A stretch of DNA of 64,000 nucleotides from Asticcacaulis machinosus (GTDB taxonomy: Bacteria > Pseudomonadota > Alphaproteobacteria > Caulobacterales > Caulobacteraceae), in assembly GCF_028550435.1 (NCBI RefSeq), contig NZ_JAQQKV010000004.1, positions 186,001 to 250,000 on the forward strand, written 5' to 3'. A model generated the notes under the pieces. It was given only the letters and a program-made list of their open reading frames with translations. It made no database searches and had not been told where the DNA came from. The translations under genes were made by a program, and so were the position numbers. This document shows positions 1 through 64,000 of this stretch, piece after piece (position 1 is the stretch's first letter; each line of letters opens with the position of its first letter).

Positions 1-425
1 AGGCCCGCCGCACCGTCATTATTGGCGCCGGTCAGGATGACGCCTATCAGGCCGTCACCATAGGCATCTGCCGCTGTTTCAAACAGAACGTCAATGGACG
101 GGCGTGAAAACAGCACGGGTTCTTCGGAAGATAGCGACAATTCATAATTGCCTTCGACCAGCAGGTGATAGTCCGGCGGGGCAAAATAGACGCAAGCTCC
201 CTCAATCGGCGTTTTATCTTCGGCCTCGATCACCCTGATTTGCGATTTTTCCTCAAACAAAGGCGCGATCAGGCTCTGGCGATGGGGCGGGACGTGAATA
301 ACGACCATGATCGGCAGCGGATAATCGGCGGGGAGGTGGGGCAATATGGCCGACAAAGCTTTTAAGCCTCCGGCCGAGGTGCCGATCACGACCGCCTGAT
401 AGGGTTTACGCGCCGGGGCGGGCAT
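1..425 (-). CDS. cheB: CheB-type protein-glutamate methylesterase (partial)
   Basis: Methylesterase that removes methyl groups (and deamidates glutamines) on chemoreceptor-like proteins; cut by the window edge, with about 141 N-terminal residues visible. The chain opens straight into the catalytic domain: GTSAGG nucleophile loop with Ser17, VIHVPP with His44, and LTGANNDGAAG near the cut end, which should carry the catalytic Asp. There is no N-terminal receiver domain, so it is not controlled by its own phospho-aspartate as classical CheB is. The ATG (423-425) overlaps the cheR stop as TGATG, so translation is coupled. It lies at the end of a response regulator - hybrid kinase - cheR - cheB run, which suggests a sensory complex built around the kinase rather than a full flagellar chemotaxis operon (inference). 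Confidence 0.88.
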   Translation of the reverse strand, partial: MPAPARKPYQAVVIGTSAGGLKALSAILPHLPADYPLPIMVVIHVPPHRQSLIAPLFEEKSQIRVIEAEDKTPIEGACVYFAPPDYHLLVEGNYELSLSSEEPVLFSRPSIDVLFETAADAYGDGLIGVILTGANNDGAAG

Positions 426-1261
426 CAGTGTGCCCCCCGCTTCTGGTACAGGCGTTCATCGCGGGAGAAGTCGCTGAAATCATCGGCATGGGGGGAAAAG
501 CGCAGGGTTTCTTTCGAGCCGAGCCCCAGAAACCCGCCGCGTGTGAGAGAATCGCGAAACAGCCCAATCGCCCGCCCTTGCAGGTCTTTGTTGAAATAGA
601 TCAGCACATTACGGCACGACACCATCTGGGTTTCGGCAAACACCGCATCCGTGACCAGCGAGTGGTCGGAAAACACCGTGCGTTTTCGCAAACTCTTGTC
701 AAACGTCGCCGCCCCGTAACCTGCGGAATAATAGTCTGACAGGGACGATTTGCCGCCCGACAAGCGGTGGTTTTCGGTAAACAGCCGCATCCGCTCCAGA
801 TCATAGACACCCGCTTCGGCCTTACGCAGGGCCTCAGGGTTGATATCGGTTGCATAGAACATGGTGCGCTCTTCAAGGCCCTCTTCGCGGAACAGGATGG
901 CAAACGAATAAAGCTCCTCACCGGTTGAGCAGCCTGCGATCCACACCTTGATCGACGGATAGGTCTTAAGATGCGGCACGACCTTTTCGCGGATGGCCCT
1001 GAAATAGGCCGGGTCGCGGAACAATTCGGACACCTGCACCGTCAGATAGGTCAGCAATTCGTCCATCATGCCGGGTTCATTCAGCACCTTGTCCTGAAGC
1101 TGGGAGAACGAGCGGCAGTCAAACCGCTCGCGGGCCTGATTCAGCCGGCGCTTGACCGATGCCATCGCATAGCCCCTGAAATCATAGTGATATTTCAGGT
1201 AGATCGCCTCCAGCAGCAGGCGTAACTCTATGTCTTCGGTGCGGGCGATGGGGTTAGGCAT
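425..1261 (-). CDS. cheR: CheR-type protein-glutamate O-methyltransferase
   Basis: SAM-dependent methyltransferase of the CheR family, 278 aa. The N-terminal all-alpha domain (about residues 10-75) contains the YHYDFRGYAMASVKRR segment typical of stand-alone CheRs. The Rossmann domain follows, with the WIAGCSTGEE SAM-binding loop near residue 110, the acidic YATDIN strand and a CRNVLIYF motif near residue 215. It lacks C-terminal TPR repeats. It starts 8 bp after the hybrid kinase stop and overlaps cheB, so the three genes are surely co-transcribed. The pairing of a CheR and a receiver-less CheB with a membrane hybrid kinase suggests that methylation tunes the kinase or an associated receptor (inference). 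No chemoreceptor gene is visible in the window. Confidence 0.93.
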   Translation of the reverse strand: MPNPIARTEDIELRLLLEAIYLKYHYDFRGYAMASVKRRLNQARERFDCRSFSQLQDKVLNEPGMMDELLTYLTVQVSELFRDPAYFRAIREKVVPHLKTYPSIKVWIAGCSTGEELYSFAILFREEGLEERTMFYATDINPEALRKAEAGVYDLERMRLFTENHRLSGGKSSLSDYYSAGYGAATFDKSLRKRTVFSDHSLVTDAVFAETQMVSCRNVLIYFNKDLQGRAIGLFRDSLTRGGFLGLGSKETLRFSPHADDFSDFSRDERLYQKRGAH

Positions 1262-1269
1262 GGCTTATC

Positions 1270-4200
1270 CTATCTGGGCATCCACACCCGTACCAGCGAC
1301 ACCAGCTTTTCGACATCCAGCGGTTTGGCCATATAGTCGTTGGCACCGGCGCTGATGCAGCGTTCCTGATCATCCTTCATAGCCTTGGCGGTCAGCATGA
1401 TCACCGGCAGTCTGGCCCAGTCCGGATTTTTTCGGATTTCACGCGTGGCGGTCAGGCCGTCCATTTCCGGCATCATGACATCCATCAGCACCAGATCGAC
1501 GGAGGTTTTGGCCGACGCTTGAGACGTGTTCAGCGACTCCAGCGCCTCACGGCCATTGCGGGCAATCTGGACGATGGCCCCCAGCGGTTCAAAGATGTTG
1601 GTGACAGCATAGACATTGCGCACGTCATCTTCGACCACCAGAATCCGGCGCCCTTCCAGCATGGCGTCGCGGTTCTTGGCCTTTTTGATCATCTTTTGCT
1701 GTTCGGGCGACAGCTCGGAGACAACCTTATGCAGGAACAGGGTGACCTCATCCAAAAGCCGTTCCGGTGACTTGGCGCCCTTGATGATGATCGATTTGGA
1801 ATAGCGGCGTAAGCGCTGCTCATCCTCGGAATTGAGGTCGCGCCCGGTATAGACAATCACCGGCGGGAAGGAATAGGCGTCTTCCTGACTTAGGGTCTCA
1901 AGCAGCGAATAGCCGGACTGATCGGGCAGGGACAGATCCAGTACCATGCAGTCAAAGGTCTCTTCTTTCAGTTTTTCAAGGCACTCGGCAGCGGTTCCGA
2001 CCGCTACGGTTTCCACGTCCTTGGTTTGGAGCAGGCGGGCCACGCTGTCGCGTTGGACGTCGTCGTCCTCCACGATCAAAATCCGGCGCACGCCGGCGGT
2101 CAGGCGGCTCTCCAGCGCCTTGAACGCCTCAACCAGTTCGTCGCGCTTGACGGGTTTCAGCATATAGCCGATCGCCCCCAGGGACAGGGCCGCATGGGTG
2201 TAGTCGTCAGCGGAGACCACGTGAACCGGAATATGGCGGGTACGCGGATCACGCTTTAAGCGGTCAAGCACTGACAGGCCCGAATGATCGGGCAGGCCGA
2301 CATCCAGCACCACGGCCTGCGGCAGGTACTGACGGGCGACACTCAGAGCGTCTTCGGCAGAGTGGGCCACCAGACAGGCAAAACCCAGTTCGTGGGCCAG
2401 ATCAAACAGGATGCGCGCAAAGGCCTCATCGTCCTCAACGATCATAATGGTCCGGCTGTTGGCGGTGAGTTTGTCGCGGTCGTCCTGAGCCGATGAGGTG
2501 GTCTCAAAGGTTTCAGGCAGCGGGGCCTTGCGGGCCTTGACGCTCGCTTTCGGGGCGGGGTGCGGTGCCAGGGCCGTCATGCTGGCGGGGACAGTTGCGA
2601 CGGGCAAGGGTACATCGCGGGCCTCAACCTCGGCCGGATCATAGGTCTGCGGAATGGTGATAGTGAAGGTCGAGCCCTGACCATAGGTGCTTTGCAGGGT
2701 GATCGCGCCGCCCAGCAGACGGGCCAGTTCGCGCGAAATCGACAGCCCCAAACCGGTGCCACCATATTTGCGGCTAATGGTGCCGTCGGCTTGCCGGAAA
2801 GCGTCGAACACCGTCTTTTGGTGGTCTTCGGAAATGCCAATGCCGGTATCGGTGACGCTGAAGGCAATCTTGCCGTCAGCCGCCGGTTTCACCGTCAGGC
2901 GGACCTCTCCGCGTTCGGTAAACTTAAAGGCATTGGACAAAAGGTTTTTCAGCACCTGCTCCAGCCGCAGGCGGTCGGTTTCAACCATATCCGGCACGCC
3001 CGGTTCGATTTTTGTGATAAACCTAAGGCCCTTATCGCCGGCCACCGGATCAAAGGTGCGGGTCATGTCGGTGACCAGACGCTGCACTGATACGGTCTCG
3101 GCGCGAATTTCCATCTGTCCGGCCTCGATCTTGGACAGGTCGAGAATATCGTTGATCAGCAGCAGCAGGTCATTGCCCGACGACTGAATGGTGCGGGCAA
3201 ATTTGACCTGTTCGTCGCTCAGATTACCATTCGGATTGTCACCCAGCAGCTTGGCCAGTATCAGCGACGAATTGAGCGGGGTGCGCAGCTCGTGCGACAT
3301 ATTGGCCAGAAAATCTGACTTATAGCGGCTGGCCTGTTCCAGTTCTTGTGCCTTGAGGGTGATCTCGGATTGCGAACGCGACAGGTCGTCGCGCTGGGCT
3401 TCCAAAAGCCGGGTTTGCTCGGACAACTGCACATTGGTCTGTTCCATTTCAGCCTGCTGCTGTTCAAGGCGCAGGTGCGATTCCTTAAGCGCGCGGCTTT
3501 GTTCCTCAAGCTCTTCGTTATTGACGCGCAGTTCTTCGGACTGGGTCTGTAACTCTTCGGACTGGCGCTGGGTTTCTTCGAGCAGGTTTTGCAGGGAGGC
3601 GCGGTAATTGGCAGACTTAACCGCAACGGATATAGATTCCGCCGCCCGCTCCAGCAGGGGCGCAATCAGGTGCGACATCGGGTTTATAAAGCCCAGTTCG
3701 ATTACGCCATCGATCTGATCATCGGACTTAGACGCCGCCAGCGCCAGATGGCGCGGTCGCCATTGCCCCAGGGCGGTGCCGACGGTCAGGGCATCAGTAT
3801 CCGGCGTGTTTTCAACCGTGATGATCCCGCCCTTAAGGGCCGCCTGACCCAGAAGGCCGTCACCGGGACTGAAGGTGGCGGGCAGGTCATTCTGCGGCGG
3901 CACGCCAAAGGTGGCCACCTGTTTGAAAATGCCGCCGTCCTTGGCGTAAAAGGCTGCGGCATGGGCGCCGGTGAACTCGCACAGGAAGGTCAGCAGGTTA
4001 TTACCCAACTGGTCAAGGCGCTGTTCGCCCAGCATGGCCTGACTTAAGCCGACCTGACCGGCTTGCAACCATTCCTGACGCCGGCGCTCACTGGTTGAGC
4101 GGCGCACGATCACCGCGATGATAAAGGTCAGGATGACACCCAAAATAGCCGCCACCGCTACGCTGAGTATGGTGGCCTGATAGGCGCGCTCCATCTCGGC

Positions 4201-4749
4201 CAGACGCTGCGTCCGCCGCTGGCGCTCAGCGACCTGCATGTCATTGACCTGCGCCCGGATCGCGTCCATGTAATTTTTGCCCAGATGGCTGATGACCTCG
4301 TTCTGGGCTTCGATAAAGCCCTCCTTGCGCCGGATATCCAGCGTGCGGCTAAGTTCCGCGGACTTAGCGGCCACCAGCCCCCTGAGGACGGCAATCCTTT
4401 GTTTCTGGTTGGGGGTATCATTCATCAGGCGGTCAAGCTTGGTCAGTTCGGCCTCGGCGCTGTTCACGCCATTGGAATAGGGCACCAGATAGGCGCTGTC
4501 GCCGGTAATGATAAAGCCGCGCTGGCCGGTTTCGGCATCCTTCATCGACGACAGAACCTCACTCAGCCCCAGCAGGACATCGTGGGTTTGGGTGACCTGA
4601 AGGCTGTCGCGGTTAAGGGTTCTGATATTGCTGTAGGATACAAAACCGGAGCCGACGAAAAACAGGCCGACAAAGATAAGGCTCAGTAAAACCCAAAGAT
4701 CAGCGCGCGCCGACCGGTCGACAAATGAAAATATATCGGCGCGTTTCAT
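1270..4749 (-). CDS. CHASE3-GAF hybrid histidine kinase with three receiver domains
   Basis: Inner-membrane sensor kinase, 1159 aa. Order: TM1 about 18-40; periplasmic CHASE3-like helical domain about 45-185; TM2 about 192-216; GAF about 245-380; long glutamate- and glutamine-rich coiled coil about 385-475; HisKA with the SHELRTPLN box and phospho-acceptor His486; HATPase (NAFKFTE N-box, DTGIGI and GGTGLGLSI loops) to about 705; then three receivers with predicted phospho-acceptors Asp816 (VVLDVGLPD), Asp938 (MVLDLSLPD) and Asp1090 (LMDVMMPEMDG). The second receiver has IIIKGA where the conserved lysine loop usually reads KP, so it may be atypical. No HPt domain is present, so output must pass to another protein, possibly the adjacent single-domain regulator. 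It is followed immediately by cheR and cheB. Confidence 0.93.
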   Translation of the reverse strand: MKRADIFSFVDRSARADLWVLLSLIFVGLFFVGSGFVSYSNIRTLNRDSLQVTQTHDVLLGLSEVLSSMKDAETGQRGFIITGDSAYLVPYSNGVNSAEAELTKLDRLMNDTPNQKQRIAVLRGLVAAKSAELSRTLDIRRKEGFIEAQNEVISHLGKNYMDAIRAQVNDMQVAERQRRTQRLAEMERAYQATILSVAVAAILGVILTFIIAVIVRRSTSERRRQEWLQAGQVGLSQAMLGEQRLDQLGNNLLTFLCEFTGAHAAAFYAKDGGIFKQVATFGVPPQNDLPATFSPGDGLLGQAALKGGIITVENTPDTDALTVGTALGQWRPRHLALAASKSDDQIDGVIELGFINPMSHLIAPLLERAAESISVAVKSANYRASLQNLLEETQRQSEELQTQSEELRVNNEELEEQSRALKESHLRLEQQQAEMEQTNVQLSEQTRLLEAQRDDLSRSQSEITLKAQELEQASRYKSDFLANMSHELRTPLNSSLILAKLLGDNPNGNLSDEQVKFARTIQSSGNDLLLLINDILDLSKIEAGQMEIRAETVSVQRLVTDMTRTFDPVAGDKGLRFITKIEPGVPDMVETDRLRLEQVLKNLLSNAFKFTERGEVRLTVKPAADGKIAFSVTDTGIGISEDHQKTVFDAFRQADGTISRKYGGTGLGLSISRELARLLGGAITLQSTYGQGSTFTITIPQTYDPAEVEARDVPLPVATVPASMTALAPHPAPKASVKARKAPLPETFETTSSAQDDRDKLTANSRTIMIVEDDEAFARILFDLAHELGFACLVAHSAEDALSVARQYLPQAVVLDVGLPDHSGLSVLDRLKRDPRTRHIPVHVVSADDYTHAALSLGAIGYMLKPVKRDELVEAFKALESRLTAGVRRILIVEDDDVQRDSVARLLQTKDVETVAVGTAAECLEKLKEETFDCMVLDLSLPDQSGYSLLETLSQEDAYSFPPVIVYTGRDLNSEDEQRLRRYSKSIIIKGAKSPERLLDEVTLFLHKVVSELSPEQQKMIKKAKNRDAMLEGRRILVVEDDVRNVYAVTNIFEPLGAIVQIARNGREALESLNTSQASAKTSVDLVLMDVMMPEMDGLTATREIRKNPDWARLPVIMLTAKAMKDDQERCISAGANDYMAKPLDVEKLVSLVRVWMPR

Positions 4750-4794
4750 AACGAAGCGGCGTCCCCCAAGATGTAAGAATTTTACAAGTGGCGC

Positions 4795-5172
4795 TTAAGC
4801 CGCAGAACTGAGGCTCTGGGCTATGTCATCCAGTAGCGCCTGTAATTTTTCAATATTGGCCGGTTTGACAATGTGGTGGTGAAAACCGGCGTCTTCGGCC
4901 ATCTGACGGTGCTCCGGTTCTGAACGCCCGGTTTGGGCAATGAAAATGGTCTGCGACAGGGCCGGGTCGGCGCGCATCTGACGGCACAGATCATAACCGC
5001 TCATGCCGGGCAGGCCGATATCCATGATGATGACATGCGGCTTATAATCAGCGGCCGTGGCAATGGCAGAGCCTGCATCATGGCTGAAGCGGTAGTCGTG
5101 CCCGAACATCTCCACGATCCAGCCGGTGGTCTGGGCGAGGGCTTCATTGTCCTCAACGATCAGAATATTCAT
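4795..5172 (-). CDS. Single-domain response regulator
   Basis: A stand-alone receiver of 125 aa with no output domain. The acidic pocket (IVEDNEA), phospho-acceptor Asp51 in IMDIGLPGMSG, the TGR stretch at the conserved Thr position and the HIVKPAN lysine loop are all present. It is the first gene of the run to the hybrid kinase, with 45 bp between its stop and the kinase start. Such small regulators usually act as phospho-relay carriers or as allosteric partners of a kinase. Pairing with the three-receiver kinase is inferred from gene order only. Confidence 0.92.
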   Translation of the reverse strand: MNILIVEDNEALAQTTGWIVEMFGHDYRFSHDAGSAIATAADYKPHVIIMDIGLPGMSGYDLCRQMRADPALSQTIFIAQTGRSEPEHRQMAEDAGFHHHIVKPANIEKLQALLDDIAQSLSSAA

Positions 5173-5582
5173 AGTCCTCAGTCCCCACGCTCAGGCGCTT
5201 GAAAGCGCTTATGACGCAAGCGCGCCTGTTTGATTTGCAGTCAAGGAAGCTAGAGCATTTCAAAACTGGTGGCAATATTATAAAGGCGGAATTATGACTA
5301 AAAATGATTGATTTATCATTTGTTTATAATTTTTTGGCGCATTTTTTCGGGTTAATGATGTTTGATCGCGGGTATTTTATTTGTAAAAGTTTATTGTTAA
5401 CTATATTAATCTGAATATTTTTCAAATTTGTAATTATTTATTTTGTAGTTGTTTCATATTTTGAATAGTTAATACGATTTATACGTATTTTTATATTGCC
5501 ATTTAAATAATTGCCTGTGAGACGCACGGGCGGGCTATGATAGCTCAGGGCCGTGACAGATTCGGCCGGATCAGGTGTAATT
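5173..5582. other. AT-rich divergent intergenic region
   Basis: About 400 bp between the divergent response regulator and MprF-like genes. The stretch from about 5260 to 5515 is conspicuously AT-rich (long runs such as ATTTATTTTGTAG), unlike the GC-rich surroundings. I see no open frame of useful length, tRNA or clear hairpin. It probably holds the two divergent promoters, and its composition would suit binding by an AT-preferring nucleoid protein (inference). Confidence 0.5.
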
Positions 5583-7235
5583 ATGGCCAGTCGGTTCAGC
5601 GTTCATCAGCTTTTGGTCGATACCGCCACCCAACTTGTGCCCAAGGTGTTCGGGGCGATCATTTTCGTGGCCGGTGTGGCCCTGCTGCTGCTGGTGCTGA
5701 CGCCGATTGATCCTGATACTTTGCCGGTGGTGCAGCGCCTGTTGCCGCTGCAACTGGTCGAAGTGTCCCACATGGCGGGCACGGCGATTGCGGTGCTGTT
5801 GATACTTGTGGCGCGGGGGTTGTGGGAGCGGGTCGATACGGCCTGGTATATGGCGATTGCACTGCTGCTGCTGGGGGCGGTGGTGTCTCTGACGCGTGAG
5901 CTGGCGGTGGTGCCGGCGGTGGTGCTGGCGGTGTGCGCCGCCCTGCTGGTGCCGTGCAAGCAGGCCTTTCGACGCAAGTCCCAGTTGCTGACGCTTAAGC
6001 TGCGGCCCCTGTGGATGGGGGCGATTGCCGTGACCCTGCTGGTGATCGGGCTGGGCGGTTTTTATGCCTATGAGCAGGTGCCCTATGCCCACAAACTGTG
6101 GGGGCAGTTTGAGTATGAGGCCTCGGCCTCGCGCTTCCTGCGGGCTCTGGTCATCATGGCGGTGACGGTGGGTGTGTTTGCGCTCTACCGCCTGTTCGGC
6201 GTGGCGCGCACCGCCCCGCCCATGCCGGATGAGGACGACCTCAGCGACCTGCATGAGGTGGTGACGGAATCGGTCAATCCGCAGGCGTGGCTGGCCCTTT
6301 TGCGCGATAAGCACATCCTGTGGAGCGATGACCGAACGGCCTTTGTCATGTACGGCATCAGCGGCAAGCAGTGGGTTGTCATGGGAGAACCCGTCGGAGA
6401 TGAAGCCCACCGCACCCAACTGTGCTGGCAGCTTAAGGACATGGCGTCTCTGGCGCGCGCCAGACTGTCCTTTTACCAGATAACGCCCGCCATGCTGCCG
6501 CTGATCATCGATCTGGGGCTTACCCCCTACAAGATCGGGGAGGAGGCGCTGGTTGATGTTCAGGCCTTTTCGACCGCGGGCAAGAAGGGTATGAACCTGC
6601 GTCAGACCCTGAAGAAATATGACGCCACGGCGACGTTTGAGATCATTGAGCCGGAACAGCTTGAGCCTGAACTGCCGCGCCTGCGCGAAGTCTCCGATAC
6701 CTGGCTGAAATCCAAGGGGGCGAAAGAAAAGAAATATTCGCTCGGCTTTTTCGATGAGGCCTATATCCGCCTGATGCCGGTGGCGGTGGTGCGCATGGAC
6801 GGTAAGATCATGGCCTTTGCTAATCTGTGGCCGACCGGCGACCGCAGTGTGCTTAGTCTCGATCTGATGCGCTATGATCCGGAAAGTCCGCATGGCATTA
6901 TGGAATATCTGTTCCTGCAACTGATCTTTTACAGCCGTGACGCGGGGTATCGCTATTTCAGCATGGGGCTGGCGCCGCTGGCCGGGCTTCAGGCCTCGCC
7001 GCTCAGTCCGGTCTGGTCCAAGCTGGGCTCGCTGATCTATACGTTCGGCGGCGAAATCTATAATTTCGAGGGGCTTCGGGCCTATAAGGAAAAATTCCGG
7101 CCGCAGTGGCAACCGCGTTACTTTGCCATAGCGGGACGAGAGACGGCTCTGGTGCCCGCTCTGATCGCCCTGGCGGCCTTAGGCATTAAGTCCGACAAAC
7201 CGCATCTGGTGAAGGGTTTGGTTAAGAGAATGTAA
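5583..7235 (+). CDS. MprF C-terminal-type (DUF2156) membrane protein, short form
   Basis: Membrane protein of 550 aa. The first 200 residues hold about five to six hydrophobic segments. The rest is a tandem GNAT-like DUF2156 domain as in the aminoacyl-phosphatidylglycerol synthase part of MprF (SDDRTAFVMYGISGKQWVVMG, then LSLDLMRYDPE, FSMGLAPLAGL and the YKEKFRPQW end motif). Full MprF is about 840 aa with a flippase module of many helices; here that module is shortened. MprF enzymes transfer Lys or Ala from tRNA to phosphatidylglycerol, lowering envelope negative charge; the amino acid used here cannot be read from sequence. I chose ATG 5583 (AGGTG six bases upstream) over an in-frame GTG at 5553 with a crowded ribosome site. 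Confidence 0.82.
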   Translation: MASRFSVHQLLVDTATQLVPKVFGAIIFVAGVALLLLVLTPIDPDTLPVVQRLLPLQLVEVSHMAGTAIAVLLILVARGLWERVDTAWYMAIALLLLGAVVSLTRELAVVPAVVLAVCAALLVPCKQAFRRKSQLLTLKLRPLWMGAIAVTLLVIGLGGFYAYEQVPYAHKLWGQFEYEASASRFLRALVIMAVTVGVFALYRLFGVARTAPPMPDEDDLSDLHEVVTESVNPQAWLALLRDKHILWSDDRTAFVMYGISGKQWVVMGEPVGDEAHRTQLCWQLKDMASLARARLSFYQITPAMLPLIIDLGLTPYKIGEEALVDVQAFSTAGKKGMNLRQTLKKYDATATFEIIEPEQLEPELPRLREVSDTWLKSKGAKEKKYSLGFFDEAYIRLMPVAVVRMDGKIMAFANLWPTGDRSVLSLDLMRYDPESPHGIMEYLFLQLIFYSRDAGYRYFSMGLAPLAGLQASPLSPVWSKLGSLIYTFGGEIYNFEGLRAYKEKFRPQWQPRYFAIAGRETALVPALIALAALGIKSDKPHLVKGLVKRM

Positions 7236-7330
7236 ATTTTGTGTGCAAAAGCCCGCCTCATCCCTATGTTTGGTGTGTCGGGTGCATTGACCAAGGCTAT
7301 CATACCGCGACATTAGGGGGATATATTCAT

Positions 7331-7476
7331 TCTTCCTTCTCCGCCCCATTTTATGGGGAGGTGCCGAGTTTACGAGGCGGAGGGGTATCTTTCGTATAAA
7401 ATACCCCTCCGTCTGGTCGCTATGCTCACAGCCACCTCCCCATCTTAGCCAGGATGGCTCGATAGGGAGGAGAAAA
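7331..7476. repeat. Double-hairpin intergenic repeat, copy A (Y-X order)
   Basis: One of five copies of a roughly 140-bp element made of two related half-modules: Y (CCCCAT..ATGGGGAGGTG .. CGGAGGGGTAT) and X (ATACCCCTCCGTC .. GCTCACAGCCACCTCCCCAT), which are near reverse complements of each other. Here the order is Y then X. It fills the gap between the MprF-like gene and mipZ, and ends about 20 bp before the mipZ start. Confidence 0.85.
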
Positions 7477-7494
7477 TTATCAGGAGTAAGACGT

Positions 7495-8373
7495 TTGGCG
7501 TTCAATAAACAGGCACAGGGTCCGGCGCGTATTCTGGTGTTCGGCAATGAAAAAGGCGGGGCGGGCAAATCAACCGTCGCCATGCACATCGCCGTGGCCC
7601 TGCTGCATCAGGGTAAGTCGGTGGCCTTTATCGACCTTGATCTGCGCCAACGCTCACTTGCGCGCTTTTTCTCAAACCGTAAGGCGTGGGCGGCTGCCAA
7701 TGGCAAGGACCTGCCGCAGGCCTTTGAGCCGTTCCTGCATGATAATCCCGCCAAGCTGGTCGATGCGCCGCAGGATGAAGCCGTGGCCGCCTTTGACCGC
7801 GCCCTGGGTGAGGCGCTTGAAACCTGTGACATGGTGGTGATCGACACACCGGGCGGGGATTCGGCCATGTCGCGCCGCGCCCATATGTGCGCCGACCTGA
7901 TCCTGACACCGATGAACGACAGCTTTATCGATTTTGACCTTTTGGGGCAGGTCGATCCGGTCACCCTCGACCTCAAGCGGCCCTCGATCTATTCCGAAAC
8001 CGTTTGGAATGCCCGTAAGCACCGCGCCGTCGAAAACGGTCAGAGCATTGACTGGGTGGTCTTGCGTAACCGTCTGGCTACGACCGAAGCGCGTAACCGT
8101 AAGCGCGTCGATGAACGGGTGGCGGCCCTGTCCAAGCGAGTGGGTTTCAGGGTATCGGCGGGCCTGCGCGACCGGGTGATTTATCGTGAGTTATTCCCGT
8201 TTGGCCTGACGGTCGCCGACTTAAGCAGTGATGTCCGGCCGGTCGCGGTGTCTCTGGCCCATGTGGCGGCACGTCAGGAATTGCGCAGCGTGATGATTGA
8301 GCTTAATCTCGAACAGGGTGCCCAGATTGCGGGCGCTGTCGATGAGGATGAGCGCGAACGCGCTCAGGCGTAA
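7495..8373 (+). CDS. mipZ: MipZ, ParA/MinD-like ATPase placing the division site
   Basis: Cytoplasmic P-loop ATPase, 292 aa. In Caulobacter, MipZ dimers form a gradient from the ParB-bound origin and inhibit FtsZ, so the Z ring forms at mid-cell. The deviant Walker A loop KGGAGKST is at residues 20-27, the switch/Walker B region reads VIDTPGGDSA, and the long conserved blocks TPMNDSFIDFDLLGQVDPV, WVVLRNRLATTEARNRKR and RDRVIYRELFPFGLT are characteristic of MipZ rather than of generic ParA. The start is a TTG (7495), supported by AGGAG eight bases upstream. The C-terminal tail after the conserved helix (from about residue 265) is acidic and variable. The J-domain gene follows after about 13 bp. 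Confidence 0.95.
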   Translation: MAFNKQAQGPARILVFGNEKGGAGKSTVAMHIAVALLHQGKSVAFIDLDLRQRSLARFFSNRKAWAAANGKDLPQAFEPFLHDNPAKLVDAPQDEAVAAFDRALGEALETCDMVVIDTPGGDSAMSRRAHMCADLILTPMNDSFIDFDLLGQVDPVTLDLKRPSIYSETVWNARKHRAVENGQSIDWVVLRNRLATTEARNRKRVDERVAALSKRVGFRVSAGLRDRVIYRELFPFGLTVADLSSDVRPVAVSLAHVAARQELRSVMIELNLEQGAQIAGAVDEDERERAQA

Positions 8374-8386
8374 GGCTTAAAGGTTG

Positions 8387-8836
8387 ATGATCTATATTCT
8401 GGGTGCGCTGCTGGGCGGGTTTGCCCTTCTGGTCTGGCTGGGCCGCAAGGCCAAGGCCGGAACGCTCAAGCCCGGCCCGTGGATTCGTCAGGGCGGCACC
8501 ATCAATGCCATACTGGCGCTGATGACCTTGATTTCAGGAGGTATGAGCGTGTTTCGAGGACAGTGGATCATCGGTGGCGCGCTTATTCTGCTGGCGCTGG
8601 CGTTTTTAAGCGGGACGCGCTTTCGCTACGAAGGCGACAAAAGCCCGCAACCGGCCCGCACTGACATGACGCGGGCGGGGGCCTTCAAGGTTTTGGGCCT
8701 GACCGAAGGGGCCGACCGCAAAGCCATACTGAGCGCCTATCGCCGGCTGATGAAGGATGCCCACCCCGACCTGGGCGGCACCAAGGAAAAGGCTGCGGCG
8801 CTCAACGCCGCGCGCGATATTCTGCTGAAATCTTAA
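8387..8836 (+). CDS. Membrane-anchored J-domain protein
   Basis: Protein of 149 aa. The first half has two hydrophobic segments (about residues 2-20 and 42-70) joined by a basic glycine-rich loop. The C-terminal 55 residues are a J domain: LGLTEGADRKAILSAYRRL, then the hallmark HPD in DAHPDLGGTKEKAAALN. J domains stimulate the ATPase of DnaK-type Hsp70s. Small membrane J proteins of this DjlA/TIM14-like layout are common in alphaproteobacteria. The start is either TTG 8384 or ATG 8387; I use the ATG. It sits between mipZ and the astacin gene with short gaps, so one transcript is likely, though a functional link is not shown. Confidence 0.85.
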   Translation: MIYILGALLGGFALLVWLGRKAKAGTLKPGPWIRQGGTINAILALMTLISGGMSVFRGQWIIGGALILLALAFLSGTRFRYEGDKSPQPARTDMTRAGAFKVLGLTEGADRKAILSAYRRLMKDAHPDLGGTKEKAAALNAARDILLKS

Positions 8837-8839
8837 CCT

Positions 8840-9622
8840 GTGGTGTGGGGGCGGGTTCTCCTGTTGTGGCTGGTATTGGCGGTGCCGGTAAAGGCGGCGG
8901 CGATCGAAGACCTGACCCGGCCGTGGCCGGGTGCGGTCGTGCCTTACAAGCTTGATCCGGTCATCTTAAAACGCGCCGGCGCCAAGGGGACTGATTGCCG
9001 GAACTGGCGCGACTGGAGTGCGGCGACGCAAGGGCATAAGGTCTGCCGCGCCATGTCGGAATGGCAAGCCGAGACCGGCGTGCGCTTTGTGCCGTACACT
9101 AAGGGCGCAAAGTGGCTGGATATCCGCACGTCCGATAACCGCACCAATGCGACTTTGGGTTACAGCGTCGTCAACTGGGTCAATGTGGAACCGCGCGCAA
9201 GCTACGGCGCGGTGCTGCATGAATTTGGCCATGTGCTGGGCCTTACCCATGAGCATATGCGCCCCGACCGCGACGACTATATCGTGCTGGCGCCATTCAT
9301 TGGTGATAGCCTTAAGGGCTGCAATCCGGTGGAGGCCATGTGCCGGGACATATTGCTGAATTTCCCGCGTCATGGCCGCCTTCAGATGAAAACCGACTAT
9401 GATCCGTGCTCCCTGATGCACTATCTCAGCCATCAGGGGCCGCGCTATCCGGATGATCCGCGCTGGCGGCAGGCCTTTACTCTGACGCGGGCAGGGGCGG
9501 CGCGTATGGATGTCTGTTCCGGGCAGTTTCAAGCCCGTGAGGCCCGCTGCCGCAAGGTCGGCCAAAAATGCGCGATCACTGAGGATGATGCGGCCCTTGT
9601 GCGCCGGTTTCATGGCGGGTAA
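8840..9622 (+). CDS. Secreted astacin-like (M12A) zinc metallopeptidase
   Basis: Exported peptidase of 260 aa with a signal peptide (about residues 1-20, ending KAAA). The astacin zinc signature HEFGHVLGLTHE spans residues 127-138 (ligands His127, His131, His137; catalytic Glu128), and the Met-turn SLMHYLSH follows about 65 residues later, as in M12A enzymes. Several cysteines along the chain suggest disulfides and an extracytoplasmic location. It begins at a GTG three bases after the J-domain stop, so translation is probably coupled, as there is no good ribosome site of its own. No pro-domain longer than about 20 residues is evident. The substrate is unknown. Confidence 0.87.
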   Translation: MVWGRVLLLWLVLAVPVKAAAIEDLTRPWPGAVVPYKLDPVILKRAGAKGTDCRNWRDWSAATQGHKVCRAMSEWQAETGVRFVPYTKGAKWLDIRTSDNRTNATLGYSVVNWVNVEPRASYGAVLHEFGHVLGLTHEHMRPDRDDYIVLAPFIGDSLKGCNPVEAMCRDILLNFPRHGRLQMKTDYDPCSLMHYLSHQGPRYPDDPRWRQAFTLTRAGAARMDVCSGQFQAREARCRKVGQKCAITEDDAALVRRFHGG

Positions 9623-9673
9623 ACGCATCCCGAAAAGTGTGCAGCGGTTTTCGGATCCAGATGCGCGTCAAAC
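9622..9673. repeat. Short palindromic repeat, family 2, copy 1
   Basis: A roughly 50-bp element of the form ACGCATCCCGAAAAGTGT .. GCGGTTTTCGGAT .. AGATGCGCGTCAAA. It recurs three more times in this window and resembles a REP-like element that is widespread in alphaproteobacteria. It lies between the convergent astacin gene and the next gene on the minus strand. Confidence 0.8.
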
Positions 9674-9680
9674 GAGGATA

Positions 9681-10322
9681 TCAGGGCGGAGCCGAATAGG
9701 TGCCGGAGTTGGGGCCGGAGCGGTTTTGGGGGCGGGCGGTTTTTTCGGCCAGTTTTTCAGCTAAGCTGCGCGGGGCACGTCCCAAGGCCCACTGGATGCC
9801 GTTGGGCCAGCAGCCGGGGCAGTGGTCATCCATGCCGCTGTTGGCATTGATCTGCGGGTCGTGGAAGTGATGCAGGCCATAGTTGGGATCGGTCTCATCA
9901 TAGGGCGTGCCGTCGGGCCAGACGCCGTGCGCCTCGGCCTGTGCCTTATGGATGCGGTCAAGGCGCGTGCCGATGATCTCGGCCATTTCGAGAAAGGCCT
10001 GCGCTTCGTGGTCGATGCGCTCAGCTTCGCTCAAACCCTCCAGATCGTCGTCATCGGTGTCGTCGCGTGAAGCGCGGCGCGAGGGGCCAGATGCGGTAGT
10101 CGTGCGCGGGGTGGGGGGCAGCTTTTCCGCTGGTTCGCCGTAAAGCTGCACCAGCATGGCGTCGCAGGCCTTGACGGCCTTATGGGCGCGCTCCGCCTCA
10201 AGGAAGCTGTCGGGCATGGGGATCATCTCGACCGCCTCCAGCAGCCGGTCAGCATAGGCGCGCAACCGCGCACGTCGCGTTTTCAGCGCGTCGGCGTCAG
10301 TGATGTCCGGGGCGGAGTCCAT
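9681..10322 (-). CDS. Conserved hypothetical protein
   Basis: Soluble, charged protein of 213 aa; family not recognised. The N-terminal 70 residues look helical (ARLRAYADRLLEAVEMIPMP). A proline/threonine/arginine-rich linker follows at about 75-100, then an acidic patch (DDTDDDDLEGLSEAERIDHE), and a C-terminal block with DDHCPGCWPNGIQWALGR, where a CPGC pair could bind metal or form a disulfide. The tail is rich in proline and serine. No signal peptide or membrane segment is evident. It is monocistronic, convergent with the astacin gene and divergent from the reverse-transcriptase locus. Confidence 0.6.
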   Translation of the reverse strand: MDSAPDITDADALKTRRARLRAYADRLLEAVEMIPMPDSFLEAERAHKAVKACDAMLVQLYGEPAEKLPPTPRTTTASGPSRRASRDDTDDDDLEGLSEAERIDHEAQAFLEMAEIIGTRLDRIHKAQAEAHGVWPDGTPYDETDPNYGLHHFHDPQINANSGMDDHCPGCWPNGIQWALGRAPRSLAEKLAEKTARPQNRSGPNSGTYSAPP

Positions 10323-10390
10323 CCGGTGATGATGGGGGATAGCGGGGGTAGGGGGGATAAATATGCAATAGGTTAAGAGTATTTCTTGAA

Positions 10391-10419
10391 TTGTTGAATG
10401 TTTATACCTACTTTATACA
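10391..10419 (+). promoter_or_regulatory. Candidate promoter of the reverse-transcriptase locus
   Basis: A TTGTTG box (10391-10396) and a TATACA box (10414-10419) are separated by 17 bases in an AT-rich stretch. Transcription would begin near 10426, about 20 bp before the first copy of the 110-bp repeat. This is a weak consensus match and no other evidence is available. Confidence 0.35.
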
Positions 10420-10447
10420 AGTCCGATTTGTATCTCACGTCGTGGCT

Positions 10448-10557
10448 ACCGTCGCCTCTTGGAAGTGGCATCCGATCCTCGCGCCAGCGTGGAAGCCGGG
10501 TGCGCGGAGATGGTTCCAGATGCTGTATCGCGAGAAGCATGCAGTTCTGAAACGTTA
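10448..10557 (+). repeat. 110-bp direct repeat, copy R1
   Basis: Identical base for base to 10793-10902, exactly 345 bp downstream (a multiple of three, so both copies are in one reading frame). It starts ACCGTCGCCTCTTGG and ends GTTCTGAAACGTTA. R1 lies upstream of the likely start codon of the small frame and is therefore probably untranslated. Confidence 0.97.
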
Positions 10558-10575
10558 TCGAAGGAGGAATGTTTC

Positions 10576-10968
10576 ATGCTTGATAAGCTTGATCAGGATC
10601 AGGCCATGAGCTTAAATGACGGAGACCAGGCGGGCGGGGAGCCTTTTCGGGTAGATATTTCCATTCGTTCCCGTTTTGTTCTTGGTGGGGGCGGCAAGCT
10701 TAGTGTTGCTATTGCGAGTAGAGTTTCATATTCTTTTATTTTCGCGGTAGTACTTCTGGGGGCGAACTTTTGGGGGCCAAATGCCGACTCAAACCGTCGC
10801 CTCTTGGAAGTGGCATCCGATCCTCGCGCCAGCGTGGAAGCCGGGTGCGCGGAGATGGTTCCAGATGCTGTATCGCGAGAAGCATGCAGTTCTGAAACGT
10901 TAGCGCTACGGAACTCCCCTCAAGGGCCGCACCTGAACTTGAGGGGGGAGAGCGCAAAAAGTGTCTGA
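10576..10968 (+). CDS. Putative small single-TM protein linked to the RT
   Basis: Predicted protein of 130 aa, not recognised. The ATG at 10576 has a near-perfect ribosome site (AAGGAGG, eight bases upstream). Residues 1-48 are hydrophilic, residues about 50-67 form one hydrophobic helix (SYSFIFAVVLLGANFW), and the C-terminal domain from about residue 74 to 109 is encoded entirely by repeat copy R2. The last 20 residues are encoded by the hairpin. The stop at 10966-10968 overlaps the RT start by 8 bp, suggesting translational coupling. The same frame is open upstream to 10390 through R1 but has no convincing start there. It could be a membrane effector or toxin of the RT system, or a fortuitous frame across a structured RNA. 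Confidence 0.45.
   Translation: MLDKLDQDQAMSLNDGDQAGGEPFRVDISIRSRFVLGGGGKLSVAIASRVSYSFIFAVVLLGANFWGPNADSNRRLLEVASDPRASVEAGCAEMVPDAVSREACSSETLALRNSPQGPHLNLRGESAKSV
10793..10902 (+). repeat. 110-bp direct repeat, copy R2
   Basis: Perfect second copy of 10448-10557. It is translated as the C-terminal part of the small TM frame and abuts the hairpin at 10903. The absence of any substitution between the copies means either recent duplication or active maintenance. Confidence 0.97.
10903..10955 (+). promoter_or_regulatory. Strong hairpin enclosing the RT ribosome-binding site
   Basis: The outer arms GCGCT (10903-10907) and AGCGC (10951-10955) and the inner arms CTCCCCTCAAG (10914-10924) and CTTGAGGGG (10938-10946) form a long stem. 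The only purine-rich ribosome site for the RT (GGGGGAG, 10944-10950) lies in its 3' arm. Folding would hide this site unless ribosomes translating the small frame open the stem. Confidence 0.7.
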
Positions 10969-12160
10969 ATATTTTAGCAAAAAATTAATCAAGGAAGTTT
11001 GGAATCATAGCAAAGATGCTAAGCGTTCGACTGCAGGGGCGCCTGGTGTTGACGGTATCTCGGCCTTAGATTTTAAAAGAAACTTGGACGAAAATATTGA
11101 TCTGATTTATCAGGAGATCAAAACAAAAACTTTTCGATTTAATCAACTGAGGTTGGTTAAGCTGCCGAAGGGTGATGACGCTTTTCGTATCATTGCAATT
11201 CCTACTGTTCGCGACAGATTAGTGCAAAGAGTCGTACTGCATTATTTTTCGAAAAGACCAAAACTAAGTCCTGCTACAGAAATCAGTTACGGAAGCATCA
11301 GTGGCAGAGGTGTAAATAATGCCCTTAAAGCAGCCGTTAAATTCAGAGATGAAGCCCCCATTGCACTGCAAACTGATATTACAAAATTTTTCGATACTAT
11401 TGATCGTTCAAAACTAAAAAAATCTATCCCTACGACCATATGTAAGTCAGTACGAGAAATCATTTTAAAGGCAATTGATTGCGAAATTAAGACTCGTGAT
11501 AGTGAGGATTCTAATATTCTCTATAAAAATGAAATTGTAACTGGAAGAGGGCTGCGTCAAGGAATGCCTCTTTCTCCATTGCTATCAAATTTCTTTCTCA
11601 AAAAATTTGATAGCTGGTTGCTAAAAAATGAAACACGCTGTGTTAGATATGTTGACGATATATGTGTGTTTAAGAATACAGAAAAAGAATGTTTGCAGTT
11701 ATTAGGGGAGATGAAAGAGAAACTTCTCAAATTAAAGCTAAATATACCTGAAATAGAAGCAGCTACAAAAACTAATATACATCATAAAACTGATGTCGTT
11801 GAATTGCTTGGGGTGGAAATTAGGTATACACAAAAAGGCTATGGAATATATCCGCAAACTAAAAAATTGCCAAAAATACAACTTGAGTTTGAAAAAATTG
11901 GCACTGTGAAATTCTGCGTGGATAACAAATATACAATGCACAGATTGATGCAGAGATTAGATTCAATGGCAGATGGTTATCGCCATTCATTGAGAAACGT
12001 AGAAGGTACAAGGGACTATCTTAATACGATTGACTCTTTTAAAGACAAGCAAAAGGCTGCGTTTTTAGTGGAGTTTTTTGGTGAGTTTCTTAACAGCTTG
12101 GACGCTTCTGGTCGTGCAATTTTAGGTTTAGATCCATTTAGTTCTACACAGAAGCGTTGA
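10961..12160 (+). CDS. Reverse transcriptase (group-II-like / defence-type, not retron or DGR)
   Basis: RNA-directed DNA polymerase of 399 aa. The N-terminal GAPGVDG (residues 26-32) and IAIPTVRDRLVQR blocks, motif A LQTDITKFFDTID (Asp139), the QGMPLSP block (Gln200-Pro206) and the catalytic YVDD (230-233) are complete. The QG...SP block argues against a DGR-type enzyme (which has SQ), and no retron-type NAxxH/VTG arrangement is visible. There is no maturase X or HNH domain, so it is not an ordinary group II intron protein. The C-terminal 120 residues are helical and unassigned. Codon use is strongly AT-rich, unlike every neighbour, which indicates horizontal acquisition. The start is GTG 10961. 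Abortive-infection or DRT-type antiviral function is the leading guess, by family only. Confidence 0.85.
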   Translation: MSEYFSKKLIKEVWNHSKDAKRSTAGAPGVDGISALDFKRNLDENIDLIYQEIKTKTFRFNQLRLVKLPKGDDAFRIIAIPTVRDRLVQRVVLHYFSKRPKLSPATEISYGSISGRGVNNALKAAVKFRDEAPIALQTDITKFFDTIDRSKLKKSIPTTICKSVREIILKAIDCEIKTRDSEDSNILYKNEIVTGRGLRQGMPLSPLLSNFFLKKFDSWLLKNETRCVRYVDDICVFKNTEKECLQLLGEMKEKLLKLKLNIPEIEAATKTNIHHKTDVVELLGVEIRYTQKGYGIYPQTKKLPKIQLEFEKIGTVKFCVDNKYTMHRLMQRLDSMADGYRHSLRNVEGTRDYLNTIDSFKDKQKAAFLVEFFGEFLNSLDASGRAILGLDPFSSTQKR

Positions 12161-12169
12161 CATGAGAAT

Positions 12170-12187
12170 GTGGGGTCGAAACCCCAC
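12170..12187 (+). terminator. Hairpin after the RT gene
   Basis: GTGGGGT and ACCCCAC arms around a CGAA loop, 10 bp after the RT stop, followed by a short T-containing stretch. A plausible but weak intrinsic terminator for the RT transcript. Confidence 0.45.
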
Positions 12188-12236
12188 ACCCCATTTGTTT
12201 AAACGCTACCCTATCCACCCACTTCAAGTTACGGGT

Positions 12237-14124
<1,888 letters not shown>

Positions 14125-14180
14125 TCATGAGCGCAGATTGCAGGTGCTTTTCGCCTGTAAAGCCAAAAAGCGTATCCAAC

Positions 14181-14280
14181 TCCCTTCGCCGGCATGACCC
14201 GGATCAGGTTCGGCGGTTTTAAAGCACAGCATTGAGTGCTTAGTCTCAGCCCGCATAAGCCTGCGGACACTCCGGTGAAC
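14181..14280 (-). promoter_or_regulatory. TPP (THI-box) riboswitch upstream of thiC
   Basis: Read on the minus strand, the leader contains the conserved GCTGAGA element and the CCTGATCCGGGT and ATGCCGGCGAAGGGA elements in the right order, with the usual variable P3 stem between them. It ends about 83 bp before the thiC start. Binding of thiamine pyrophosphate is expected to block thiC translation or transcription. Confidence 0.95.
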
Positions 14281-14326
14281 TAACTTGATTCAGGATAAAG
14301 GAACGCCGCGCCACTCGCAAGCGGAT

Positions 14327-14361
14327 AAAAAAAGACCCGAAGCGGGGAGCCGCGCCGGGTC
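14327..14361 (-). terminator. Rho-independent terminator
   Basis: On the minus strand: GACCCG..CGGGTC outer arms with a nested GCGG/CCGC stem, followed by seven T residues. It lies between putA and the thiC riboswitch and should stop putA read-through into thiC. Confidence 0.75.
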
Positions 14362-14518
14362 GTAAGTTTCACCATAAGGACTTAAGCCTTAATCACCCTC
14401 ATGGTGTTATCAGCAACGTTCAAAAAGGGGTGCAAAGTGAACGTTCATTCATTTGTACGCAGGCACGCGAATTTTCCGTCGCGGCAAATATAAAAATTTG
14501 ATGTGGACTGGAAAGAAA

Positions 14519-14666
14519 CTGTACCCCTCCGTCTTTTGGGCAAAGGCCCAAAATCCACCTCCCATGTAATGGAGAGGAGAGATGGGGCGGACTTCCACCT
14601 CCCTATCGTGGTAACGATGGGGAGGTGGCGTTGAGCGCAGCGAGATGACGGAGGGGTATTTACCCC
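14519..14666. repeat. Double-hairpin intergenic repeat, copy B (X-Y order)
   Basis: Same family as copy A but with half-module X (TACCCCTCCGTC ... CCACCTCCC) first and Y (ATGGGGAGGTGGCG ... GACGGAGGGGTAT) second. It lies downstream of putA. Confidence 0.85.
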
Positions 14667-14668
14667 CT

Positions 14669-14719
14669 GTTGTCTTTGATGTTTGCATCAAAGACAACCT
14701 CCCCCTCCAAGAGGGGGAG
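14669..14719 (-). terminator. Two adjacent perfect hairpins after putA
   Basis: GTTGTCTTTGATG (14669-14681) and CATCAAAGACAAC (14686-14698) form a perfect 13-bp stem with a TTTG loop, followed directly by CTCCCCCTC / GAGGGGGAG (14699-14719). They sit 15-65 bp after the putA stop. They are likely to be mRNA-end structures, but no T-tract follows. Confidence 0.5.
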
Positions 14720-14733
14720 TTCTTAAGGTAAGA

Positions 14734-17700
14734 TCAGAGATTCAACAGAGCGGGATCGCCGCCCTGCGCGGTGATGTTGTTGGACACGGCGCGTTCCGAG
14801 GCAAAGCGGATCAGGCTGAACGGGCCGCCCGCCTTGGGGCCGGTGCCGGACAGGCCTTCGCCGCCAAAGGGCTGAACGCCCACGACGGCACCGATGATCG
14901 AGCGGTTGATATAGACATTGCCCGCAGGCACGGCCTCAGCAATATCTTCGGCAAAGGCTTCGATCCGCGAGTGGACGCCCAAGGTCAGCCCATAGCCGCG
15001 ACCGGCCAAAGCGTCGGTCGTCGGCTGATAGTTTTGCGAATCGTAACGCACGACATGCAGGACGGGGCCGAACACTTCGCGCTCCAACTCATCAGCAGAG
15101 GACAGCTCCACCAAGGTTGGCGCAAAATAGTCGCCGTTCAATCCAGATGGCGTCGGCGTGCGGTGCAGAACCTGCCCCTTGGCCTCGCATCGGCTCAGGT
15201 GGGCTTCTAAGATGTCGCGGGCATCTTTATCGATCACCGGGCCGGTATCATTGACCGGGTTGGACGGATCGCCGATCAGCAGCATGTCCATCGCGCCCTT
15301 GAGGCCCTCGATATAGGCATCAGCGACGTCATGGGGCAGGAACAGCAACCGCAGGGCCGAGCAGCGCTGACCCGATGATCCAAACGCCGACAGGATGACA
15401 TCGTCAATGACCTGTTCCTTCAGCGCTGTGGTATCGACAAACAGGCCATTCAGCCCGCCGGTCTCCGCGATAAACGGCACGATCGGCCCGCGTTTATTGG
15501 CCAGAGTTTTGTTGATCATCCATGCGGTTTCGGTCCCGCCCGTGAAGGCTACGCCCGCTATATGTGGAAGCGCTGTTAATTGCGCGCCTACTGTTTCACC
15601 TCTGCCGGGCAAAAGCGCCAACAAGGCGGCGTTCAGACCCGCCTTATGGAACAGCTTGACGGCCTCAGCGGCGATCAGCGGCGTCTGCTCGGCCGGTTTG
15701 GCCAGCACGGCATTGCCTGCGGCCAAAGCGGCGGCAATCTGACCGGTGAAAATCGCCAGCGGGAAGTTCCACGGGCTGATGCACACAAACACGCCGCGGC
15801 CATGCAGTTCGTGGGAATTGCGCTCACCGACCGGGCCGGTCAGCATCTTAGGCTGGCCGAATTGTTCAATGGCAAGCCGCGCATAATAGCGGCAGAAATC
15901 AACGGCTTCGCGCACTTCGGCAATGGCGTCGGCCCAGGTTTTCCCGGCTTCGCGCACGATCAGGGCGCACAAACGATTGAGGTCAGCCTCCAGCGCATCG
16001 CCCATTTTGTTAAGGACTTCGGCGCGTTTGGCCCCGCCCAGTTTATTCCAGTGCGGTTGGGCTGATTTGGCGAGGTCAAAAGCGTTTGCAATATCGGCCT
16101 TGGTGGCCTCATGCACCACGCCGACCTTGATCAGGCGGTTGGCGGGGGCAGTGACGACTTCAAACGCCGCCGAGGTGTTTTCCTCCCCGCCGACCAGCGG
16201 GGCCGCCACAAAGCTCGTGCCGTCGACCTTATCGATTGCCATCCCGAAGGTATCGCGCACGGCCTTGATCGACAGATCGGGCCCGAACGAGTTCAGACGA
16301 TCGCCATAAATCGTGCGCGGCAGATTAAGGCGCGGGTGACGGTCAGGATGGGCCATGACCTCATCGATCGGGTCGTGGATGACCGCTTCGGCGGGAATGT
16401 TTTCGTCCATTAGCGCGTTAACGAAGGACGAATTGGCGCCGTTTTCCAGCAGGCGGCGCACCAGATAGGGCAGCAGGTCTTCGTGGCCGCCAACGGGGGC
16501 GTAGGCCCGCAATGGAAAGTCGCCAAAGACATCCTGCGCACAATCATAAAGCACCTCACCCATACCATGCAGGCGCTGGGATTCGACGGTAACTTTTGCG
16601 TCGCGGGCCATACGGCGCACAGCAGCCAGAGTATGGGCGTTATGGCTGGCGAACTGGGCATAGATATGGGGGGCGGCGTCAATCAGGGCCTTGGCGCAGA
16701 TAAGGTAAGAAAGGTCGGTGGCGACCTTAGTCGTGTGCACCGGATAGTCTTCGCGGCCCATGACCTGCGCGCGTTTGATTTCCGAATCCCAATAGGCGCC
16801 CTTGACCAGCCGCACCATCAGACGGCGGCCGGATTTCTGCGCCAGAGTTTTCAGCGCCGCGATCACTTCGGGGCAGCGCTTCTGATAGGCCTGAACGGCC
16901 AGGCCCAGGCCCTGCCAGTCGCCAAGCTCCGGCTCATAGCACAGTTTGTCTAGCAGCTTGAGCGAGATGGCCAGCCGGTCGGTTTCTTCGGCATCGATGG
17001 TGAAGTTGATATTGGCCTTGGCGGCCTGAATGGCCAGCGCTTTCAGGCGGGGATAGAGCACCTCAAAAACGTCTGCGACCTTGACCGCCTCATAGCGCGA
17101 ATAGATGGCCGACAGCTTGACCGAAATGCCGTGATCGGCTTCCGGCCCGCGCGTGCAGACTTTCGACAGGGCGGTGATGGCGTCACTATACGCCTTGGCA
17201 TAGCGGACAGCGTCGGCTTCGGTGCGCGCCCCTTCGCCCAGCATGTCGAACGAGCAGAGATAGCCGTCTTTTTTGGAGCGTTTCAGGGCGGCTTCAATGG
17301 TGCGGCCCAGCACGAACTGCTCGCCCATGATGCGGATGGCGGCGGCGACCGCCTGACGGATGACGGGCTCACCGACGCGGGCCGCAAGGCCGGACACGTA
17401 ACCCTTGACGTCCTTTTTAGCATTGTCTTCGACATCGATCAGCTTACCCGTCAGCATCAGGCCCCAGGTCGAGGCATTGACGAACAGATTATCGGACTTG
17501 CCAAAATGGCTGGCCCAGTCGGCAGAAGATATTTTTTCGGCAATGAGCTGATCGCGGGTGTCTTCATCGGGCGTGCGCAGCAGGGCCTCAGCCAGACACA
17601 TCAGCGCCAGACCTTCGCGGGTGCCGAGTGAAAACTCTTTCAGGAAGCTTTCGACCACGCCCTGCCGGCGGGCGGCTTTGCGGGTGGCGCGGACAAGGTT

Positions 17701-17859
17701 TTCGGCTTCGGCGCGGATGACGGCGCGGTCCTGTTGCGACAGAGTATTGGCCACCAGCAACCGCTCACACGCCTTGACGTCGGTCATATATTTGGTGTCG
17801 TCGAGAGCGTCCCAATCGACGGTGAAGCTGGTGAAGGTATGGGGGGCAGGGGAAGCCAT
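14734..17859 (-). CDS. putA: Bifunctional proline dehydrogenase / P5C dehydrogenase PutA
   Basis: Oxidises proline to glutamate in two steps: FAD-dependent proline dehydrogenase (about residues 130-470, with VKLSAIYSRYE, DAEETDRL and RLVKGAYWDSEIKRAQ) and NAD-dependent P5C dehydrogenase (about 520-990; catalytic Cys833 in SSGQRCSALR, GGTETAWMI, AETGG). From the chosen ATG it is 1041 aa. It starts without the ribbon-helix-helix DNA-binding domain of E. coli PutA, so it is not self-regulating through that fold. The open frame continues upstream into a dispersed repeat, but GGAG seven bases before ATG 17859 fixes this start. Substrate-channelling contacts cannot be judged. Lrp-type control is common for such putA genes, but no regulator is adjacent. 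Confidence 0.96.
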   Translation of the reverse strand: MASPAPHTFTSFTVDWDALDDTKYMTDVKACERLLVANTLSQQDRAVIRAEAENLVRATRKAARRQGVVESFLKEFSLGTREGLALMCLAEALLRTPDEDTRDQLIAEKISSADWASHFGKSDNLFVNASTWGLMLTGKLIDVEDNAKKDVKGYVSGLAARVGEPVIRQAVAAAIRIMGEQFVLGRTIEAALKRSKKDGYLCSFDMLGEGARTEADAVRYAKAYSDAITALSKVCTRGPEADHGISVKLSAIYSRYEAVKVADVFEVLYPRLKALAIQAAKANINFTIDAEETDRLAISLKLLDKLCYEPELGDWQGLGLAVQAYQKRCPEVIAALKTLAQKSGRRLMVRLVKGAYWDSEIKRAQVMGREDYPVHTTKVATDLSYLICAKALIDAAPHIYAQFASHNAHTLAAVRRMARDAKVTVESQRLHGMGEVLYDCAQDVFGDFPLRAYAPVGGHEDLLPYLVRRLLENGANSSFVNALMDENIPAEAVIHDPIDEVMAHPDRHPRLNLPRTIYGDRLNSFGPDLSIKAVRDTFGMAIDKVDGTSFVAAPLVGGEENTSAAFEVVTAPANRLIKVGVVHEATKADIANAFDLAKSAQPHWNKLGGAKRAEVLNKMGDALEADLNRLCALIVREAGKTWADAIAEVREAVDFCRYYARLAIEQFGQPKMLTGPVGERNSHELHGRGVFVCISPWNFPLAIFTGQIAAALAAGNAVLAKPAEQTPLIAAEAVKLFHKAGLNAALLALLPGRGETVGAQLTALPHIAGVAFTGGTETAWMINKTLANKRGPIVPFIAETGGLNGLFVDTTALKEQVIDDVILSAFGSSGQRCSALRLLFLPHDVADAYIEGLKGAMDMLLIGDPSNPVNDTGPVIDKDARDILEAHLSRCEAKGQVLHRTPTPSGLNGDYFAPTLVELSSADELEREVFGPVLHVVRYDSQNYQPTTDALAGRGYGLTLGVHSRIEAFAEDIAEAVPAGNVYINRSIIGAVVGVQPFGGEGLSGTGPKAGGPFSLIRFASERAVSNNITAQGGDPALLNL

Positions 17860-17976
17860 ATGTGCGCTCCGCAAAATAATGTGGTGGCAAAATACATTAT
17901 GCCATGCCGGAACGTAATGATGTCGGGTTATGATAAAACAGAATGACCTGTTTCCGGTTTGGGTGTCGTTGGAAAA

Positions 17977-18107
17977 GATACCCCTCCGTCTGCTCGCTAT
18001 GCTCACAGCCACCTCCCCACTGCGTAGGGAGGAGGTAGGGGGCAAACCCTTCTCCTCCCCATGTCATGGGGGAGGTGGCAGACCAAAGGTCTGACGGAGG
18101 GGTATAT
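17977..18107. repeat. Double-hairpin intergenic repeat, copy C (X-Y order)
   Basis: X half-module (ATACCCCTCCGTCTGCTCG ... CCACCTCCCC) followed by Y (CCCCATGTCATGGGGGAGGTGG ... GACGGAGGGGTAT, split by variable bases). It fills most of the gap between the flavoprotein gene and putA. Confidence 0.87.
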
Positions 18108-18108
18108 C

Positions 18109-19272
18109 TTACGCTTTAAGGATCGATCGCGCGGCCATGACCGACGTAGCAAAGGTCGCCTGCAGCAGATAGCCGCCGGTCGGGGCTTCCCAGTCGAGCA
18201 TTTCGCCCACGGCATAGGTGCGGGGCAGGGCTTTCAGTTCGTAATCCGGCGTCAGGCTGGTGAAACTGATCCCGCCCGCAGACGATATGGCGCGATCCAA
18301 ACCTTGCGCGCCGGTCAGGCGCAACGGCACGGCCTTGATATCAGCGGCTTTTGTTTCCTGCACCAGCGCGATGGCGGCGGGGCTGAGGTTCAGCGATTTG
18401 CGCAAACGGTTGCTTTGGCTGTCCTTTGGTGAGGCGCGGCCAAGTTTCGAGATCACCTGACCGGCATTGAGATCAGGGCGCAGGTCTATGGTCAGGTCGG
18501 CCTGACCGTGGCGGGTGATGGCGTCGCGTAAGGCCGAACTTAAGGCATAGATCGCCCCGCCTTCGACGCCGGTGCGGGTCAGCATCAGCTCGCCCTTGAC
18601 CTCACGGCCCGCGAAGCTAAGCGCAATGTTTTTCAGTGGTTCTCCGGAAAATTTATCGCGGAAATGGTCGCTCCAGACGGTGGTGAACCCGGCGTTTGAG
18701 GGCTGAAACGGGGCGATCTCAACGCCTTTGGCGCGTAAGGTATCGGCCCAGCCGCCATCACCGCCGAGCTTGGGCCAACTGGCCCCGCCTAGCGCCAGAA
18801 TTGTGTAATCGGGCTGTATGCGTACCGTCTCGCCCTGCTGGTCGAAAACCAGCGTCTCACCATCGAACCCGCGCCAGTCATGACGAGTGTGGAGTATAAC
18901 CCCTTGCGCCTCAAGCCGCTTCAGCCACGCCCGCAGCAGCGGCGAGGCTTTCATCGCCTTGGGAAACACCCGGCCCGATGAGCCGACAAAGGTTTGCGCG
19001 CCCAAACCATCGGCCCAGTCGCGCAAGTCCTTAGGTGTAAAGGCTTCCAGAGCCGGTCGTAATTGCGGGCTGCGCTTGCCATAACGGGCCACAAAGCGCT
19101 CAAACGGTTCCGAGTGGGTCAGGTTCAGGCCCCCGCGTCCGGCCATCAGAAACTTACGCGCCACCGACGGCATCCGGTCATAGAGGTGGGGGTGGTGGCC
19201 TGCCGTGCTTAAAATCTCGGCGGCCATAAGGCCTGCGGGGCCGGCGCCGATAATGGCGACGGTCTTAGTCAT
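18109..19272 (-). CDS. BaiN/HI0933-family FAD-dependent oxidoreductase (TIGR03862-like)
   Basis: Cytoplasmic flavoprotein of 387 aa. The N-terminal dinucleotide-binding fold is GAGPAGLMAAEIL, followed by KFLMAGRGGLNLTHSE, the signature of the HI0933 family. LALGGASWPKLGGDG and a C-terminal TYAVGEMLDWEAPTGGYLLQ block complete the FAD site. The family is of poorly known function; BaiN itself was proposed to be a bile-acid reductase, which is not implied here. The C-terminal features fit the PP_4765-like subgroup. Its start overlaps the end of the EEP-family gene by 8 bp (19265-19272), so the two are co-transcribed. Confidence 0.88.
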   Translation of the reverse strand: MTKTVAIIGAGPAGLMAAEILSTAGHHPHLYDRMPSVARKFLMAGRGGLNLTHSEPFERFVARYGKRSPQLRPALEAFTPKDLRDWADGLGAQTFVGSSGRVFPKAMKASPLLRAWLKRLEAQGVILHTRHDWRGFDGETLVFDQQGETVRIQPDYTILALGGASWPKLGGDGGWADTLRAKGVEIAPFQPSNAGFTTVWSDHFRDKFSGEPLKNIALSFAGREVKGELMLTRTGVEGGAIYALSSALRDAITRHGQADLTIDLRPDLNAGQVISKLGRASPKDSQSNRLRKSLNLSPAAIALVQETKAADIKAVPLRLTGAQGLDRAISSAGGISFTSLTPDYELKALPRTYAVGEMLDWEAPTGGYLLQATFATSVMAARSILKA

Positions 19273-20206
19273 GGGCCGCCCCCAGATCGATATCAGCGCG
19301 GATCGGGAAATGATCCGACCCTATGGACGGCAGGACTTTATAGTGTGCGGCGGGAATATCGCGGGTCAGGACGTGATCGATCTGAATGGCCATCAGCGGA
19401 TTATCGGCGGGCCAGGTATAGGCAAACCCCGAACCGGCAGGGCGCTGCATCTTCGCCGCAACCAATGGCGTCAGGCTATGCGACCACAGGGTCGAATTAA
19501 GGTCGCCGGTGACGATGACTGGTTTTTGAGTGATGCTGAACTCACGGGCGATGGCTTCGATATAAGACCTGTTTTTGGCACTCCATCTGGCATGAACGGG
19601 TGGGACAGGGTGAGCGACGAATAGGACGAAATCTGCGAACTCGGCGCGTAGTAGTGGCACTTCGGGATCATCAAGTGTCAGGATTTTCGCCGTAAACGGG
19701 GCCTTGGCATAGAGGCTGATGCCAAAGGCGCTGCGGCCGGAAATATCGTAGCTGTAGGGATAACGGTCTTTCAGGCCGCTCAGGGCCGTTTGCCAGTGGT
19801 CGGCAGCTTCGACGACGGCAAAGATATCCGGGTCTTCGCGGGCAACCATATCGGTGACGGCATCGTAATCCTTGCTGACATAGAGCACATTGCTCATGAC
19901 CAGACCGAGGGGCTTGGCGGCGGGGTCGGGCGAGGGCAAGGCGGGAACGCTCATGCTGCGTAGTGTAATGGGGGCAATGGTCAGGGCCAGCACCATCAAA
20001 GACGCTATAATCAGCCGCCGGTTTTTCATCGTTAGGCAGGTGGCGCACAGAACCACGGCGGCCACGGCAATCTGAAGCCGGAACGGCGTGATCAGGTCGG
20101 CAAACCACAGCCAGCGCGCCATAAAGCTGAACAGTGTTACGGCGGTGATCGCCAGCAGACACAGCATGAGGGCGGACGTAATCAGGCGGCGAAGGTGAGG
20201 GGGCAT
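19265..20206 (-). CDS. Membrane-anchored endonuclease/exonuclease/phosphatase-family protein
   Basis: Protein of 313 aa. Three hydrophobic segments at about residues 8-32, 38-58 and 64-82 anchor it in the inner membrane. A periplasmic-facing EEP domain follows, with the SNVLYVSKDYDAV start, the GDLNSTLWSHSL motif and the C-terminal GSDHFPIRADI motif (the Asp-His pair of the active site). The EEP fold covers nucleases, sphingomyelinases and inositol phosphatases. The YafD-like membrane layout does not identify the substrate. It forms an operon with the flavoprotein gene downstream (8-bp overlap). Confidence 0.87.
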   Translation of the reverse strand: MPPHLRRLITSALMLCLLAITAVTLFSFMARWLWFADLITPFRLQIAVAAVVLCATCLTMKNRRLIIASLMVLALTIAPITLRSMSVPALPSPDPAAKPLGLVMSNVLYVSKDYDAVTDMVAREDPDIFAVVEAADHWQTALSGLKDRYPYSYDISGRSAFGISLYAKAPFTAKILTLDDPEVPLLRAEFADFVLFVAHPVPPVHARWSAKNRSYIEAIAREFSITQKPVIVTGDLNSTLWSHSLTPLVAAKMQRPAGSGFAYTWPADNPLMAIQIDHVLTRDIPAAHYKVLPSIGSDHFPIRADIDLGAAHD

Positions 20207-20380
20207 TGTGATCCGCGACGGTAAGTTTGGGCCACATAATCGTCTGCGAGGGTTTAAGGCCAGCCTAAAATTGCAACGCGGCGGAATAAAATTTTCTTAT
20301 CGCATATTCAAAAACAATTGATTTTACCTATATTGTGATTGCGAGTAATTTGCATTTATAGAATTTCAGGAGAGACCCTT

Positions 20381-20590
20381 ATGCGTTTAGCCGCCAAAAC
20401 TCTGTCCTACAGTGCCATGCACGTTATGGTCGCCTCATCCGTCGCCTATGCCCTAACGGGCAATTGGGCGATCGCCCTCGGTATCGGTTTGCTGGAGCCT
20501 ATGGTGCAGACCATTGCCTATCCGCTGCATGAGTACCTGTGGGAGCGCAAACCAGTTAAGGTCGAGCTGTTCCATAATCACGGGCATTAG
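20381..20590 (+). CDS. DUF2061 small membrane protein
   Basis: Protein of 69 aa. It has two hydrophobic segments (about residues 12-28 and 30-48) and the DUF2061 features KTLSYSAMH, TGNWAIALGIGLLEP and the AYPLHEYLWER end block. Function is unknown; homologues are short inner-membrane proteins. I chose ATG 20381 because AGGAGAG lies seven bases before it; a longer in-frame start at 20339 has no ribosome site. The tail is His-rich (FHNHGH). Confidence 0.85.
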   Translation: MRLAAKTLSYSAMHVMVASSVAYALTGNWAIALGIGLLEPMVQTIAYPLHEYLWERKPVKVELFHNHGH

Positions 20591-20630
20591 GGATTGCCCC
20601 TCACCCTAAAAAGGTTGCCCCTCACCCTAG

Positions 20631-20657
20631 CCCTCTCCCCGTAGTACGGGGAGAGGG
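20631..20657. repeat. Palindrome with flanking tandem repeat
   Basis: CCCTCTCCCCG and CGGGGAGAGGG arms around TAGTA, preceded by two copies of TTGCCCCTCACCCTA (about 20594-20629). It resembles a dispersed intergenic repeat; only one copy is seen here. Confidence 0.6.
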
Positions 20658-20668
20658 AACTTGCACGA

Positions 20669-20707
20669 AAAAGGCCGCTGACGTCTCTCTCCCGTCAGCG
20701 GCCTTTT
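20669..20707. terminator. Bidirectional Rho-independent terminator
   Basis: Perfect 15-bp arms AAAAGGCCGCTGACG and CGTCAGCGGCCTTTT with a 9-nt loop. It serves the convergent DUF2061 (plus) and CsbD (minus) genes. Confidence 0.9.
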
Positions 20708-20734
20708 CCATAAGCGCTCCCGAAACCGGGTGCG

Positions 20735-20947
20735 TTATTTCACGCGATCATAAGCGGAATCATTCCACTTTTTGATCTGGGCTTCGACTTCGTCTTGCGC
20801 GATACCGTAGCGTTCCTGAATCTTGCCCGCCAGTTGCTTGCGGTCACCTTCGATGACATCCAGATCATTGCCGGTCAGCTTGCCCCAGGTTTCCTGCAGC
20901 GAGCCCTTAACCTGTTCCCAGCTACCTTCGATACGATTGCGGTTCAT
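20735..20947 (-). CDS. CsbD-family stress protein
   Basis: Small hydrophilic protein of 70 aa. The CsbD/YjbJ signature runs through the whole chain: NRIEGSWEQVKGSLQETWGK, LTGNDLDVIEG and GKIQERYGIAQDEVE. CsbD-like proteins accumulate under general stress in many bacteria, and their biochemical role is unknown. I used the ATG preceded by a GGAG-type site (20947) instead of an in-frame upstream ATG at 20968. A strong terminator follows. Confidence 0.92.
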   Translation of the reverse strand: MNRNRIEGSWEQVKGSLQETWGKLTGNDLDVIEGDRKQLAGKIQERYGIAQDEVEAQIKKWNDSAYDRVK

Positions 20948-21053
20948 GGTCTTTCTCCGTAATTTCAATGCGTTGGGTTAGGTGCTTAAATTAGCGGGTC
21001 TGGCACTAAAGGTTCAAAGCGGATGGCGGGCTGACAGATAAGTATAGAATAAG

Positions 21054-21090
21054 CGATCACGCCCTCCCGGTTGGGGGAGGGCTTGATCGT
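21054..21090 (-). terminator. Long hairpin downstream of the SDR gene
   Basis: CGATCA.GCCCTCCC and GGGAGGGC.TGATCG arms around a short loop, about 80 bp after the SDR stop. There is no strong T-tract on the minus strand, so it may be a transcript-end structure. Confidence 0.45.
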
Positions 21091-21167
21091 TCAAGCCGCC
21101 ATTGCGGCGCGGCCAAGGTGGCGCAGCCACCGCCCAGAAAGGACTAAAAGACAGCGAGGGACTAAAA

Positions 21168-21887
21168 TCAGTGTGCGGCGTTGAATACCTTCTCAAGGCC
21201 AATCGCATTGGTGGCCCAGGTCGCACCAATCGCCTGAGCGGTCGGATCGGGATAGATATATTCTTCACCGGCTTCGATGCCCTCAACAATCAGGGCGGCG
21301 GCAGTTTCCGGCGTAGCCTTATTCAGGGGGATATCGCGCGCCATGTCGGTATCGATCGGGCCGGGGAAGACGCCTAAAACTTCAACGCCGGTGTCTTTCA
21401 ATTCTTCGCGCACCGACTGGGTGATCGACAACAGAGCCGCTTTCGAGGCCGAGTACCCGGCCAGACTATGGGCGGCCACAAGGCCTACGACGCTGATAAC
21501 ATTGACGATGGTGCCGGAATTCTTTGCCACCAGTTGCGGCGTAAAGGCGCGCAGGACGTTCAGTGTGCCAAAGACATTGGTGGTGAAATCATAGCCGAAG
21601 TCGTCATTGGAACTGGTCAGCACCGTGCCGAACTGAGCCGTGCCGGCATTATTAATGACGATGTCGATATCGCTGTATTGGGCGGCCAGGGCCTGAACCG
21701 CCGCGTTATCGGTGATATCAAGTTTGACCGGCACGACGCGGGCATCGCCAAAGTCAGGCAGGCTGGCCGGGTTGCGGGCGCCAGCATAGATTTTGGCGGC
21801 CCCTTTGGCCAGCAGTTCGCGCACGATGGCGGCGCCGATGCCGCGGTTGGCGCCGGAAACGAGGATGGTTTTGTTGGCGATTTTCAT
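21168..21887 (-). CDS. Short-chain dehydrogenase/reductase (SDR family)
   Basis: NAD(P)-dependent classical SDR of 239 aa, cytoplasmic. The cofactor loop SGANRGIGAAIV is at residues 10-21. The NNAG strand motif, the catalytic Ser in VISVVGL and YSASK (Tyr-x-x-x-Lys) are in place, and FPGPIDTDM closes the active site. Its substrate cannot be assigned. Start 21887 is preferred over ATG 21893 because the GGAG site lies eight bases before it. It is divergent from a TetR gene across a region with two identical operators, so the TetR protein very likely represses it, perhaps in response to an electrophile or carbonyl compound (inference). Confidence 0.92.
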   Translation of the reverse strand: MKIANKTILVSGANRGIGAAIVRELLAKGAAKIYAGARNPASLPDFGDARVVPVKLDITDNAAVQALAAQYSDIDIVINNAGTAQFGTVLTSSNDDFGYDFTTNVFGTLNVLRAFTPQLVAKNSGTIVNVISVVGLVAAHSLAGYSASKAALLSITQSVREELKDTGVEVLGVFPGPIDTDMARDIPLNKATPETAAALIVEGIEAGEEYIYPDPTAQAIGATWATNAIGLEKVFNAAH

Positions 21888-21940
21888 GATCATAGCTCCG
21901 AAGAAGAGAGGAAAGGGAAACGCTTTGGGAACTGGGTGGT

Positions 21941-21991
21941 TGTAAACCGATCTGTTTACATTGAGGCTGTGTGTAAACCGATCAGTTTACA
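21941..21991. promoter_or_regulatory. Two 20-bp operators between SDR and TetR genes
   Basis: Each site has the form TGTAAAC-N-GATC-N-GTTTACA: site 1 at 21941-21960 and site 2 at 21972-21991, with starts 31 bp apart (about three helical turns). Each site has only one mismatched pair. They are the probable targets of the adjacent TetR regulator, controlling both divergent genes. Confidence 0.88.
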
Positions 21992-22049
21992 TTGTCAACG
22001 ATGTCCGTTATAAAAAAATATCACCCATCCCCCATCGGACTGTGCGCAT

Positions 22050-22613
22050 ATGACCAAGGCTCTGAAAAAACAGGAAATTATCGATCGTGCCTATGAGCTG
22101 TTTTACGATCACGGCTTTCACGCTACCGGCGTCGATAAGGTCATGGCCGATACCGGCATTTCCAAGCGCACCCTCTATAAGTACTTCCCGTCCAAGGAAG
22201 ACCTGATCGCCGAGGTGATCGGCCATTATCTGGAAACCTTTTTGAGCATAGCCCCCGATGAGATCGCGCGCTTAAGCCCCGATCCGGCCGGACGGGTCAT
22301 GGCCCTGTTTGATTTTCGTAAGGCGATGTTCGATGAGGGTTGCTTTCGCGGCTGCTTCGCCATCAGCGCCAATCTGGAATATTCGGGGCGAGACACGCCG
22401 GTGCAGGCGGCCAGCCTAAAATTCTTTGAGACCTTCCTGAACTACATAAAAAGCCTGTGCGCGGACGGCGGTTATAAGGGCCCCGATAAACTGGCGGGGG
22501 AGGTTATCATCCTGTTTAACGGGGCGGTGGTGGCGTCTCAGGCCAGCCGCAGTTCGGCACCGTTTGACGCCGCCAAATCGGTGCTGGCTAAGCTGCTGGC
22601 GGATGCCAGATAA
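22050..22613 (+). CDS. TetR-family transcriptional regulator
   Basis: Repressor of 187 aa. The N-terminal helix-turn-helix (residues 8-52) has the TetR pattern GFHATGVDKVMADTGISKRTLYKYFPSKEDL. In pieces: GVDKVMADTGI is the first helix and SKRTLYKYF the recognition helix. The C-terminal ligand domain resembles TetR_C 16/33-like regulators, with cysteines in GCFRGCFAIS. It is divergently transcribed from the SDR gene, with twin palindromic operators between them, so it probably represses both itself and the SDR. The ligand is unknown. Confidence 0.92.
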   Translation: MTKALKKQEIIDRAYELFYDHGFHATGVDKVMADTGISKRTLYKYFPSKEDLIAEVIGHYLETFLSIAPDEIARLSPDPAGRVMALFDFRKAMFDEGCFRGCFAISANLEYSGRDTPVQAASLKFFETFLNYIKSLCADGGYKGPDKLAGEVIILFNGAVVASQASRSSAPFDAAKSVLAKLLADAR

Positions 22614-22636
22614 CCAGCAGTCGTAAAATCCCTTTC

Positions 22637-22668
22637 TTGCAAACATTCAAATAATTGTTTATATGTTT
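22637..22668 (+). promoter_or_regulatory. Promoter with ArsR/SmtB-type inverted-repeat operator
   Basis: A 28-bp near-palindrome (22641-22668) runs from AAACAT to ATGTTT with matching AAA/TTT and AATT blocks, the 12-2-12 layout of ArsR/SmtB operators. It overlaps TTGCAA (22637-22642), N17 and TATATG (22660-22665). Transcription would start at about 22672, exactly at the second ATG, so the mRNA may be leaderless. Confidence 0.65.
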
Positions 22669-22671
22669 GTC

Positions 22672-22998
22672 ATGGATGCGGCCGTGACCCAAACAGACCT
22701 GCCTGATGACGATGATGTCGTTATCGAACTGGCCGAAATTTTCCACCTTCTGGGCGATCCGATGCGGCTGCGCATTGTGCTGCGCTGTCTGGCGGGTGAG
22801 GCGGCGGTCGGCGATATCGCGGCCTCAGTCGGGGCGTCCACCGCCTTGACCAGCCACCATCTGCGCCTGCTGAAAGCCGCGCGTCTGGTGCGCTTTCGCA
22901 AGCAGGGCAAGCAGATTTTCTACACCTTAAGCGACCATCACGTCCGCCACATGATTGAGGATATGCGCGACCATATCCGGGAGCCTGACCATGACTGA
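22672..22998 (+). CDS. ArsR/SmtB-family metal-responsive repressor
   Basis: Small winged-helix repressor of 108 aa. After an acidic N-terminus (DLPDDDDVVIE) come FHLLGDPMRLRIVLRCL and the HTH ASTALTSHHLRLLKAARLV. The wing reads FRKQGKQIFYTL, and the last helix DHHVRHMIEDMRDHI carries the D-x-H / H-x-x-(E/D) residues expected of an alpha-5 zinc-type site. No ELCVCD-type alpha-3 site is seen. It overlaps the CDF transporter gene by 8 bp, so this is a metal-efflux operon. I chose ATG 22672 because ATG 22663 falls inside the operator and neither has a ribosome site. Confidence 0.9.
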   Translation: MDAAVTQTDLPDDDDVVIELAEIFHLLGDPMRLRIVLRCLAGEAAVGDIAASVGASTALTSHHLRLLKAARLVRFRKQGKQIFYTLSDHHVRHMIEDMRDHIREPDHD

Positions 22999-23680
22999 TC
23001 ATAACCATTCCCACGAACATGGCGCGACCTGTTCTCACGGTCATGACCATAGTCATGATCACGGTTTTCTAGGGCTGGGCCATCATGATCATGACACCGG
23101 CCCGGTGGTCGAAGCGCGTTATCGCAAGGTGTTGTGGGTCGTTCTGGCGGCCAATGCGGCTATGTTCCTTGTGGAAATCGGGGCAGGTCTTAAGGGGCTG
23201 TCGATGGCATTGCTGGCCGATGCGCTCGATTTCGCGGGCGATGCCGGCAATATCGCCATTAGTTTATTGGTGTTGAGCGCTGTCCAATCGGTGCGCGCCA
23301 GGGCATCCCTGTTCAAGGTCGCCTGTATGGTCGCGTTCAGCCTGTGGGTCGGGGGGGCGACGGTTCTGCAACTGATCAACGGCACCGTGCCACGCCCGGA
23401 AATCATGGGGGTCGTCTCGGTTCTGGCCATCGCGGTCAATCTGGGCAGTGCGGCGTTTCTGTATCGCTACCGGTCGGGTGATTCCAATGTCATGTCGGTG
23501 TGGCTGTGTGCCCGCAATGACGCCATCGGCAATGTGCTGGTTATGATTGCCGCTGTCATCGTCTGGCAGACCGGATCGAATTTGGCCGATGCGGTGGTGG
23601 CGTTGCTGATGGTGGCACTTGGCTTGTCGGCCGCGTGGCGGATCGGGCGGCAGGCGATGGGTGAATTACGCGGCGCATGA
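22991..23680 (+). CDS. Cation diffusion facilitator with unusual metal-site residues
   Basis: Inner-membrane metal/proton antiporter of 229 aa. A His-rich cytosolic N-terminus (residues 1-35, about a dozen His) precedes six hydrophobic segments. Instead of the usual HxxxD in helix 2, the sequence reads ALLADALDFAGDAGN, giving Asp80 and Asp84. In helix 5, CARNDAIGN puts Cys173 and Asp177 where zinc CDFs have HxxxD. The C-terminal cytosolic domain is nearly absent. Zinc, cobalt or cadmium are possible cargoes. The start at 22991 has GGGAG seven bases before it and overlaps the arsR stop. Confidence 0.87.
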   Translation: MTDHNHSHEHGATCSHGHDHSHDHGFLGLGHHDHDTGPVVEARYRKVLWVVLAANAAMFLVEIGAGLKGLSMALLADALDFAGDAGNIAISLLVLSAVQSVRARASLFKVACMVAFSLWVGGATVLQLINGTVPRPEIMGVVSVLAIAVNLGSAAFLYRYRSGDSNVMSVWLCARNDAIGNVLVMIAAVIVWQTGSNLADAVVALLMVALGLSAAWRIGRQAMGELRGA

Positions 23681-23772
23681 TCCCTATCAAAAACTTATTT
23701 TGAAGCCGCTATAAAACCTTTATAAGACATATGGTAAAACGCACAGGTCGAAGACACATAAAGGGGCAGGAC

Positions 23773-24108
23773 ATGATCCGGATTTTAGCCGCGTCAACCG
23801 CAGTGATCACCTTATCGGCCTGCGCCACCATGCCCTCCGCGCCGCCCCCGCCACCGCCGCCACCTTTGGGCGCACCGTCAGCGGACGGGATACCTTACAC
23901 GTGTGCGGACGGCACCACGTTTGTCATCAGCTTCATGCCGGATGCCGCCTTGGTGACTTTGGTCGACGGCACCCAGATTCAGCTCAAGCAGCAGCCGGCC
24001 GCATCCGGTATGTGGTATTCTTCGGGCCGTCACGAATTCCGCGGCAAGGGCTCAGACGCCACCTGGGCTGTCGGGCGCATGGTGCCCACTCAGTGCAAAA
24101 CCGAATAG
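23773..24108 (+). CDS. MliC-like lipoprotein (C-type lysozyme inhibitor)
   Basis: Periplasmic lipoprotein of 111 aa. The signal peptide ends in the lipobox LSAC with Cys17 as the acylated residue. A proline run (eight consecutive Pro) forms a linker, followed by an eight-strand MliC domain: YTCADGTTFVISF, ALVTLVDGTQIQL and GMWYSSGRHEFRGKG, with the final Cys in VPTQCKTE likely to bond with the Cys of YTC. MliC proteins block host or environmental c-type lysozyme. The 3' end overlaps that of the convergent deaminase by 19 bp. Confidence 0.85.
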   Translation: MIRILAASTAVITLSACATMPSAPPPPPPPPLGAPSADGIPYTCADGTTFVISFMPDAALVTLVDGTQIQLKQQPAASGMWYSSGRHEFRGKGSDATWAVGRMVPTQCKTE

Positions 24109-25106
24109 GCGTCGATTTCGGCCAAAAGCTCAGTTTTTCGCGCATCCGTGGCGAATGACCCGGTGACCGAATTGCGGGCTAAGGTCACACAATCAGCGCG
24201 GCTGATCAGGCGAAGGCCGGTCAGGGCAAGGAAATTGTCATTCACATACCCCCCGAAATAGGCCGGATCATCGGAATTGATGGTGGCTTTCAGGCCGCGT
24301 TTCAGCATGTGCGGGATCGGGTGGGTGTTCATATCCTCAACCACACACAGCTTATGGTTCGACAGCGGACACACCGTCAGCGTCAGGCCAGAGGCCGCCA
24401 GCCGTTGGGTGAGAGCCTCATCCTCCAGTGAGCGATTGCCGTGGTCAACGCGGTCGATGCCCAATATATCGAGCGCTTCGCAGACATAGTCCGGCGGGCC
24501 TTCCTCACCGGCATGGGCGACCAGCTTTAGCCCCAAGGCGCGCGCACGGGCAAAGACGCGGGCGAATTTTGACGGTGGATGGCCGACTTCGGAGGAATCG
24601 AGGCCCACGCCGATTATTTTATCCAGATGCGGCACAGCCATCTCAAGCGTTTCAAGTGCTGCCTGTTCCGGCAGATGGCGCAGGAAGCACAGGATCAAAC
24701 CGCTGGTCAGGCCCCAGCGGGCTTCGGCCTCAAGTTGTGCGCGGTGCAGGCCGTTGATGACCGTCTCATAGGCAATGCCGCGATCGGTATGGGTTTGCGG
24801 ATCAAAGAAAATCTCAGCGTGGCGGACAGTATCGGCGGCGGCGCGCGCGAAATAGGCTATGGCCAGATCGTAAAAATCAGCCTCGGTACGCAGGACATCG
24901 GCGCCCTGATAATAGATGTCGAGAAAGTCCTGAAGATTGGAAAAATCATAGGCGGCGCGGATGGCGTCTACGCTGTCGAACGGCAGGGTGATGCCGTTGC
25001 GCCGCGCCAGCTCAAACATCAGTTCGGGCTCCAGAGTGCCTTCAATATGGACATGCAATTCTGCCTTGGGCAGGCTCGCCACAAACGCATCCAGATCATA
25101 AGCCAT
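24090..25106 (-). CDS. Adenine deaminase, adenosine-deaminase-like (type 2)
   Basis: Metal-dependent deaminase of 338 aa; converts adenine to hypoxanthine in purine salvage (expected from family). Zinc ligands: HVHIEG near residue 18, HAGEEGPPDYV near residue 196, and DDPAYFGGY near residue 275. The LDSSEVGHPPSKF and NSDDPAYFGGY blocks match fungal Aah1 and Pseudomonas PA0148-type adenine deaminases better than true adenosine deaminases. The start is ATG 25106 with GGAGG six bases upstream; a longer frame begins at 25118. It is convergent with the MliC gene and adjacent to the YecD-like hydrolase gene, 52 bp away. Confidence 0.88.
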   Translation of the reverse strand: MAYDLDAFVASLPKAELHVHIEGTLEPELMFELARRNGITLPFDSVDAIRAAYDFSNLQDFLDIYYQGADVLRTEADFYDLAIAYFARAAADTVRHAEIFFDPQTHTDRGIAYETVINGLHRAQLEAEARWGLTSGLILCFLRHLPEQAALETLEMAVPHLDKIIGVGLDSSEVGHPPSKFARVFARARALGLKLVAHAGEEGPPDYVCEALDILGIDRVDHGNRSLEDEALTQRLAASGLTLTVCPLSNHKLCVVEDMNTHPIPHMLKRGLKATINSDDPAYFGGYVNDNFLALTGLRLISRADCVTLARNSVTGSFATDARKTELLAEIDAYSVLH

Positions 25107-25158
25107 ATGCACCTCCATAGCGGTATAGTCCGCCGGAAACCTTGGCGTGACAAGGGGC

Positions 25159-25728
25159 TTAAGCCGTAAAATGCAGTTCGGCGCTTTGGATGACGCGGCT
25201 GATGCGCGGCAGGATGTATTGAATGCTCAGGCGGTGCAGGTGGTCGGACTGACTGGTACACAGGTCTTCTGCTATGACCACATCATAGCCGTGCTCCCAC
25301 GCCTGACGGGCGGTCGATTCGACGCCGAAATTGGTGGCAATGCCCCCGAGGACTATGGTTTTAACCCCGCGACGGCGGAGTTGGGCGTCAAGTTCCGTGC
25401 CGTACAGCGCGCCCCACTGGTGCTTTGAAATCACCAGATCGCCGTCCTTAACCAGACCGGGATAAAAGGTGGCGAAATCGGCAGGCATCCCGCCTTCGGG
25501 GCGGGGCATGGGTTGATCGACATTCGTGGACGGCATATCGGCATAATCCTTTGCCCAGCAGACATGGACCGGCACGACCAAAGCCTGTGAGTCGCGGAAC
25601 TTTTCCGCCAAAGCTATGCCACTTTGCGCCACCAACTGACCGTCGCGCGGTTCCAGCGGCCGGTTGATGATGCCATTCTGCAGGTCGATCAGGACAAGGG
25701 CGGTGGTGCGGGGATTAAGGGCGATCAT
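25159..25728 (-). CDS. YecD-like isochorismatase-fold hydrolase lacking the nucleophilic Cys
   Basis: Protein of 189 aa with the cysteine-hydrolase fold. The conserved Asp (VLIDLQNGI) and Lys (VISKHQWGALYGTEL) are present. The loop that in amidohydrolases carries the nucleophile reads GGIATNFGVESTAR, with Gly135 in the Cys position. This matches E. coli YecD and true isochorismatases, where Gly is normal, rather than nicotinamidases. Enzymes of this kind work on ether or non-amide substrates; the substrate here is unknown. It lies 52 bp upstream of the deaminase gene on the same strand and is probably co-transcribed. Confidence 0.87.
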   Translation of the reverse strand: MIALNPRTTALVLIDLQNGIINRPLEPRDGQLVAQSGIALAEKFRDSQALVVPVHVCWAKDYADMPSTNVDQPMPRPEGGMPADFATFYPGLVKDGDLVISKHQWGALYGTELDAQLRRRGVKTIVLGGIATNFGVESTARQAWEHGYDVVIAEDLCTSQSDHLHRLSIQYILPRISRVIQSAELHFTA

Positions 25729-25765
25729 GGGGGCTCAAAGCTCAAATGGGCGGGGTAATGCTTGT

Positions 25766-25912
25766 TTCTCCTCCCCATAACATGGGGAGGTGGCGCAGCT
25801 TGTCTGCGACGGAGGGGTATGCCGTCGCCAGAAGATACCCCTCCGTCTGCTCGCTTAGCTCGCAGCCACGGCACGGGCCGCCCCACTCCCCATCTTCGAT
25901 AGGGAGGGGAAA
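25766..25912. repeat. Double-hairpin intergenic repeat, copy D (Y-X order)
   Basis: Y half (CTCCCCATAACATGGGGAGG ... GACGGAGGGGTAT) and X half (ATACCCCTCCGTCTGCTCG ... CCACTCCCCATC) in the divergent gap between the YecD-like gene and the esterase gene. The X half carries a small insertion relative to copies A and C. Confidence 0.85.
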
Positions 25913-26026
25913 GGTTGTCAATTCGGAACTGGGTGAAATGGCTTGCTTTGTCATTGCGTTGCGCTAAATTAATCGCAATCAATCAATATCGAGCATTTGA
26001 GGCTCGGTCAGAAACAGGGGCCAGAC

Positions 26027-27016
26027 ATGGATCGTCGTCGTTTACTCACGCTGGGGGCCGCGGCCGCCTTTTTTCCGCAGATAGCCTGCGCCCTCTCAAT
26101 ACCAGGGCCTCCGGTTGTTCCGATAAAATTAGTTCCGGCCCTAAAGCCCCCGTTGGAGAGTTTCAAACTGTGGCCCAACGGCGCGCCGGGGGCTAAAAAG
26201 GTCACGGTCAAGGAAGACTGGATCCTGCGTAACGCCGGTGGCGACCCGAACGATACGGCGGCCACCCACGTTACCGATCCGATCCTGATGGTACGGCGCC
26301 CGAAAAACCCCAATGGCGCGGCGGTGCTGATGATCCCCGGCGGCGGCTATGTGCGGGTGGCGGTATCGCGGGCAGGCGGCGGCACCGATCAGTGGCTGGC
26401 CGATCAGGGCATCACGACCTTTGTTATGACCTATCGCTTGCCCGCCGATGGTTGGGCCGCGGGGCCGGAAACCCCGCTTCAGGACGCCCAGCGCGCGATC
26501 CGTCTGATCCGCCACCGCGCCGCCGAGTTCGGTATCGACCCTAAGCGCGTGGCCGTGATCGGCTTCTCAGCCGGCGGACATCTGGCCGGATGGCTATCCG
26601 AAAGCTTCGGGCGGGAGTCTTACGCGCCAGTCGATGCCGCCGATACTCAATCGACCAAGCCGCTGATGGCGGGCCTGTTCTATCCGGTCATGACCATGAC
26701 GGCCCCCCATGCTCACGGCGGGTCGGTCAAGCAACTGTTCCCGCAAGGATCTACCGATGCCCAGCGCAAAGCCCTGTCGCTGGAGCAAAACGTGCCGGTC
26801 GATATGCCGCCAACCTTTCTGGCCCATGCCGGAGATGACCGGGTGGTGGTCGCTGAAAACAGCCTGATGCTTTACGGCGCCTTACGCGCCAATAAGACGC
26901 CGACCGAACTGCATATCTTCGAAAAAGGCGGCCACGGTTTGCGCACCAACGGCAAGGACGAGCCGTTTATGGAGCTATGGCTGCCGTTCGCTAAGCGGCA
27001 CGGGCTTTTGGGCTAA
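26027..27016 (+). CDS. Exported alpha/beta-hydrolase (acetylxylan-esterase / BD-FAE-like)
   Basis: Secreted or periplasmic esterase of 329 aa. The N-terminus MDRRRLLTLGAAAAFF is a Tat-like signal, with cleavage likely near ACA. The oxyanion loop PGGGYVRVA, nucleophile elbow GFSAGGH (Ser181), acid in HAGDDRVV and final catalytic His in KGGHGLRTNG identify an active serine hydrolase of the COG0657 family. Relatives deacetylate xylan or other polysaccharides, which would fit an organism rich in TonB receptors, but the substrate is not certain. The start at 26027 begins at the twin-arginine motif. It is transcribed alone, and a family-2 repeat follows the stop. Confidence 0.87.
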   Translation: MDRRRLLTLGAAAAFFPQIACALSIPGPPVVPIKLVPALKPPLESFKLWPNGAPGAKKVTVKEDWILRNAGGDPNDTAATHVTDPILMVRRPKNPNGAAVLMIPGGGYVRVAVSRAGGGTDQWLADQGITTFVMTYRLPADGWAAGPETPLQDAQRAIRLIRHRAAEFGIDPKRVAVIGFSAGGHLAGWLSESFGRESYAPVDAADTQSTKPLMAGLFYPVMTMTAPHAHGGSVKQLFPQGSTDAQRKALSLEQNVPVDMPPTFLAHAGDDRVVVAENSLMLYGALRANKTPTELHIFEKGGHGLRTNGKDEPFMELWLPFAKRHGLLG

Positions 27017-27066
27017 GCGCATCCCAAAAAGTGTATCGCGGTTTTTGGATAAGATGCGCGTCAAAG
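27015..27066. repeat. Short palindromic repeat, family 2, copy 2
   Basis: AAGCGCATCCCAAAAAGTGT .. GCGGTTTTTGGAT .. AGATGCGCGTCAAAG, directly overlapping the esterase stop codon. Confidence 0.85.
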
Positions 27067-27075
27067 AAAGCATTT

Positions 27076-27117
27076 AAAGCTTATCCCGATCTACTGTGCA
27101 AATGCGGGATAAGCTTT
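27076..27117. terminator. Hairpin spanning the DapA-family stop codon
   Basis: Perfect 13-bp arms AAAGCTTATCCCG and CGGGATAAGCTTT. The stop codon at 27091-27093 lies in the loop, so the last codons form one arm. A probable bidirectional terminator between convergent genes. Confidence 0.7.
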
Positions 27118-27996
27118 AAGCCCGCTTAAGGCATTAAGCGCGTCCCTGATCCGCTGGCGGCTGTCGTCGTGGACTGGGATAAGCGGCAGTCGCAGCTCTT
27201 CATGGATGTAGCCCTGAAGTGCCAGCGCCGCCTTGACCGGTGACGGGTTTGGATCACGAAACATCAGCTTGATCAGCGGGCGGAACTGGTCGAACACCCC
27301 CCAGGCCTCTTCGGCGCGGCCCGCCTGCATCAACTCATAAACCGCCACAAACCGGTCGGGAAACAGGTGGGATGAGGCCATAATCCCGCCGTGTCCGCCC
27401 ATCTGAAGCGTCAGGTAAAGCCAGCTATCATCGCCGCTTAAGACCTTAAGGCCGTCCATTTCGGTCAGCAGCGACAGGTGCTCCAGGGTCAGGCCACAGG
27501 CCTTGATGGCTGGAAAGCGGCCGGTTTCATAGAGCCGGAATATAGTCTCCGGGGCCATTGACACACCGGTGCGGGCGGGGATGTTATAGAGCACAATCGG
27601 CCGGTCGGTGGCTTCGGCTATGGTCATGAAATGGCGGTATATGCCTTCCTGACACGGGCGGACATAGGACGGCGGCGACACCAGAAATCCATCGGCAAGA
27701 GTATGGCTGAAATGGCGAACCTCACGGGTTACGCCTTCGGTCGACGCGCCTTCAATGCCGACCAGAACCGGGCAAAGACCGTCAGTGACGGTAAGTATGG
27801 TATTGAGGACGGCGTGTTTTTCTCGTGAGGTGAGGGCGGGCCCTTCGCCGGTGGTGCCACCGGCGACGACGCCGTGGATGCCCGCGTCAAGCAGGTGCTG
27901 AGTGAGGTGTGCCGCAGCGGCATGGTCAATGGCTCCGTTCTTAAAAGGCGTGATAAGGGGCGTATAGATGCCGCTGAAATTTGTGGGGAGACGCAT
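27091..27996 (-). CDS. Dihydrodipicolinate-synthase-family lyase
   Basis: Class I aldolase of the DapA/NanA family, 301 aa, cytoplasmic. The Schiff-base Lys165 (FPAIKACG) and Tyr137 (VLYNIPARTG) are present, as is GGTTGEGPALTSREK near residue 47. True DapA would normally sit in a housekeeping context. Here the partner is a hypothetical gene with a 4-bp gap upstream, so a role in sugar-acid or 4-hydroxyproline-type catabolism is equally likely. The family cannot be resolved to a substrate by eye, because the residue that distinguishes DapA (an Arg binding the carboxylate) is not clear. Confidence 0.88.
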   Translation of the reverse strand: MRLPTNFSGIYTPLITPFKNGAIDHAAAAHLTQHLLDAGIHGVVAGGTTGEGPALTSREKHAVLNTILTVTDGLCPVLVGIEGASTEGVTREVRHFSHTLADGFLVSPPSYVRPCQEGIYRHFMTIAEATDRPIVLYNIPARTGVSMAPETIFRLYETGRFPAIKACGLTLEHLSLLTEMDGLKVLSGDDSWLYLTLQMGGHGGIMASSHLFPDRFVAVYELMQAGRAEEAWGVFDQFRPLIKLMFRDPNPSPVKAALALQGYIHEELRLPLIPVHDDSRQRIRDALNALSGLKAYPAFAQ

Positions 27997-28000
27997 AGGG

Positions 28001-28279
28001 TTAACCCTCGACAGGACGAAGCGTTGCGGCGGGTTTCAGCGCTCCAAATTCGGCTGAGGGCAGGCCCAGAATAAGGGCGTGCAACAGCAGGCCGTAGGTG
28101 GCGGCTTTGACATAGATCCAGATGCGGGTCTGATGACGTGCGGGCAGGGCCTCACAGTTCATATCGCCAATCAGGTCGGCACATTCGGTTTTAAGGAGTA
28201 ACTGGGCCTTTTGACTTAAGGCCTCATCGACGGTCAGGGGGAAGTAAACCGTAGGCGTAAAGGGGGCGGCGCAAGCCAT
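28001..28279 (-). CDS. Small hypothetical protein, operon partner of the aldolase
   Basis: Protein of 92 aa, not recognised. It contains one moderately hydrophobic stretch (about residues 55-76, IYVKAATYGLLLHALILGLP) that may be a membrane helix. Two Cys (in KTECADLIGDMNCEA) are in the middle. Its stop is 4 bp before the start of the DapA-family gene, so the two are translated from one mRNA. No start signal better than the ATG at 28279 is seen. Function unknown. Confidence 0.55.
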   Translation of the reverse strand: MACAAPFTPTVYFPLTVDEALSQKAQLLLKTECADLIGDMNCEALPARHQTRIWIYVKAATYGLLLHALILGLPSAEFGALKPAATLRPVEG

Positions 28280-28389
28280 TTGGGTACTCTGTTATCGTTG
28301 AAACAGAGGCGTAATTTAGCCCTGACCGCATATGGCCGGCGCATAGGTTTAGGCGAGAGTTGTAGAGATTTTGTATAGGCGGTCTATAT

Positions 28390-28435
28390 GCGCGCATCTT
28401 GGTCCAAAAACCGCACACACTTTTTGGGATGCGCT
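28390..28435. repeat. Short palindromic repeat, family 2, copy 3 (inverted)
   Basis: Same element in the opposite orientation: GCGCATCTTGGTCCAAAAACCGC ... ACTTTTTGGGATGCGC, shortened here to arms. It overlaps the stop codon of the DUF2905 gene. Confidence 0.8.
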
Positions 28436-28634
28436 ACTTACGGAACAGCCAGAACAGGACGCTTAGGATCACGCTGATCAAGAGGCTGGTGACGATCGGC
28501 ATATAAAAGGTGAAATTATCGCGTTTGACGACGATATCGCCGGGCAGGCGACCGATGCCTAGCTTCGACAGCCACGGCCACAACAGGCCGATGGCGACGA
28601 TAAGGCATCCAATAATGATCAGAGTTTTGGCCAA
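28434..28634 (-). CDS. DUF2905 small membrane protein
   Basis: Protein of 66 aa with two hydrophobic segments (about residues 4-20 and 45-62) and the DUF2905 signature LSKLGIGRLPGDIVVKRDNFTFYMPI between them. Function is unknown; homologues are widespread small inner-membrane proteins. The likely start is a TTG (28632-28634) with GGAGGT six bases upstream. That ribosome site is the last part of dispersed repeat copy E. The frame is open further upstream but only through the repeat. Confidence 0.82.
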   Translation of the reverse strand: MAKTLIIIGCLIVAIGLLWPWLSKLGIGRLPGDIVVKRDNFTFYMPIVTSLLISVILSVLFWLFRK

Positions 28635-28640
28635 AATGTT

Positions 28641-28790
28641 ACCTCCTCCCCTGTTTACGGGGGACCGGGCCGCCGGAGCGGGTGGATTTTGCGCAAGCAA
28701 AAGACGGAGGGGGCAAATGTAGCCGAAATGCCCCCTCCGTCTCGTCGCATATTGCGCCTCGACACCTCCCCCGTAAACAGGGGAGGAGGA
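28641..28790. repeat. Double-hairpin intergenic repeat, copy E (Y-X order, divergent)
   Basis: The most diverged copy: outer arms ACCTCCTCCCCTGTTTACGG and CCGTAAACAGGGGAGGAGG, inner arms GACGGAGGGGGCA and TGCCCCCTCCGTC. It fits between the tag stop and the DUF2905 start and supplies the DUF2905 ribosome site. Confidence 0.85.
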
Positions 28791-28792
28791 AG

Positions 28793-29356
28793 CTAACTGG
28801 CCCGGAAACAATCTCGCACATGATCATCGACCATACCTACGGCCTGCATATAGGCATAGATGATAGTCGAGCCGACAAAGCTCATGCCGCGTTTTTTCAG
28901 GTCTTTGGACAGGGCGTCTGATTCCGGCGTTTGGGCGGGCACATCTTTCAGGGTTTGCGGGTGGTTGAGTTTGGGTGCACCCCCGACAAAGCGCCAGACA
29001 TAGGCGTCGAACGATCCGAACTCTTTCTGAATAGCCATGAATACATGCGCGTTTTTGCGTACTGAATAAATTTTGAGCCGGTTCTTGATAATTCCGGGGT
29101 GGGTCATCAGGGCCTCACATTCGTCATCAGTCATCTTAGAACAGGCGACCACATCAAAATTGTGAAAGGCGTCACGGTAACCGTCGCGCCTGACCAGAAT
29201 ACTTTCCCAGTTAAGCCCCGCCTGCGCACCCTCCAGGATCAGCATCTCAAACAAAAGCCGGTCATCATGAACCGGCACGCCCCATTCGGTGTCATGATAA
29301 TGGACATAGTGGGGCTTGTTCAGGTTGACCCAGCCGCAGCGGATTTTATCGGTCAT
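28793..29356 (-). CDS. tag: DNA-3-methyladenine glycosylase I (Tag)
   Basis: Base-excision repair enzyme of 187 aa that removes 3-methyladenine from alkylated DNA. The Tag/HhH fold is unmistakable: RCGWVN (first zinc ligand Cys), YHDTEWGVPVHDD (zinc His; catalytic Glu region), LEGAQAGLNWESIL and the C-terminal DDHVRDCF with the last two zinc ligands. The normal family length is about 185 aa. It is transcribed on the minus strand, with a short family-2 repeat separating it from the DUF1398 gene upstream. No Ada-type control is evident. Confidence 0.95.
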   Translation of the reverse strand: MTDKIRCGWVNLNKPHYVHYHDTEWGVPVHDDRLLFEMLILEGAQAGLNWESILVRRDGYRDAFHNFDVVACSKMTDDECEALMTHPGIIKNRLKIYSVRKNAHVFMAIQKEFGSFDAYVWRFVGGAPKLNHPQTLKDVPAQTPESDALSKDLKKRGMSFVGSTIIYAYMQAVGMVDDHVRDCFRAS

Positions 29357-29371
29357 TAGTATCTCACAAAT

Positions 29372-29422
29372 AAGCGCATCCCAAAAAGTGTATGCGGTTT
29401 TTGGATTCAGATGCGCGACAAA
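29372..29422. repeat. Short palindromic repeat, family 2, copy 4
   Basis: AAGCGCATCCCAAAAAGTGT .. TGCGGTTTTTGGAT .. AGATGCGCGACAAAC between tag and the DUF1398 gene. Confidence 0.85.
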
Positions 29423-29812
29423 CTATAAAATCGGGAACCGTTCAATGTGCTGAGACCCGTCGCGTCCGAAATAGATAGCCTGTTTGCCGGATATGAATAC
29501 CCAATAATGGCAGCAGCCCGCCTTAATGATGCGGTCCATGAAGGTCAGGTATTTGATACGGCCCTGCTGGATGTCGGTGATGGCGGCCTTGACGGCGGCG
29601 GCATCGAAGGTGAGAGGGATGTCGCCCGCCTCATAGTCATAGGCGCCGACGTGGCTGGAGCCATCCACGCCCCACGCGATGTGGCGCTTTCCCGTTATAT
29701 CGACCAGATAGCGTTCCGTGCCGCTTTGGGCCAGCCGCATGACCACTTCGGGAAAGGTGATCTGCTCGGCCAGCGACAGTTTCAGAGTGCTTTCGACGAT
29801 GTGTGTGTCCAT
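29423..29812 (-). CDS. DUF1398 family protein
   Basis: Protein of 129 aa, cytoplasmic. The DUF1398 (YbcV-like) features include TFPEVVMRLAQSGTERYLVDI, ITDIQQGRIKYLTFMDRI and the C-terminal GCCHYWVFISGKQAIYFG block. The family has no known activity. Its start lies immediately after the MarR stop (29813), and the two genes are surely one transcript, so this protein is probably a target of that regulator. Confidence 0.85.
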   Translation of the reverse strand: MDTHIVESTLKLSLAEQITFPEVVMRLAQSGTERYLVDITGKRHIAWGVDGSSHVGAYDYEAGDIPLTFDAAAVKAAITDIQQGRIKYLTFMDRIIKAGCCHYWVFISGKQAIYFGRDGSQHIERFPIL

Positions 29813-30280
29813 TTAAACCATCCGGTCTTTGCCGCGGGTGTCGGGGTTCCAGCCGTTGGCGGTCAGCAAAGACTGGATCGTGGCCATCAGGCGGGTTTTC
29901 TCGGCGGCGCTTAAAGAACTGAAAAACGCCGCATCATTGGCGTCGGCCTCATCGGCAAGCTGTGGCAAAAGCTGCGCGCCCTTGCGCGTCAGGGACAATT
30001 TCACCGCCCGCCGGTCGATCGGGTCGGTGTTACGGTTGATCAGCCCTTTGTGGACCATGCGCTCGGCCATCCGCGACAGGGACGAGGCATCGATGCCCAC
30101 GATTCGCGCGGCTTCATTGAGGGTCAGGTCGCCCTTGCCGTACAATGAGCGCATCACGACCCATTGCGCGACCGTTATGTCGTGTTTTTCGAGCCGTTTG
30201 GCAAAGCTGTCCGACACGAAATTCGACAGGCAACGCAGCCAGTAACCCAAATGATCGTCCAGGGATGAAATTTTTTTCAT
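29813..30280 (-). CDS. MarR-family transcriptional regulator
   Basis: Winged-helix regulator of 155 aa. The N-terminal dimer helix (LGYWLRCLSNFVSDSF) precedes the HTH LTLNEAARIVGIDASSLSRM and the wing LINRNTDPIDRRAVKLSLT, where Asp-Arg-Arg is the MarR hallmark. It leads a two-gene unit with the DUF1398 gene. The promoter carries a perfect TTGACA (30310-30315, minus) overlapping a GACAATAATTGTC palindrome, which is the probable autoregulatory operator. The predicted transcription start falls close to the ATG, so the mRNA may have almost no leader. The signal sensed is unknown. Confidence 0.92.
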   Translation of the reverse strand: MKKISSLDDHLGYWLRCLSNFVSDSFAKRLEKHDITVAQWVVMRSLYGKGDLTLNEAARIVGIDASSLSRMAERMVHKGLINRNTDPIDRRAVKLSLTRKGAQLLPQLADEADANDAAFFSSLSAAEKTRLMATIQSLLTANGWNPDTRGKDRMV

Positions 30281-30315
30281 GTAATGTAAATAATTGCATA
30301 GACAATAATTGTCAA
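30281..30315 (-). promoter_or_regulatory. MarR promoter and operator
   Basis: Minus strand: TTGACA (30315-30310), 17-bp spacer, TATTTA (30292-30287). The palindrome GACAATAATTGTC (30301-30313) covers the -35 box and the start of the spacer, so binding would block polymerase. Confidence 0.65.
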
Positions 30316-30646
30316 GCCTTGCGCCTCAATCGCGCGTTAATCTTTGTTAAACAAGGGATTGCATCAGGGGCTCAGAAAATCAAATAGGGCGCAATCGTGC
30401 CCTTGTTATTGACTGATCCATAAGGGTTTTTTCCTGATCGTTTCTTTATATCGGGTCGGTTAGCCTGATTTTCGAAGGCGCCGATGAGGCCACGGGACAG
30501 AGGTTCGGTGATCTTATGACGCACTTAAGGCGGTTAGAACCGTCGCCCGAATTCGATGATTTGGCGTAATACCATACCACTTGGAAGCGTCGGTTGTCGG
30601 TCCATTCACTCTGAACCCACTTTTAATAACTGAAAGAGACACGTTC
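30316..30646. other. Intergenic region upstream of the DUF5666-like gene
   Basis: About 330 bp with no convincing frame. It holds one small hairpin (GGGCGCAATCGTGCCC, about 30388-30403) and presumably the promoter of the next gene. No recognisable sigma-factor site could be assigned with confidence. Confidence 0.4.
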
Positions 30647-31048
30647 ATGAAAACCACGACCTCCCCAATCTCTGGCAAGATTGCTGTTGCTGCCCTTTTG
30701 GGTGCCTTTGTTGCCGCTCCGGTACTGGCCCAGGACGCTACAGCCCCAGTGACGCCGCCAACTACAACCGCACCAGCCACACCTGAAGCGGCAACGACTG
30801 CTGAACCGGCCGCTGATGCGGTGCGTGTGACCGGCACCGTGGCCGAAGCCGCCGGCGACGGTAAATCCTACTCGGTCGAAGTTGCCACCCAGTCCGGCAA
30901 GAGCCGCCCGATCGCGGTTGATGCCTCGGCCGTGACGGGTGCACCTTTCGCGGTTGGTGACACTGTATCCATCACGGGGACGCTGGATGCTGACCAAACC
31001 AAGCTGACGGCTTCGGCCATCACCAAGGCGGACGCTGCGGGCCAGTAA
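30647..31048 (+). CDS. Exported small protein with OB-like domain
   Basis: Protein of 133 aa. The signal peptide covers about residues 1-28 (KIAVAALLGAFVAAPVLAQ). A threonine/proline/alanine-rich linker follows to about residue 58, then a compact beta-rich domain: VRVTGTVAEAAGDGKSYSVEV, PIAVDASAVTG, FAVGDTVSITGTLDAD. In layout it resembles DUF5666-type OB-fold proteins, but I cannot assign the family firmly. Probably periplasmic. It is monocistronic, with a hairpin and a strong terminator after the stop. Confidence 0.7.
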   Translation: MKTTTSPISGKIAVAALLGAFVAAPVLAQDATAPVTPPTTTAPATPEAATTAEPAADAVRVTGTVAEAAGDGKSYSVEVATQSGKSRPIAVDASAVTGAPFAVGDTVSITGTLDADQTKLTASAITKADAAGQ

Positions 31049-31069
31049 GCCCCCACCCCTGACCGCAGT

Positions 31070-31087
31070 TTAGCCTGAACAGGCTAA
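31070..31087 (+). terminator. Small hairpin after the OB-like gene
   Basis: TTAGCCTG and CAGGCTAA arms with a 2-nt loop, about 20 bp after the stop and before the stronger terminator. Confidence 0.4.
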
Positions 31088-31103
31088 CCGCACTTGCGTC
31101 GCG

Positions 31104-31133
31104 AAAAAGGCTCCCTGAACGGGAGCCTTTTTT
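31104..31133 (+). terminator. Rho-independent terminator
   Basis: AAAAAGGCTCCC and GGGAGCCTTTTTT arms with a TGAAC loop, followed by the T-run. It ends the transcript of the exported small protein. Confidence 0.9.
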
Positions 31134-31213
31134 GTGTTTGCAGTGCGGCGCAGGGCGGCATAAAACTTGCTGATCATTCCGCGACGAATTGCCTGTAACC
31201 GCCGAAAGCCATT

Positions 31214-32113
31214 ATGAGCCACCTGAAAATCGACATCGGTATCGCCACTGCCGGGCGCCGCGACATCTTAAGTGAAGTCATCAATTTCATGGGGCGGATG
31301 AAGCGTCCGGCTAACAAACTGATCATCTGCCCGGCCAAACCCGAAGATGTCGATGAAGCGGCCCTGACCGGCTATGGCGCGCCGATTGAGATCGTGTCCG
31401 GCCCTGTGGGATTGCCGGCTCAGCGCAATGTGATCATCGAAGCGTCGGATGCCGATGTGATCGTGTTCTTTGACGACGATTTCTTACCCTCTGAGGATTT
31501 CCTGATCGAACTTGAGGCCCTGATGACGGGCGATCCGTCGATTGTGGTCGCCACCGGTCATGTGGTTGCCGATGGGGCGCTGGGGCCGGGGCTTGAATTC
31601 ATTGAGGGGGTTTCAATTGTCGAGGGACTGGGCCCGCAGGCCGATCGTGCGCTGGAGCCGACCTATAATGGCTATGGCTGCAATATGGCCATCCGCATGG
31701 ACGCGGTGCGCCAGCACAATATCCGGTTTGATGAAGCCCTGCCGCTCTATGCCTGGTTTGAAGATGTCGATTTTTCGCGCCAACTGGCTCCTTATGGCAC
31801 GATTGTGAGATCCTATCGTCTGCGCGGGGTGCATCTGGGCACCAAAAAAGCAGGCCGCAGTCCGGGCAAGCGGCTGGGCTATTCTCAGGTCGCCAACCGC
31901 ATCTATCTGGCGCGCAAGAAAACGCTGGGCTGGGACATGGCGATTGAGGGCATATTGAAGCATCTGGCCGCCAATCTGGTGCGCTCTGTGGCGCCTGAGC
32001 CGTGGGCGGACCGCAGAGGGCGGCTTATCGGGAACCTGAAAGCGCTCAGTGAATGGCCAAGCGGGCGGATGTCGCCGGGACGTATCCTCGATTCCGACCT
32101 TAAAAACTCCTGA
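31214..32113 (+). CDS. Family 2 glycosyltransferase
   Basis: Cytoplasmic GT-A glycosyltransferase of 299 aa. The start has the GT2 pattern IDIGIATAGRRDIL. The metal/nucleotide-binding DxD-like motif is FFDDDFLP near residue 92, and the acceptor-site acidic motif reads YAWFEDVDFSRQL near residue 183. No membrane segment is seen. Donor and acceptor cannot be told from sequence; a role in envelope polysaccharide or holdfast-like glycan is possible in this group. It stands alone between two terminators. Confidence 0.88.
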   Translation: MSHLKIDIGIATAGRRDILSEVINFMGRMKRPANKLIICPAKPEDVDEAALTGYGAPIEIVSGPVGLPAQRNVIIEASDADVIVFFDDDFLPSEDFLIELEALMTGDPSIVVATGHVVADGALGPGLEFIEGVSIVEGLGPQADRALEPTYNGYGCNMAIRMDAVRQHNIRFDEALPLYAWFEDVDFSRQLAPYGTIVRSYRLRGVHLGTKKAGRSPGKRLGYSQVANRIYLARKKTLGWDMAIEGILKHLAANLVRSVAPEPWADRRGRLIGNLKALSEWPSGRMSPGRILDSDLKNS

Positions 32114-32117
32114 TTAT

Positions 32118-32157
32118 AAAAAAAGCGGCGGCCTGAATTTCAGGTCGCCGCTTTTTT
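32118..32157. terminator. Bidirectional Rho-independent terminator
   Basis: AAAAAGCGGCGGCCTG and CAGGTCGCCGCTTTTTT arms (one mismatch) with an AATTT loop, between the convergent GT2 and GlsB genes. Confidence 0.9.
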
Positions 32158-32174
32158 GTGGTTGTCAGATAAGG

Positions 32175-32435
32175 TCAGGCTTTTTTGCCGCGCATCATGC
32201 GACCGAGCGCAATCAGGATGCAGGCCCCGATCACCCCTGCGACCAGATAGCCGATGACGCCGCCGAACGACACGCCGATAATCGAGAACAGGCCGTTGGC
32301 GATCATGGCCCCGATAATGCCGAGGATGATGTTCATAAACAGGCCCTGATCGGATTTCATGACCTTTTCCGCGATCCAGCCGGCAATAGCACCGACGATA
32401 ATGGCGGCCAGCCAGCCGATTTGATTGTCTTCCAT
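32175..32435 (-). CDS. GlsB/YeaQ/YmgE-family membrane protein
   Basis: Protein of 86 aa with three hydrophobic glycine-rich helices (WLAAIIVGAIAGWIAEKVM, NIILGIIGAMIANGLF, VIGYLVAGVIGACILIAL). This is the family once called transglycosylase-associated, now linked to general stress. The basic tail RMMRGKKA is cytosolic by the positive-inside rule. Monocistronic, with a terminator just past its stop. Confidence 0.92.
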   Translation of the reverse strand: MEDNQIGWLAAIIVGAIAGWIAEKVMKSDQGLFMNIILGIIGAMIANGLFSIIGVSFGGVIGYLVAGVIGACILIALGRMMRGKKA

Positions 32436-32546
32436 AACAGCCTCACTCAGTTGGGTTGATAGTGGCCTGACTGTGCGGTCAAAAGCGTAAGGTTAAAATG
32501 GGCGGGTTCAAGTTGAAAATAAGGATTTTATATCAGATCTCTTCAA

Positions 32547-34040
32547 TTAAACCGGTTCGGGCAGGGCGCAATAGGCCTTCAGGAAATCGCCATGTTCCGG
32601 CATGGCGGCGACGGCCTGATCGATCTGGGCCTTAAGTGCCGCCAATGCCTTTCCAGACTGTTCGGTGCTCATCATTCGGCCGAGGTGGTGCCAGGACTTC
32701 GGCTCAAGGCGCTGGCCAGTCATAACCTGAAGCCAGGAATCGATGCGGAAGACCTCATCGGCGACCTGCCAGGCGTGGCCGGTGTCACGGAACATCTCGA
32801 TACGCTCGGTCAGGGTGTCAGGGATCGCCATATCGCGCCGTTCGCGCCAGTAAGGCGTATCGTCACGCTCAGTCAGCTTATAGTGCATAATGACAAAATC
32901 ACGGATATTGACGACCTCATCTTCGGTCAGCTTGTTGAACCGGTTGATCAGGGCGTCGGTAATGCCGTCAAACGGGAATAGCTGTACCAGACGGGTAGCG
33001 GCGATCTGCATCAGGTGGATGTTGGTCGATTCCAATGGCTCGATAAACCCGCTCGACAGGCCCATGGCGATACAGTTTTTGTTCCAGATTTTTAAGCGCC
33101 GTCCGGTGCGATATTTGATGGTGCGCGGCTTGGTCAGGGCCGGGGCGCCGACGGTCGCCATAAAGCTGTCCATCGCCTGATCGTCGCTCATATGGGCGCT
33201 GGAATAGACATGGCCCTGACCGACGCGGTTTTGCAGCGGGATGCGCCAGTGCCAGCCCGCGTCATGGGCTATGGCCTGAGTATATGGCACGATCTTACCG
33301 GTCGGTTCGGTCTGCATGGCGATGGCGCTGTCGTTGGACAGCCAGTGGTTCCAGTCCTCATAACCGCTTTTCAGCGTTCCTTCTATTAACAGGCCGCGTA
33401 AGCCCGTGCAGTCGATAAACAGATCGCCCGCAATGCTCTGACCTGACTCAAGCATAAGCGCGGTGATGTCGCCGGTGTCCGGGTTTTGGTCGACGCGGGC
33501 GATTTTGCCCTCAACACGGGTAACCCCTGCGGCTTCGCTCAAGCGGCGCAGGAACGGGCCGTAAAGTCCGGTGTCGAAATGATAGGCATAGTTGATGCGC
33601 GAGGTGGGGGAGGTTTCGAACTTGCCATTTTCGGCGGCCTGAAGCTCAAAGCAATAGTCGCTTAACGGGCCAGCGACACCATCGGCTTTTGCCTGAAGCC
33701 ATATGTGGTGAAACGGCGCCATCCACGACGATTTGCCAAGCACACCAAACGAGTGGAAATAGTGATCGCCCTTGCGCGCCCAATTATCGAAGGAAATGCC
33801 GAGCTTGATGGAGGCGTTGGTCGCGCGCATAAACTCGCGCTCATCGATGCCCAGCAAATGGTGAAAGGTGCGGATGGTCGGCACGGTCGCTTCGCCGACG
33901 CCGATGATGCCGATTTCATCCGATTCAACCAAAGTGACCTCGATCAGCGGGCCGATCATTTTGCTGAGGGCGGCGGCGGCGCACCAGCCGGCGGTGCCGC
34001 CACCGGCAATAACGACTTTCTTTACGGGCGGTCGGGTCAT
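32547..34040 (-). CDS. Tryptophan-halogenase-like flavoprotein
   Basis: FAD-dependent enzyme of 497 aa, resembling PrnA/RebH. FAD loop GGGTAGWCAAAAL at residues 11-23; the catalytic Lys79 in NASIKLGISFDNW is at the same number as in PrnA; the WxWxIP motif reads WHWRIPLQ near residue 273; and EPLESTNIH carries the conserved Glu. Genes of this family that lie beside TonB receptors and SapC are common in Caulobacterales and Xanthomonadales, and their substrates are mostly unknown, so chlorination of tryptophan should not be assumed. It is the last gene of an operon with the cupin (8-bp gap) and SapC genes. Confidence 0.9.
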   Translation of the reverse strand: MTRPPVKKVVIAGGGTAGWCAAAALSKMIGPLIEVTLVESDEIGIIGVGEATVPTIRTFHHLLGIDEREFMRATNASIKLGISFDNWARKGDHYFHSFGVLGKSSWMAPFHHIWLQAKADGVAGPLSDYCFELQAAENGKFETSPTSRINYAYHFDTGLYGPFLRRLSEAAGVTRVEGKIARVDQNPDTGDITALMLESGQSIAGDLFIDCTGLRGLLIEGTLKSGYEDWNHWLSNDSAIAMQTEPTGKIVPYTQAIAHDAGWHWRIPLQNRVGQGHVYSSAHMSDDQAMDSFMATVGAPALTKPRTIKYRTGRRLKIWNKNCIAMGLSSGFIEPLESTNIHLMQIAATRLVQLFPFDGITDALINRFNKLTEDEVVNIRDFVIMHYKLTERDDTPYWRERRDMAIPDTLTERIEMFRDTGHAWQVADEVFRIDSWLQVMTGQRLEPKSWHHLGRMMSTEQSGKALAALKAQIDQAVAAMPEHGDFLKAYCALPEPV

Positions 34041-34048
34041 GGGCTTTA

Positions 34049-35080
34049 CTACCTGTTGAGTTTTTGAAGTATCTGGGCACGCAGCCGCCGCGCCATGAGC
34101 GGATCAAGCGGGGCGAGGGGGCCACGCGCGGCCTCGGGCAGATGGGCGGCGGGCACCTCTGAGGGGCCGAAAATGTAGTAGTCGAACAGTTCCCGCCAGG
34201 CCGCTTTTTCAGGTTCGGGCCGGTCGCGCAGGCTAAGCATCCCGTGCAGCAGTGTCGTCCACGGCGTATCCATAAAGGCCGCAGACGTGTTCCACCAGTA
34301 ATTGATCAGGATGTTGAACGGTTCCAGCGCTTCGACATGATGCCACCACAGGGCCGGATAGAACAGGACATCGCCCGGCTCCATCTCGGCGACCTGAGCC
34401 TGAGCCAGAGCGTCGCGAAAGCGGGGAAAGCGCTCAAAATCAGGCTTGCGGAAATCGACCATGCTGACCACCTGACCGCCGGGGGTCGGCTCCAGCGGGC
34501 CGGGATAGAGGTTGTGGACCTGATCGGGCGGAAACAGCGTAAAGCGGCGACGGCCCGCCACACAGACTGCCAGATTATGCGACATGTCAAAGTGGCAGGT
34601 GGCGGTGGTGCGGTTGCCTATCCATATGCTGGCCAGAGGTGGATTGGCCTCAAACATAGGGTGGTTCAGGATCAAGTCATTGTCATCGCGCAGGCCCGGC
34701 AGATAGAGCGACAGATCGGTCGAGCCGAGATAAAAGGACGGCGGGGCGGGATGGTTGAGGTGGTCATGCACCTGCGCCAGAAAGTCATTAAGCGCCACCC
34801 GCTCACCCTTGAAGTTCATGGCGGTAACGTCGTCATTATAGAAAAACCGGCCGCCGATGTCAGGTGCACCGGTATAGGCCGTCACGGGGCGGCCCTGATA
34901 ATAGCGCAGCAGGTCATCCATCGCGGCTTTGGGGCTATTAAGGCCCGCCTGCACCAGTGGCCAGTTGCGCGCCAGCCCTTTCAGGATCACCGGCCGCTGC
35001 CCGGCCATCAGGTCATCATAGGGGATATCGCCCGGTGCGATGCCGTCTAGAATCAGGGGCTTGGCGGGTGAATCCAACAT
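34049..35080 (-). CDS. Cupin_8 / JmjC-like oxygenase-fold protein
   Basis: Protein of 343 aa. The double-stranded beta-helix with a candidate Fe(II) site is seen as CHFDMSHNLAVCVAGRRRF (HxD pair) and VLFYPALWWHHVEAL (distal His). The FPPDQVHNLYPGP stretch is typical of the Cupin_8 group found beside tryptophan-halogenase-like genes. A 2-oxoglutarate-dependent hydroxylase role is possible, but the target is not known. It is the middle gene of the SapC - cupin - halogenase operon, with gaps of 6 and 8 bp. Confidence 0.9.
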   Translation of the reverse strand: MLDSPAKPLILDGIAPGDIPYDDLMAGQRPVILKGLARNWPLVQAGLNSPKAAMDDLLRYYQGRPVTAYTGAPDIGGRFFYNDDVTAMNFKGERVALNDFLAQVHDHLNHPAPPSFYLGSTDLSLYLPGLRDDNDLILNHPMFEANPPLASIWIGNRTTATCHFDMSHNLAVCVAGRRRFTLFPPDQVHNLYPGPLEPTPGGQVVSMVDFRKPDFERFPRFRDALAQAQVAEMEPGDVLFYPALWWHHVEALEPFNILINYWWNTSAAFMDTPWTTLLHGMLSLRDRPEPEKAAWRELFDYYIFGPSEVPAAHLPEAARGPLAPLDPLMARRLRAQILQKLNR

Positions 35081-35086
35081 GGCGGC

Positions 35087-35815
35087 TTAAACCTGATGGC
35101 GTTTGCGGTTTTTCATCTCGATGATCTTCGAGACATTACCCAGTGACGACATCACCTGAAAGGCCAGAGCCAGAAAACCTGTCTGATTAAGCGATTGCAA
35201 TGTTTCACCATTCAGGCCGTTCAACGCCTCGGCACTGATGCCGAACAGATCGGGGATCTTATAGGAGGTGGTCTCATCCAGCCGGATATCGACCTCGATC
35301 GGGGCCAGCAGGCCGGCGGCCTCAAAGGCCGAAAACATGGCGGGCATGACCTCAGATCCGGCGTGAATGGTGCGCAGGGTGCGGCTGATGCGCTCAAGGC
35401 GCGGGGCATTGCCGCCGTGGGGCAGGAACAGGGGCTCGCCCTCGCTGCGGCTGAAACGCGGGTGGGTAATATCGGCGTGGATCATCGGTTCGCGTCGGGT
35501 TTCACCGTCGATGTCACGGGTCTGAAAGCCGATCAGGAACGGGCCGCGCGCGATCATGGCGGGGATATAACGGGCATTCCACTGGTTGCCCTCAAGAAAC
35601 AGGTTCTCGTCCTTATCCAGACCGAGCAGGGCTACGGCATAAAACGCACCCTGATGGTCACGGCGGAAAAAGATCGGATATTCGCGCTGGATTTCGGCAA
35701 ATTCGGTCGGAAACACGGGCGTCTGATTGACGCTGTCCCCAAAGGCTGAACCGTGACCTGAGATATATCTCAGATCGTGGTGTTCGATATTATCAAGTGC
35801 TACGGGCTGGCTCAT
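35087..35815 (-). CDS. SapC-family protein
   Basis: Protein of 242 aa of the SapC family (named from a Campylobacter S-layer gene, though function is unproven). Conserved features: YPIFFRRDHQGAFYAVALLG, NQWNARYIPAMIARGPFLI and the C-terminal LNGETLQSLNQTGFLALAF segment. It is first in the three-gene run and is separated from the TonB receptor gene upstream by a terminator-like hairpin (35846-35873), so read-through from the receptor may be partial. Confidence 0.9.
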   Translation of the reverse strand: MSQPVALDNIEHHDLRYISGHGSAFGDSVNQTPVFPTEFAEIQREYPIFFRRDHQGAFYAVALLGLDKDENLFLEGNQWNARYIPAMIARGPFLIGFQTRDIDGETRREPMIHADITHPRFSRSEGEPLFLPHGGNAPRLERISRTLRTIHAGSEVMPAMFSAFEAAGLLAPIEVDIRLDETTSYKIPDLFGISAEALNGLNGETLQSLNQTGFLALAFQVMSSLGNVSKIIEMKNRKRHQV

Positions 35816-35845
35816 AGGGATACTTTATATACTCGGCAGAGAAAG

Positions 35846-35873
35846 AAAAGGCCGCGAGGGTTCGCGGCCTTTT
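35846..35873 (-). terminator. Terminator-like hairpin after the TonB receptor
   Basis: AAAAGGCCGCGA and TCGCGGCCTTTT arms with a 4-nt loop, 20 bp after the receptor stop and 30 bp before sapC. It may act as an attenuator giving more receptor than operon mRNA. Confidence 0.8.
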
Positions 35874-35894
35874 CCATCAGTTTAAGCTACGCGG

Positions 35895-38800
35895 TTAGAA
35901 CTTGTAACGCACGCCCAGTTGGTAACGGGTGTCAAGTTCCTGAGCAAAGTAGATGTTGGTGGTATCGCGTCCGTACTGGCGGATATGCTCCTTGGTCAGG
36001 TTGAGGCCTTCAAAGGTCAACTGGATCGAAGGGGTCACCTGATAGTTGACCGAAGCGTCCAGAACGCCGAACTCCTCGAAGTACTGCGGATCACCCTGGG
36101 CGCCGACATTGGTGTTGGCGATGTACGTGTCGCGCCAGTTGTAGGACAGACGACCCGACAGAGGCCCCTTATCATAGATCAGGGTCATATTGTAGGTGTC
36201 CGACAGCCCCAGCAGCGGGAACTGAAGCGTGCCCGGTGCCGCCGAATCGTCGAAGCCGATGTCGCCCTCGACCGTGGTCATGCTGCCCGCGACGCCGAAG
36301 CCGGTTTCGCCGAAGAAGTGCTGGAAGGCCAATTCGAAACCGTGGATGTTCGCGGTCTTGTTGTTGACCGGAATGGCAGTATCGAAATTGAACAGCGGAT
36401 CGTTGGCGTCAGCCGTGATGTCGTACGCCGCCAGAACTTGATCGACGAAGGCCTGATTGAGGTTGCCGCCCGTCGAATTGGCACTGTACTCGTTCTTGGC
36501 CGCAGTGACATTGCCGTTGTTCTTGATTAAAAGCGCCGTCATGGTGAACAGGTTCACATCCGTTGGCGATTGACCCAGATCGCCCAGCGCGGTCTTGGCC
36601 GTACCAGAGCGTGAGCCTGCCGTAGCCGCAGTCGGATCGCGCAGGCTGAACAGGTTCTGCGTGACGCGGCCGGTACCGATAAAGTTGGCGACGTCCTTGT
36701 TGTAGAAGCCCAGCGACACATAGTTGGTCGTGCCGTAGTACCATTCTGCCGAGAAGTCGATGTTTGAAGATTCCAGCGGCAGCAGGGCCGGGTTGCCGGA
36801 ACTGGCTGTCGGGTTGGTGCCGTTAGCCGTCGGGCGTGGCGGCGTATTGACCGTTGTCGTCGCGAACATATTGCCGTAGGCGGCGCGTGCGATCGTCTTG
36901 GAGTAAGACGCCCGCAGGGTCACGTCATCACGCACATTCCATGAGATGTCGAGGTTTGGCAGCCAGTTGTCGTAGTCCGCCTGACTGCTGAGGGTGGCCA
37001 CGCCGGTGCCGAAATTGGTGGCGAAGTCGTTGTCAGCAGTCCAGCGGATGGCCGTTGGAATGCTTTGCAGCGCCGACGCCGTCACGTCCGTCTTTTCATA
37101 GCGCAGACCCGCCACAACGCTGGCTGGCTTGCCCAAGAAGTCGCCTCTCAGCGTTAGCTGACCATAGACGGCCTTGATCTCTTCCTCAATCGTATTCGCC
37201 GTCAGAGACGTCGTCGGGAGCGACTGGTTATAGCCCTTAGCCAGCGCGCGGTAAATGTCAAGTGCATTGCCGCGGAAGGCAATGTTCGACTGACCCGGCG
37301 TGAAGTCCTGGAACAAGCTGCCCAGATCGTAGGTCGTGATCAAGCCCGGTGCGTACTGGGCCACATCGCCGGGGTTCGAAATGCCCCAGTCGCCGAGCGC
37401 CTGATAGGTCGAGCCCGTGGTGGTAGTCATTTCCGACTTCAGTATGTCGATGCCGCCGTCGAAGCGGCTTTCACCGTCGAAGTCATAGGCAAAATCGACC
37501 TTGAACTCGTCGATCTTGTTAGTCTGGCTGTTAGTCCAGGTGCGGCCCACTTGCGAGCCTAGATCGCCGGCGTCCAAACGGCCGTTATTATTGCCGCGCA
37601 GAGCGTCGTTAATCGTGTACTTCTGAACCGGAATCTCGCCACGGAAGTCCACCGAGTGCGACGACACGACCGGCGCGCCGATCGAGATGGCCACCGTCGT
37701 CGAGCCGTCCGGATTGTTCGGCATGACTTCACCTTCCGCCGAGTGAGCGTCGAAGGTCAGGCTCATCTTGTCGTTGATGTCCCACACCGCATTGAAGCCC
37801 ACCGACTTCAACGTGCTCTTCAGGCTTACCAGTTGCTGCTCGAAGCCGATGTCCTTCACGCCCGACAGGTTTTCCTGCAGGAAGACGGCGTTGTAGATGC
37901 CCGAAGCGCCCTTCTCGAAGATGATCTGGTCGAACGGACGGTTAAACCAGTTCGTCTGCTCGGCGCGCAATTCCGTTGCTTCGTTCTGAACGTACAAGGC
38001 GTCAGCCGTGAACAGCCAGTTTTCCACCGGACGCCATTGGGCGGTCGCCACCAGATTGCTGCGCTCGTTATGCGTCTCGGACAGGGCGTAACGGCTGTCG
38101 TTCGGATAGGCGACCAGCGAACCCGCCGGCGGCGCATTGGTGATCTGAGTTTGAAGCGTTGTCTGGTTGGACGCGTAGCGCAGACGGCCGCTGGAGGGGC
38201 TGTAGAACTGATCGCGCGTGTCGAGGTTCCAGCTGTTCTGCGTCGCCTGACGTGTCGCCACGTCCCTTTCGGCAAACTGACCGAACAACGCCACACCGAA
38301 GGTGTTGCTGTCGTTAGTCCACTTATAGGTTCCTGCCACTTCCGGCGTAAAATCCTTGCCGTCGATCAGGTTTTCGCCGTGCACGGCCTTGGCCGAAAGA
38401 GAGCCCGAAGCGCCAGCCTTACCGATCGGGCGCAGCGTCTTGATATTCAGGGTCGCGCCGATGCCGCCCGAAGCCACATGGGCCTTGCCGGTCTTATAGA
38501 CTTCAAAGCCTGATACGCCGTCAGAGGCGATGCTCGAAAAATCGAAATTACGTGAACCGCCACCGGCGGTTCCGTTGCCTGAGCCCACCGCGTTAATTTG
38601 CGCCGCCGGCATTACCCGGCCATTCAGCGTCACTAGGTTAAAGCCCGGACCAAAGCCGCGCACCGTCACAGTGGCCCCTTCGCCGTTGGTGCGGTCGATC
38701 GACACGCCCGGAATGCGTTGAACCGATTCGGCCAGGTTGGTGTCGGGATACTTACCGATGTCTTCCGACGTGATGGCATCAACCACCCCCGTCGCGTTCC

Positions 38801-38999
38801 GCTTGATATTCATGGCGCGTTGCAGAGACCCGCGCACGCCGGTCACGATAACGGTTTCCACGTCTCCGGCTTCCGGGGCCGCGGGTGCCGCGTCCTGTGC
38901 AAACGCGCCGCCGGCCATAACGGCCAGCGTCGAGGCGCTGCACAGAATGGCGGCGCGCACGACGCGCTTCATCCCTTTGTGTGTAGTCTTTGTGGTCAT
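35895..38999 (-). CDS. TonB-dependent outer-membrane receptor (carbohydrate type)
   Basis: Outer-membrane receptor of 1034 aa. The signal peptide covers about residues 1-33 (ending GGAFAQ). The TonB box region VETVIVTG is followed by the plug (RNATGVVDAITSEDIGKYP, LAESVQRIPGVSIDR, VRGFGPGFNLVTLNGR) to about residue 180, then a 22-strand barrel ending RYQLGVRYKF with C-terminal Phe. The AxN-type plug wording is the one seen in Caulobacterales receptors for oligosaccharides. The start at 38999 precedes a normal export signal. It is divergent from lacZ and upstream of sapC-cupin-halogenase, so the cargo is probably a beta-galactoside-containing glycan (inference). Confidence 0.93.
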   Translation of the reverse strand: MTTKTTHKGMKRVVRAAILCSASTLAVMAGGAFAQDAAPAAPEAGDVETVIVTGVRGSLQRAMNIKRNATGVVDAITSEDIGKYPDTNLAESVQRIPGVSIDRTNGEGATVTVRGFGPGFNLVTLNGRVMPAAQINAVGSGNGTAGGGSRNFDFSSIASDGVSGFEVYKTGKAHVASGGIGATLNIKTLRPIGKAGASGSLSAKAVHGENLIDGKDFTPEVAGTYKWTNDSNTFGVALFGQFAERDVATRQATQNSWNLDTRDQFYSPSSGRLRYASNQTTLQTQITNAPPAGSLVAYPNDSRYALSETHNERSNLVATAQWRPVENWLFTADALYVQNEATELRAEQTNWFNRPFDQIIFEKGASGIYNAVFLQENLSGVKDIGFEQQLVSLKSTLKSVGFNAVWDINDKMSLTFDAHSAEGEVMPNNPDGSTTVAISIGAPVVSSHSVDFRGEIPVQKYTINDALRGNNNGRLDAGDLGSQVGRTWTNSQTNKIDEFKVDFAYDFDGESRFDGGIDILKSEMTTTTGSTYQALGDWGISNPGDVAQYAPGLITTYDLGSLFQDFTPGQSNIAFRGNALDIYRALAKGYNQSLPTTSLTANTIEEEIKAVYGQLTLRGDFLGKPASVVAGLRYEKTDVTASALQSIPTAIRWTADNDFATNFGTGVATLSSQADYDNWLPNLDISWNVRDDVTLRASYSKTIARAAYGNMFATTTVNTPPRPTANGTNPTASSGNPALLPLESSNIDFSAEWYYGTTNYVSLGFYNKDVANFIGTGRVTQNLFSLRDPTAATAGSRSGTAKTALGDLGQSPTDVNLFTMTALLIKNNGNVTAAKNEYSANSTGGNLNQAFVDQVLAAYDITADANDPLFNFDTAIPVNNKTANIHGFELAFQHFFGETGFGVAGSMTTVEGDIGFDDSAAPGTLQFPLLGLSDTYNMTLIYDKGPLSGRLSYNWRDTYIANTNVGAQGDPQYFEEFGVLDASVNYQVTPSIQLTFEGLNLTKEHIRQYGRDTTNIYFAQELDTRYQLGVRYKF

Positions 39000-43540
<4,541 letters not shown>

Positions 43541-43654
43541 TCCGCGCTCCATATTGCACTGCGGCAAATTAACGGAGGGCGGGCGAAAAGATTTGTCTAA
43601 ATCGCCGTAAATATCGCGGTTGCGAGGTAAATTTAGTCTCTTGTGATTTTAAAT

Positions 43655-43662
43655 CGTATACG
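43655..43662. promoter_or_regulatory. CGTATACG palindrome (possible operator)
   Basis: AATCGTATACGGTATT lies in the divergent gap between the DMT and MarR genes. It resembles the core of GntR-type operators, but no such regulator is adjacent. Confidence 0.25.
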
Positions 43663-43809
43663 GTATTCATGATCGCAAATGGGGTAATATTTTGCGGTAA
43701 GCCTTTCTATGTGGAATGGTTCATGCGTAAAATGAATCAAACCGGCATTTTCGGGGTGATATTTTTCTGTTTGGCGATGCTAAGCTTTGGGGAAAAGGGA
43801 GTTTTTGGT

Positions 43810-44298
43810 ATGCGACTGGGATTACCGGCTTACAATAACTACTTACCGCATTATCTTGAGCGGCTGGCGGCCCTTGTGTCTGATATTGCCGCCCCCGCCT
43901 ATGAGGCGCGCGACCTGAGCAGCACGGAATGGCGAATCCTGGCCTTATTGAGCACGCACGAGCGCCTGCCGCAGAAGGATGTTTCACCCGGGATCGGGGT
44001 TGAGAAGGTGGTGGCGTGGCGCGCCATTACGGCCTTGCGCAAAAAGCGGTATATTTCACGCGAATTTTGCGAAGGGGATTACCGGGCCTATGACCTGTTT
44101 CTGACCGAGGCGGGGCGGCTGAAATATGAGGAAACTGTGCCGTCGGCGCTGCATAGGGCTGCGTCACTGATGCCGGAACTATCTTATGATGAACTGACCC
44201 AATTGCTGGGGCTGCTTAAACGGCTGGGCGGGCCAGATACCGGCAATGCCGACGCCGTCAATGATTTCCGTGCATCCGAGCGCGCCACGGCGGCATAA
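43810..44298 (+). CDS. MarR-family transcriptional regulator
   Basis: Winged-helix protein of 162 aa. N-terminal dimer helix NNYLPHYLERLAALVSDI; HTH RLPQKDVSPGIGVEKVVAW; wing YISREFCEGDYRAYDLFLT, with Asp-Tyr-Arg in place of the usual Asp-Arg-Arg. The frame is open upstream to 43669, but GGGAG eight bases before ATG 43810 and the family length favour this start. It is convergent with the aminotransferase gene (33-bp gap). Targets are unknown; the divergent DMT exporter is a candidate. Confidence 0.85.
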   Translation: MRLGLPAYNNYLPHYLERLAALVSDIAAPAYEARDLSSTEWRILALLSTHERLPQKDVSPGIGVEKVVAWRAITALRKKRYISREFCEGDYRAYDLFLTEAGRLKYEETVPSALHRAASLMPELSYDELTQLLGLLKRLGGPDTGNADAVNDFRASERATAA

Positions 44299-44330
44299 AA
44301 CCGCCGTTTTGGCTTTCTGTGGGGTAGACT

Positions 44331-45518
44331 CTAAACGTGGCGGTACTGGCGCAGACCGTGCGTCATGCGCTCCAGCGCCGCAGTCATGCCGGTGATATCC
44401 TTGGCAAAGCCGATGCGCACAGACCCTGCCGCGCCAAAATATTCGCCGGGTGCTACGCGGACATTATGGGTTTTGGCCAGCCAGTCTGAAAAGGCGATGG
44501 TGTCGTCTATACCGGTCAGTTTCGGAAAACAGATGCAGCCATGTTCAGGCATTTGACCTTCGATCAAGCCTTCTGAGTGCCACAGATCGAAAAACTTAGC
44601 CATGACCGGACGGGTCTGCGCCATGACCTGACGGCGATAGGCGTCATAGGTGTCGTCGGCCTCCAGCACGAGGGCGGCCACCGCATGGGACAGGTTCGAG
44701 GTGGTGAAGTCATAACGCCCGGCCACTTCGCGCACCGGCGCCAAAGCTTCGGGGGTGCCCAAAATCCAGCCGCAGCGTAAGCTCGACAGGCCGTAGATCT
44801 TGGTCAGGGAGTTGATGGCGATAAAATCAGAGGAATAGTGGACGGCTGAGCGCGGACGCGCGCTGTCGGCATAGTCGCCGTAAACTTCATCGACCACGAT
44901 TTTGAGGCCATAGGTACGGGCCAGTTCCGCCAGCTCGGTCAGGGTGGCGCTGTCCAGCAACATGCCCGACGGATTATGCAGGTCCGACAGGACGATCAGG
45001 CGGGTATCGGGACGGATGCGGGCGCGCAGGTCGTCGATATTGATGGCGTAGTCCTGACCGGTACGTTGAAAGTCTTCAACCTCAATGCCCATATCGAGCG
45101 CGGTGGTGGCCAAGAGGTCAAAGCGCGGGGTTTCGACCAGAATATGCTCACCCTCAGATACATAGGCGCGATAGACCAGCGCAATGGCCGTCGTGGCGGC
45201 TGAGGTCGTCAGGATATGATCCTGCGGCACATCATAGCGGCGCGACAGGGCCTTAAGCACATAGGGATTTCCGCTCACAAAGGCGGAGGTGTAGCGGTCG
45301 CTGAAACCGTCTGCGAAACCTTCACGGATCGTCTGTTGCAGCAGGGCCTTGGGCTCATCAACCGAACTATCGAACAACACAAACGCTTCGGCGCGATCGG
45401 CCAGAGCCTGACGTACCCACTGGGCATAGGACAGCGGCGGTTGGGCATCTGCGACCGAAGACAGAGGTGACGCCACAAGGCCGTTATCAGACCGGCTCAG
45501 CCGCGAGGAGATATTCAT
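44331..45518 (-). CDS. PLP-dependent aminotransferase, class I/II
   Basis: Fold-type I PLP enzyme of 395 aa. The cofactor Lys is in SLTKIYGLSSLRCGW; LSDLHNPSG and DEVYGDYA are the usual Asn and Asp-x-x-Tyr sites; the C-terminal Arg is in GSVRIGFAK. The closest subgroup is not clear (capreomycidine-synthase-like or general aromatic/alanine aminotransferase). It lies 129 bp after the APC permease gene on the same strand, so it may be the last gene of the peptide-utilisation operon. The frame is open further upstream, but the MNISSRLS start fits the family. Confidence 0.87.
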   Translation of the reverse strand: MNISSRLSRSDNGLVASPLSSVADAQPPLSYAQWVRQALADRAEAFVLFDSSVDEPKALLQQTIREGFADGFSDRYTSAFVSGNPYVLKALSRRYDVPQDHILTTSAATTAIALVYRAYVSEGEHILVETPRFDLLATTALDMGIEVEDFQRTGQDYAINIDDLRARIRPDTRLIVLSDLHNPSGMLLDSATLTELAELARTYGLKIVVDEVYGDYADSARPRSAVHYSSDFIAINSLTKIYGLSSLRCGWILGTPEALAPVREVAGRYDFTTSNLSHAVAALVLEADDTYDAYRRQVMAQTRPVMAKFFDLWHSEGLIEGQMPEHGCICFPKLTGIDDTIAFSDWLAKTHNVRVAPGEYFGAAGSVRIGFAKDITGMTAALERMTHGLRQYRHV

Positions 45519-45647
45519 ACTGATTTCCATATGTGCCAGCCTCTGGTCACAGGGCGGCTGTGAGGAAAAATTTAGCCGATAATCCGGGCAATTCTTATGT
45601 GAAGTGGGGTGGGCCAGACCCGGTTTTCGCATAAATTACATTGGATT

Positions 45648-46967
45648 TTACGGATTGCGGGGCTGATTTATCCGCGTGCGGATGGCCCAGTAGATAACCC
45701 CGATCACTGCCCAGACGCCCAAAAGGCCGTAAGGGCGGACATCGGCTTCGATGCCGGCCAGAATGACAACCACTGCACAGACGGCCCCCAGATAGCCCAG
45801 CCACAGGACCGAAGATTTCTTCCACTTAAGACCGGCATTGGCGTGAAGTTCGGGATGATGCTTCACTAGGTTGGTGGCCGAGATCGAGCAGGCCATATAT
45901 TTCAGCATGGTCGGGATATTGACGGCCAGCAGCAGAAACACCAGATCGTCCGGCAACATAATCCCGGCAAGAGCGGCCCCCCAGCCGATCAGGATCGCCA
46001 TGTAGGGGGTGCCGAATTTCGGATGGATCTTATTGAATATGGCGGGCAGGGCGCCTTCGCGGCCCATAGCGAACAATGAGCGTGAAAAGCCGAGCGCCAG
46101 ACCATTGAGCGATTTCATGATCGAGATCGTCGCCGCGCCGATGATGACGGGGGCTGCCCACGGGCCGAGAGGAATTTTGGCGGCATCAAGCAGCGGGGTT
46201 TTTGTACCCGCCAGCGCGTCCGGCCCGATCAGGCCCAGAGCCGTCACGGCCACCAGACCATAGACCACCAGCGTCAAAAGCACAGCCAGCACAATGCCGC
46301 GCGGCAGGGTCTTTTGCGGGTTTTTCACTTCTTCGCCGATTTCAACGGCGGCTTCGATGCCGAGGAACAGGGAAATCATCAGTGGCACACAGGCCAGAAT
46401 GGCCACCCAGCCGTGACCGACGATCGGCTGAATGAGATCCATAGTGGTCAGTGGCAGGCCGGTAAAGGTAAAGGCCGCCAGCACGAGCAGCAACAGCCCC
46501 ATCAGTATGGTCTGGATGCCCGCGGCGATCGATACCCCGAAATAGTTGAGCGCAAAGGCAATGGTAATGGCCGCCGCCATTGTGGCTTTGCGCGGCAAGT
46601 CAAACGCCATACCAAGATAACTGACCAGAACCGATGACAGGACGATCACCGCCCCGACATTGGCGACGATCCGCAGCCAGGCGATCATAAAACCAATAAA
46701 CGGGTGGATAAACCGGCGCGGCCACTCATAGGACGCACCCGACGTCGGCAGGGCCGAGCCCATGAAGGCGTAGGATGAGGCAAACAGGATCATCGGAATG
46801 GTGGCGATCAGCATGGCGATCAGAAGGCCGGAGCCTGCGACCTGTGCCGCCGGTTGCAGAACCGAGAAGATCGACACGCCGATGGCGCTGCCCGCGCCAA
46901 ACATGACCACGCCGGTCAGGCCGACATTCTGTTTCAGGTGGCGAGAGGGTGTGGTCGGTTCGGTCAT
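45648..46967 (-). CDS. APC-family amino-acid permease
   Basis: Inner-membrane transporter of 439 aa with about twelve hydrophobic segments. The first helix has the unwound GAGSAIGVSIFSVL motif of APC carriers, and the EIGEEVKNPQKTLPRG loop lies after helix 6. Import of amino acids or small peptides by proton or sodium symport is expected. Its ATG overlaps the stop of the S10 peptidase gene (ATGA), so carrier and peptidase are made from one mRNA. Confidence 0.9.
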   Translation of the reverse strand: MTEPTTPSRHLKQNVGLTGVVMFGAGSAIGVSIFSVLQPAAQVAGSGLLIAMLIATIPMILFASSYAFMGSALPTSGASYEWPRRFIHPFIGFMIAWLRIVANVGAVIVLSSVLVSYLGMAFDLPRKATMAAAITIAFALNYFGVSIAAGIQTILMGLLLLVLAAFTFTGLPLTTMDLIQPIVGHGWVAILACVPLMISLFLGIEAAVEIGEEVKNPQKTLPRGIVLAVLLTLVVYGLVAVTALGLIGPDALAGTKTPLLDAAKIPLGPWAAPVIIGAATISIMKSLNGLALGFSRSLFAMGREGALPAIFNKIHPKFGTPYMAILIGWGAALAGIMLPDDLVFLLLAVNIPTMLKYMACSISATNLVKHHPELHANAGLKWKKSSVLWLGYLGAVCAVVVILAGIEADVRPYGLLGVWAVIGVIYWAIRTRINQPRNP

Positions 46968-48493
46968 TGGGCGCTGGCGCTTTCGATAAAGGTTCTGAGA
47001 TCAGCCGACAGGGCCTTGCGGCTGTCGGGGCCCATATAGGGCATATGGCCGGATTCGTAGGTCTTAAACGTGACGCTGCTCAGGTCGATCCCTGAGTGGG
47101 CGATGGTGTATTCCGCCGATCCGAGCGTGGTCACCAGATCATAGACGCCGGTGCCGACCATCAGTTTAAGCGAGGGATTGCGGCGCATGGCGACGGCCAG
47201 ATCGGTGGCATAGTTCTTTGACGGCGGCACACCGGCCCCGCCACCCCAATCCCAGCGGGCATTGATGGTACGGAATTCAATGGCCTTATAGGAGGCATCG
47301 ATTTTGACGCCGAGGTTCCTGGTGAAATGCTGATCAAGGGCGGCCAGATAGCCCGGCACATACTGGCCCATCGCCGGATCATCGGCGACCGGATCACCGC
47401 CGGAGGATTTCAGCGGCAGGGTGTAACGGCCGTCATACATGCCGATCTGGATGTTTTTCGAGGCCAGAACCTCAGAGGCAAATTCATTCAGACTGACGCG
47501 CAGGTCTTGGCGCAGGATATAGTCTTGCGTCAGGCCGGTCAGGGCCGACAGCTTTGTGGCGACGGCGGCTTTATCAGAGGGCGTGGCGCGATCCCCCAGG
47601 TAGAGCACGCGTAAGTAATCACCGGCGGCAAAGCCTTGCGCATCCTTGATCTGCTGGGGCAGTGTGGTCGCGGATTTATCGACCGCGCCATGATACCAGG
47701 CGGTGGCGGCCATGGTCGGAAGGCCCGTAAGGTATGGCGTATCGCCTTTACCGGACATATCCATCGCCTGACCCAGCAGGATGACGCCATTGAGCGTAAT
47801 GCCGGTCATGGAGCCGGTTTCCGAAGGGCCACCGGCCAATAGCTTGGCCAGACGGGCAGCGCGGATGGTGCCATAGGATTCGCCGACCACGAATTTCGGG
47901 GCACCCACGCGATCATATTGGCGCAGCCAGCCCTGAATGAAGTCGGCAGTGATTTTCGCGTCCTGTTCCACGCCGAAGGATTGGGCTTCCTTACCGGCTA
48001 CGGCCTGCGAATAACCGGTGCCGGGCGGATCGAACAGCACGATATCGGCGACATCGAGCGGGCTTTCCGCATTGTCGGTGATGTTGAACGGCGGCGTGGT
48101 CTCAGGCTTAACGTCGTCTTTGAAAGCCACCCGCTTGGGGCCCATGATGCCCATGTGCAGCCAGACCGAGGCCGAGCCGGGGCCGCCGTTGAACACAAAG
48201 ATCACCGGCCTGACCGTGCCTTTGGGGGTGTCGGTGCGGATATAGCTGGTGGCCACAATCTGGGCGACAGGTTGGCCGTCGGCGCCGATGATGGAAGTTT
48301 GTTCAACCACGGCCTTATAACGGATAGTCTTGCCGCCAAAGGTGCCGGAATGGTGGGTTTCAAAGCGCAGCGGAACAGGCGCTGTCGCAGTGGTTTGAGC
48401 GAGGGTTTGAGCCTGAGCTTGGGCCGGTGCGGTGGCAACAGGCGTCACCATCAGAATGGCGGCCAGAACAAGTTTGGATACAGCCGTGGTCAT
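46964..48493 (-). CDS. S10 serine carboxypeptidase-like enzyme 1
   Basis: Periplasmic or secreted peptidase of 509 aa. Signal peptide about residues 1-25 (alanine/glutamine-rich end PAQAQAQ). Nucleophile Ser206 in VVGESYGTIRAA, catalytic Asp in GTGVYDLVTT and His in YESGHMPYMG; the NGGPGSASVWLHMG oxyanion region is typical of S10. It cleaves C-terminal residues from peptides (family knowledge). It is one of three paralogues here. Start 48493 follows AAGGGGA; the gap to RidA is 11 bp, and the gene overlaps the permease by 4 bp. Confidence 0.92.
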   Translation of the reverse strand: MTTAVSKLVLAAILMVTPVATAPAQAQAQTLAQTTATAPVPLRFETHHSGTFGGKTIRYKAVVEQTSIIGADGQPVAQIVATSYIRTDTPKGTVRPVIFVFNGGPGSASVWLHMGIMGPKRVAFKDDVKPETTPPFNITDNAESPLDVADIVLFDPPGTGYSQAVAGKEAQSFGVEQDAKITADFIQGWLRQYDRVGAPKFVVGESYGTIRAARLAKLLAGGPSETGSMTGITLNGVILLGQAMDMSGKGDTPYLTGLPTMAATAWYHGAVDKSATTLPQQIKDAQGFAAGDYLRVLYLGDRATPSDKAAVATKLSALTGLTQDYILRQDLRVSLNEFASEVLASKNIQIGMYDGRYTLPLKSSGGDPVADDPAMGQYVPGYLAALDQHFTRNLGVKIDASYKAIEFRTINARWDWGGGAGVPPSKNYATDLAVAMRRNPSLKLMVGTGVYDLVTTLGSAEYTIAHSGIDLSSVTFKTYESGHMPYMGPDSRKALSADLRTFIESASAQ

Positions 48494-48504
48494 TGATGGT
48501 CCCC

Positions 48505-48888
48505 TTAGACTTTCAGACTGACTTCGATTTCGACCTGCGCGCCGTAAGCCAGAGCCGATACCCCAAAGGTCGTACACACCGGCAGGCGTAACGGTTTGAA
48601 ATAAAGCCGGTAAATCTCAAACACGTCCTCAAGACGACTCATGTCGGTCAGCATCAGCCGGCACTTGAACACATCATCAAAGCTGGCCCCGACGGTTTTC
48701 AGCGATGCCGCGACATTGCGCATCATCTGCTCGGTCTGCTCGGTCAGAGTATCCGCCACATGGCCGTCATCGTCATCACCGATATGGCCGGACAGGTGCA
48801 TTATACCGCCGGTGGCCACAGCCTCAGACGCGGGCAGGTCGAAATCGTACGGAAAATGGACGATGTCAGTAGTGGAAATGGGCGCCAT
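48505..48888 (-). CDS. RidA/YjgF-family protein
   Basis: Protein of 127 aa of the Rid family. Rid enzymes hydrolyse reactive enamines and imines produced by PLP enzymes. GIMHLSGHIGDDDDG, MMRNVAASLKTVGASFDDV and ALAYGAQVEIEV follow the family pattern; whether the catalytic Arg of RidA proper is kept is not clear (the R in FKCRLMLTD is a candidate). The start at 48888 has GGAG six bases upstream and overlaps the amidohydrolase end by 23 bp. Being in an operon with a cyclodeaminase homologue fits detoxification of imine intermediates (inference). Confidence 0.87.
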   Translation of the reverse strand: MAPISTTDIVHFPYDFDLPASEAVATGGIMHLSGHIGDDDDGHVADTLTEQTEQMMRNVAASLKTVGASFDDVFKCRLMLTDMSRLEDVFEIYRLYFKPLRLPVCTTFGVSALAYGAQVEIEVSLKV

Positions 48889-50977
48889 CGGACTCTCCGT
48901 GATCAGAGTGATCGGATGTGGCGACCGGGCTTGCGGGTCTGATGACCTTAGGCGCCGTCGTGAATGGTGTGATCCCCAGTGCGTCATAGATCTCGTTCGG
49001 GAAATAGACAAAGCCGCCTTTGAGCACCATGCGGGTTTCGCGCAGCGCGCTTAAGTCCTTGGTCGGGTCACCCTTGACGAGGAAGAAATCGGCCAGCTTG
49101 CCGCGTTCGATCGTCCCCAGTTGCTGGTCACGCCCGAAATAGACCTCCATGTCGTAGGAGCCAACTTTCAGCGCCTCAGCCGGAGTCATGCCGGCTTTGA
49201 CATAGAGTTCCAGTTCGCGCTTGACCGAAAAGCCGAGCGTATCGTCCGTACCGGGCAGTAGCTGGATGCCGTTCTGGTGCAGCATCTTCATGATATCGAC
49301 CAGCTTATCAAAGGCGGTAAAATAGCTCTTGTCTTCGGCGGCGTCCTTCAGTGGCACATAGGTGCGCTTACGGTAACGCTGATAGCCGATCGGCATGTTC
49401 TTGAGGTACCATTCATCGGCCGGATTGACCTTGCCTGCGCGGCTGAGCATCAGGCGCTCAACGATCACGGCGGTGGTATCAAGGCCCATGCCCTGAGCCT
49501 TCATGGTCGCAACCGATGCCTGCACGGGGGCGGAGTTGAGGTCAAGCGTGGCGGCGCGGGCCAGAGCCGTCAGGCGCAGCGGCGTGCGGGTATCTTCACC
49601 GTCTTTCAGCAGCCAGCCAAGCACCAGCTGGTTGATGTGGGTGATCTCATCGTAGCCGTCTTTCATGCCGCGGTCGGGCGTATAGAAAGCCGGAATGTGG
49701 CCGACTACATCCATGCCAAGGCGGTGGGATTCAGCCGCGACCGCCGGAATCCAGTCGGGGTTGAAGCTGTTGTAGATTTTGAGCTGGTAATAGCCGTGAT
49801 CGGCATACCAGCGCACGGCCTTCATGGCCTCATCCAGCGAGTTGACCACAAAGCCGTGGTTGGCGGAATAGGGGCTCTTGCCTTCGATAAAACCGTTACG
49901 GACAATGCGGGGGCCGGCGACCGTGCCTTCAGCCATTAGGCGGATCTGGGTATCCAGAAACCCGTTGTCATTGCCCATATCACGCACCGAGGTGACGCCC
50001 GATGCCAGCAGGAACAGGCCCGATGAGCGCGTGGTGTGGGAGTGCATGTCGTGCAGGCCGGGCACCAGCGTGCCGCCTTCGCCATCGATGATCGTCTCAT
50101 CCTTCGGGGCATTGGTAGCGGCCTCGGCTTCGGGCAGGATGGTGGCGATGGTGTCGCCATTGATCACCACGCTCGACAGGCCGCTAAGTTTGCCGGTTTT
50201 CGGATCGAACACGCGCACATTCCTGATGCGCACCGGTCCGTCGAAGCGATGCCCCAGTTCGGCCTGAAGGGTTTTCTGGCGCTCGGCCTCAAGTTCGCTG
50301 TTGAGGCGGCCAAGGGATTTGATTTCGGCCTCATAGCCTTTGCGCACCATATTGCCTGCTGCGAACAGTTCGTTCTGCTCATCCAGCAGAATATAGGCGG
50401 GGGCGAGGTCAAGGCCATCCAGACGATAGATGGTGACTTTCAGCGCCTGTTCGCCCTGACCAACGTTTATGGACTTTACGGCTTGCAGGCGTACCGATCC
50501 GCCGGGCAGGGCGTCCGCCGTCTGGTTCGGCTGGGTCAGCAGGTAGCGGGCATAGATAGCCAGATCATAGGGGTTGGAATCGTTGACGACATAGAGCTTG
50601 GGCGTTTTCAGCGCCATCTTGCCTGCGTCGGCCTGCGATGACCAGGTAAAGGACGTGCCCTTAATGGCAAAACTTTCCGCGACCGTCCCGCCCATCAGGG
50701 AGGTGCCGCTGATCTGGCCTGCCACCGGCAGGCCCTTGTCGTTCAGGGTGATGGCTTGCTTGTGCTTGGGGCCACGGCCATTGTCATCGACAAAGTAATC
50801 GATATTGAGGGTCTTGCCCTTATCGGCAGCGGTTTCCACCACCTCGACATGGCCGACGGTTTCGCCGTTCTGGATGATCACAAAGCTGGCGTCGGCAAAG
50901 GCTGGAACCACAAAGGCCGGGGCCACAAAGCCCAGTCCGAAAACGGTCGTCAGCAGGGCGGAACGGATCAGGGACAT
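48866..50977 (-). CDS. Exported amidohydrolase (Xaa-Pro/Xaa-Arg dipeptidase-like)
   Basis: Large secreted protein of 703 aa. Signal peptide about residues 1-28 (ending PAFADA). The first 240 residues are an extra beta-rich domain. The amidohydrolase barrel begins at about residue 250: HDMHSHTTRSSG with the HxH metal ligands, VVGHIPAF, DEITHINQL and the final PGTDDTLGF Asp. C-terminal LGTIERGKLADFFLV closes the fold. Related exported enzymes act as dipeptidases or cyclic-imide hydrolases. The tail is His/Asp-rich (DHSDHGESDGAHFHY), which may help bind metal. It forms one operon with cyclodeaminase upstream (15-bp gap) and RidA downstream. Confidence 0.87.
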   Translation of the reverse strand: MSLIRSALLTTVFGLGFVAPAFVVPAFADASFVIIQNGETVGHVEVVETAADKGKTLNIDYFVDDNGRGPKHKQAITLNDKGLPVAGQISGTSLMGGTVAESFAIKGTSFTWSSQADAGKMALKTPKLYVVNDSNPYDLAIYARYLLTQPNQTADALPGGSVRLQAVKSINVGQGEQALKVTIYRLDGLDLAPAYILLDEQNELFAAGNMVRKGYEAEIKSLGRLNSELEAERQKTLQAELGHRFDGPVRIRNVRVFDPKTGKLSGLSSVVINGDTIATILPEAEAATNAPKDETIIDGEGGTLVPGLHDMHSHTTRSSGLFLLASGVTSVRDMGNDNGFLDTQIRLMAEGTVAGPRIVRNGFIEGKSPYSANHGFVVNSLDEAMKAVRWYADHGYYQLKIYNSFNPDWIPAVAAESHRLGMDVVGHIPAFYTPDRGMKDGYDEITHINQLVLGWLLKDGEDTRTPLRLTALARAATLDLNSAPVQASVATMKAQGMGLDTTAVIVERLMLSRAGKVNPADEWYLKNMPIGYQRYRKRTYVPLKDAAEDKSYFTAFDKLVDIMKMLHQNGIQLLPGTDDTLGFSVKRELELYVKAGMTPAEALKVGSYDMEVYFGRDQQLGTIERGKLADFFLVKGDPTKDLSALRETRMVLKGGFVYFPNEIYDALGITPFTTAPKVIRPASPVATSDHSDHGESDGAHFHY

Positions 50978-50992
50978 GGGAACTCCGTAAAC

Positions 50993-51964
50993 TTAAGCGG
51001 TGGCTTTGGCGTGGATATAGGCGGCGGAACAGAGGTCCTGCACCACATGGCCCAGGGATTTATAAAAGGTGATCTCGGTGTCGTTACGGCGGCCAACGAC
51101 GGTGTCGTTCAGGACTTCGCCGATTTCCGCGACAATGTGGTCGTCCGTTATCAGGCCGGCCTCTTTGGCGACCAGAAACTCGGCCCCTGCCGCCAGAACC
51201 GAGCGGCGGCTGTCGGCAATATAGCGTGAGGCGACGACAAGGTCGTTATCGACCTCAACCGGGCCGGGGCCGGAGGAGCCAACGATATTCAGGTGGGTGC
51301 CGTCCTCGACCCAGTCGCGGAACAGAACGGGCTCAGACGATCCGGTGGTGGTGCAGATGATGTCGGCACCCTTACAGGCATCGGGGGCATCAGCGACAGC
51401 ATAGACCCTGAGGCCGGTGGACAGCGCCATGTCGGCGGCAAAGGTGGCGGCCTTATCATAGTCGCGCGCCCAGATGCGGATGTCCTCCAATGCACGGACA
51501 TGGCGGATAGCCTCGACATGGGATTTGGCCTGAGCGCCCGCACCAAATATGGTCAGGCGTTTGGCATCCTTGCGTGCCAAGGCATCGGTCGCCACCGCTG
51601 AGGCGCAGGCCGTGCGGATTTCGGTGACTTCACCGGCATCAGCCGAGCACACCAGTTCGCCGGTTTTCGGGTCAAATACGATGACCAGACCATGATGCTT
51701 TGACCGGCCTGTGTTCTCAGGATTACGCACGACCGAAATGATCTTTCCGCCATAGATGCCAAGCTTATCAGCGGCGGCTTCATCCATCAGAAAGCCCGGC
51801 ATGAGCGCGAGGACTTTCAGCGGGGCCAGCGGAATGATGGTGCGCAAAGGCTGGGGCGCTTCGGAGGCTGAAAACGCGGCCATCGCCTGACGCACCGCCG
51901 CGATACAGCCGGGATAGTCCAGCCATTTGATCACGGCGGCGGGATCATAGTGGGTGTAGGTCAT
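50993..51964 (-). CDS. Ornithine cyclodeaminase / mu-crystallin-family protein
   Basis: NAD(P)-binding enzyme of 323 aa. The Rossmann loop is TIFGAGAQAKSHVEAI near residue 132; GKIISVVRNPENTGRSKHHG and GEVTEIRTACASAVATDAL follow the family pattern. The family includes ornithine cyclodeaminase (giving proline), ketimine reductases and alanine dehydrogenases, and sequence alone does not choose between them. Its ATG overlaps the S10 enzyme 2 stop (ATGA), so it is tied to peptide breakdown. If it makes proline, PutA could oxidise it (inference). Confidence 0.9.
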   Translation of the reverse strand: MTYTHYDPAAVIKWLDYPGCIAAVRQAMAAFSASEAPQPLRTIIPLAPLKVLALMPGFLMDEAAADKLGIYGGKIISVVRNPENTGRSKHHGLVIVFDPKTGELVCSADAGEVTEIRTACASAVATDALARKDAKRLTIFGAGAQAKSHVEAIRHVRALEDIRIWARDYDKAATFAADMALSTGLRVYAVADAPDACKGADIICTTTGSSEPVLFRDWVEDGTHLNIVGSSGPGPVEVDNDLVVASRYIADSRRSVLAAGAEFLVAKEAGLITDDHIVAEIGEVLNDTVVGRRNDTEITFYKSLGHVVQDLCSAAYIHAKATA

Positions 51965-53469
51965 TGGCCGTCCTTGAGGAAGGCGCGGATATCGACGCCC
52001 AGCTTTTCCAATGCTTTTGAATTGGAATAGTTCATATGGCCGCCTTCATAATAGGTCAGGCGGGTATTGGCCTTGGGCCAGTCGGCCTGCTTCAAAAGGT
52101 ACTCTGAGCCGCCGACGGTGGTTTGGGTATCGTACCAGCCGACGCCGACCATGATCTTCATCTTGGGCTGGGTTTTCAGCACATCGCTCAGCATCGAAAA
52201 ATACGGCCAGTCGCTGAACGGCCCCTTGCCATAACCCCAGTCCCAGCCATCAAGGCCACCGGTGACAGGGCTGTTGGTCAGATATTTGACCTCGGTCTTG
52301 ATGTTCAGGAAATCGCGGGCATAGGGAATAAAACCATCCTGCATAGCCTTGGGGCCGACAAAAGACGGATCGCCGCCTTTTTCGAGCGGGCCGGTGTAGC
52401 GGGTATCGGCCATACCGATGATCAGGCCCTTGTCCTTAAACAGCAGGCGACGATAGGCTTCTTTGGAAATGCGCAAACGCGCATCGGCAAAGGTCTGGGC
52501 GGATACGCCGGTAAAGCCTTCCAGCTTATTCGCCACGGCCATCAACTGGTCGTCAGGCAGGTCGCCACCTTTATAGAGGGCGGCCAGATATTCCGTATCG
52601 GCAAAGCTGCGCGCTTCGGCCACAAAGGCCTCAAGCGACAGGCCGCGGGTGTCGACGGCCTTGTGATACCAGGCGGTGGCGGCCAGCGTCGGCAATGACA
52701 CGACATAGGACACGATATTGGTCTTACGCTGCACATAGTCGGTGATATTGGCGGCTTGTCCAAACAGAACCACCCCGCCAATGGTCAGGGGCGTCTCGTC
52801 TTCAGCCAGCTTCTTGGCGATCTGAGGGGCGCGCATGGTGCCGTAGGATTCACCGAAGATATAGACGGGGGAGGCTTCGCGGCCACGCGCTTTGACCCAC
52901 TGGGTGATGACCTGCGCGAACTGTTCCGCGTCCGCTTCGACCGAGAACCAGTCTTTCAGGTTGGTGCCATTAAGCGGGCGGCTGTAGCCGGTGCCGGCCG
53001 GATCGATAAACACCAGATCAGCGACCTCAAGCGGCGCGTTCGGGTTATCGACCAGTTGAAAGGTCGACGGATCGGCGCTCAGGTCGTCGGGCATATGCAC
53101 GCGCTTGGGCGCAAAGGCCCCCATGTGCAGATAGACCGACGGGCTGATCGGGCCGCCGTTGAAGATAAACATCACCGGGCGGTTCGCGGCTTTGGTTTTG
53201 GCCTCATAGGAAAAGGTCACGACCGACAGGGCGTCGCGGCCTGAGGCATCCTTGACCACATAGGAGGCGGCGGTAGCGGTATAGTCGATTTTCTGGCCGC
53301 CAAAGGTGCCCTTGTGTTTGGTCACCACGGCGGCGCCAAAGTCTGCGGGCGCAAAGTTTTCAGCCACAGATGGCGGCGGCGTTTGCGCATAGACGGGCAG
53401 GGCGGCGCCTGCACACAGCAGGAGGGCCAGTGTGCTGACAGCAGCTTTACGGACGGTTTTCACAGTCAT
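51961..53469 (-). CDS. S10 serine carboxypeptidase-like enzyme 2
   Basis: Exported peptidase of 502 aa with a signal peptide (about residues 1-26, LALLLCAGAALPVYAQ). Ser208 in FGESYGTMRAPQ, Asp in VGWYDTQTT and His in YEGGHMNYS form the triad; NGGPISPSVYLHMG is the oxyanion region, with Ile-Ser replacing the usual Gly-Ser. It is first in the long minus-strand operon. About 155 bp with a probable promoter separate it from the AsnC gene. The start 53469 was chosen over TTG 53475. Confidence 0.92.
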   Translation of the reverse strand: MTVKTVRKAAVSTLALLLCAGAALPVYAQTPPPSVAENFAPADFGAAVVTKHKGTFGGQKIDYTATAASYVVKDASGRDALSVVTFSYEAKTKAANRPVMFIFNGGPISPSVYLHMGAFAPKRVHMPDDLSADPSTFQLVDNPNAPLEVADLVFIDPAGTGYSRPLNGTNLKDWFSVEADAEQFAQVITQWVKARGREASPVYIFGESYGTMRAPQIAKKLAEDETPLTIGGVVLFGQAANITDYVQRKTNIVSYVVSLPTLAATAWYHKAVDTRGLSLEAFVAEARSFADTEYLAALYKGGDLPDDQLMAVANKLEGFTGVSAQTFADARLRISKEAYRRLLFKDKGLIIGMADTRYTGPLEKGGDPSFVGPKAMQDGFIPYARDFLNIKTEVKYLTNSPVTGGLDGWDWGYGKGPFSDWPYFSMLSDVLKTQPKMKIMVGVGWYDTQTTVGGSEYLLKQADWPKANTRLTYYEGGHMNYSNSKALEKLGVDIRAFLKDGQ

Positions 53470-53624
53470 GATCAATTCCCCTGCTCATGTTTTGTGACGG
53501 TTTCGCAAAGGTACGCTACGACGGTCTTTGCGAATAAATATGTTTTTCTCAGTCGCGTGCTTGCGGTTATGAGCATAAATCCGGTTGCAATTGCGACTAA
53601 GTGGTTAATTCATGCCGGTGGCGT

Positions 53625-54110
53625 TCACAGCGCCTTGGCACCGCGCAACGGGATGGCGGTGGTTGATTTCAGCTCGCTCAGGGTCACGGTCGATTGAATA
53701 TCGACCACACCCGGCAGCTTCAGGATCACGTTGAAGATGAATTTCTGGTACCATTCCATGCTGGGGGCCACGACCTTGAGCATGATGTCCTTTTCCCCGA
53801 ACAGGGAGTGACACTCCAGAATTTCCGGCGTCGCTTCGATCTTACGCAGGAATTCGGCGCGCTTTTCGTCGGTCAGGGTGGTCATCTTAAGGTAGGCAAA
53901 CAGCATCAGGGACGCGCCGAACTTATGGCGATCCAGCAGGGCGACCTGTCCCTTGATATAGCCCTCATCCTTAAGGCGCTGAAGCCTGCGCCAGCACGGT
54001 GACTGCGACAGGCCGACCCGGTCAGCCAGATCGCTGGTCGACAGGGAGGAGTCCTTCTGGATCTGCTCCAGAATGCGGATATCGACGCTCGATAACGGTT
54101 CTTCGGCCAT
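53625..54110 (-). CDS. Lrp/AsnC-family transcriptional regulator
   Basis: Regulator of 161 aa. HTH at about residues 9-60 (LEQIQKDSSLSTSDLADRV then LSQSPCWRRLQRL), RAM ligand domain from about residue 75. Such proteins sense amino acids and form octamers on DNA. It lies 13 bp after S10 enzyme 3 and just upstream of S10 enzyme 2, in the centre of the island, so it probably controls it in response to an amino acid released from peptides (inference). Direct repeats at 55681 and 55746 are candidate targets. Confidence 0.93.
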   Translation of the reverse strand: MAEEPLSSVDIRILEQIQKDSSLSTSDLADRVGLSQSPCWRRLQRLKDEGYIKGQVALLDRHKFGASLMLFAYLKMTTLTDEKRAEFLRKIEATPEILECHSLFGEKDIMLKVVAPSMEWYQKFIFNVILKLPGVVDIQSTVTLSELKSTTAIPLRGAKAL

Positions 54111-54123
54111 AGGTTACGCTCCG

Positions 54124-55581
54124 TTATTTGATGAAATTGCGGATCTGATCGGCCTTGGCCGTCAGGTTATCGGCGGGGTTAAAGACGGAATGACCGGCGG
54201 CGTAGGCGTTGAACGTCACGCGCTCCAGCGGGATATCGGCGTGCTCGATCTCATAGCGGGCCGCCCAGACAGGGGTGGCCAGATCGAAATAGCCACCAAC
54301 CACCATCATCTTAAGGTCTTGGCGATCGTTCATAAGTTTCGCCAGATCGGGGGTGACGTTCATCACAAACTGCCGGTCCTTATTCACATCGTCCCAGTTC
54401 CATTGAAAATTCAGCTCCAGCGACAGGGACACATAGTCGTCGCTGGCCGGAAACTTCAGTTCGTCCTTGAGGTAGCTGGTGATCAGGGCCGATTTGATGA
54501 CGTTGGACTTACCAAGCCCAAGCGAGGGATCATTGGCGGCGGCGGGGCGGTTCGGATTGGCGGGCGGGGCCTTGGGCGCCACAACCCGCATATCGAGGCG
54601 GCCGGTCAACTGATCCTTATCGGCATTGAGGGTTTCAAGATAGGTCTGGCTGTCGACCCGCAGATTGGCCTTGAGGATCGTCTCTGCCGGCAGGCCGATC
54701 AGGGCGGACAGGCCGTTGGCGACCTCGGTTTTCTCAGCGTCGGTGATCTGCGCCCCCTTGAGCAGGGCCGGGGCGTAGGTCGAGATGGCAAAGGCTTGCG
54801 CATCGGCAAAGGTGGCCTCAAGGCTGCGGCCCTTGCGGTCGATTTTGTTATGATGCCACGCACCGGCGGCCAGAGTTGGCAGTTCCAGAATCTGGCCCAT
54901 GTCGCGCGATTCCGACATGTTGAGCGACGGCGAAATCAGGATCAGCCCTTTGAGGCCCGGCAGGGTTTTGTCTTTGGCGATCTGGCCCGACATGACCGCC
55001 AGCCGGTAGCCGCCATAGCTTTCACCAGCGATATAGAGCGGGGAAGCTTCGCGGCCATTGGCCTTCAGCCATTTGGCGATCAGGTTATGGACGGCCGTAG
55101 CATCGCGGTTGACGCCCAGGAAATTCCGCAACTCATCGGGTTTAAAACTGCGGCTGAGACCCGTACCCACCGGATCGATAAAGACCATATCGGCGGCATC
55201 CAGCAGCGTGTCGGGATTATCGATCAGGGCGTCCTTGTCACGGATGCGCGGACCAAAGGCTGACATATGCAGCGGCGACGACGAAGCGCCCGGGCCGCCA
55301 TTGAAAAAGACGATGACGGGGCGGGTGCTGCGATCCTTTACGCCGTCACGGACATAGGAAATGGCCGACAGGGAGACCACGGCCTCACCCTTATCGTTTT
55401 TCAGGATCTCTTCGGTAAAACCGGCGGTATATTTGAGGGTGGTTTTTTTCTGGGCCAGAGTCTTATTCTGGGTCAGGGTTTTGGGCGTGCTGACGCTGAT
55501 CGCGTCCTGTGCGGTGACAGGTGCCCCCAAAAGCCCCAGACACATTGCCACTGCCGCTACGAAGATACAGCTTTGCCGCAT
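54124..55581 (-). CDS. S10 serine carboxypeptidase-like enzyme 3
   Basis: Exported peptidase of 485 aa; signal peptide about residues 1-24 (ending PVTAQ). Ser188 in AGESYGGYRLAVMS, NGGPGASSSPLHMS oxyanion region, catalytic His in YAAGHSVF. The active-site strand GESYGGYR differs from GESYGTxRA in the other two, so it is a more distant paralogue. It is divergent from the class V aminotransferase gene and co-transcribed with asnC (13-bp gap). Confidence 0.92.
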   Translation of the reverse strand: MRQSCIFVAAVAMCLGLLGAPVTAQDAISVSTPKTLTQNKTLAQKKTTLKYTAGFTEEILKNDKGEAVVSLSAISYVRDGVKDRSTRPVIVFFNGGPGASSSPLHMSAFGPRIRDKDALIDNPDTLLDAADMVFIDPVGTGLSRSFKPDELRNFLGVNRDATAVHNLIAKWLKANGREASPLYIAGESYGGYRLAVMSGQIAKDKTLPGLKGLILISPSLNMSESRDMGQILELPTLAAGAWHHNKIDRKGRSLEATFADAQAFAISTYAPALLKGAQITDAEKTEVANGLSALIGLPAETILKANLRVDSQTYLETLNADKDQLTGRLDMRVVAPKAPPANPNRPAAANDPSLGLGKSNVIKSALITSYLKDELKFPASDDYVSLSLELNFQWNWDDVNKDRQFVMNVTPDLAKLMNDRQDLKMMVVGGYFDLATPVWAARYEIEHADIPLERVTFNAYAAGHSVFNPADNLTAKADQIRNFIK

Positions 55582-55881
55582 GACCGAACCCTCCTTGATA
55601 AACTAATCCCTTACAGGAAACATTATCACCGATGGGGGATAGTTTATCGCTTTTTTGACGGAGTGGCGGCGGTAAAATGTATAAATCATGCGCCCCGTGC
55701 ATGGATTCTGCATTTATTATTCTGTCGCTGGGTTTTGCGATCGGCATAAATCATGCGCAATGCTGTGGATTTTAGAGGCAAGTCAGCGCTTATTGGCTGC
55801 AAGGGCTGTGAGTTGGGCTAAAAATTTCAACGATTGCTTATATCATTGCGGTCATATTGAGTTTGAGCAAGGGGCATCCTT
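55582..55881. promoter_or_regulatory. Divergent control region with 13-bp direct repeats
   Basis: ATAAATCATGCGC occurs at 55681-55693 and again at 55746-55758, 65 bp apart, and part of it (GCATAAATC) recurs at 53573 before S10 enzyme 2. This is suggestive of Lrp/AsnC-type sites between S10 enzyme 3 and the class V gene. No gene is seen in this stretch. Confidence 0.45.
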
Positions 55882-57165
55882 ATGCCGGTAACGCGTCGTG
55901 ATTGGTTGAAAACTGCGGGAGTAGCATCGGTGGGCAGCCTGGGAGGCATGGCGGGAATGGGGAGCGCCAGCGCGCAAACCGTTGCCGCGTCGTCTGCCGA
56001 TCCGTTTGCCGGGCCGGATACGCCGGTAAACTTTCCGGATAAGGCGTCCTTTGGGCCGATGGAGGTGACCTACCTCAATTCAGGCACCATGCACCCGTTC
56101 AGCAAGGGGGCAAAGTCTGCGCTGGAGGCCTATCAGGCCAAGCGCTTTATGGACCCGGCCCATCAGGGCGTGCAACTGAATGATAAGCGGGTACTGGAAA
56201 AATTCGCCAGACTGATCAATGCTGAGGCCGATGAAGTTACCTTTGTGCAATCGACCACAATGGGCGAAAACATGATTGTGGCGGGGCTGGGGCTGGCCGA
56301 CCAAAAGGCGCGGATCGTCACCGACACCCTGCATTTCTTTGGCTCGATCCCGCTCTATGAAGAACTGGCCAAGCAGGGCTGTGAGGTTGTCTGGGTGCGC
56401 GACCGTGACGGGCGCATCGACCTTGAGGACATGAAAAAAGCCATCACGCCGGGCACGAAGTTTGTCGCCCTGTCGCTGGTCTCGACCATCAACGGTTTTG
56501 AGCATGACCTTAAGGCGGTGTGCGATCTGGCTCATGCGCAGGGGGCGCTGGTCTATGCCGACATTATTCACGCGGCAGGCTGTGTGCCGGTCGATGTTAA
56601 GGCCACCGGCGTCGATTTTGCGGCTTGCGCCAGTTATAAGTGGCTGATGGGCGATTTTGGTATGGGCTTTGTCTATGCCAGCAAGGCCGCCCAGAAACAT
56701 CTGAAACGCCCGTTTGTCGGCTATTACGGCATGAGCGCGTTCAAGCCGCATATCTATCCGTTTGATGAGCCGGGTACGACCATTGCCGACTACGCCTTTG
56801 ATGGCGGGGCGCGCGGTCTGTTTGCCGTGGGCACCAGTTCCGAATCCCTGCTGGCGCAGCTTGATTATTCGTTGGGTTATATATTGACCAATGGGGTGGA
56901 GCGCATTCAGGCCCATGCCCAGACCCTGACCGATCACCTTAAGGCCGAGTTGCCCAAGCGCGGCTATAGGCTGATGACGCCAAAGGATGCCAAAACGCCG
57001 ATGGTGGCCTGTGTGCTGGAAAATGCCCGCACCAAACTCAATCCGGCGCTGGAGGCGGCCAAGATCAGGATCACGGTGTCGCAGCACCGCTTCCGCTATT
57101 CGGTGTCGGTGTTCAATGACCATGCCGATATCGAGCGGGCGCTGAAGGCCCTGCCGAAGGTTTGA
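55882..57165 (+). CDS. Exported class V aminotransferase-fold PLP enzyme
   Basis: PLP enzyme of 427 aa, related to isopenicillin N epimerase and cysteine desulfurase folds. A Tat signal precedes it: TRRDWLKTAGVASVGSLGG, cleavage near SASAQ, so a folded, cofactor-loaded enzyme may be exported. The cofactor Lys is in CASYKWLMGDFGMG, ADIIHAAGCVPVD carries the Asp and His of the pocket, and GTSSESLLAQLDY follows. Epimerisation or cleavage of an amino acid is possible, but the reaction is not determined. It is first of the plus-strand arm of the island, followed by three M61 genes. Confidence 0.88.
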   Translation: MPVTRRDWLKTAGVASVGSLGGMAGMGSASAQTVAASSADPFAGPDTPVNFPDKASFGPMEVTYLNSGTMHPFSKGAKSALEAYQAKRFMDPAHQGVQLNDKRVLEKFARLINAEADEVTFVQSTTMGENMIVAGLGLADQKARIVTDTLHFFGSIPLYEELAKQGCEVVWVRDRDGRIDLEDMKKAITPGTKFVALSLVSTINGFEHDLKAVCDLAHAQGALVYADIIHAAGCVPVDVKATGVDFAACASYKWLMGDFGMGFVYASKAAQKHLKRPFVGYYGMSAFKPHIYPFDEPGTTIADYAFDGGARGLFAVGTSSESLLAQLDYSLGYILTNGVERIQAHAQTLTDHLKAELPKRGYRLMTPKDAKTPMVACVLENARTKLNPALEAAKIRITVSQHRFRYSVSVFNDHADIERALKALPKV

Positions 57166-57283
57166 TTCTGGGGTCTAAAATCTGGCCGTTACGGGCATAA
57201 AGATTTCGGCTTGAGCGCACAATTCGCAAAGACGTACCTGCGCCGCCGTGGAAATATACGCGAATAATGCAGGGGATTTGCTT

Positions 57284-58975
57284 ATGAAACTTAAGATTGC
57301 CGCCACGGTCGCTGCCCTCGGCCTGATGTCCACAGGCGCGCTGGCGCAAGGTGCGCCGCCGAAACTGGATATTCTCCTGAAACCGCACGCGACCGCCGCC
57401 GGTGCCGGTGACTATGTCGATGTGACGATTAAGCTTGAGGCGCCGAAAGCCGCCGCCGGTGAGACTCTGGCGCGCCTGCCGCTGATGATCGTGTCCATGC
57501 CGGGGATAAAGCTCGATGCCAAAGACCTTAAGGTCACCGACGCCAAGGGGGCCGTGGCTATCACTCAGGCCGATCAGCCCGCGACCCCGCAGTGGCAGTA
57601 CCGTCATTTCAATGCGGGGCGCGCGACCGTTGGCGATGTGACCCTGACCTACCGCGCCCATGTCCGCGAAGTCTCCGGCACGACCCGCATGGGGCCTTTG
57701 TTTGATTTCCGTGGCCAGCCCGGCGGCGTCAATGGCGCGGGCATGACCTTTCTGGCCCTGCCGGACAAAAAGACGCCCTATAATGTGACCTTGAACTGGG
57801 ATATGTCGGCGTACCCCGCAGGCGCCAAGGGCGTGCACAGTCTGGGGGAGGGGCAGGTCAGGCAGATCGCCCCGACCGACCTGTGGAACTTCAGCTATTA
57901 TTACGCGGGCAACGTCCAGACCTATTCGGCTGACGGGTTTTCGATGTACTGGACGACGACCCCGCCGTTTGACACTAACGCTGTGGCGCATAAGATCGGC
58001 GCGCTTTACGGGCAGATGACGTCCTTTTTCAGAGCGGAGGGCGGCAGCTACCGCGTCTTTGTGCGGGAAAACCCGTTCAGCGGCATGGGCGGGACGGCCT
58101 TGGCGTCGTCGTTTATCTTTGGCTATGATGCGAATAATCCGCCGACGCTGGATAAGCTTCAGGCCTTGCTGGCGCACGAAATGGCCCATAACTGGCTGAA
58201 AATCGGCGGTGAGCATGGCGATTCTGCCTGGTACACCGAAGGCACGGCCGAGTATTATTCGATCATGCTGGCGCAGAGAGCTGGTCTTTTGACGCCCGCT
58301 CAGGTTGGTGAGATGATCACTGACCGGGCCTTCAGCTACTGGTCAAACCCGTTGAGCGCGCTCAGCAATGCCGATGCGGCTGCGGCCTTCTGGAAGGACA
58401 ACAGCGCCCAGACCATCCCTTATGGCCGCGGGCTGTTGTACCTGATCAATACCGACGCCAGGATTCGCGCGGCCACCGGCGGGGCCAAGACGCTTGATAC
58501 GATGGTACAGGCCATGATCACCAAGCAAAAGGCCGGTGAAACCCCCGGCATCGATGTCTGGCTGGCGCTGGTGGGGGCCGAGATCGGGGCGCAGGCTAAG
58601 ACCGACTATGACAATATGGTCGCGGGCAAGCCGCTGATGCCGGTCGCCGGTGCTCTGGGGCCATGCTTTACGGTGGTGCCCGCCACGGTGCGCCGGTTCG
58701 ATCTGGGCTTTGATCAGCCGTCACTCGATAAAAAACTGATCAGCGGTGTGCGGGGGGGATCAGCAGCCGAGACGGCGGGACTGAAGGACGGCGATGTGGT
58801 CATTGAAGCCACCAGCGTGTTCGATGCCCAGCGGACTCAAACCAGTCAGATGAAACTTAAGATCAAACGTGGTGAGGCCGTCATCGACATATCCTATCTG
58901 CCGCGCGGTGAGGCCGTGGCCGCCCATCAGTGGCAGCGCAAGGCCGATGTCGCGGATGCCGCCTGTAAATTGTGA
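57284..58975 (+). CDS. M61-like aminopeptidase 1 with PDZ domain
   Basis: Exported peptidase of 563 aa. Signal peptide about residues 1-22 (LMSTGALAQ). N-terminal beta domain, thermolysin-like catalytic domain with HEMAH (His298 first) and a downstream zinc Glu in AWYTEGTAEYY, then a PDZ domain near residue 475-545 (GGSAAETAGLKDGDVVIE). M61 members cut N-terminal Gly/Ala or act on denatured proteins. Start 57284 matches the signal peptide. The next gene starts 8 bp after its stop. Confidence 0.9.
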   Translation: MKLKIAATVAALGLMSTGALAQGAPPKLDILLKPHATAAGAGDYVDVTIKLEAPKAAAGETLARLPLMIVSMPGIKLDAKDLKVTDAKGAVAITQADQPATPQWQYRHFNAGRATVGDVTLTYRAHVREVSGTTRMGPLFDFRGQPGGVNGAGMTFLALPDKKTPYNVTLNWDMSAYPAGAKGVHSLGEGQVRQIAPTDLWNFSYYYAGNVQTYSADGFSMYWTTTPPFDTNAVAHKIGALYGQMTSFFRAEGGSYRVFVRENPFSGMGGTALASSFIFGYDANNPPTLDKLQALLAHEMAHNWLKIGGEHGDSAWYTEGTAEYYSIMLAQRAGLLTPAQVGEMITDRAFSYWSNPLSALSNADAAAAFWKDNSAQTIPYGRGLLYLINTDARIRAATGGAKTLDTMVQAMITKQKAGETPGIDVWLALVGAEIGAQAKTDYDNMVAGKPLMPVAGALGPCFTVVPATVRRFDLGFDQPSLDKKLISGVRGGSAAETAGLKDGDVVIEATSVFDAQRTQTSQMKLKIKRGEAVIDISYLPRGEAVAAHQWQRKADVADAACKL

Positions 58976-58983
58976 GGCCTGAC

Positions 58984-60684
58984 ATGCGTAGTTTGTTGTT
59001 AAGTGCGTCCCTGATGGCTTTGGCCGCAGGGGCGGTGGCTGAGCCGCTAAAGCTTGATCTGACCCTGACGCCGCAGGTGTCAGCCGAGGCCGTTACCGGC
59101 TGGACGGTCGAGAGCCGCTTTGACACGGTGGCGGGCGATCCGGCCCTGCGCTTTACGATCCCCAAAACGCTTGGGCCATTGCAGCGCATCCCTGACCGCA
59201 TCAGCCTGATCACCGCCCGCGACGATCAGGGGCCGCTTACCCTGACTATATCGGACGGCACCGGCTATATGGGCGCGCCCGCACAGGTGTTCACCACGGA
59301 TCGTGCCCCGGTCGGTGATGTGATTTTGCGCTATCAGGTCGCAACTTCGCAGGAAACCATTTCCGGCCCCAACTGGGAACTGCGCTCAGAAGGGCTGGGG
59401 TCGAGTGCGCAGGGATCGTCGATCCTGCTGCTGCCGGATCAGGAAAAGCCCTATCAGGTCAGTATCAACTGGAACCTCAAAAACCTGCCGCAGGGGGCGC
59501 GGGCGATCACCTCCTATGCCCGCGATCCGAAGACGGTGACCGAGCCGATCAGCCGCCTGCGCCAGACCTATTTCATGGCCGGAAATCTGATCTCTACGCC
59601 TGATGATCTGACGACGCCCAGCGTTTTTCGTGCCGCCTCCACCGCCATCAATAATCACCCGCAGAAGCCGTTACTCGACTGGTCATCCGACGCCTATACC
59701 CGCATGTCGGGCTATTTCGGATTTCAATCGCCGCCGCCGTTTACGGTGCTGATGCGCTCCAACATCTATGGTGGAACCAGTGGCACGGCCGGCCCGGAAG
59801 GCCTGATCGCCACTATGGCCCCGCAGGCCAGCGAACTGGGGATCAAGAGTCTGATTTCCCATGAGATGGTCCATGTTTATCTGCATGGTCTGATGGAAGC
59901 CGACGACAGTGGCCGCAACCCTGATGCCGGCTGGTTCACCGAAGGCATCGCCGTCTATTATCAACGCCGCGCGCCGTTTAAGACCGGCCTGTTTACGCCG
60001 GATCAGTTCCTTGAGGACTTTAATGAAACCGCGCGGGCCTATTATTCCAATATCCGCATCAACGTGCCGATGTCGGAGGCGATCAAGAATTTCTGGACCG
60101 ATCCGCGTCAGCGCATCCAGCCCTATAACCGCGGGGCGATGTATTTCCATGTCCTCGACGGTCAGATCCGCGCCAAGTCAAAGGGTAAGCGCACGCTGGA
60201 TGATGTGGTGCGCCCCTATCTGAAGCGCCACAATGACGGTCTGTCGGTGACCGAAAAAGACTGGATGGATTTGCTGGTGGCGGAACTGGGGCCCAAGGCG
60301 AAAACCGATTTTGAGGCCATGATGAACGGCGCGGTGCAAATCCCTGCGTCGAATGCTTTGGGAATGTGTTTCAAACGCGTCGAAACTCAGATGCCGGTGT
60401 TTGAACTGGGCTTTGAGATGCCGAGCCTGATCAACCGTCCGCGTGTGATTGCGGGCCTTGATCCGGCCTCTCCGGCGGCAAAGGCGGGCTTAAAAGACGG
60501 CGATGTCGTCACCAATACCCTGATCCTCGATGCCATCCAGCAGGACCCGCGTGAGCCGATTACACTGAAAATCGAGCGCGGCGGGGAAAAGCATGACATC
60601 ACCTTCAGCCCGCAGGGGCATTTGACTAAGGGCTATCTGTGGCAACACGTCAAAGGTGTTTCCGATGCAAAATGTGCGGAGTAA
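58984..60684 (+). CDS. M61-like aminopeptidase 2 with PDZ domain
   Basis: Exported paralogue of 566 aa, signal peptide about residues 1-21 (SLMALAAGAVAEP). HEMVH motif (His293) and Glu in GWFTEGIAVYY are kept. A PDZ domain lies near residues 480-550 (DPASPAAKAGLKDGDVV). The zinc-site sequence HEMVHVYLHGLMEADD differs in spacing from the first enzyme, with a longer loop before the Glu, so specificity probably differs. It is translated 8 bp after the first enzyme; its stop is 4 bp before the third start. Confidence 0.9.
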   Translation: MRSLLLSASLMALAAGAVAEPLKLDLTLTPQVSAEAVTGWTVESRFDTVAGDPALRFTIPKTLGPLQRIPDRISLITARDDQGPLTLTISDGTGYMGAPAQVFTTDRAPVGDVILRYQVATSQETISGPNWELRSEGLGSSAQGSSILLLPDQEKPYQVSINWNLKNLPQGARAITSYARDPKTVTEPISRLRQTYFMAGNLISTPDDLTTPSVFRAASTAINNHPQKPLLDWSSDAYTRMSGYFGFQSPPPFTVLMRSNIYGGTSGTAGPEGLIATMAPQASELGIKSLISHEMVHVYLHGLMEADDSGRNPDAGWFTEGIAVYYQRRAPFKTGLFTPDQFLEDFNETARAYYSNIRINVPMSEAIKNFWTDPRQRIQPYNRGAMYFHVLDGQIRAKSKGKRTLDDVVRPYLKRHNDGLSVTEKDWMDLLVAELGPKAKTDFEAMMNGAVQIPASNALGMCFKRVETQMPVFELGFEMPSLINRPRVIAGLDPASPAAKAGLKDGDVVTNTLILDAIQQDPREPITLKIERGGEKHDITFSPQGHLTKGYLWQHVKGVSDAKCAE

Positions 60685-60688
60685 ATTT

Positions 60689-62176
60689 ATGAAAATTCTG
60701 TTCGCGGTTGTCGCGGCTCTGGCGGCGGGGACGGCTCATTCACAGGTACTGGATATGACCTGGAAACCAGTGCGTGATGCTGCCGGTGAGGTGGCGGCCA
60801 TCGAAGTGACGCAGGTCGTCAATGGTGTGGCCGGTGATAAGCCGTTCGGGCTGAATGCGCCGGTGACCTATGCCGCGGTGACCGGTGTGGCCGATCGTAT
60901 TTCGGGATTAAAAGTTACCGACAGTGCGGGCGAAATCACCTTTACGGTCTCAGAAGATAAGCCCATCTCCGGCGGCTTTCCCTATTACCGGCACTGGACG
61001 GCTACGCGGGCGGTAAATTACCCCGTGACCGTCAGCTACAGCGCTTTGGTGCAACCGGTAAACAGTCCCGGTGGGCCGGCCTTTGGTATCCGGCCTTCGG
61101 GGGGCGGGGTGTCGGGCTCAGGCGGCGGTTTTCTGATGCTGCCGGAAAATGCCGGTACGACCACGTCAAAAGTCAAATGGGACCTAAGCGGACTTGCGGC
61201 CGGATCGGTCGGGGTGACCACCTTTGGCGAAGGCGCGTTTGAGGTCAAGGGGACGCCACAGACCCTGACCGGCGGCTGGATTATGGCCGGGCCCGCGCAA
61301 CACTATTCTATTCCCGGCGATAGCCACTTTAATGCCTACTGGCTGGGCGGATTGCCGTTTGATGCCGAGGCCGAAATGGTGTGGGCGTCCAAGGCCTATA
61401 AGGTGCTGTCGACCTCATTCAAATATATGAACCCGGCGCCCGATTACCGGGTGTTTCTGCGCGGACTGAAGACCCCGCCGTTTGGGGGCGGCACGGCGCT
61501 GGGTAACTCCTTCATGTTTTCGATGAGCGAGGCGGCGAAAAAAGACATTCACGATATCCGCATCACCATCTTCCACGAGATGGGCCATCAGTGGGTCGGC
61601 GGGATCGAAGGCGGGGTGGCCGACAACTGGTTCACCGAAGGGCTTAACGTCTATTACACCACCATTCTGCCGCTACGGGGCGGGCTGGTCAGTGTCGACG
61701 AATATGCGGCACTTTTGAACGAGCAGGTCGCCAATTACTATACCTCTCCGGCGCGCAACTGGTCAGCGGAAAAGATTGTCGGCGTCGGTTTTGGCGATGA
61801 GAAAATCCGCCATACCCCCTATGTGCGCGGGGCGTTGTACTGGGCCGACCTGGATGTGCAGATCCGCAAAAACTCCAAGGGGAAGCGTAACCTTGATGCC
61901 TTCCTGGCACCGATGTTTGCCGCCCGCCATAAGGGGGAGCGCTTTGATCGGGCCTATTTTGAGGCCATGTTGACGGCGGAACTGGGGTCAAAGGCTGTGG
62001 AAGATTTCCGCGCCATCAATATCGACGGCACCAAAACCCTCGATCCGTCGCCCAAGGCTTTCGGGCCGTGTTTTACCCGCAAGGCCACACAATTGCCTGC
62101 AAAAGACGGGGCGGTGGACGGCTTTCAGTATATTCGCCTGAAAAGCGTTGCGAATAAAAAATGCGCACGCTGGTGA
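60689..62176 (+). CDS. M61-like aminopeptidase 3, without PDZ
   Basis: Exported paralogue of 495 aa; signal peptide about residues 1-19 (VVAALAAGTAHSQ). HEMGHQWVGG (His296) and the zinc Glu in NWFTEGLNVYY are intact. The C-terminus stops after a short block (GFQYIRLKSVANKKCARW) where the other two have a PDZ domain, so substrate presentation should differ. It has its own ribosome site (CGGAG, seven bases before the ATG) that overlaps the end of gene 2. It is followed by about 370 bp before the TonB receptor. Confidence 0.9.
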   Translation: MKILFAVVAALAAGTAHSQVLDMTWKPVRDAAGEVAAIEVTQVVNGVAGDKPFGLNAPVTYAAVTGVADRISGLKVTDSAGEITFTVSEDKPISGGFPYYRHWTATRAVNYPVTVSYSALVQPVNSPGGPAFGIRPSGGGVSGSGGGFLMLPENAGTTTSKVKWDLSGLAAGSVGVTTFGEGAFEVKGTPQTLTGGWIMAGPAQHYSIPGDSHFNAYWLGGLPFDAEAEMVWASKAYKVLSTSFKYMNPAPDYRVFLRGLKTPPFGGGTALGNSFMFSMSEAAKKDIHDIRITIFHEMGHQWVGGIEGGVADNWFTEGLNVYYTTILPLRGGLVSVDEYAALLNEQVANYYTSPARNWSAEKIVGVGFGDEKIRHTPYVRGALYWADLDVQIRKNSKGKRNLDAFLAPMFAARHKGERFDRAYFEAMLTAELGSKAVEDFRAINIDGTKTLDPSPKAFGPCFTRKATQLPAKDGAVDGFQYIRLKSVANKKCARW

Positions 62177-62546
62177 TGGCGGTGTTATAGGTCTTTGGGC
62201 GATGTATGACGCCAGATACCGCGCAAAGGCTTATATCTCTTGAGGGTGTGGGTTTAATGACACAGGAATTCTTGTGTCATTTCCATTTGTGATGAGATTG
62301 GCACAGTGGCGGTTTGTTGAATAAAAATTGTCACGGTCTTCTGCTAACCGAATAAAAATTTTATGTCGCTAATGTGACGGCCTTAAGAAAGGCATGAAAA
62401 ACCGCGTCGCCCGTCCTACCGTTAATGTCAGAGGCATCATTTGACTACGCGGTGTGAAGGGCCTCCTTTTTCAGCACATGAACCTACGGCAGGGGATAGT
62501 AAATGCCGGGTTCAGGTATCATCCGCGGGGTTAAGGCAAGAGGGAT
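62177..62546. other. Intergenic region before the second TonB receptor
   Basis: About 370 bp with no gene. A 22-bp palindrome (62258-62279, arms TGACACA and TGTGTCA around GAATTC) is its clearest feature. The rest is AT-rich and probably holds the receptor promoter. Confidence 0.5.
62258..62279. promoter_or_regulatory. 22-bp palindrome upstream of the TonB receptor
   Basis: Arms TGACACA.GAATTC.TGTGTCA with a single mismatched pair, 268 bp before the receptor start. A possible operator for a dimeric regulator. Confidence 0.5.
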
Positions 62547-64000
62547 ATGAGAGTGACCAATCGTAATAAATTAATGGCTTCGACGATTTTTGGCGGCAGC
62601 ATAATTTTGTCGGCCCTGATGGCGTCGGTTAGCTATGCGCAGGACGCTGTGCCGCCCGCCGAAGAAGAAGTCGTGCAGGAAGTGGTCGTGACCGGATCGC
62701 GTATTCGTCGCGCCAGCACCAGCACCTCCGCGCCCGTGACCATGATTGATTCTCAGGCCCTGACGGATCGTGGCGTGGTTCAGGCGGGTGAAATGCTCAA
62801 CCTGACGACCTCAATCGCTGCCTCTGTGCCGCTGGCTGACAATACTGGCAACGATGCGGGTACGGGGCAGCAGTTCCCGAACCTGTTCGGTATGGGGACG
62901 GGCCGTACACTTACTCTGGTCAATGGTCGCCGCTTTGTCGCTTCGCAGGCCGGCATGGATGGCAACGCGGTTGACACCAACATGATCCCGTCGGGCCTGA
63001 TCAAGCGGATTGACGTGGTTCAGGCCGGTGGGGCCGCTGTTTACGGGTCTGACGCTATCGCCGGTGTCATCAACTATGTGCTGAAGGACGATTTCGAAGG
63101 GGCAGAACTGGATATCCAGACCGGCATTTCATCGCGCGGCGATTACCCGAAAAACTCTATTCGCGCCACGTTCGGCCATAACTTTGCCGATGGCAAAGGC
63201 AATCTGGCCTTTGATGCCGGCTGGTCCAAGACCGACCCTCTGTACTATAGCGACCGCCCGCGCAGCGCCCTTGGCCGCGTCAACGTCTCCAGCGGCAACA
63301 CCAATCCCAGCGACGGCATCCCGACCGTGCGCGAAAACCTCGATACCCGCTTCTGGTCGTTCAATACCAATGGCGTGATCTTTGCCACAGCACCAGCACC
63401 GGCCCTCAATGCCGACGGTACGCCGCGCTTTATCCTGAAAAGCAATGGCACCTACACCCAGTTCAATGATGCCGGTACCGGCCTTGCCGCCTATGATTCC
63501 GGCACACCGGGCGGGATTCCGTTCTCATCCGGTGGTGACGGTTTCAGCTACCGCGAACTGGCCGCACTTTATACCGGCGTTAAACGCAGCACCGCCAACC
63601 TGGTCGGCCACTACGATCTGACTGATCGTATCAAGCTTTATGGCGAGGTGAGCTATGCCGAAACCGAAGGTTATGATCCGTATCAGTCCTATCAGTCGAA
63701 TACGGTGCTCAATGCGCCGGCGACCGGTTCGGGCTATATTGCCTTTACCCGCAACAACGCCTTCCTGACGCCGGAGACGATCACGGCGCTGACTGCCGCA
63801 TCGCCGTCGTTTGGGGTGGGTGCACCTCTGTTCCTGTCCAAGCTGTGGGCCGACCTGTGGCCATCGCGGGCCGGTGAATACACCACCGAAAGCTACCGCA
63901 CACTGGGCGGGATTTCCGGTGATTTCGATGCTTTTGACCGTAACTTCTACTGGGATGTGTCCTATAGCCGTGGTGTCACCGAAGGTGAGCAGCGCGGATG
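62547..64000 (+). CDS. TonB-dependent receptor, partial at the window end
   Basis: Outer-membrane receptor, at least 484 aa visible; the frame runs off the window. The signal peptide ends in VSYAQ. The TonB-box region EVVVTGSRIRR leads into a plug (LTLVNGRRFVASQAG, DVVQAGGAAVYGSDAIAGVINYVLK) and the first barrel strands. The plug wording is of the type seen in Caulobacterales and Sphingomonadales receptors of nutrient islands. Start choice between ATG 62547 and GTG 62553 is open; the latter has the better-spaced AGAGGG. Lying after class V and M61 genes, it is the probable peptide importer of the island (inference). Confidence 0.9.
   Translation, partial: MRVTNRNKLMASTIFGGSIILSALMASVSYAQDAVPPAEEEVVQEVVVTGSRIRRASTSTSAPVTMIDSQALTDRGVVQAGEMLNLTTSIAASVPLADNTGNDAGTGQQFPNLFGMGTGRTLTLVNGRRFVASQAGMDGNAVDTNMIPSGLIKRIDVVQAGGAAVYGSDAIAGVINYVLKDDFEGAELDIQTGISSRGDYPKNSIRATFGHNFADGKGNLAFDAGWSKTDPLYYSDRPRSALGRVNVSSGNTNPSDGIPTVRENLDTRFWSFNTNGVIFATAPAPALNADGTPRFILKSNGTYTQFNDAGTGLAAYDSGTPGGIPFSSGGDGFSYRELAALYTGVKRSTANLVGHYDLTDRIKLYGEVSYAETEGYDPYQSYQSNTVLNAPATGSGYIAFTRNNAFLTPETITALTAASPSFGVGAPLFLSKLWADLWPSRAGEYTTESYRTLGGISGDFDAFDRNFYWDVSYSRGVTEGEQRG

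What the first reader, a model, noticed from the sequence alone, without database searches (positions are those of the whole stretch)
10391..12187. Candidate undescribed reverse-transcriptase system
An AT-rich RT gene (YVDD, QGMPLSP, GVDG present; no retron, DGR or intron hallmarks) sits in GC-rich chromosome behind a roughly 530-nt leader with a perfect direct repeat, a possible one-TM protein and a terminal hairpin. The composition points to horizontal transfer, and the layout fits an RT defence unit (RNA + small membrane protein + RT) that I do not recognise as one of the named types. The motifs and repeat are read directly; the defence role is an inference from family.
Basis: partly seen in the sequence, partly recalled or inferred. 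Interest (0 to 1): 0.88.

Follow-up and report, generated by a model that had tools for sequence, protein, structure and literature searches.

The report
Reverse transcriptase with in-frame repeats
A small horizontally acquired bacterial gene unit pairs a reverse transcriptase with two identical DNA repeats whose spacing is kept in reading frame across dozens of species, as if the enzyme copies the unit head-to-tail into a gene without a stop that encodes a repeating, often membrane-spanning protein.

Summary
An AT-rich reverse transcriptase (RT) gene sits behind a leader with a perfect 110-nt direct repeat (R1, R2) flanking a unit U with a small ORF. The terminal hairpin belongs to the host flank. 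Of 56 loci with the repeat pair (window included; 45 RT clusters at 70% identity), 50 have R1-R2 spacing divisible by three. In 49 the unit joined to itself has a stop-free frame; shuffling predicts about 1.7. Six of six further repeat-bearing loci agreed. U evolves as coding sequence, yet R1 rarely has a start site of its own. R1 and R2 evolve in concert. The RT models as a group II-intron-like enzyme, scores far below the cut-offs of named RT families, and eight literature searches showed no such layout. Best explanation: RNA with R at both ends is reverse-transcribed, the cDNA end transfers from R1 to R2, and (R-U)n DNA carries an endless ORF. That resembles DRT2 'neo' or a giant DRT10/telomerase A-B-A' template, but membership in either is not met. 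Copying, concatemer and phage defence are inferred, not shown.

The parts
10364..12169 (+). whole inserted module between a 213-aa gene and thiC
   Evidence: same-genus genome G004 matches window 10232-10363 and 12170-14204, with different cargo between; G013 matches 10262-10361 and 12170-14199
10448..10557 (+). direct repeat copy R1
   Evidence: identical to R2 over 110 nt
10558..10792 (+). unique segment U between the repeats
   Evidence: U pN/pS below 1 in 20 of 20 pairs of relatives (the window itself was not in a pair)
10561..10567 (+). Shine-Dalgarno-like AAGGAGG
10576..10968 (+). genome-encoded small ORF (130 aa, membrane-type stretch near 10702-10767), running through R2 and overlapping the RT start
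   Evidence: in this locus another frame is even more hydrophobic
10706..10734 (+). weak promoter-like TTGCTA-17-TATTCT in U, shortly before R2
   Evidence: matched or beaten by 1 of 60 shuffles here; 11 of 43 loci at p<0.1 against 4.3 expected; not listed by the stricter consensus scan
10793..10902 (+). direct repeat copy R2, in the same reading frame as R1 (spacing 345 = 3 x 115)
10961..12160 (+). reverse transcriptase, 399 aa, group II-intron-like fold
11558..11578 (+). RT motif QGMPLSP
11648..11659 (+). RT catalytic motif YVDD
12170..12187 (.). hairpin GTGGGGTCGAAACCCCAC, host flank, not part of the module
   Evidence: shared with relatives that lack the RT

Best explanation
This is a self-contained RT system whose template is terminally redundant RNA R1-U-R2. 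The RT copies R2, U and R1; the cDNA end made on R1 re-anneals to R2 and synthesis continues, as in retroviral R-region strand transfer or the A-B-A' template of DRT10/telomerase with an A of about 110 nt. The product is tandem (R-U)n, or a circle of the unit. Because the unit is divisible by three and stop-free, this DNA encodes a nearly endless protein (115 aa per unit here), usually with a membrane-type helix per repeat. A promoter near the end of U, downstream of the start codon in the genome, would then lie upstream of the next unit's start codon. Expression of the polymer would arrest or kill the cell, most likely in answer to phage. Shown: architecture, frame, coding selection, concerted evolution, predicted RT fold. 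Inferred: reverse transcription of this RNA, strand transfer, polymer expression, defence.
For: Spacing divisible by three in 50 of 56 repeat-bearing loci and 41 of 45 RT clusters (binomial 8e-16, clusters taken as independent). Endless frame in 49 of 56 against 1.7 expected, and in L054 and L058 when measured on the 5' arm. Two failures (L060, L113) have an RT frame cut to 324 and 78 aa. Six of six new repeat-bearing loci agree. Minus strand: 9 of 56. U pN/pS below 1 in 20 of 20 pairs, pooled 0.54. SD-ATG in U in 31 of 49 loci, control frames 8 of 98; SD-start before R1 in 2 and within R1 in 6 of 49: R1 is kept in frame although rarely translated from the genome by a recognisable start. Promoter-like signal at the end of U in 11 of 43 loci, 4.3 expected. 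DGR-type controls: 3 of 8 spacings divisible by three, at least 3 stops in every frame. The DRT2 authors used the same two arguments for neo (PMC12039810, passages).
Against: No cDNA or RNA data. U has its own SD-ATG before the hydrophobic stretch in 22 of the 26 loci that could be assigned (23 of 49 could not), so a membrane protein can be made from the genome without any RT. Both junctions of the concatemer already exist in the genome, so unlike DRT2 no new junction is made. The 21 codons before the ATG in Acinetobacter are conserved at the DNA level, not the protein level. No conserved RNA fold of R was found. Seven clade members hold a single R and no repeat pair, unless assemblies collapsed; three more hold only part of R and three none; two new loci have none (L191, L196). 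L086 (intact RT), L099 and L044 break the rule. The hydrophobic stretch is not universal (38 of 49) and in the window it is not frame-specific. The promoter-like site of the window is weak and absent from the stricter scan.
Confidence: 0.55

Rival explanations
1. DRT10-like operon: R1 is a structured non-coding RNA that the RT copies into short or repetitive cDNA; the small membrane protein of U is an ordinary effector controlled by that cDNA; R2 is a second RNA copy overlapping the effector's 3' end.
For: Layout RNA - membrane protein - RT matches DRT10 (ncRNA - SLATT - RT; PMC12632851, passages). UG17 is the best-scoring named DRT model and all 44 clade RTs scanned match it. U has an SD-ATG of its own. 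The pre-ATG segment is conserved at the DNA level. R1 and R2 differ at 2-3 clustered nt in many beta/gamma loci.
Against: Does not explain spacing divisible by three, a stop-free frame through R1 into U, or why two copies are kept nearly identical. No SLATT or other Pfam hit above its cut-off in 10 U proteins. Rfam found no known RNA in the module of the window or of 9 loci; its three hits there (a tRNA, a TPP riboswitch, a group I intron) lie outside the modules.
Confidence: 0.25
2. DNA-level switch: RecA recombination between R1 and R2 deletes, excises or amplifies U in frame; the RT acts elsewhere.
For: Concerted evolution of R1 and R2 (305 concerted against 5 copy-shared sites). Seven loci look like deletions to a single R; a DNA search with L089's U found none in the two such Acinetobacter genomes searched, though one of them is diverged enough that it could have been missed.
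Against: No third R copy was reported at any of the 56 loci. Single-R loci may be assembly collapse. Every locus was found through its RT, so whether R-U-R exists without an RT was not tested.
Confidence: 0.12
3. Diversity-generating retroelement or retrohoming pair: R2 is a template copied into R1.
For: Repeat length like TR/VR; near-identity could come from copying.
Against: Motif RQGMPLSP rather than the DGR type (G...SQ, recalled; seen in L118); R1/R2 mismatches are few and not adenine-specific; RT is outside the clade of loci I read as DGR-type; those lack the frame rule.
Confidence: 0.03
4. Decayed group II intron or orphan maturase beside an unrelated repeat.
For: Group II RTs are the nearest solved relatives by sequence and fold.
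Against: 159-186 bits on TIGR04416 (cut-off 300) for 4 clade members, against 376-427 for 4 group II RTs of the same searches that have intron RNA; no intron RNA at the window module or in 9 other clade loci; repeat recurs with the RT.
Confidence: 0.02

Closest known systems
DRT2 (RT + ncRNA, neo gene)
   Same: Repeat unit divisible by three, single stop-free frame across units, hydrophobic bias, SD and start codon, promoter-like site usable once units are joined.
   Different: Window RT scores 47 bits on the Drt2 model (cut-off 390); template has long direct repeats in the DNA; ORF lies on the RT-sense strand; unit 291-453 nt instead of 111-129; no known ncRNA found.
DRT10 / UG17 (ncRNA + SLATT + RT)
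   Same: RNA region, membrane-type protein, RT order; A-B-A' template logic; UG17 is the nearest named DRT model.
   Different: 140 bits on UG17, against 439 for a true UG17 and 179 for a group II intron RT; no SLATT match; repeats about 110 nt instead of 4.
Group II-intron-like RTs (GsI-IIC, G2L4)
   Same: Best fold and sequence matches over nearly full length, TM 0.66-0.72.
   Different: No intron RNA found, below family cut-off, about 21% identity, own recurrent repeat module.
Diversity-generating retroelements
   Same: RT next to about 100-nt direct repeats.
   Different: Motif, clade, mismatch pattern and frame rule all differ.
Retroviral / pararetroviral R region (recalled)
   Same: Terminal direct repeats on template RNA that would allow strand transfer.
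   Different: RT gene lies outside the repeated unit; no other retroviral gene seen next to it.

Membership tests
DRT2 | RT matches the Drt2 family model | tested here: not met
   46.9 bits, cut-off 390
DRT2 | unit length divisible by three with one stop-free frame | tested here: met
   49 of 56 loci
DRT2 | ORF on the complement of the ncRNA, promoter rebuilt only at the joined junction | tested here: not met
   frame is on the RT-sense strand (minus strand 9 of 56); both junctions already exist in R1-U-R2. Which strand is the template RNA was not tested
DRT2 | concatemeric cDNA made | not testable with these tools
   needs cDNA sequencing
DRT10/UG17 | RT is UG17 | tested here: not met
   139.6 bits against 438.8 for a true UG17; a group II intron RT reaches 178.8 and its close relative 174.6. 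In the quick tree UG17 lies next to the clade, on a weak branch
DRT10/UG17 | adjacent SLATT protein | tested here: not met
   no SLATT hit in the window ORF or 10 U proteins
DRT10/UG17 | upstream ncRNA with A-B-A' template | tested here: inconclusive
   R1-U-R2 has A-B-A' form at large scale; no conserved RNA fold found
Group II intron | intron RNA around the ORF | tested here: not met
   Rfam: none at the window module or in 9 clade loci; present in 4 control loci
Group II intron | group II RT/maturase equivalog cut-off | tested here: not met
   159 bits, cut-off 300
DGR | motif with S-Q in place of S-P (recalled) and adenine-specific TR/VR differences | tested here: not met
   RQGMPLSP/ISP/MSP in 48 of 50 clade RTs, not matched by the pattern in 2; mismatch spectrum mixed
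Retron | RT in a retron family, msr-msd RNA | tested here: not met
   70 bits on the St85 model, cut-off 235; no Rfam retron RNA; msr-msd structure not sought otherwise
Anti-phage defence system | protects against phage | not testable with these tools
   no phage assay; neighbour scan inconclusive

The most novel reading that the evidence does not exclude
A second, separately evolved kind of RT-made gene: a group II-like RT uses long terminal direct repeats to turn a one-and-a-third-unit genomic seed into an endless tandem gene for a repetitive membrane-type protein, so that the gene's working form exists only as cDNA.
Probability: 0.5. Interest if true: 0.95.

Novelty: new variant of a known kind. 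Interest (0 to 1): 0.85.

Why it matters
If true, de novo gene assembly by reverse transcription is not a peculiarity of DRT2 but has arisen in another RT lineage with a different template design, and the repeat-templating logic proposed for telomerase's origin extends to group II-like RTs. The frame rule gives a simple computational test that could find further systems. The candidate is compact (1.8 kb) and testable in one laboratory strain.

Tried and rejected
Conserved RNA fold of R: RNAalifold on A2 and A3 gave few, weak pairs; single-strand folds of 8 R copies ranged from z 0.8 to -4.5, the last in L067. Alignment A4 was made and not folded. Partner search for the 2-3 nt slot that differs between R1 and R2: no common partner. 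Simple codon-position test on diverged groups: weak position-3 excess; pair-wise pN/pS on closer relatives was clearer (its 20 pairs come from 8 groups and are not independent). Translation of the pre-ATG segment in Acinetobacter: not supported, DNA-level conservation. Promoter upstream of R1 in the window: not distinguishable from shuffles (29 of 60), though 12 of 42 loci pass p<0.1; the consensus scan listed no plus-strand promoter and no terminator in 10300-12300. First AlphaFold job on the single sequence was useless (pLDDT 34). Defence-island test: 142 neighbour ORFs, at most 3 matching any one family, no control. Phages collection: no match at 1e-30 with L072 RT; the window RT found 27 records, all under 60% identity. 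The tree is FastTree with long branches; placement outside the clade is unsure, and UG17 sits beside the clade on a weak branch.

Rows left out of counts: one search scanned 102 loci (window included); 56 are counted as repeat-bearing, 35 had no repeat, and 11 with some repeat were not counted: L126 (the same sequence as L113), L034 (unrelated 44-nt repeat), L109, and eight viral loci read as DGR-type (L118, L120, L123-L125, L127-L129). The promoter test used 43 loci after removing 7 near-copies. Near-duplicates such as L025, L074, L095, L044 and L097 stay in the 56; the 45-cluster count corrects for this. The new locus L190 (R 92.7% identical) would have fallen just under the 93% cut of the first set.
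Full report
1. What is in the window. The RT gene (10961-12160, GTG start, 399 aa) carries GVDG, RQGMPLSP and YVDD. It is AT-rich (GC 0.36) in surroundings of about 55-62% GC. Its leader holds a 110-nt perfect direct repeat at 10448-10557 (R1) and 10793-10902 (R2), 345 nt apart. Between them U carries AAGGAGG at 10561 and ATG at 10576; the ORF runs through R2 and ends at 10968, overlapping the RT start. All 25 genomes of the genus searched, the window's own included, match the thiC side. Two of the nine compared (G004, G013) also match the other side, up to 10361-10363 and from 12170, with other cargo between: in G004 two ORFs, one of which looks like a PIN-domain toxin gene (my reading, no family search), and in G013 two short ORFs. 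So the module is about 10364-12169, and the hairpin at 12170 is host sequence. Of 198 related genomes, 13 besides the window's own have any RT match, the best 32% identical over part of the protein.

2. The architecture recurs with the RT. Relatives came from plasmids, genome contigs (80 loci, capped), viral contigs (16 loci) and whole genomes. A script looked for the best direct repeat upstream of 102 RT loci: 35 had none, 11 had one that is not counted (a duplicate, an unrelated repeat in each of two loci, eight DGR-type loci), and 56, the window included, hold R1-U-R2: R 54-166 nt (the 54 is cut by a contig end), 94-100% identical, spacing 291-453 nt. A FastTree of 125 RTs places the window in a clade of 76 rows (local support 93). 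Of these 76, 50 have the pair with spacing divisible by three and 5 have it with another spacing (L054, L058, L060, L086, L099). Seven have a single R matching their relatives' R (L034, L066, L075, L077, L087, L091, L092); in all but L034 the match runs on into R1's upstream flank. Three have only part of R (L045, L055, L081), three none recognised (L027, L064, L076), one is rearranged (L028), and seven have too little sequence upstream. The 56th repeat-bearing locus, L113, has a broken RT and is not in the tree.

3. The frame rule. Spacing is divisible by three in 50 of 56 loci, and in 41 of 45 clusters at 70% RT identity (binomial 8e-16 if clusters are independent). Joined to itself, the unit has a stop-free plus-strand frame in 49 of 56 loci; dinucleotide shuffles predict 5.1, or 1.7 with the mod-3 condition. 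On the minus strand it is 9 of 56. Exceptions: L044 has one stop while its near-twin L088 has none. L054 and L058 carry a 1-nt length difference inside R; measured on the 5' arm the unit is 402 nt and stop-free. L060 and L113 have RT frames cut to 324 and 78 aa. L099 is one base shorter than its sister L080. L086 is a plain exception with an RT frame of 416 aa. Eight viral loci that I read as DGR-type (by motif in L118 and by their diverged repeats; no DGR model was run) have spacing divisible by three in 3 of 8 and at least 3 stops in every frame.

4. Test on loci not used for the discovery. A search of 249 genomes of the Acinetobacter family, and a plasmid search, gave eight loci not seen before. 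Six hold the repeat pair (L184, L189, L190, L192, L193, L195), and six of six are divisible by three with a stop-free frame; L191 and L196 have no repeat. These are kin of clade members already seen, so they are not a fully independent sample.

5. U is coding, R1 is probably not translated from the chromosome. In U, pN/pS is below 1 in 20 of 20 pairs from 8 groups, pooled 0.54, and 0.25-0.42 in the eight closest pairs. In-frame ATG with a Shine-Dalgarno-like site occurs in U in 31 of 49 loci, against 8 of 98 in the two other frames. A start with such a site lies before R1 in 2 of 49 and within R1 in 6 of 49. A membrane-type stretch (Kyte-Doolittle at least 1.6) is in the open frame of 38 of 49 loci, against 13 of 49 for the better of the other frames; in the window another frame is even more hydrophobic. 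No Pfam match above its cut-off in 10 U proteins. Against a strong reading: the start lies before the hydrophobic stretch in 22 loci and after it in only 4 (L037, L040, L059, L088), 23 being unassigned; and the pre-ATG segment in Acinetobacter is conserved as DNA, not as protein.

6. R1 and R2 evolve together. In 15 ortholog pairs (some loci used more than once), 305 columns changed in both copies of one locus, 5 were shared copy by copy and 46 were other (1,846 columns). Ordinary gene conversion can do this, so it does not by itself show copying by the RT. In many beta- and gammaproteobacterial loci the copies differ only, or mainly, at a cluster of 2-3 nt, often just after GGC. No common pairing partner was found, and this is unexplained.

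7. Promoters. Promoter-like sites are enriched upstream of R1 (12 of 42 loci at p<0.1) and in the last 110 nt of U (11 of 43), against about 4 expected; four other regions gave 4, 6, 3 and 3 of 43. In the genome the U site precedes R2 and the RT gene; in a joined product it would precede the next unit's start codon. In the window the U site is weak and a stricter scan did not list it.

8. The RT. By sequence it is nearest to group II intron RTs and G2L4 among solved structures, but it scores 159 bits on TIGR04416 (cut-off 300) and 140 on UG17, the best-scoring named DRT model, which all 44 clade RTs scanned match. A true UG17 scores 439; a group II intron RT with intron RNA beside it scores 179, and its close relative, not itself checked for intron RNA, 175. 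Group II intron RNA is found at four group II RTs from these searches and at none of 10 clade loci examined. An AlphaFold2 model with 42 rows has mean pLDDT 92; Foldseek ranks GsI-IIC and G2L4 first (TM 0.66-0.72), with DRT9 at rank 30, DGR 36 and DRT2 37.

9. Mechanism. The frame rule needs something that reads from R into U repeatedly. The genome provides only one and a third units and rarely a start before R1. An RT that transfers its cDNA end from R1 to R2 would supply the rest. The DRT2 authors argued for neo from the same two facts, unit divisible by three and no stop (PMC12039810, passages read), and DRT10 copies an A-B-A' template by re-annealing (PMC12632851, abstract, passages and section 9 read). 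This system works like a hybrid of the two but meets neither membership test. A defence role is the likeliest use, by analogy with those systems, its small size, its patchy distribution and its place in a spot with TA-like cargo in a relative; none of this is a test.

10. Prior description. Eight full-text searches listed no paper whose title or abstract start describes this layout; the library lacks most subscription journals and holds bioRxiv preprints only where they are in PubMed Central. Listed papers on DRT1, DRT3 and domesticated retroelements were not opened. Passages of PMC8934634, PMC4244168, PMC12337344 and PMC12483538 were read; the UG/Abi survey of 2022 was not held and is known to me only by recall.

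Noticed in passing
beta/gamma loci, e.g. L024 R positions 36-38, L035 59-61, L065 44-46: R1 and R2 are identical except at a cluster of 2-3 nt, often right after GGC; kept different in several species.
   Followed up: partly
L034, L066, L075, L077, L087, L091, L092: Single R joined to R2's downstream side, and in all but L034 also to R1's upstream side: loss of one R plus U, or assembly collapse.
   Followed up: partly
L028 (A. baumannii X4-300) against L026: Inner part of the RT gene appears inverted, splitting the gene.
   Followed up: no
L074: Contig filed as Heimdallarchaeota carries a near-copy of the Acinetobacter higginsii locus (L070); probably contamination.
   Followed up: no
L035 3028-3223: Group I intron match upstream of the module (Rfam RF00028).
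   Followed up: no
L027 about 6820-7350: Gene with a long array encoding RTGQD repeats next to an RT of the clade that lacks R1-U-R2.
   Followed up: no
window 10364-12169 and genomes G004, G013: Spot next to thiC holds different small cargo in related species: this RT module, a PIN-like pair, or two short ORFs.
   Followed up: partly
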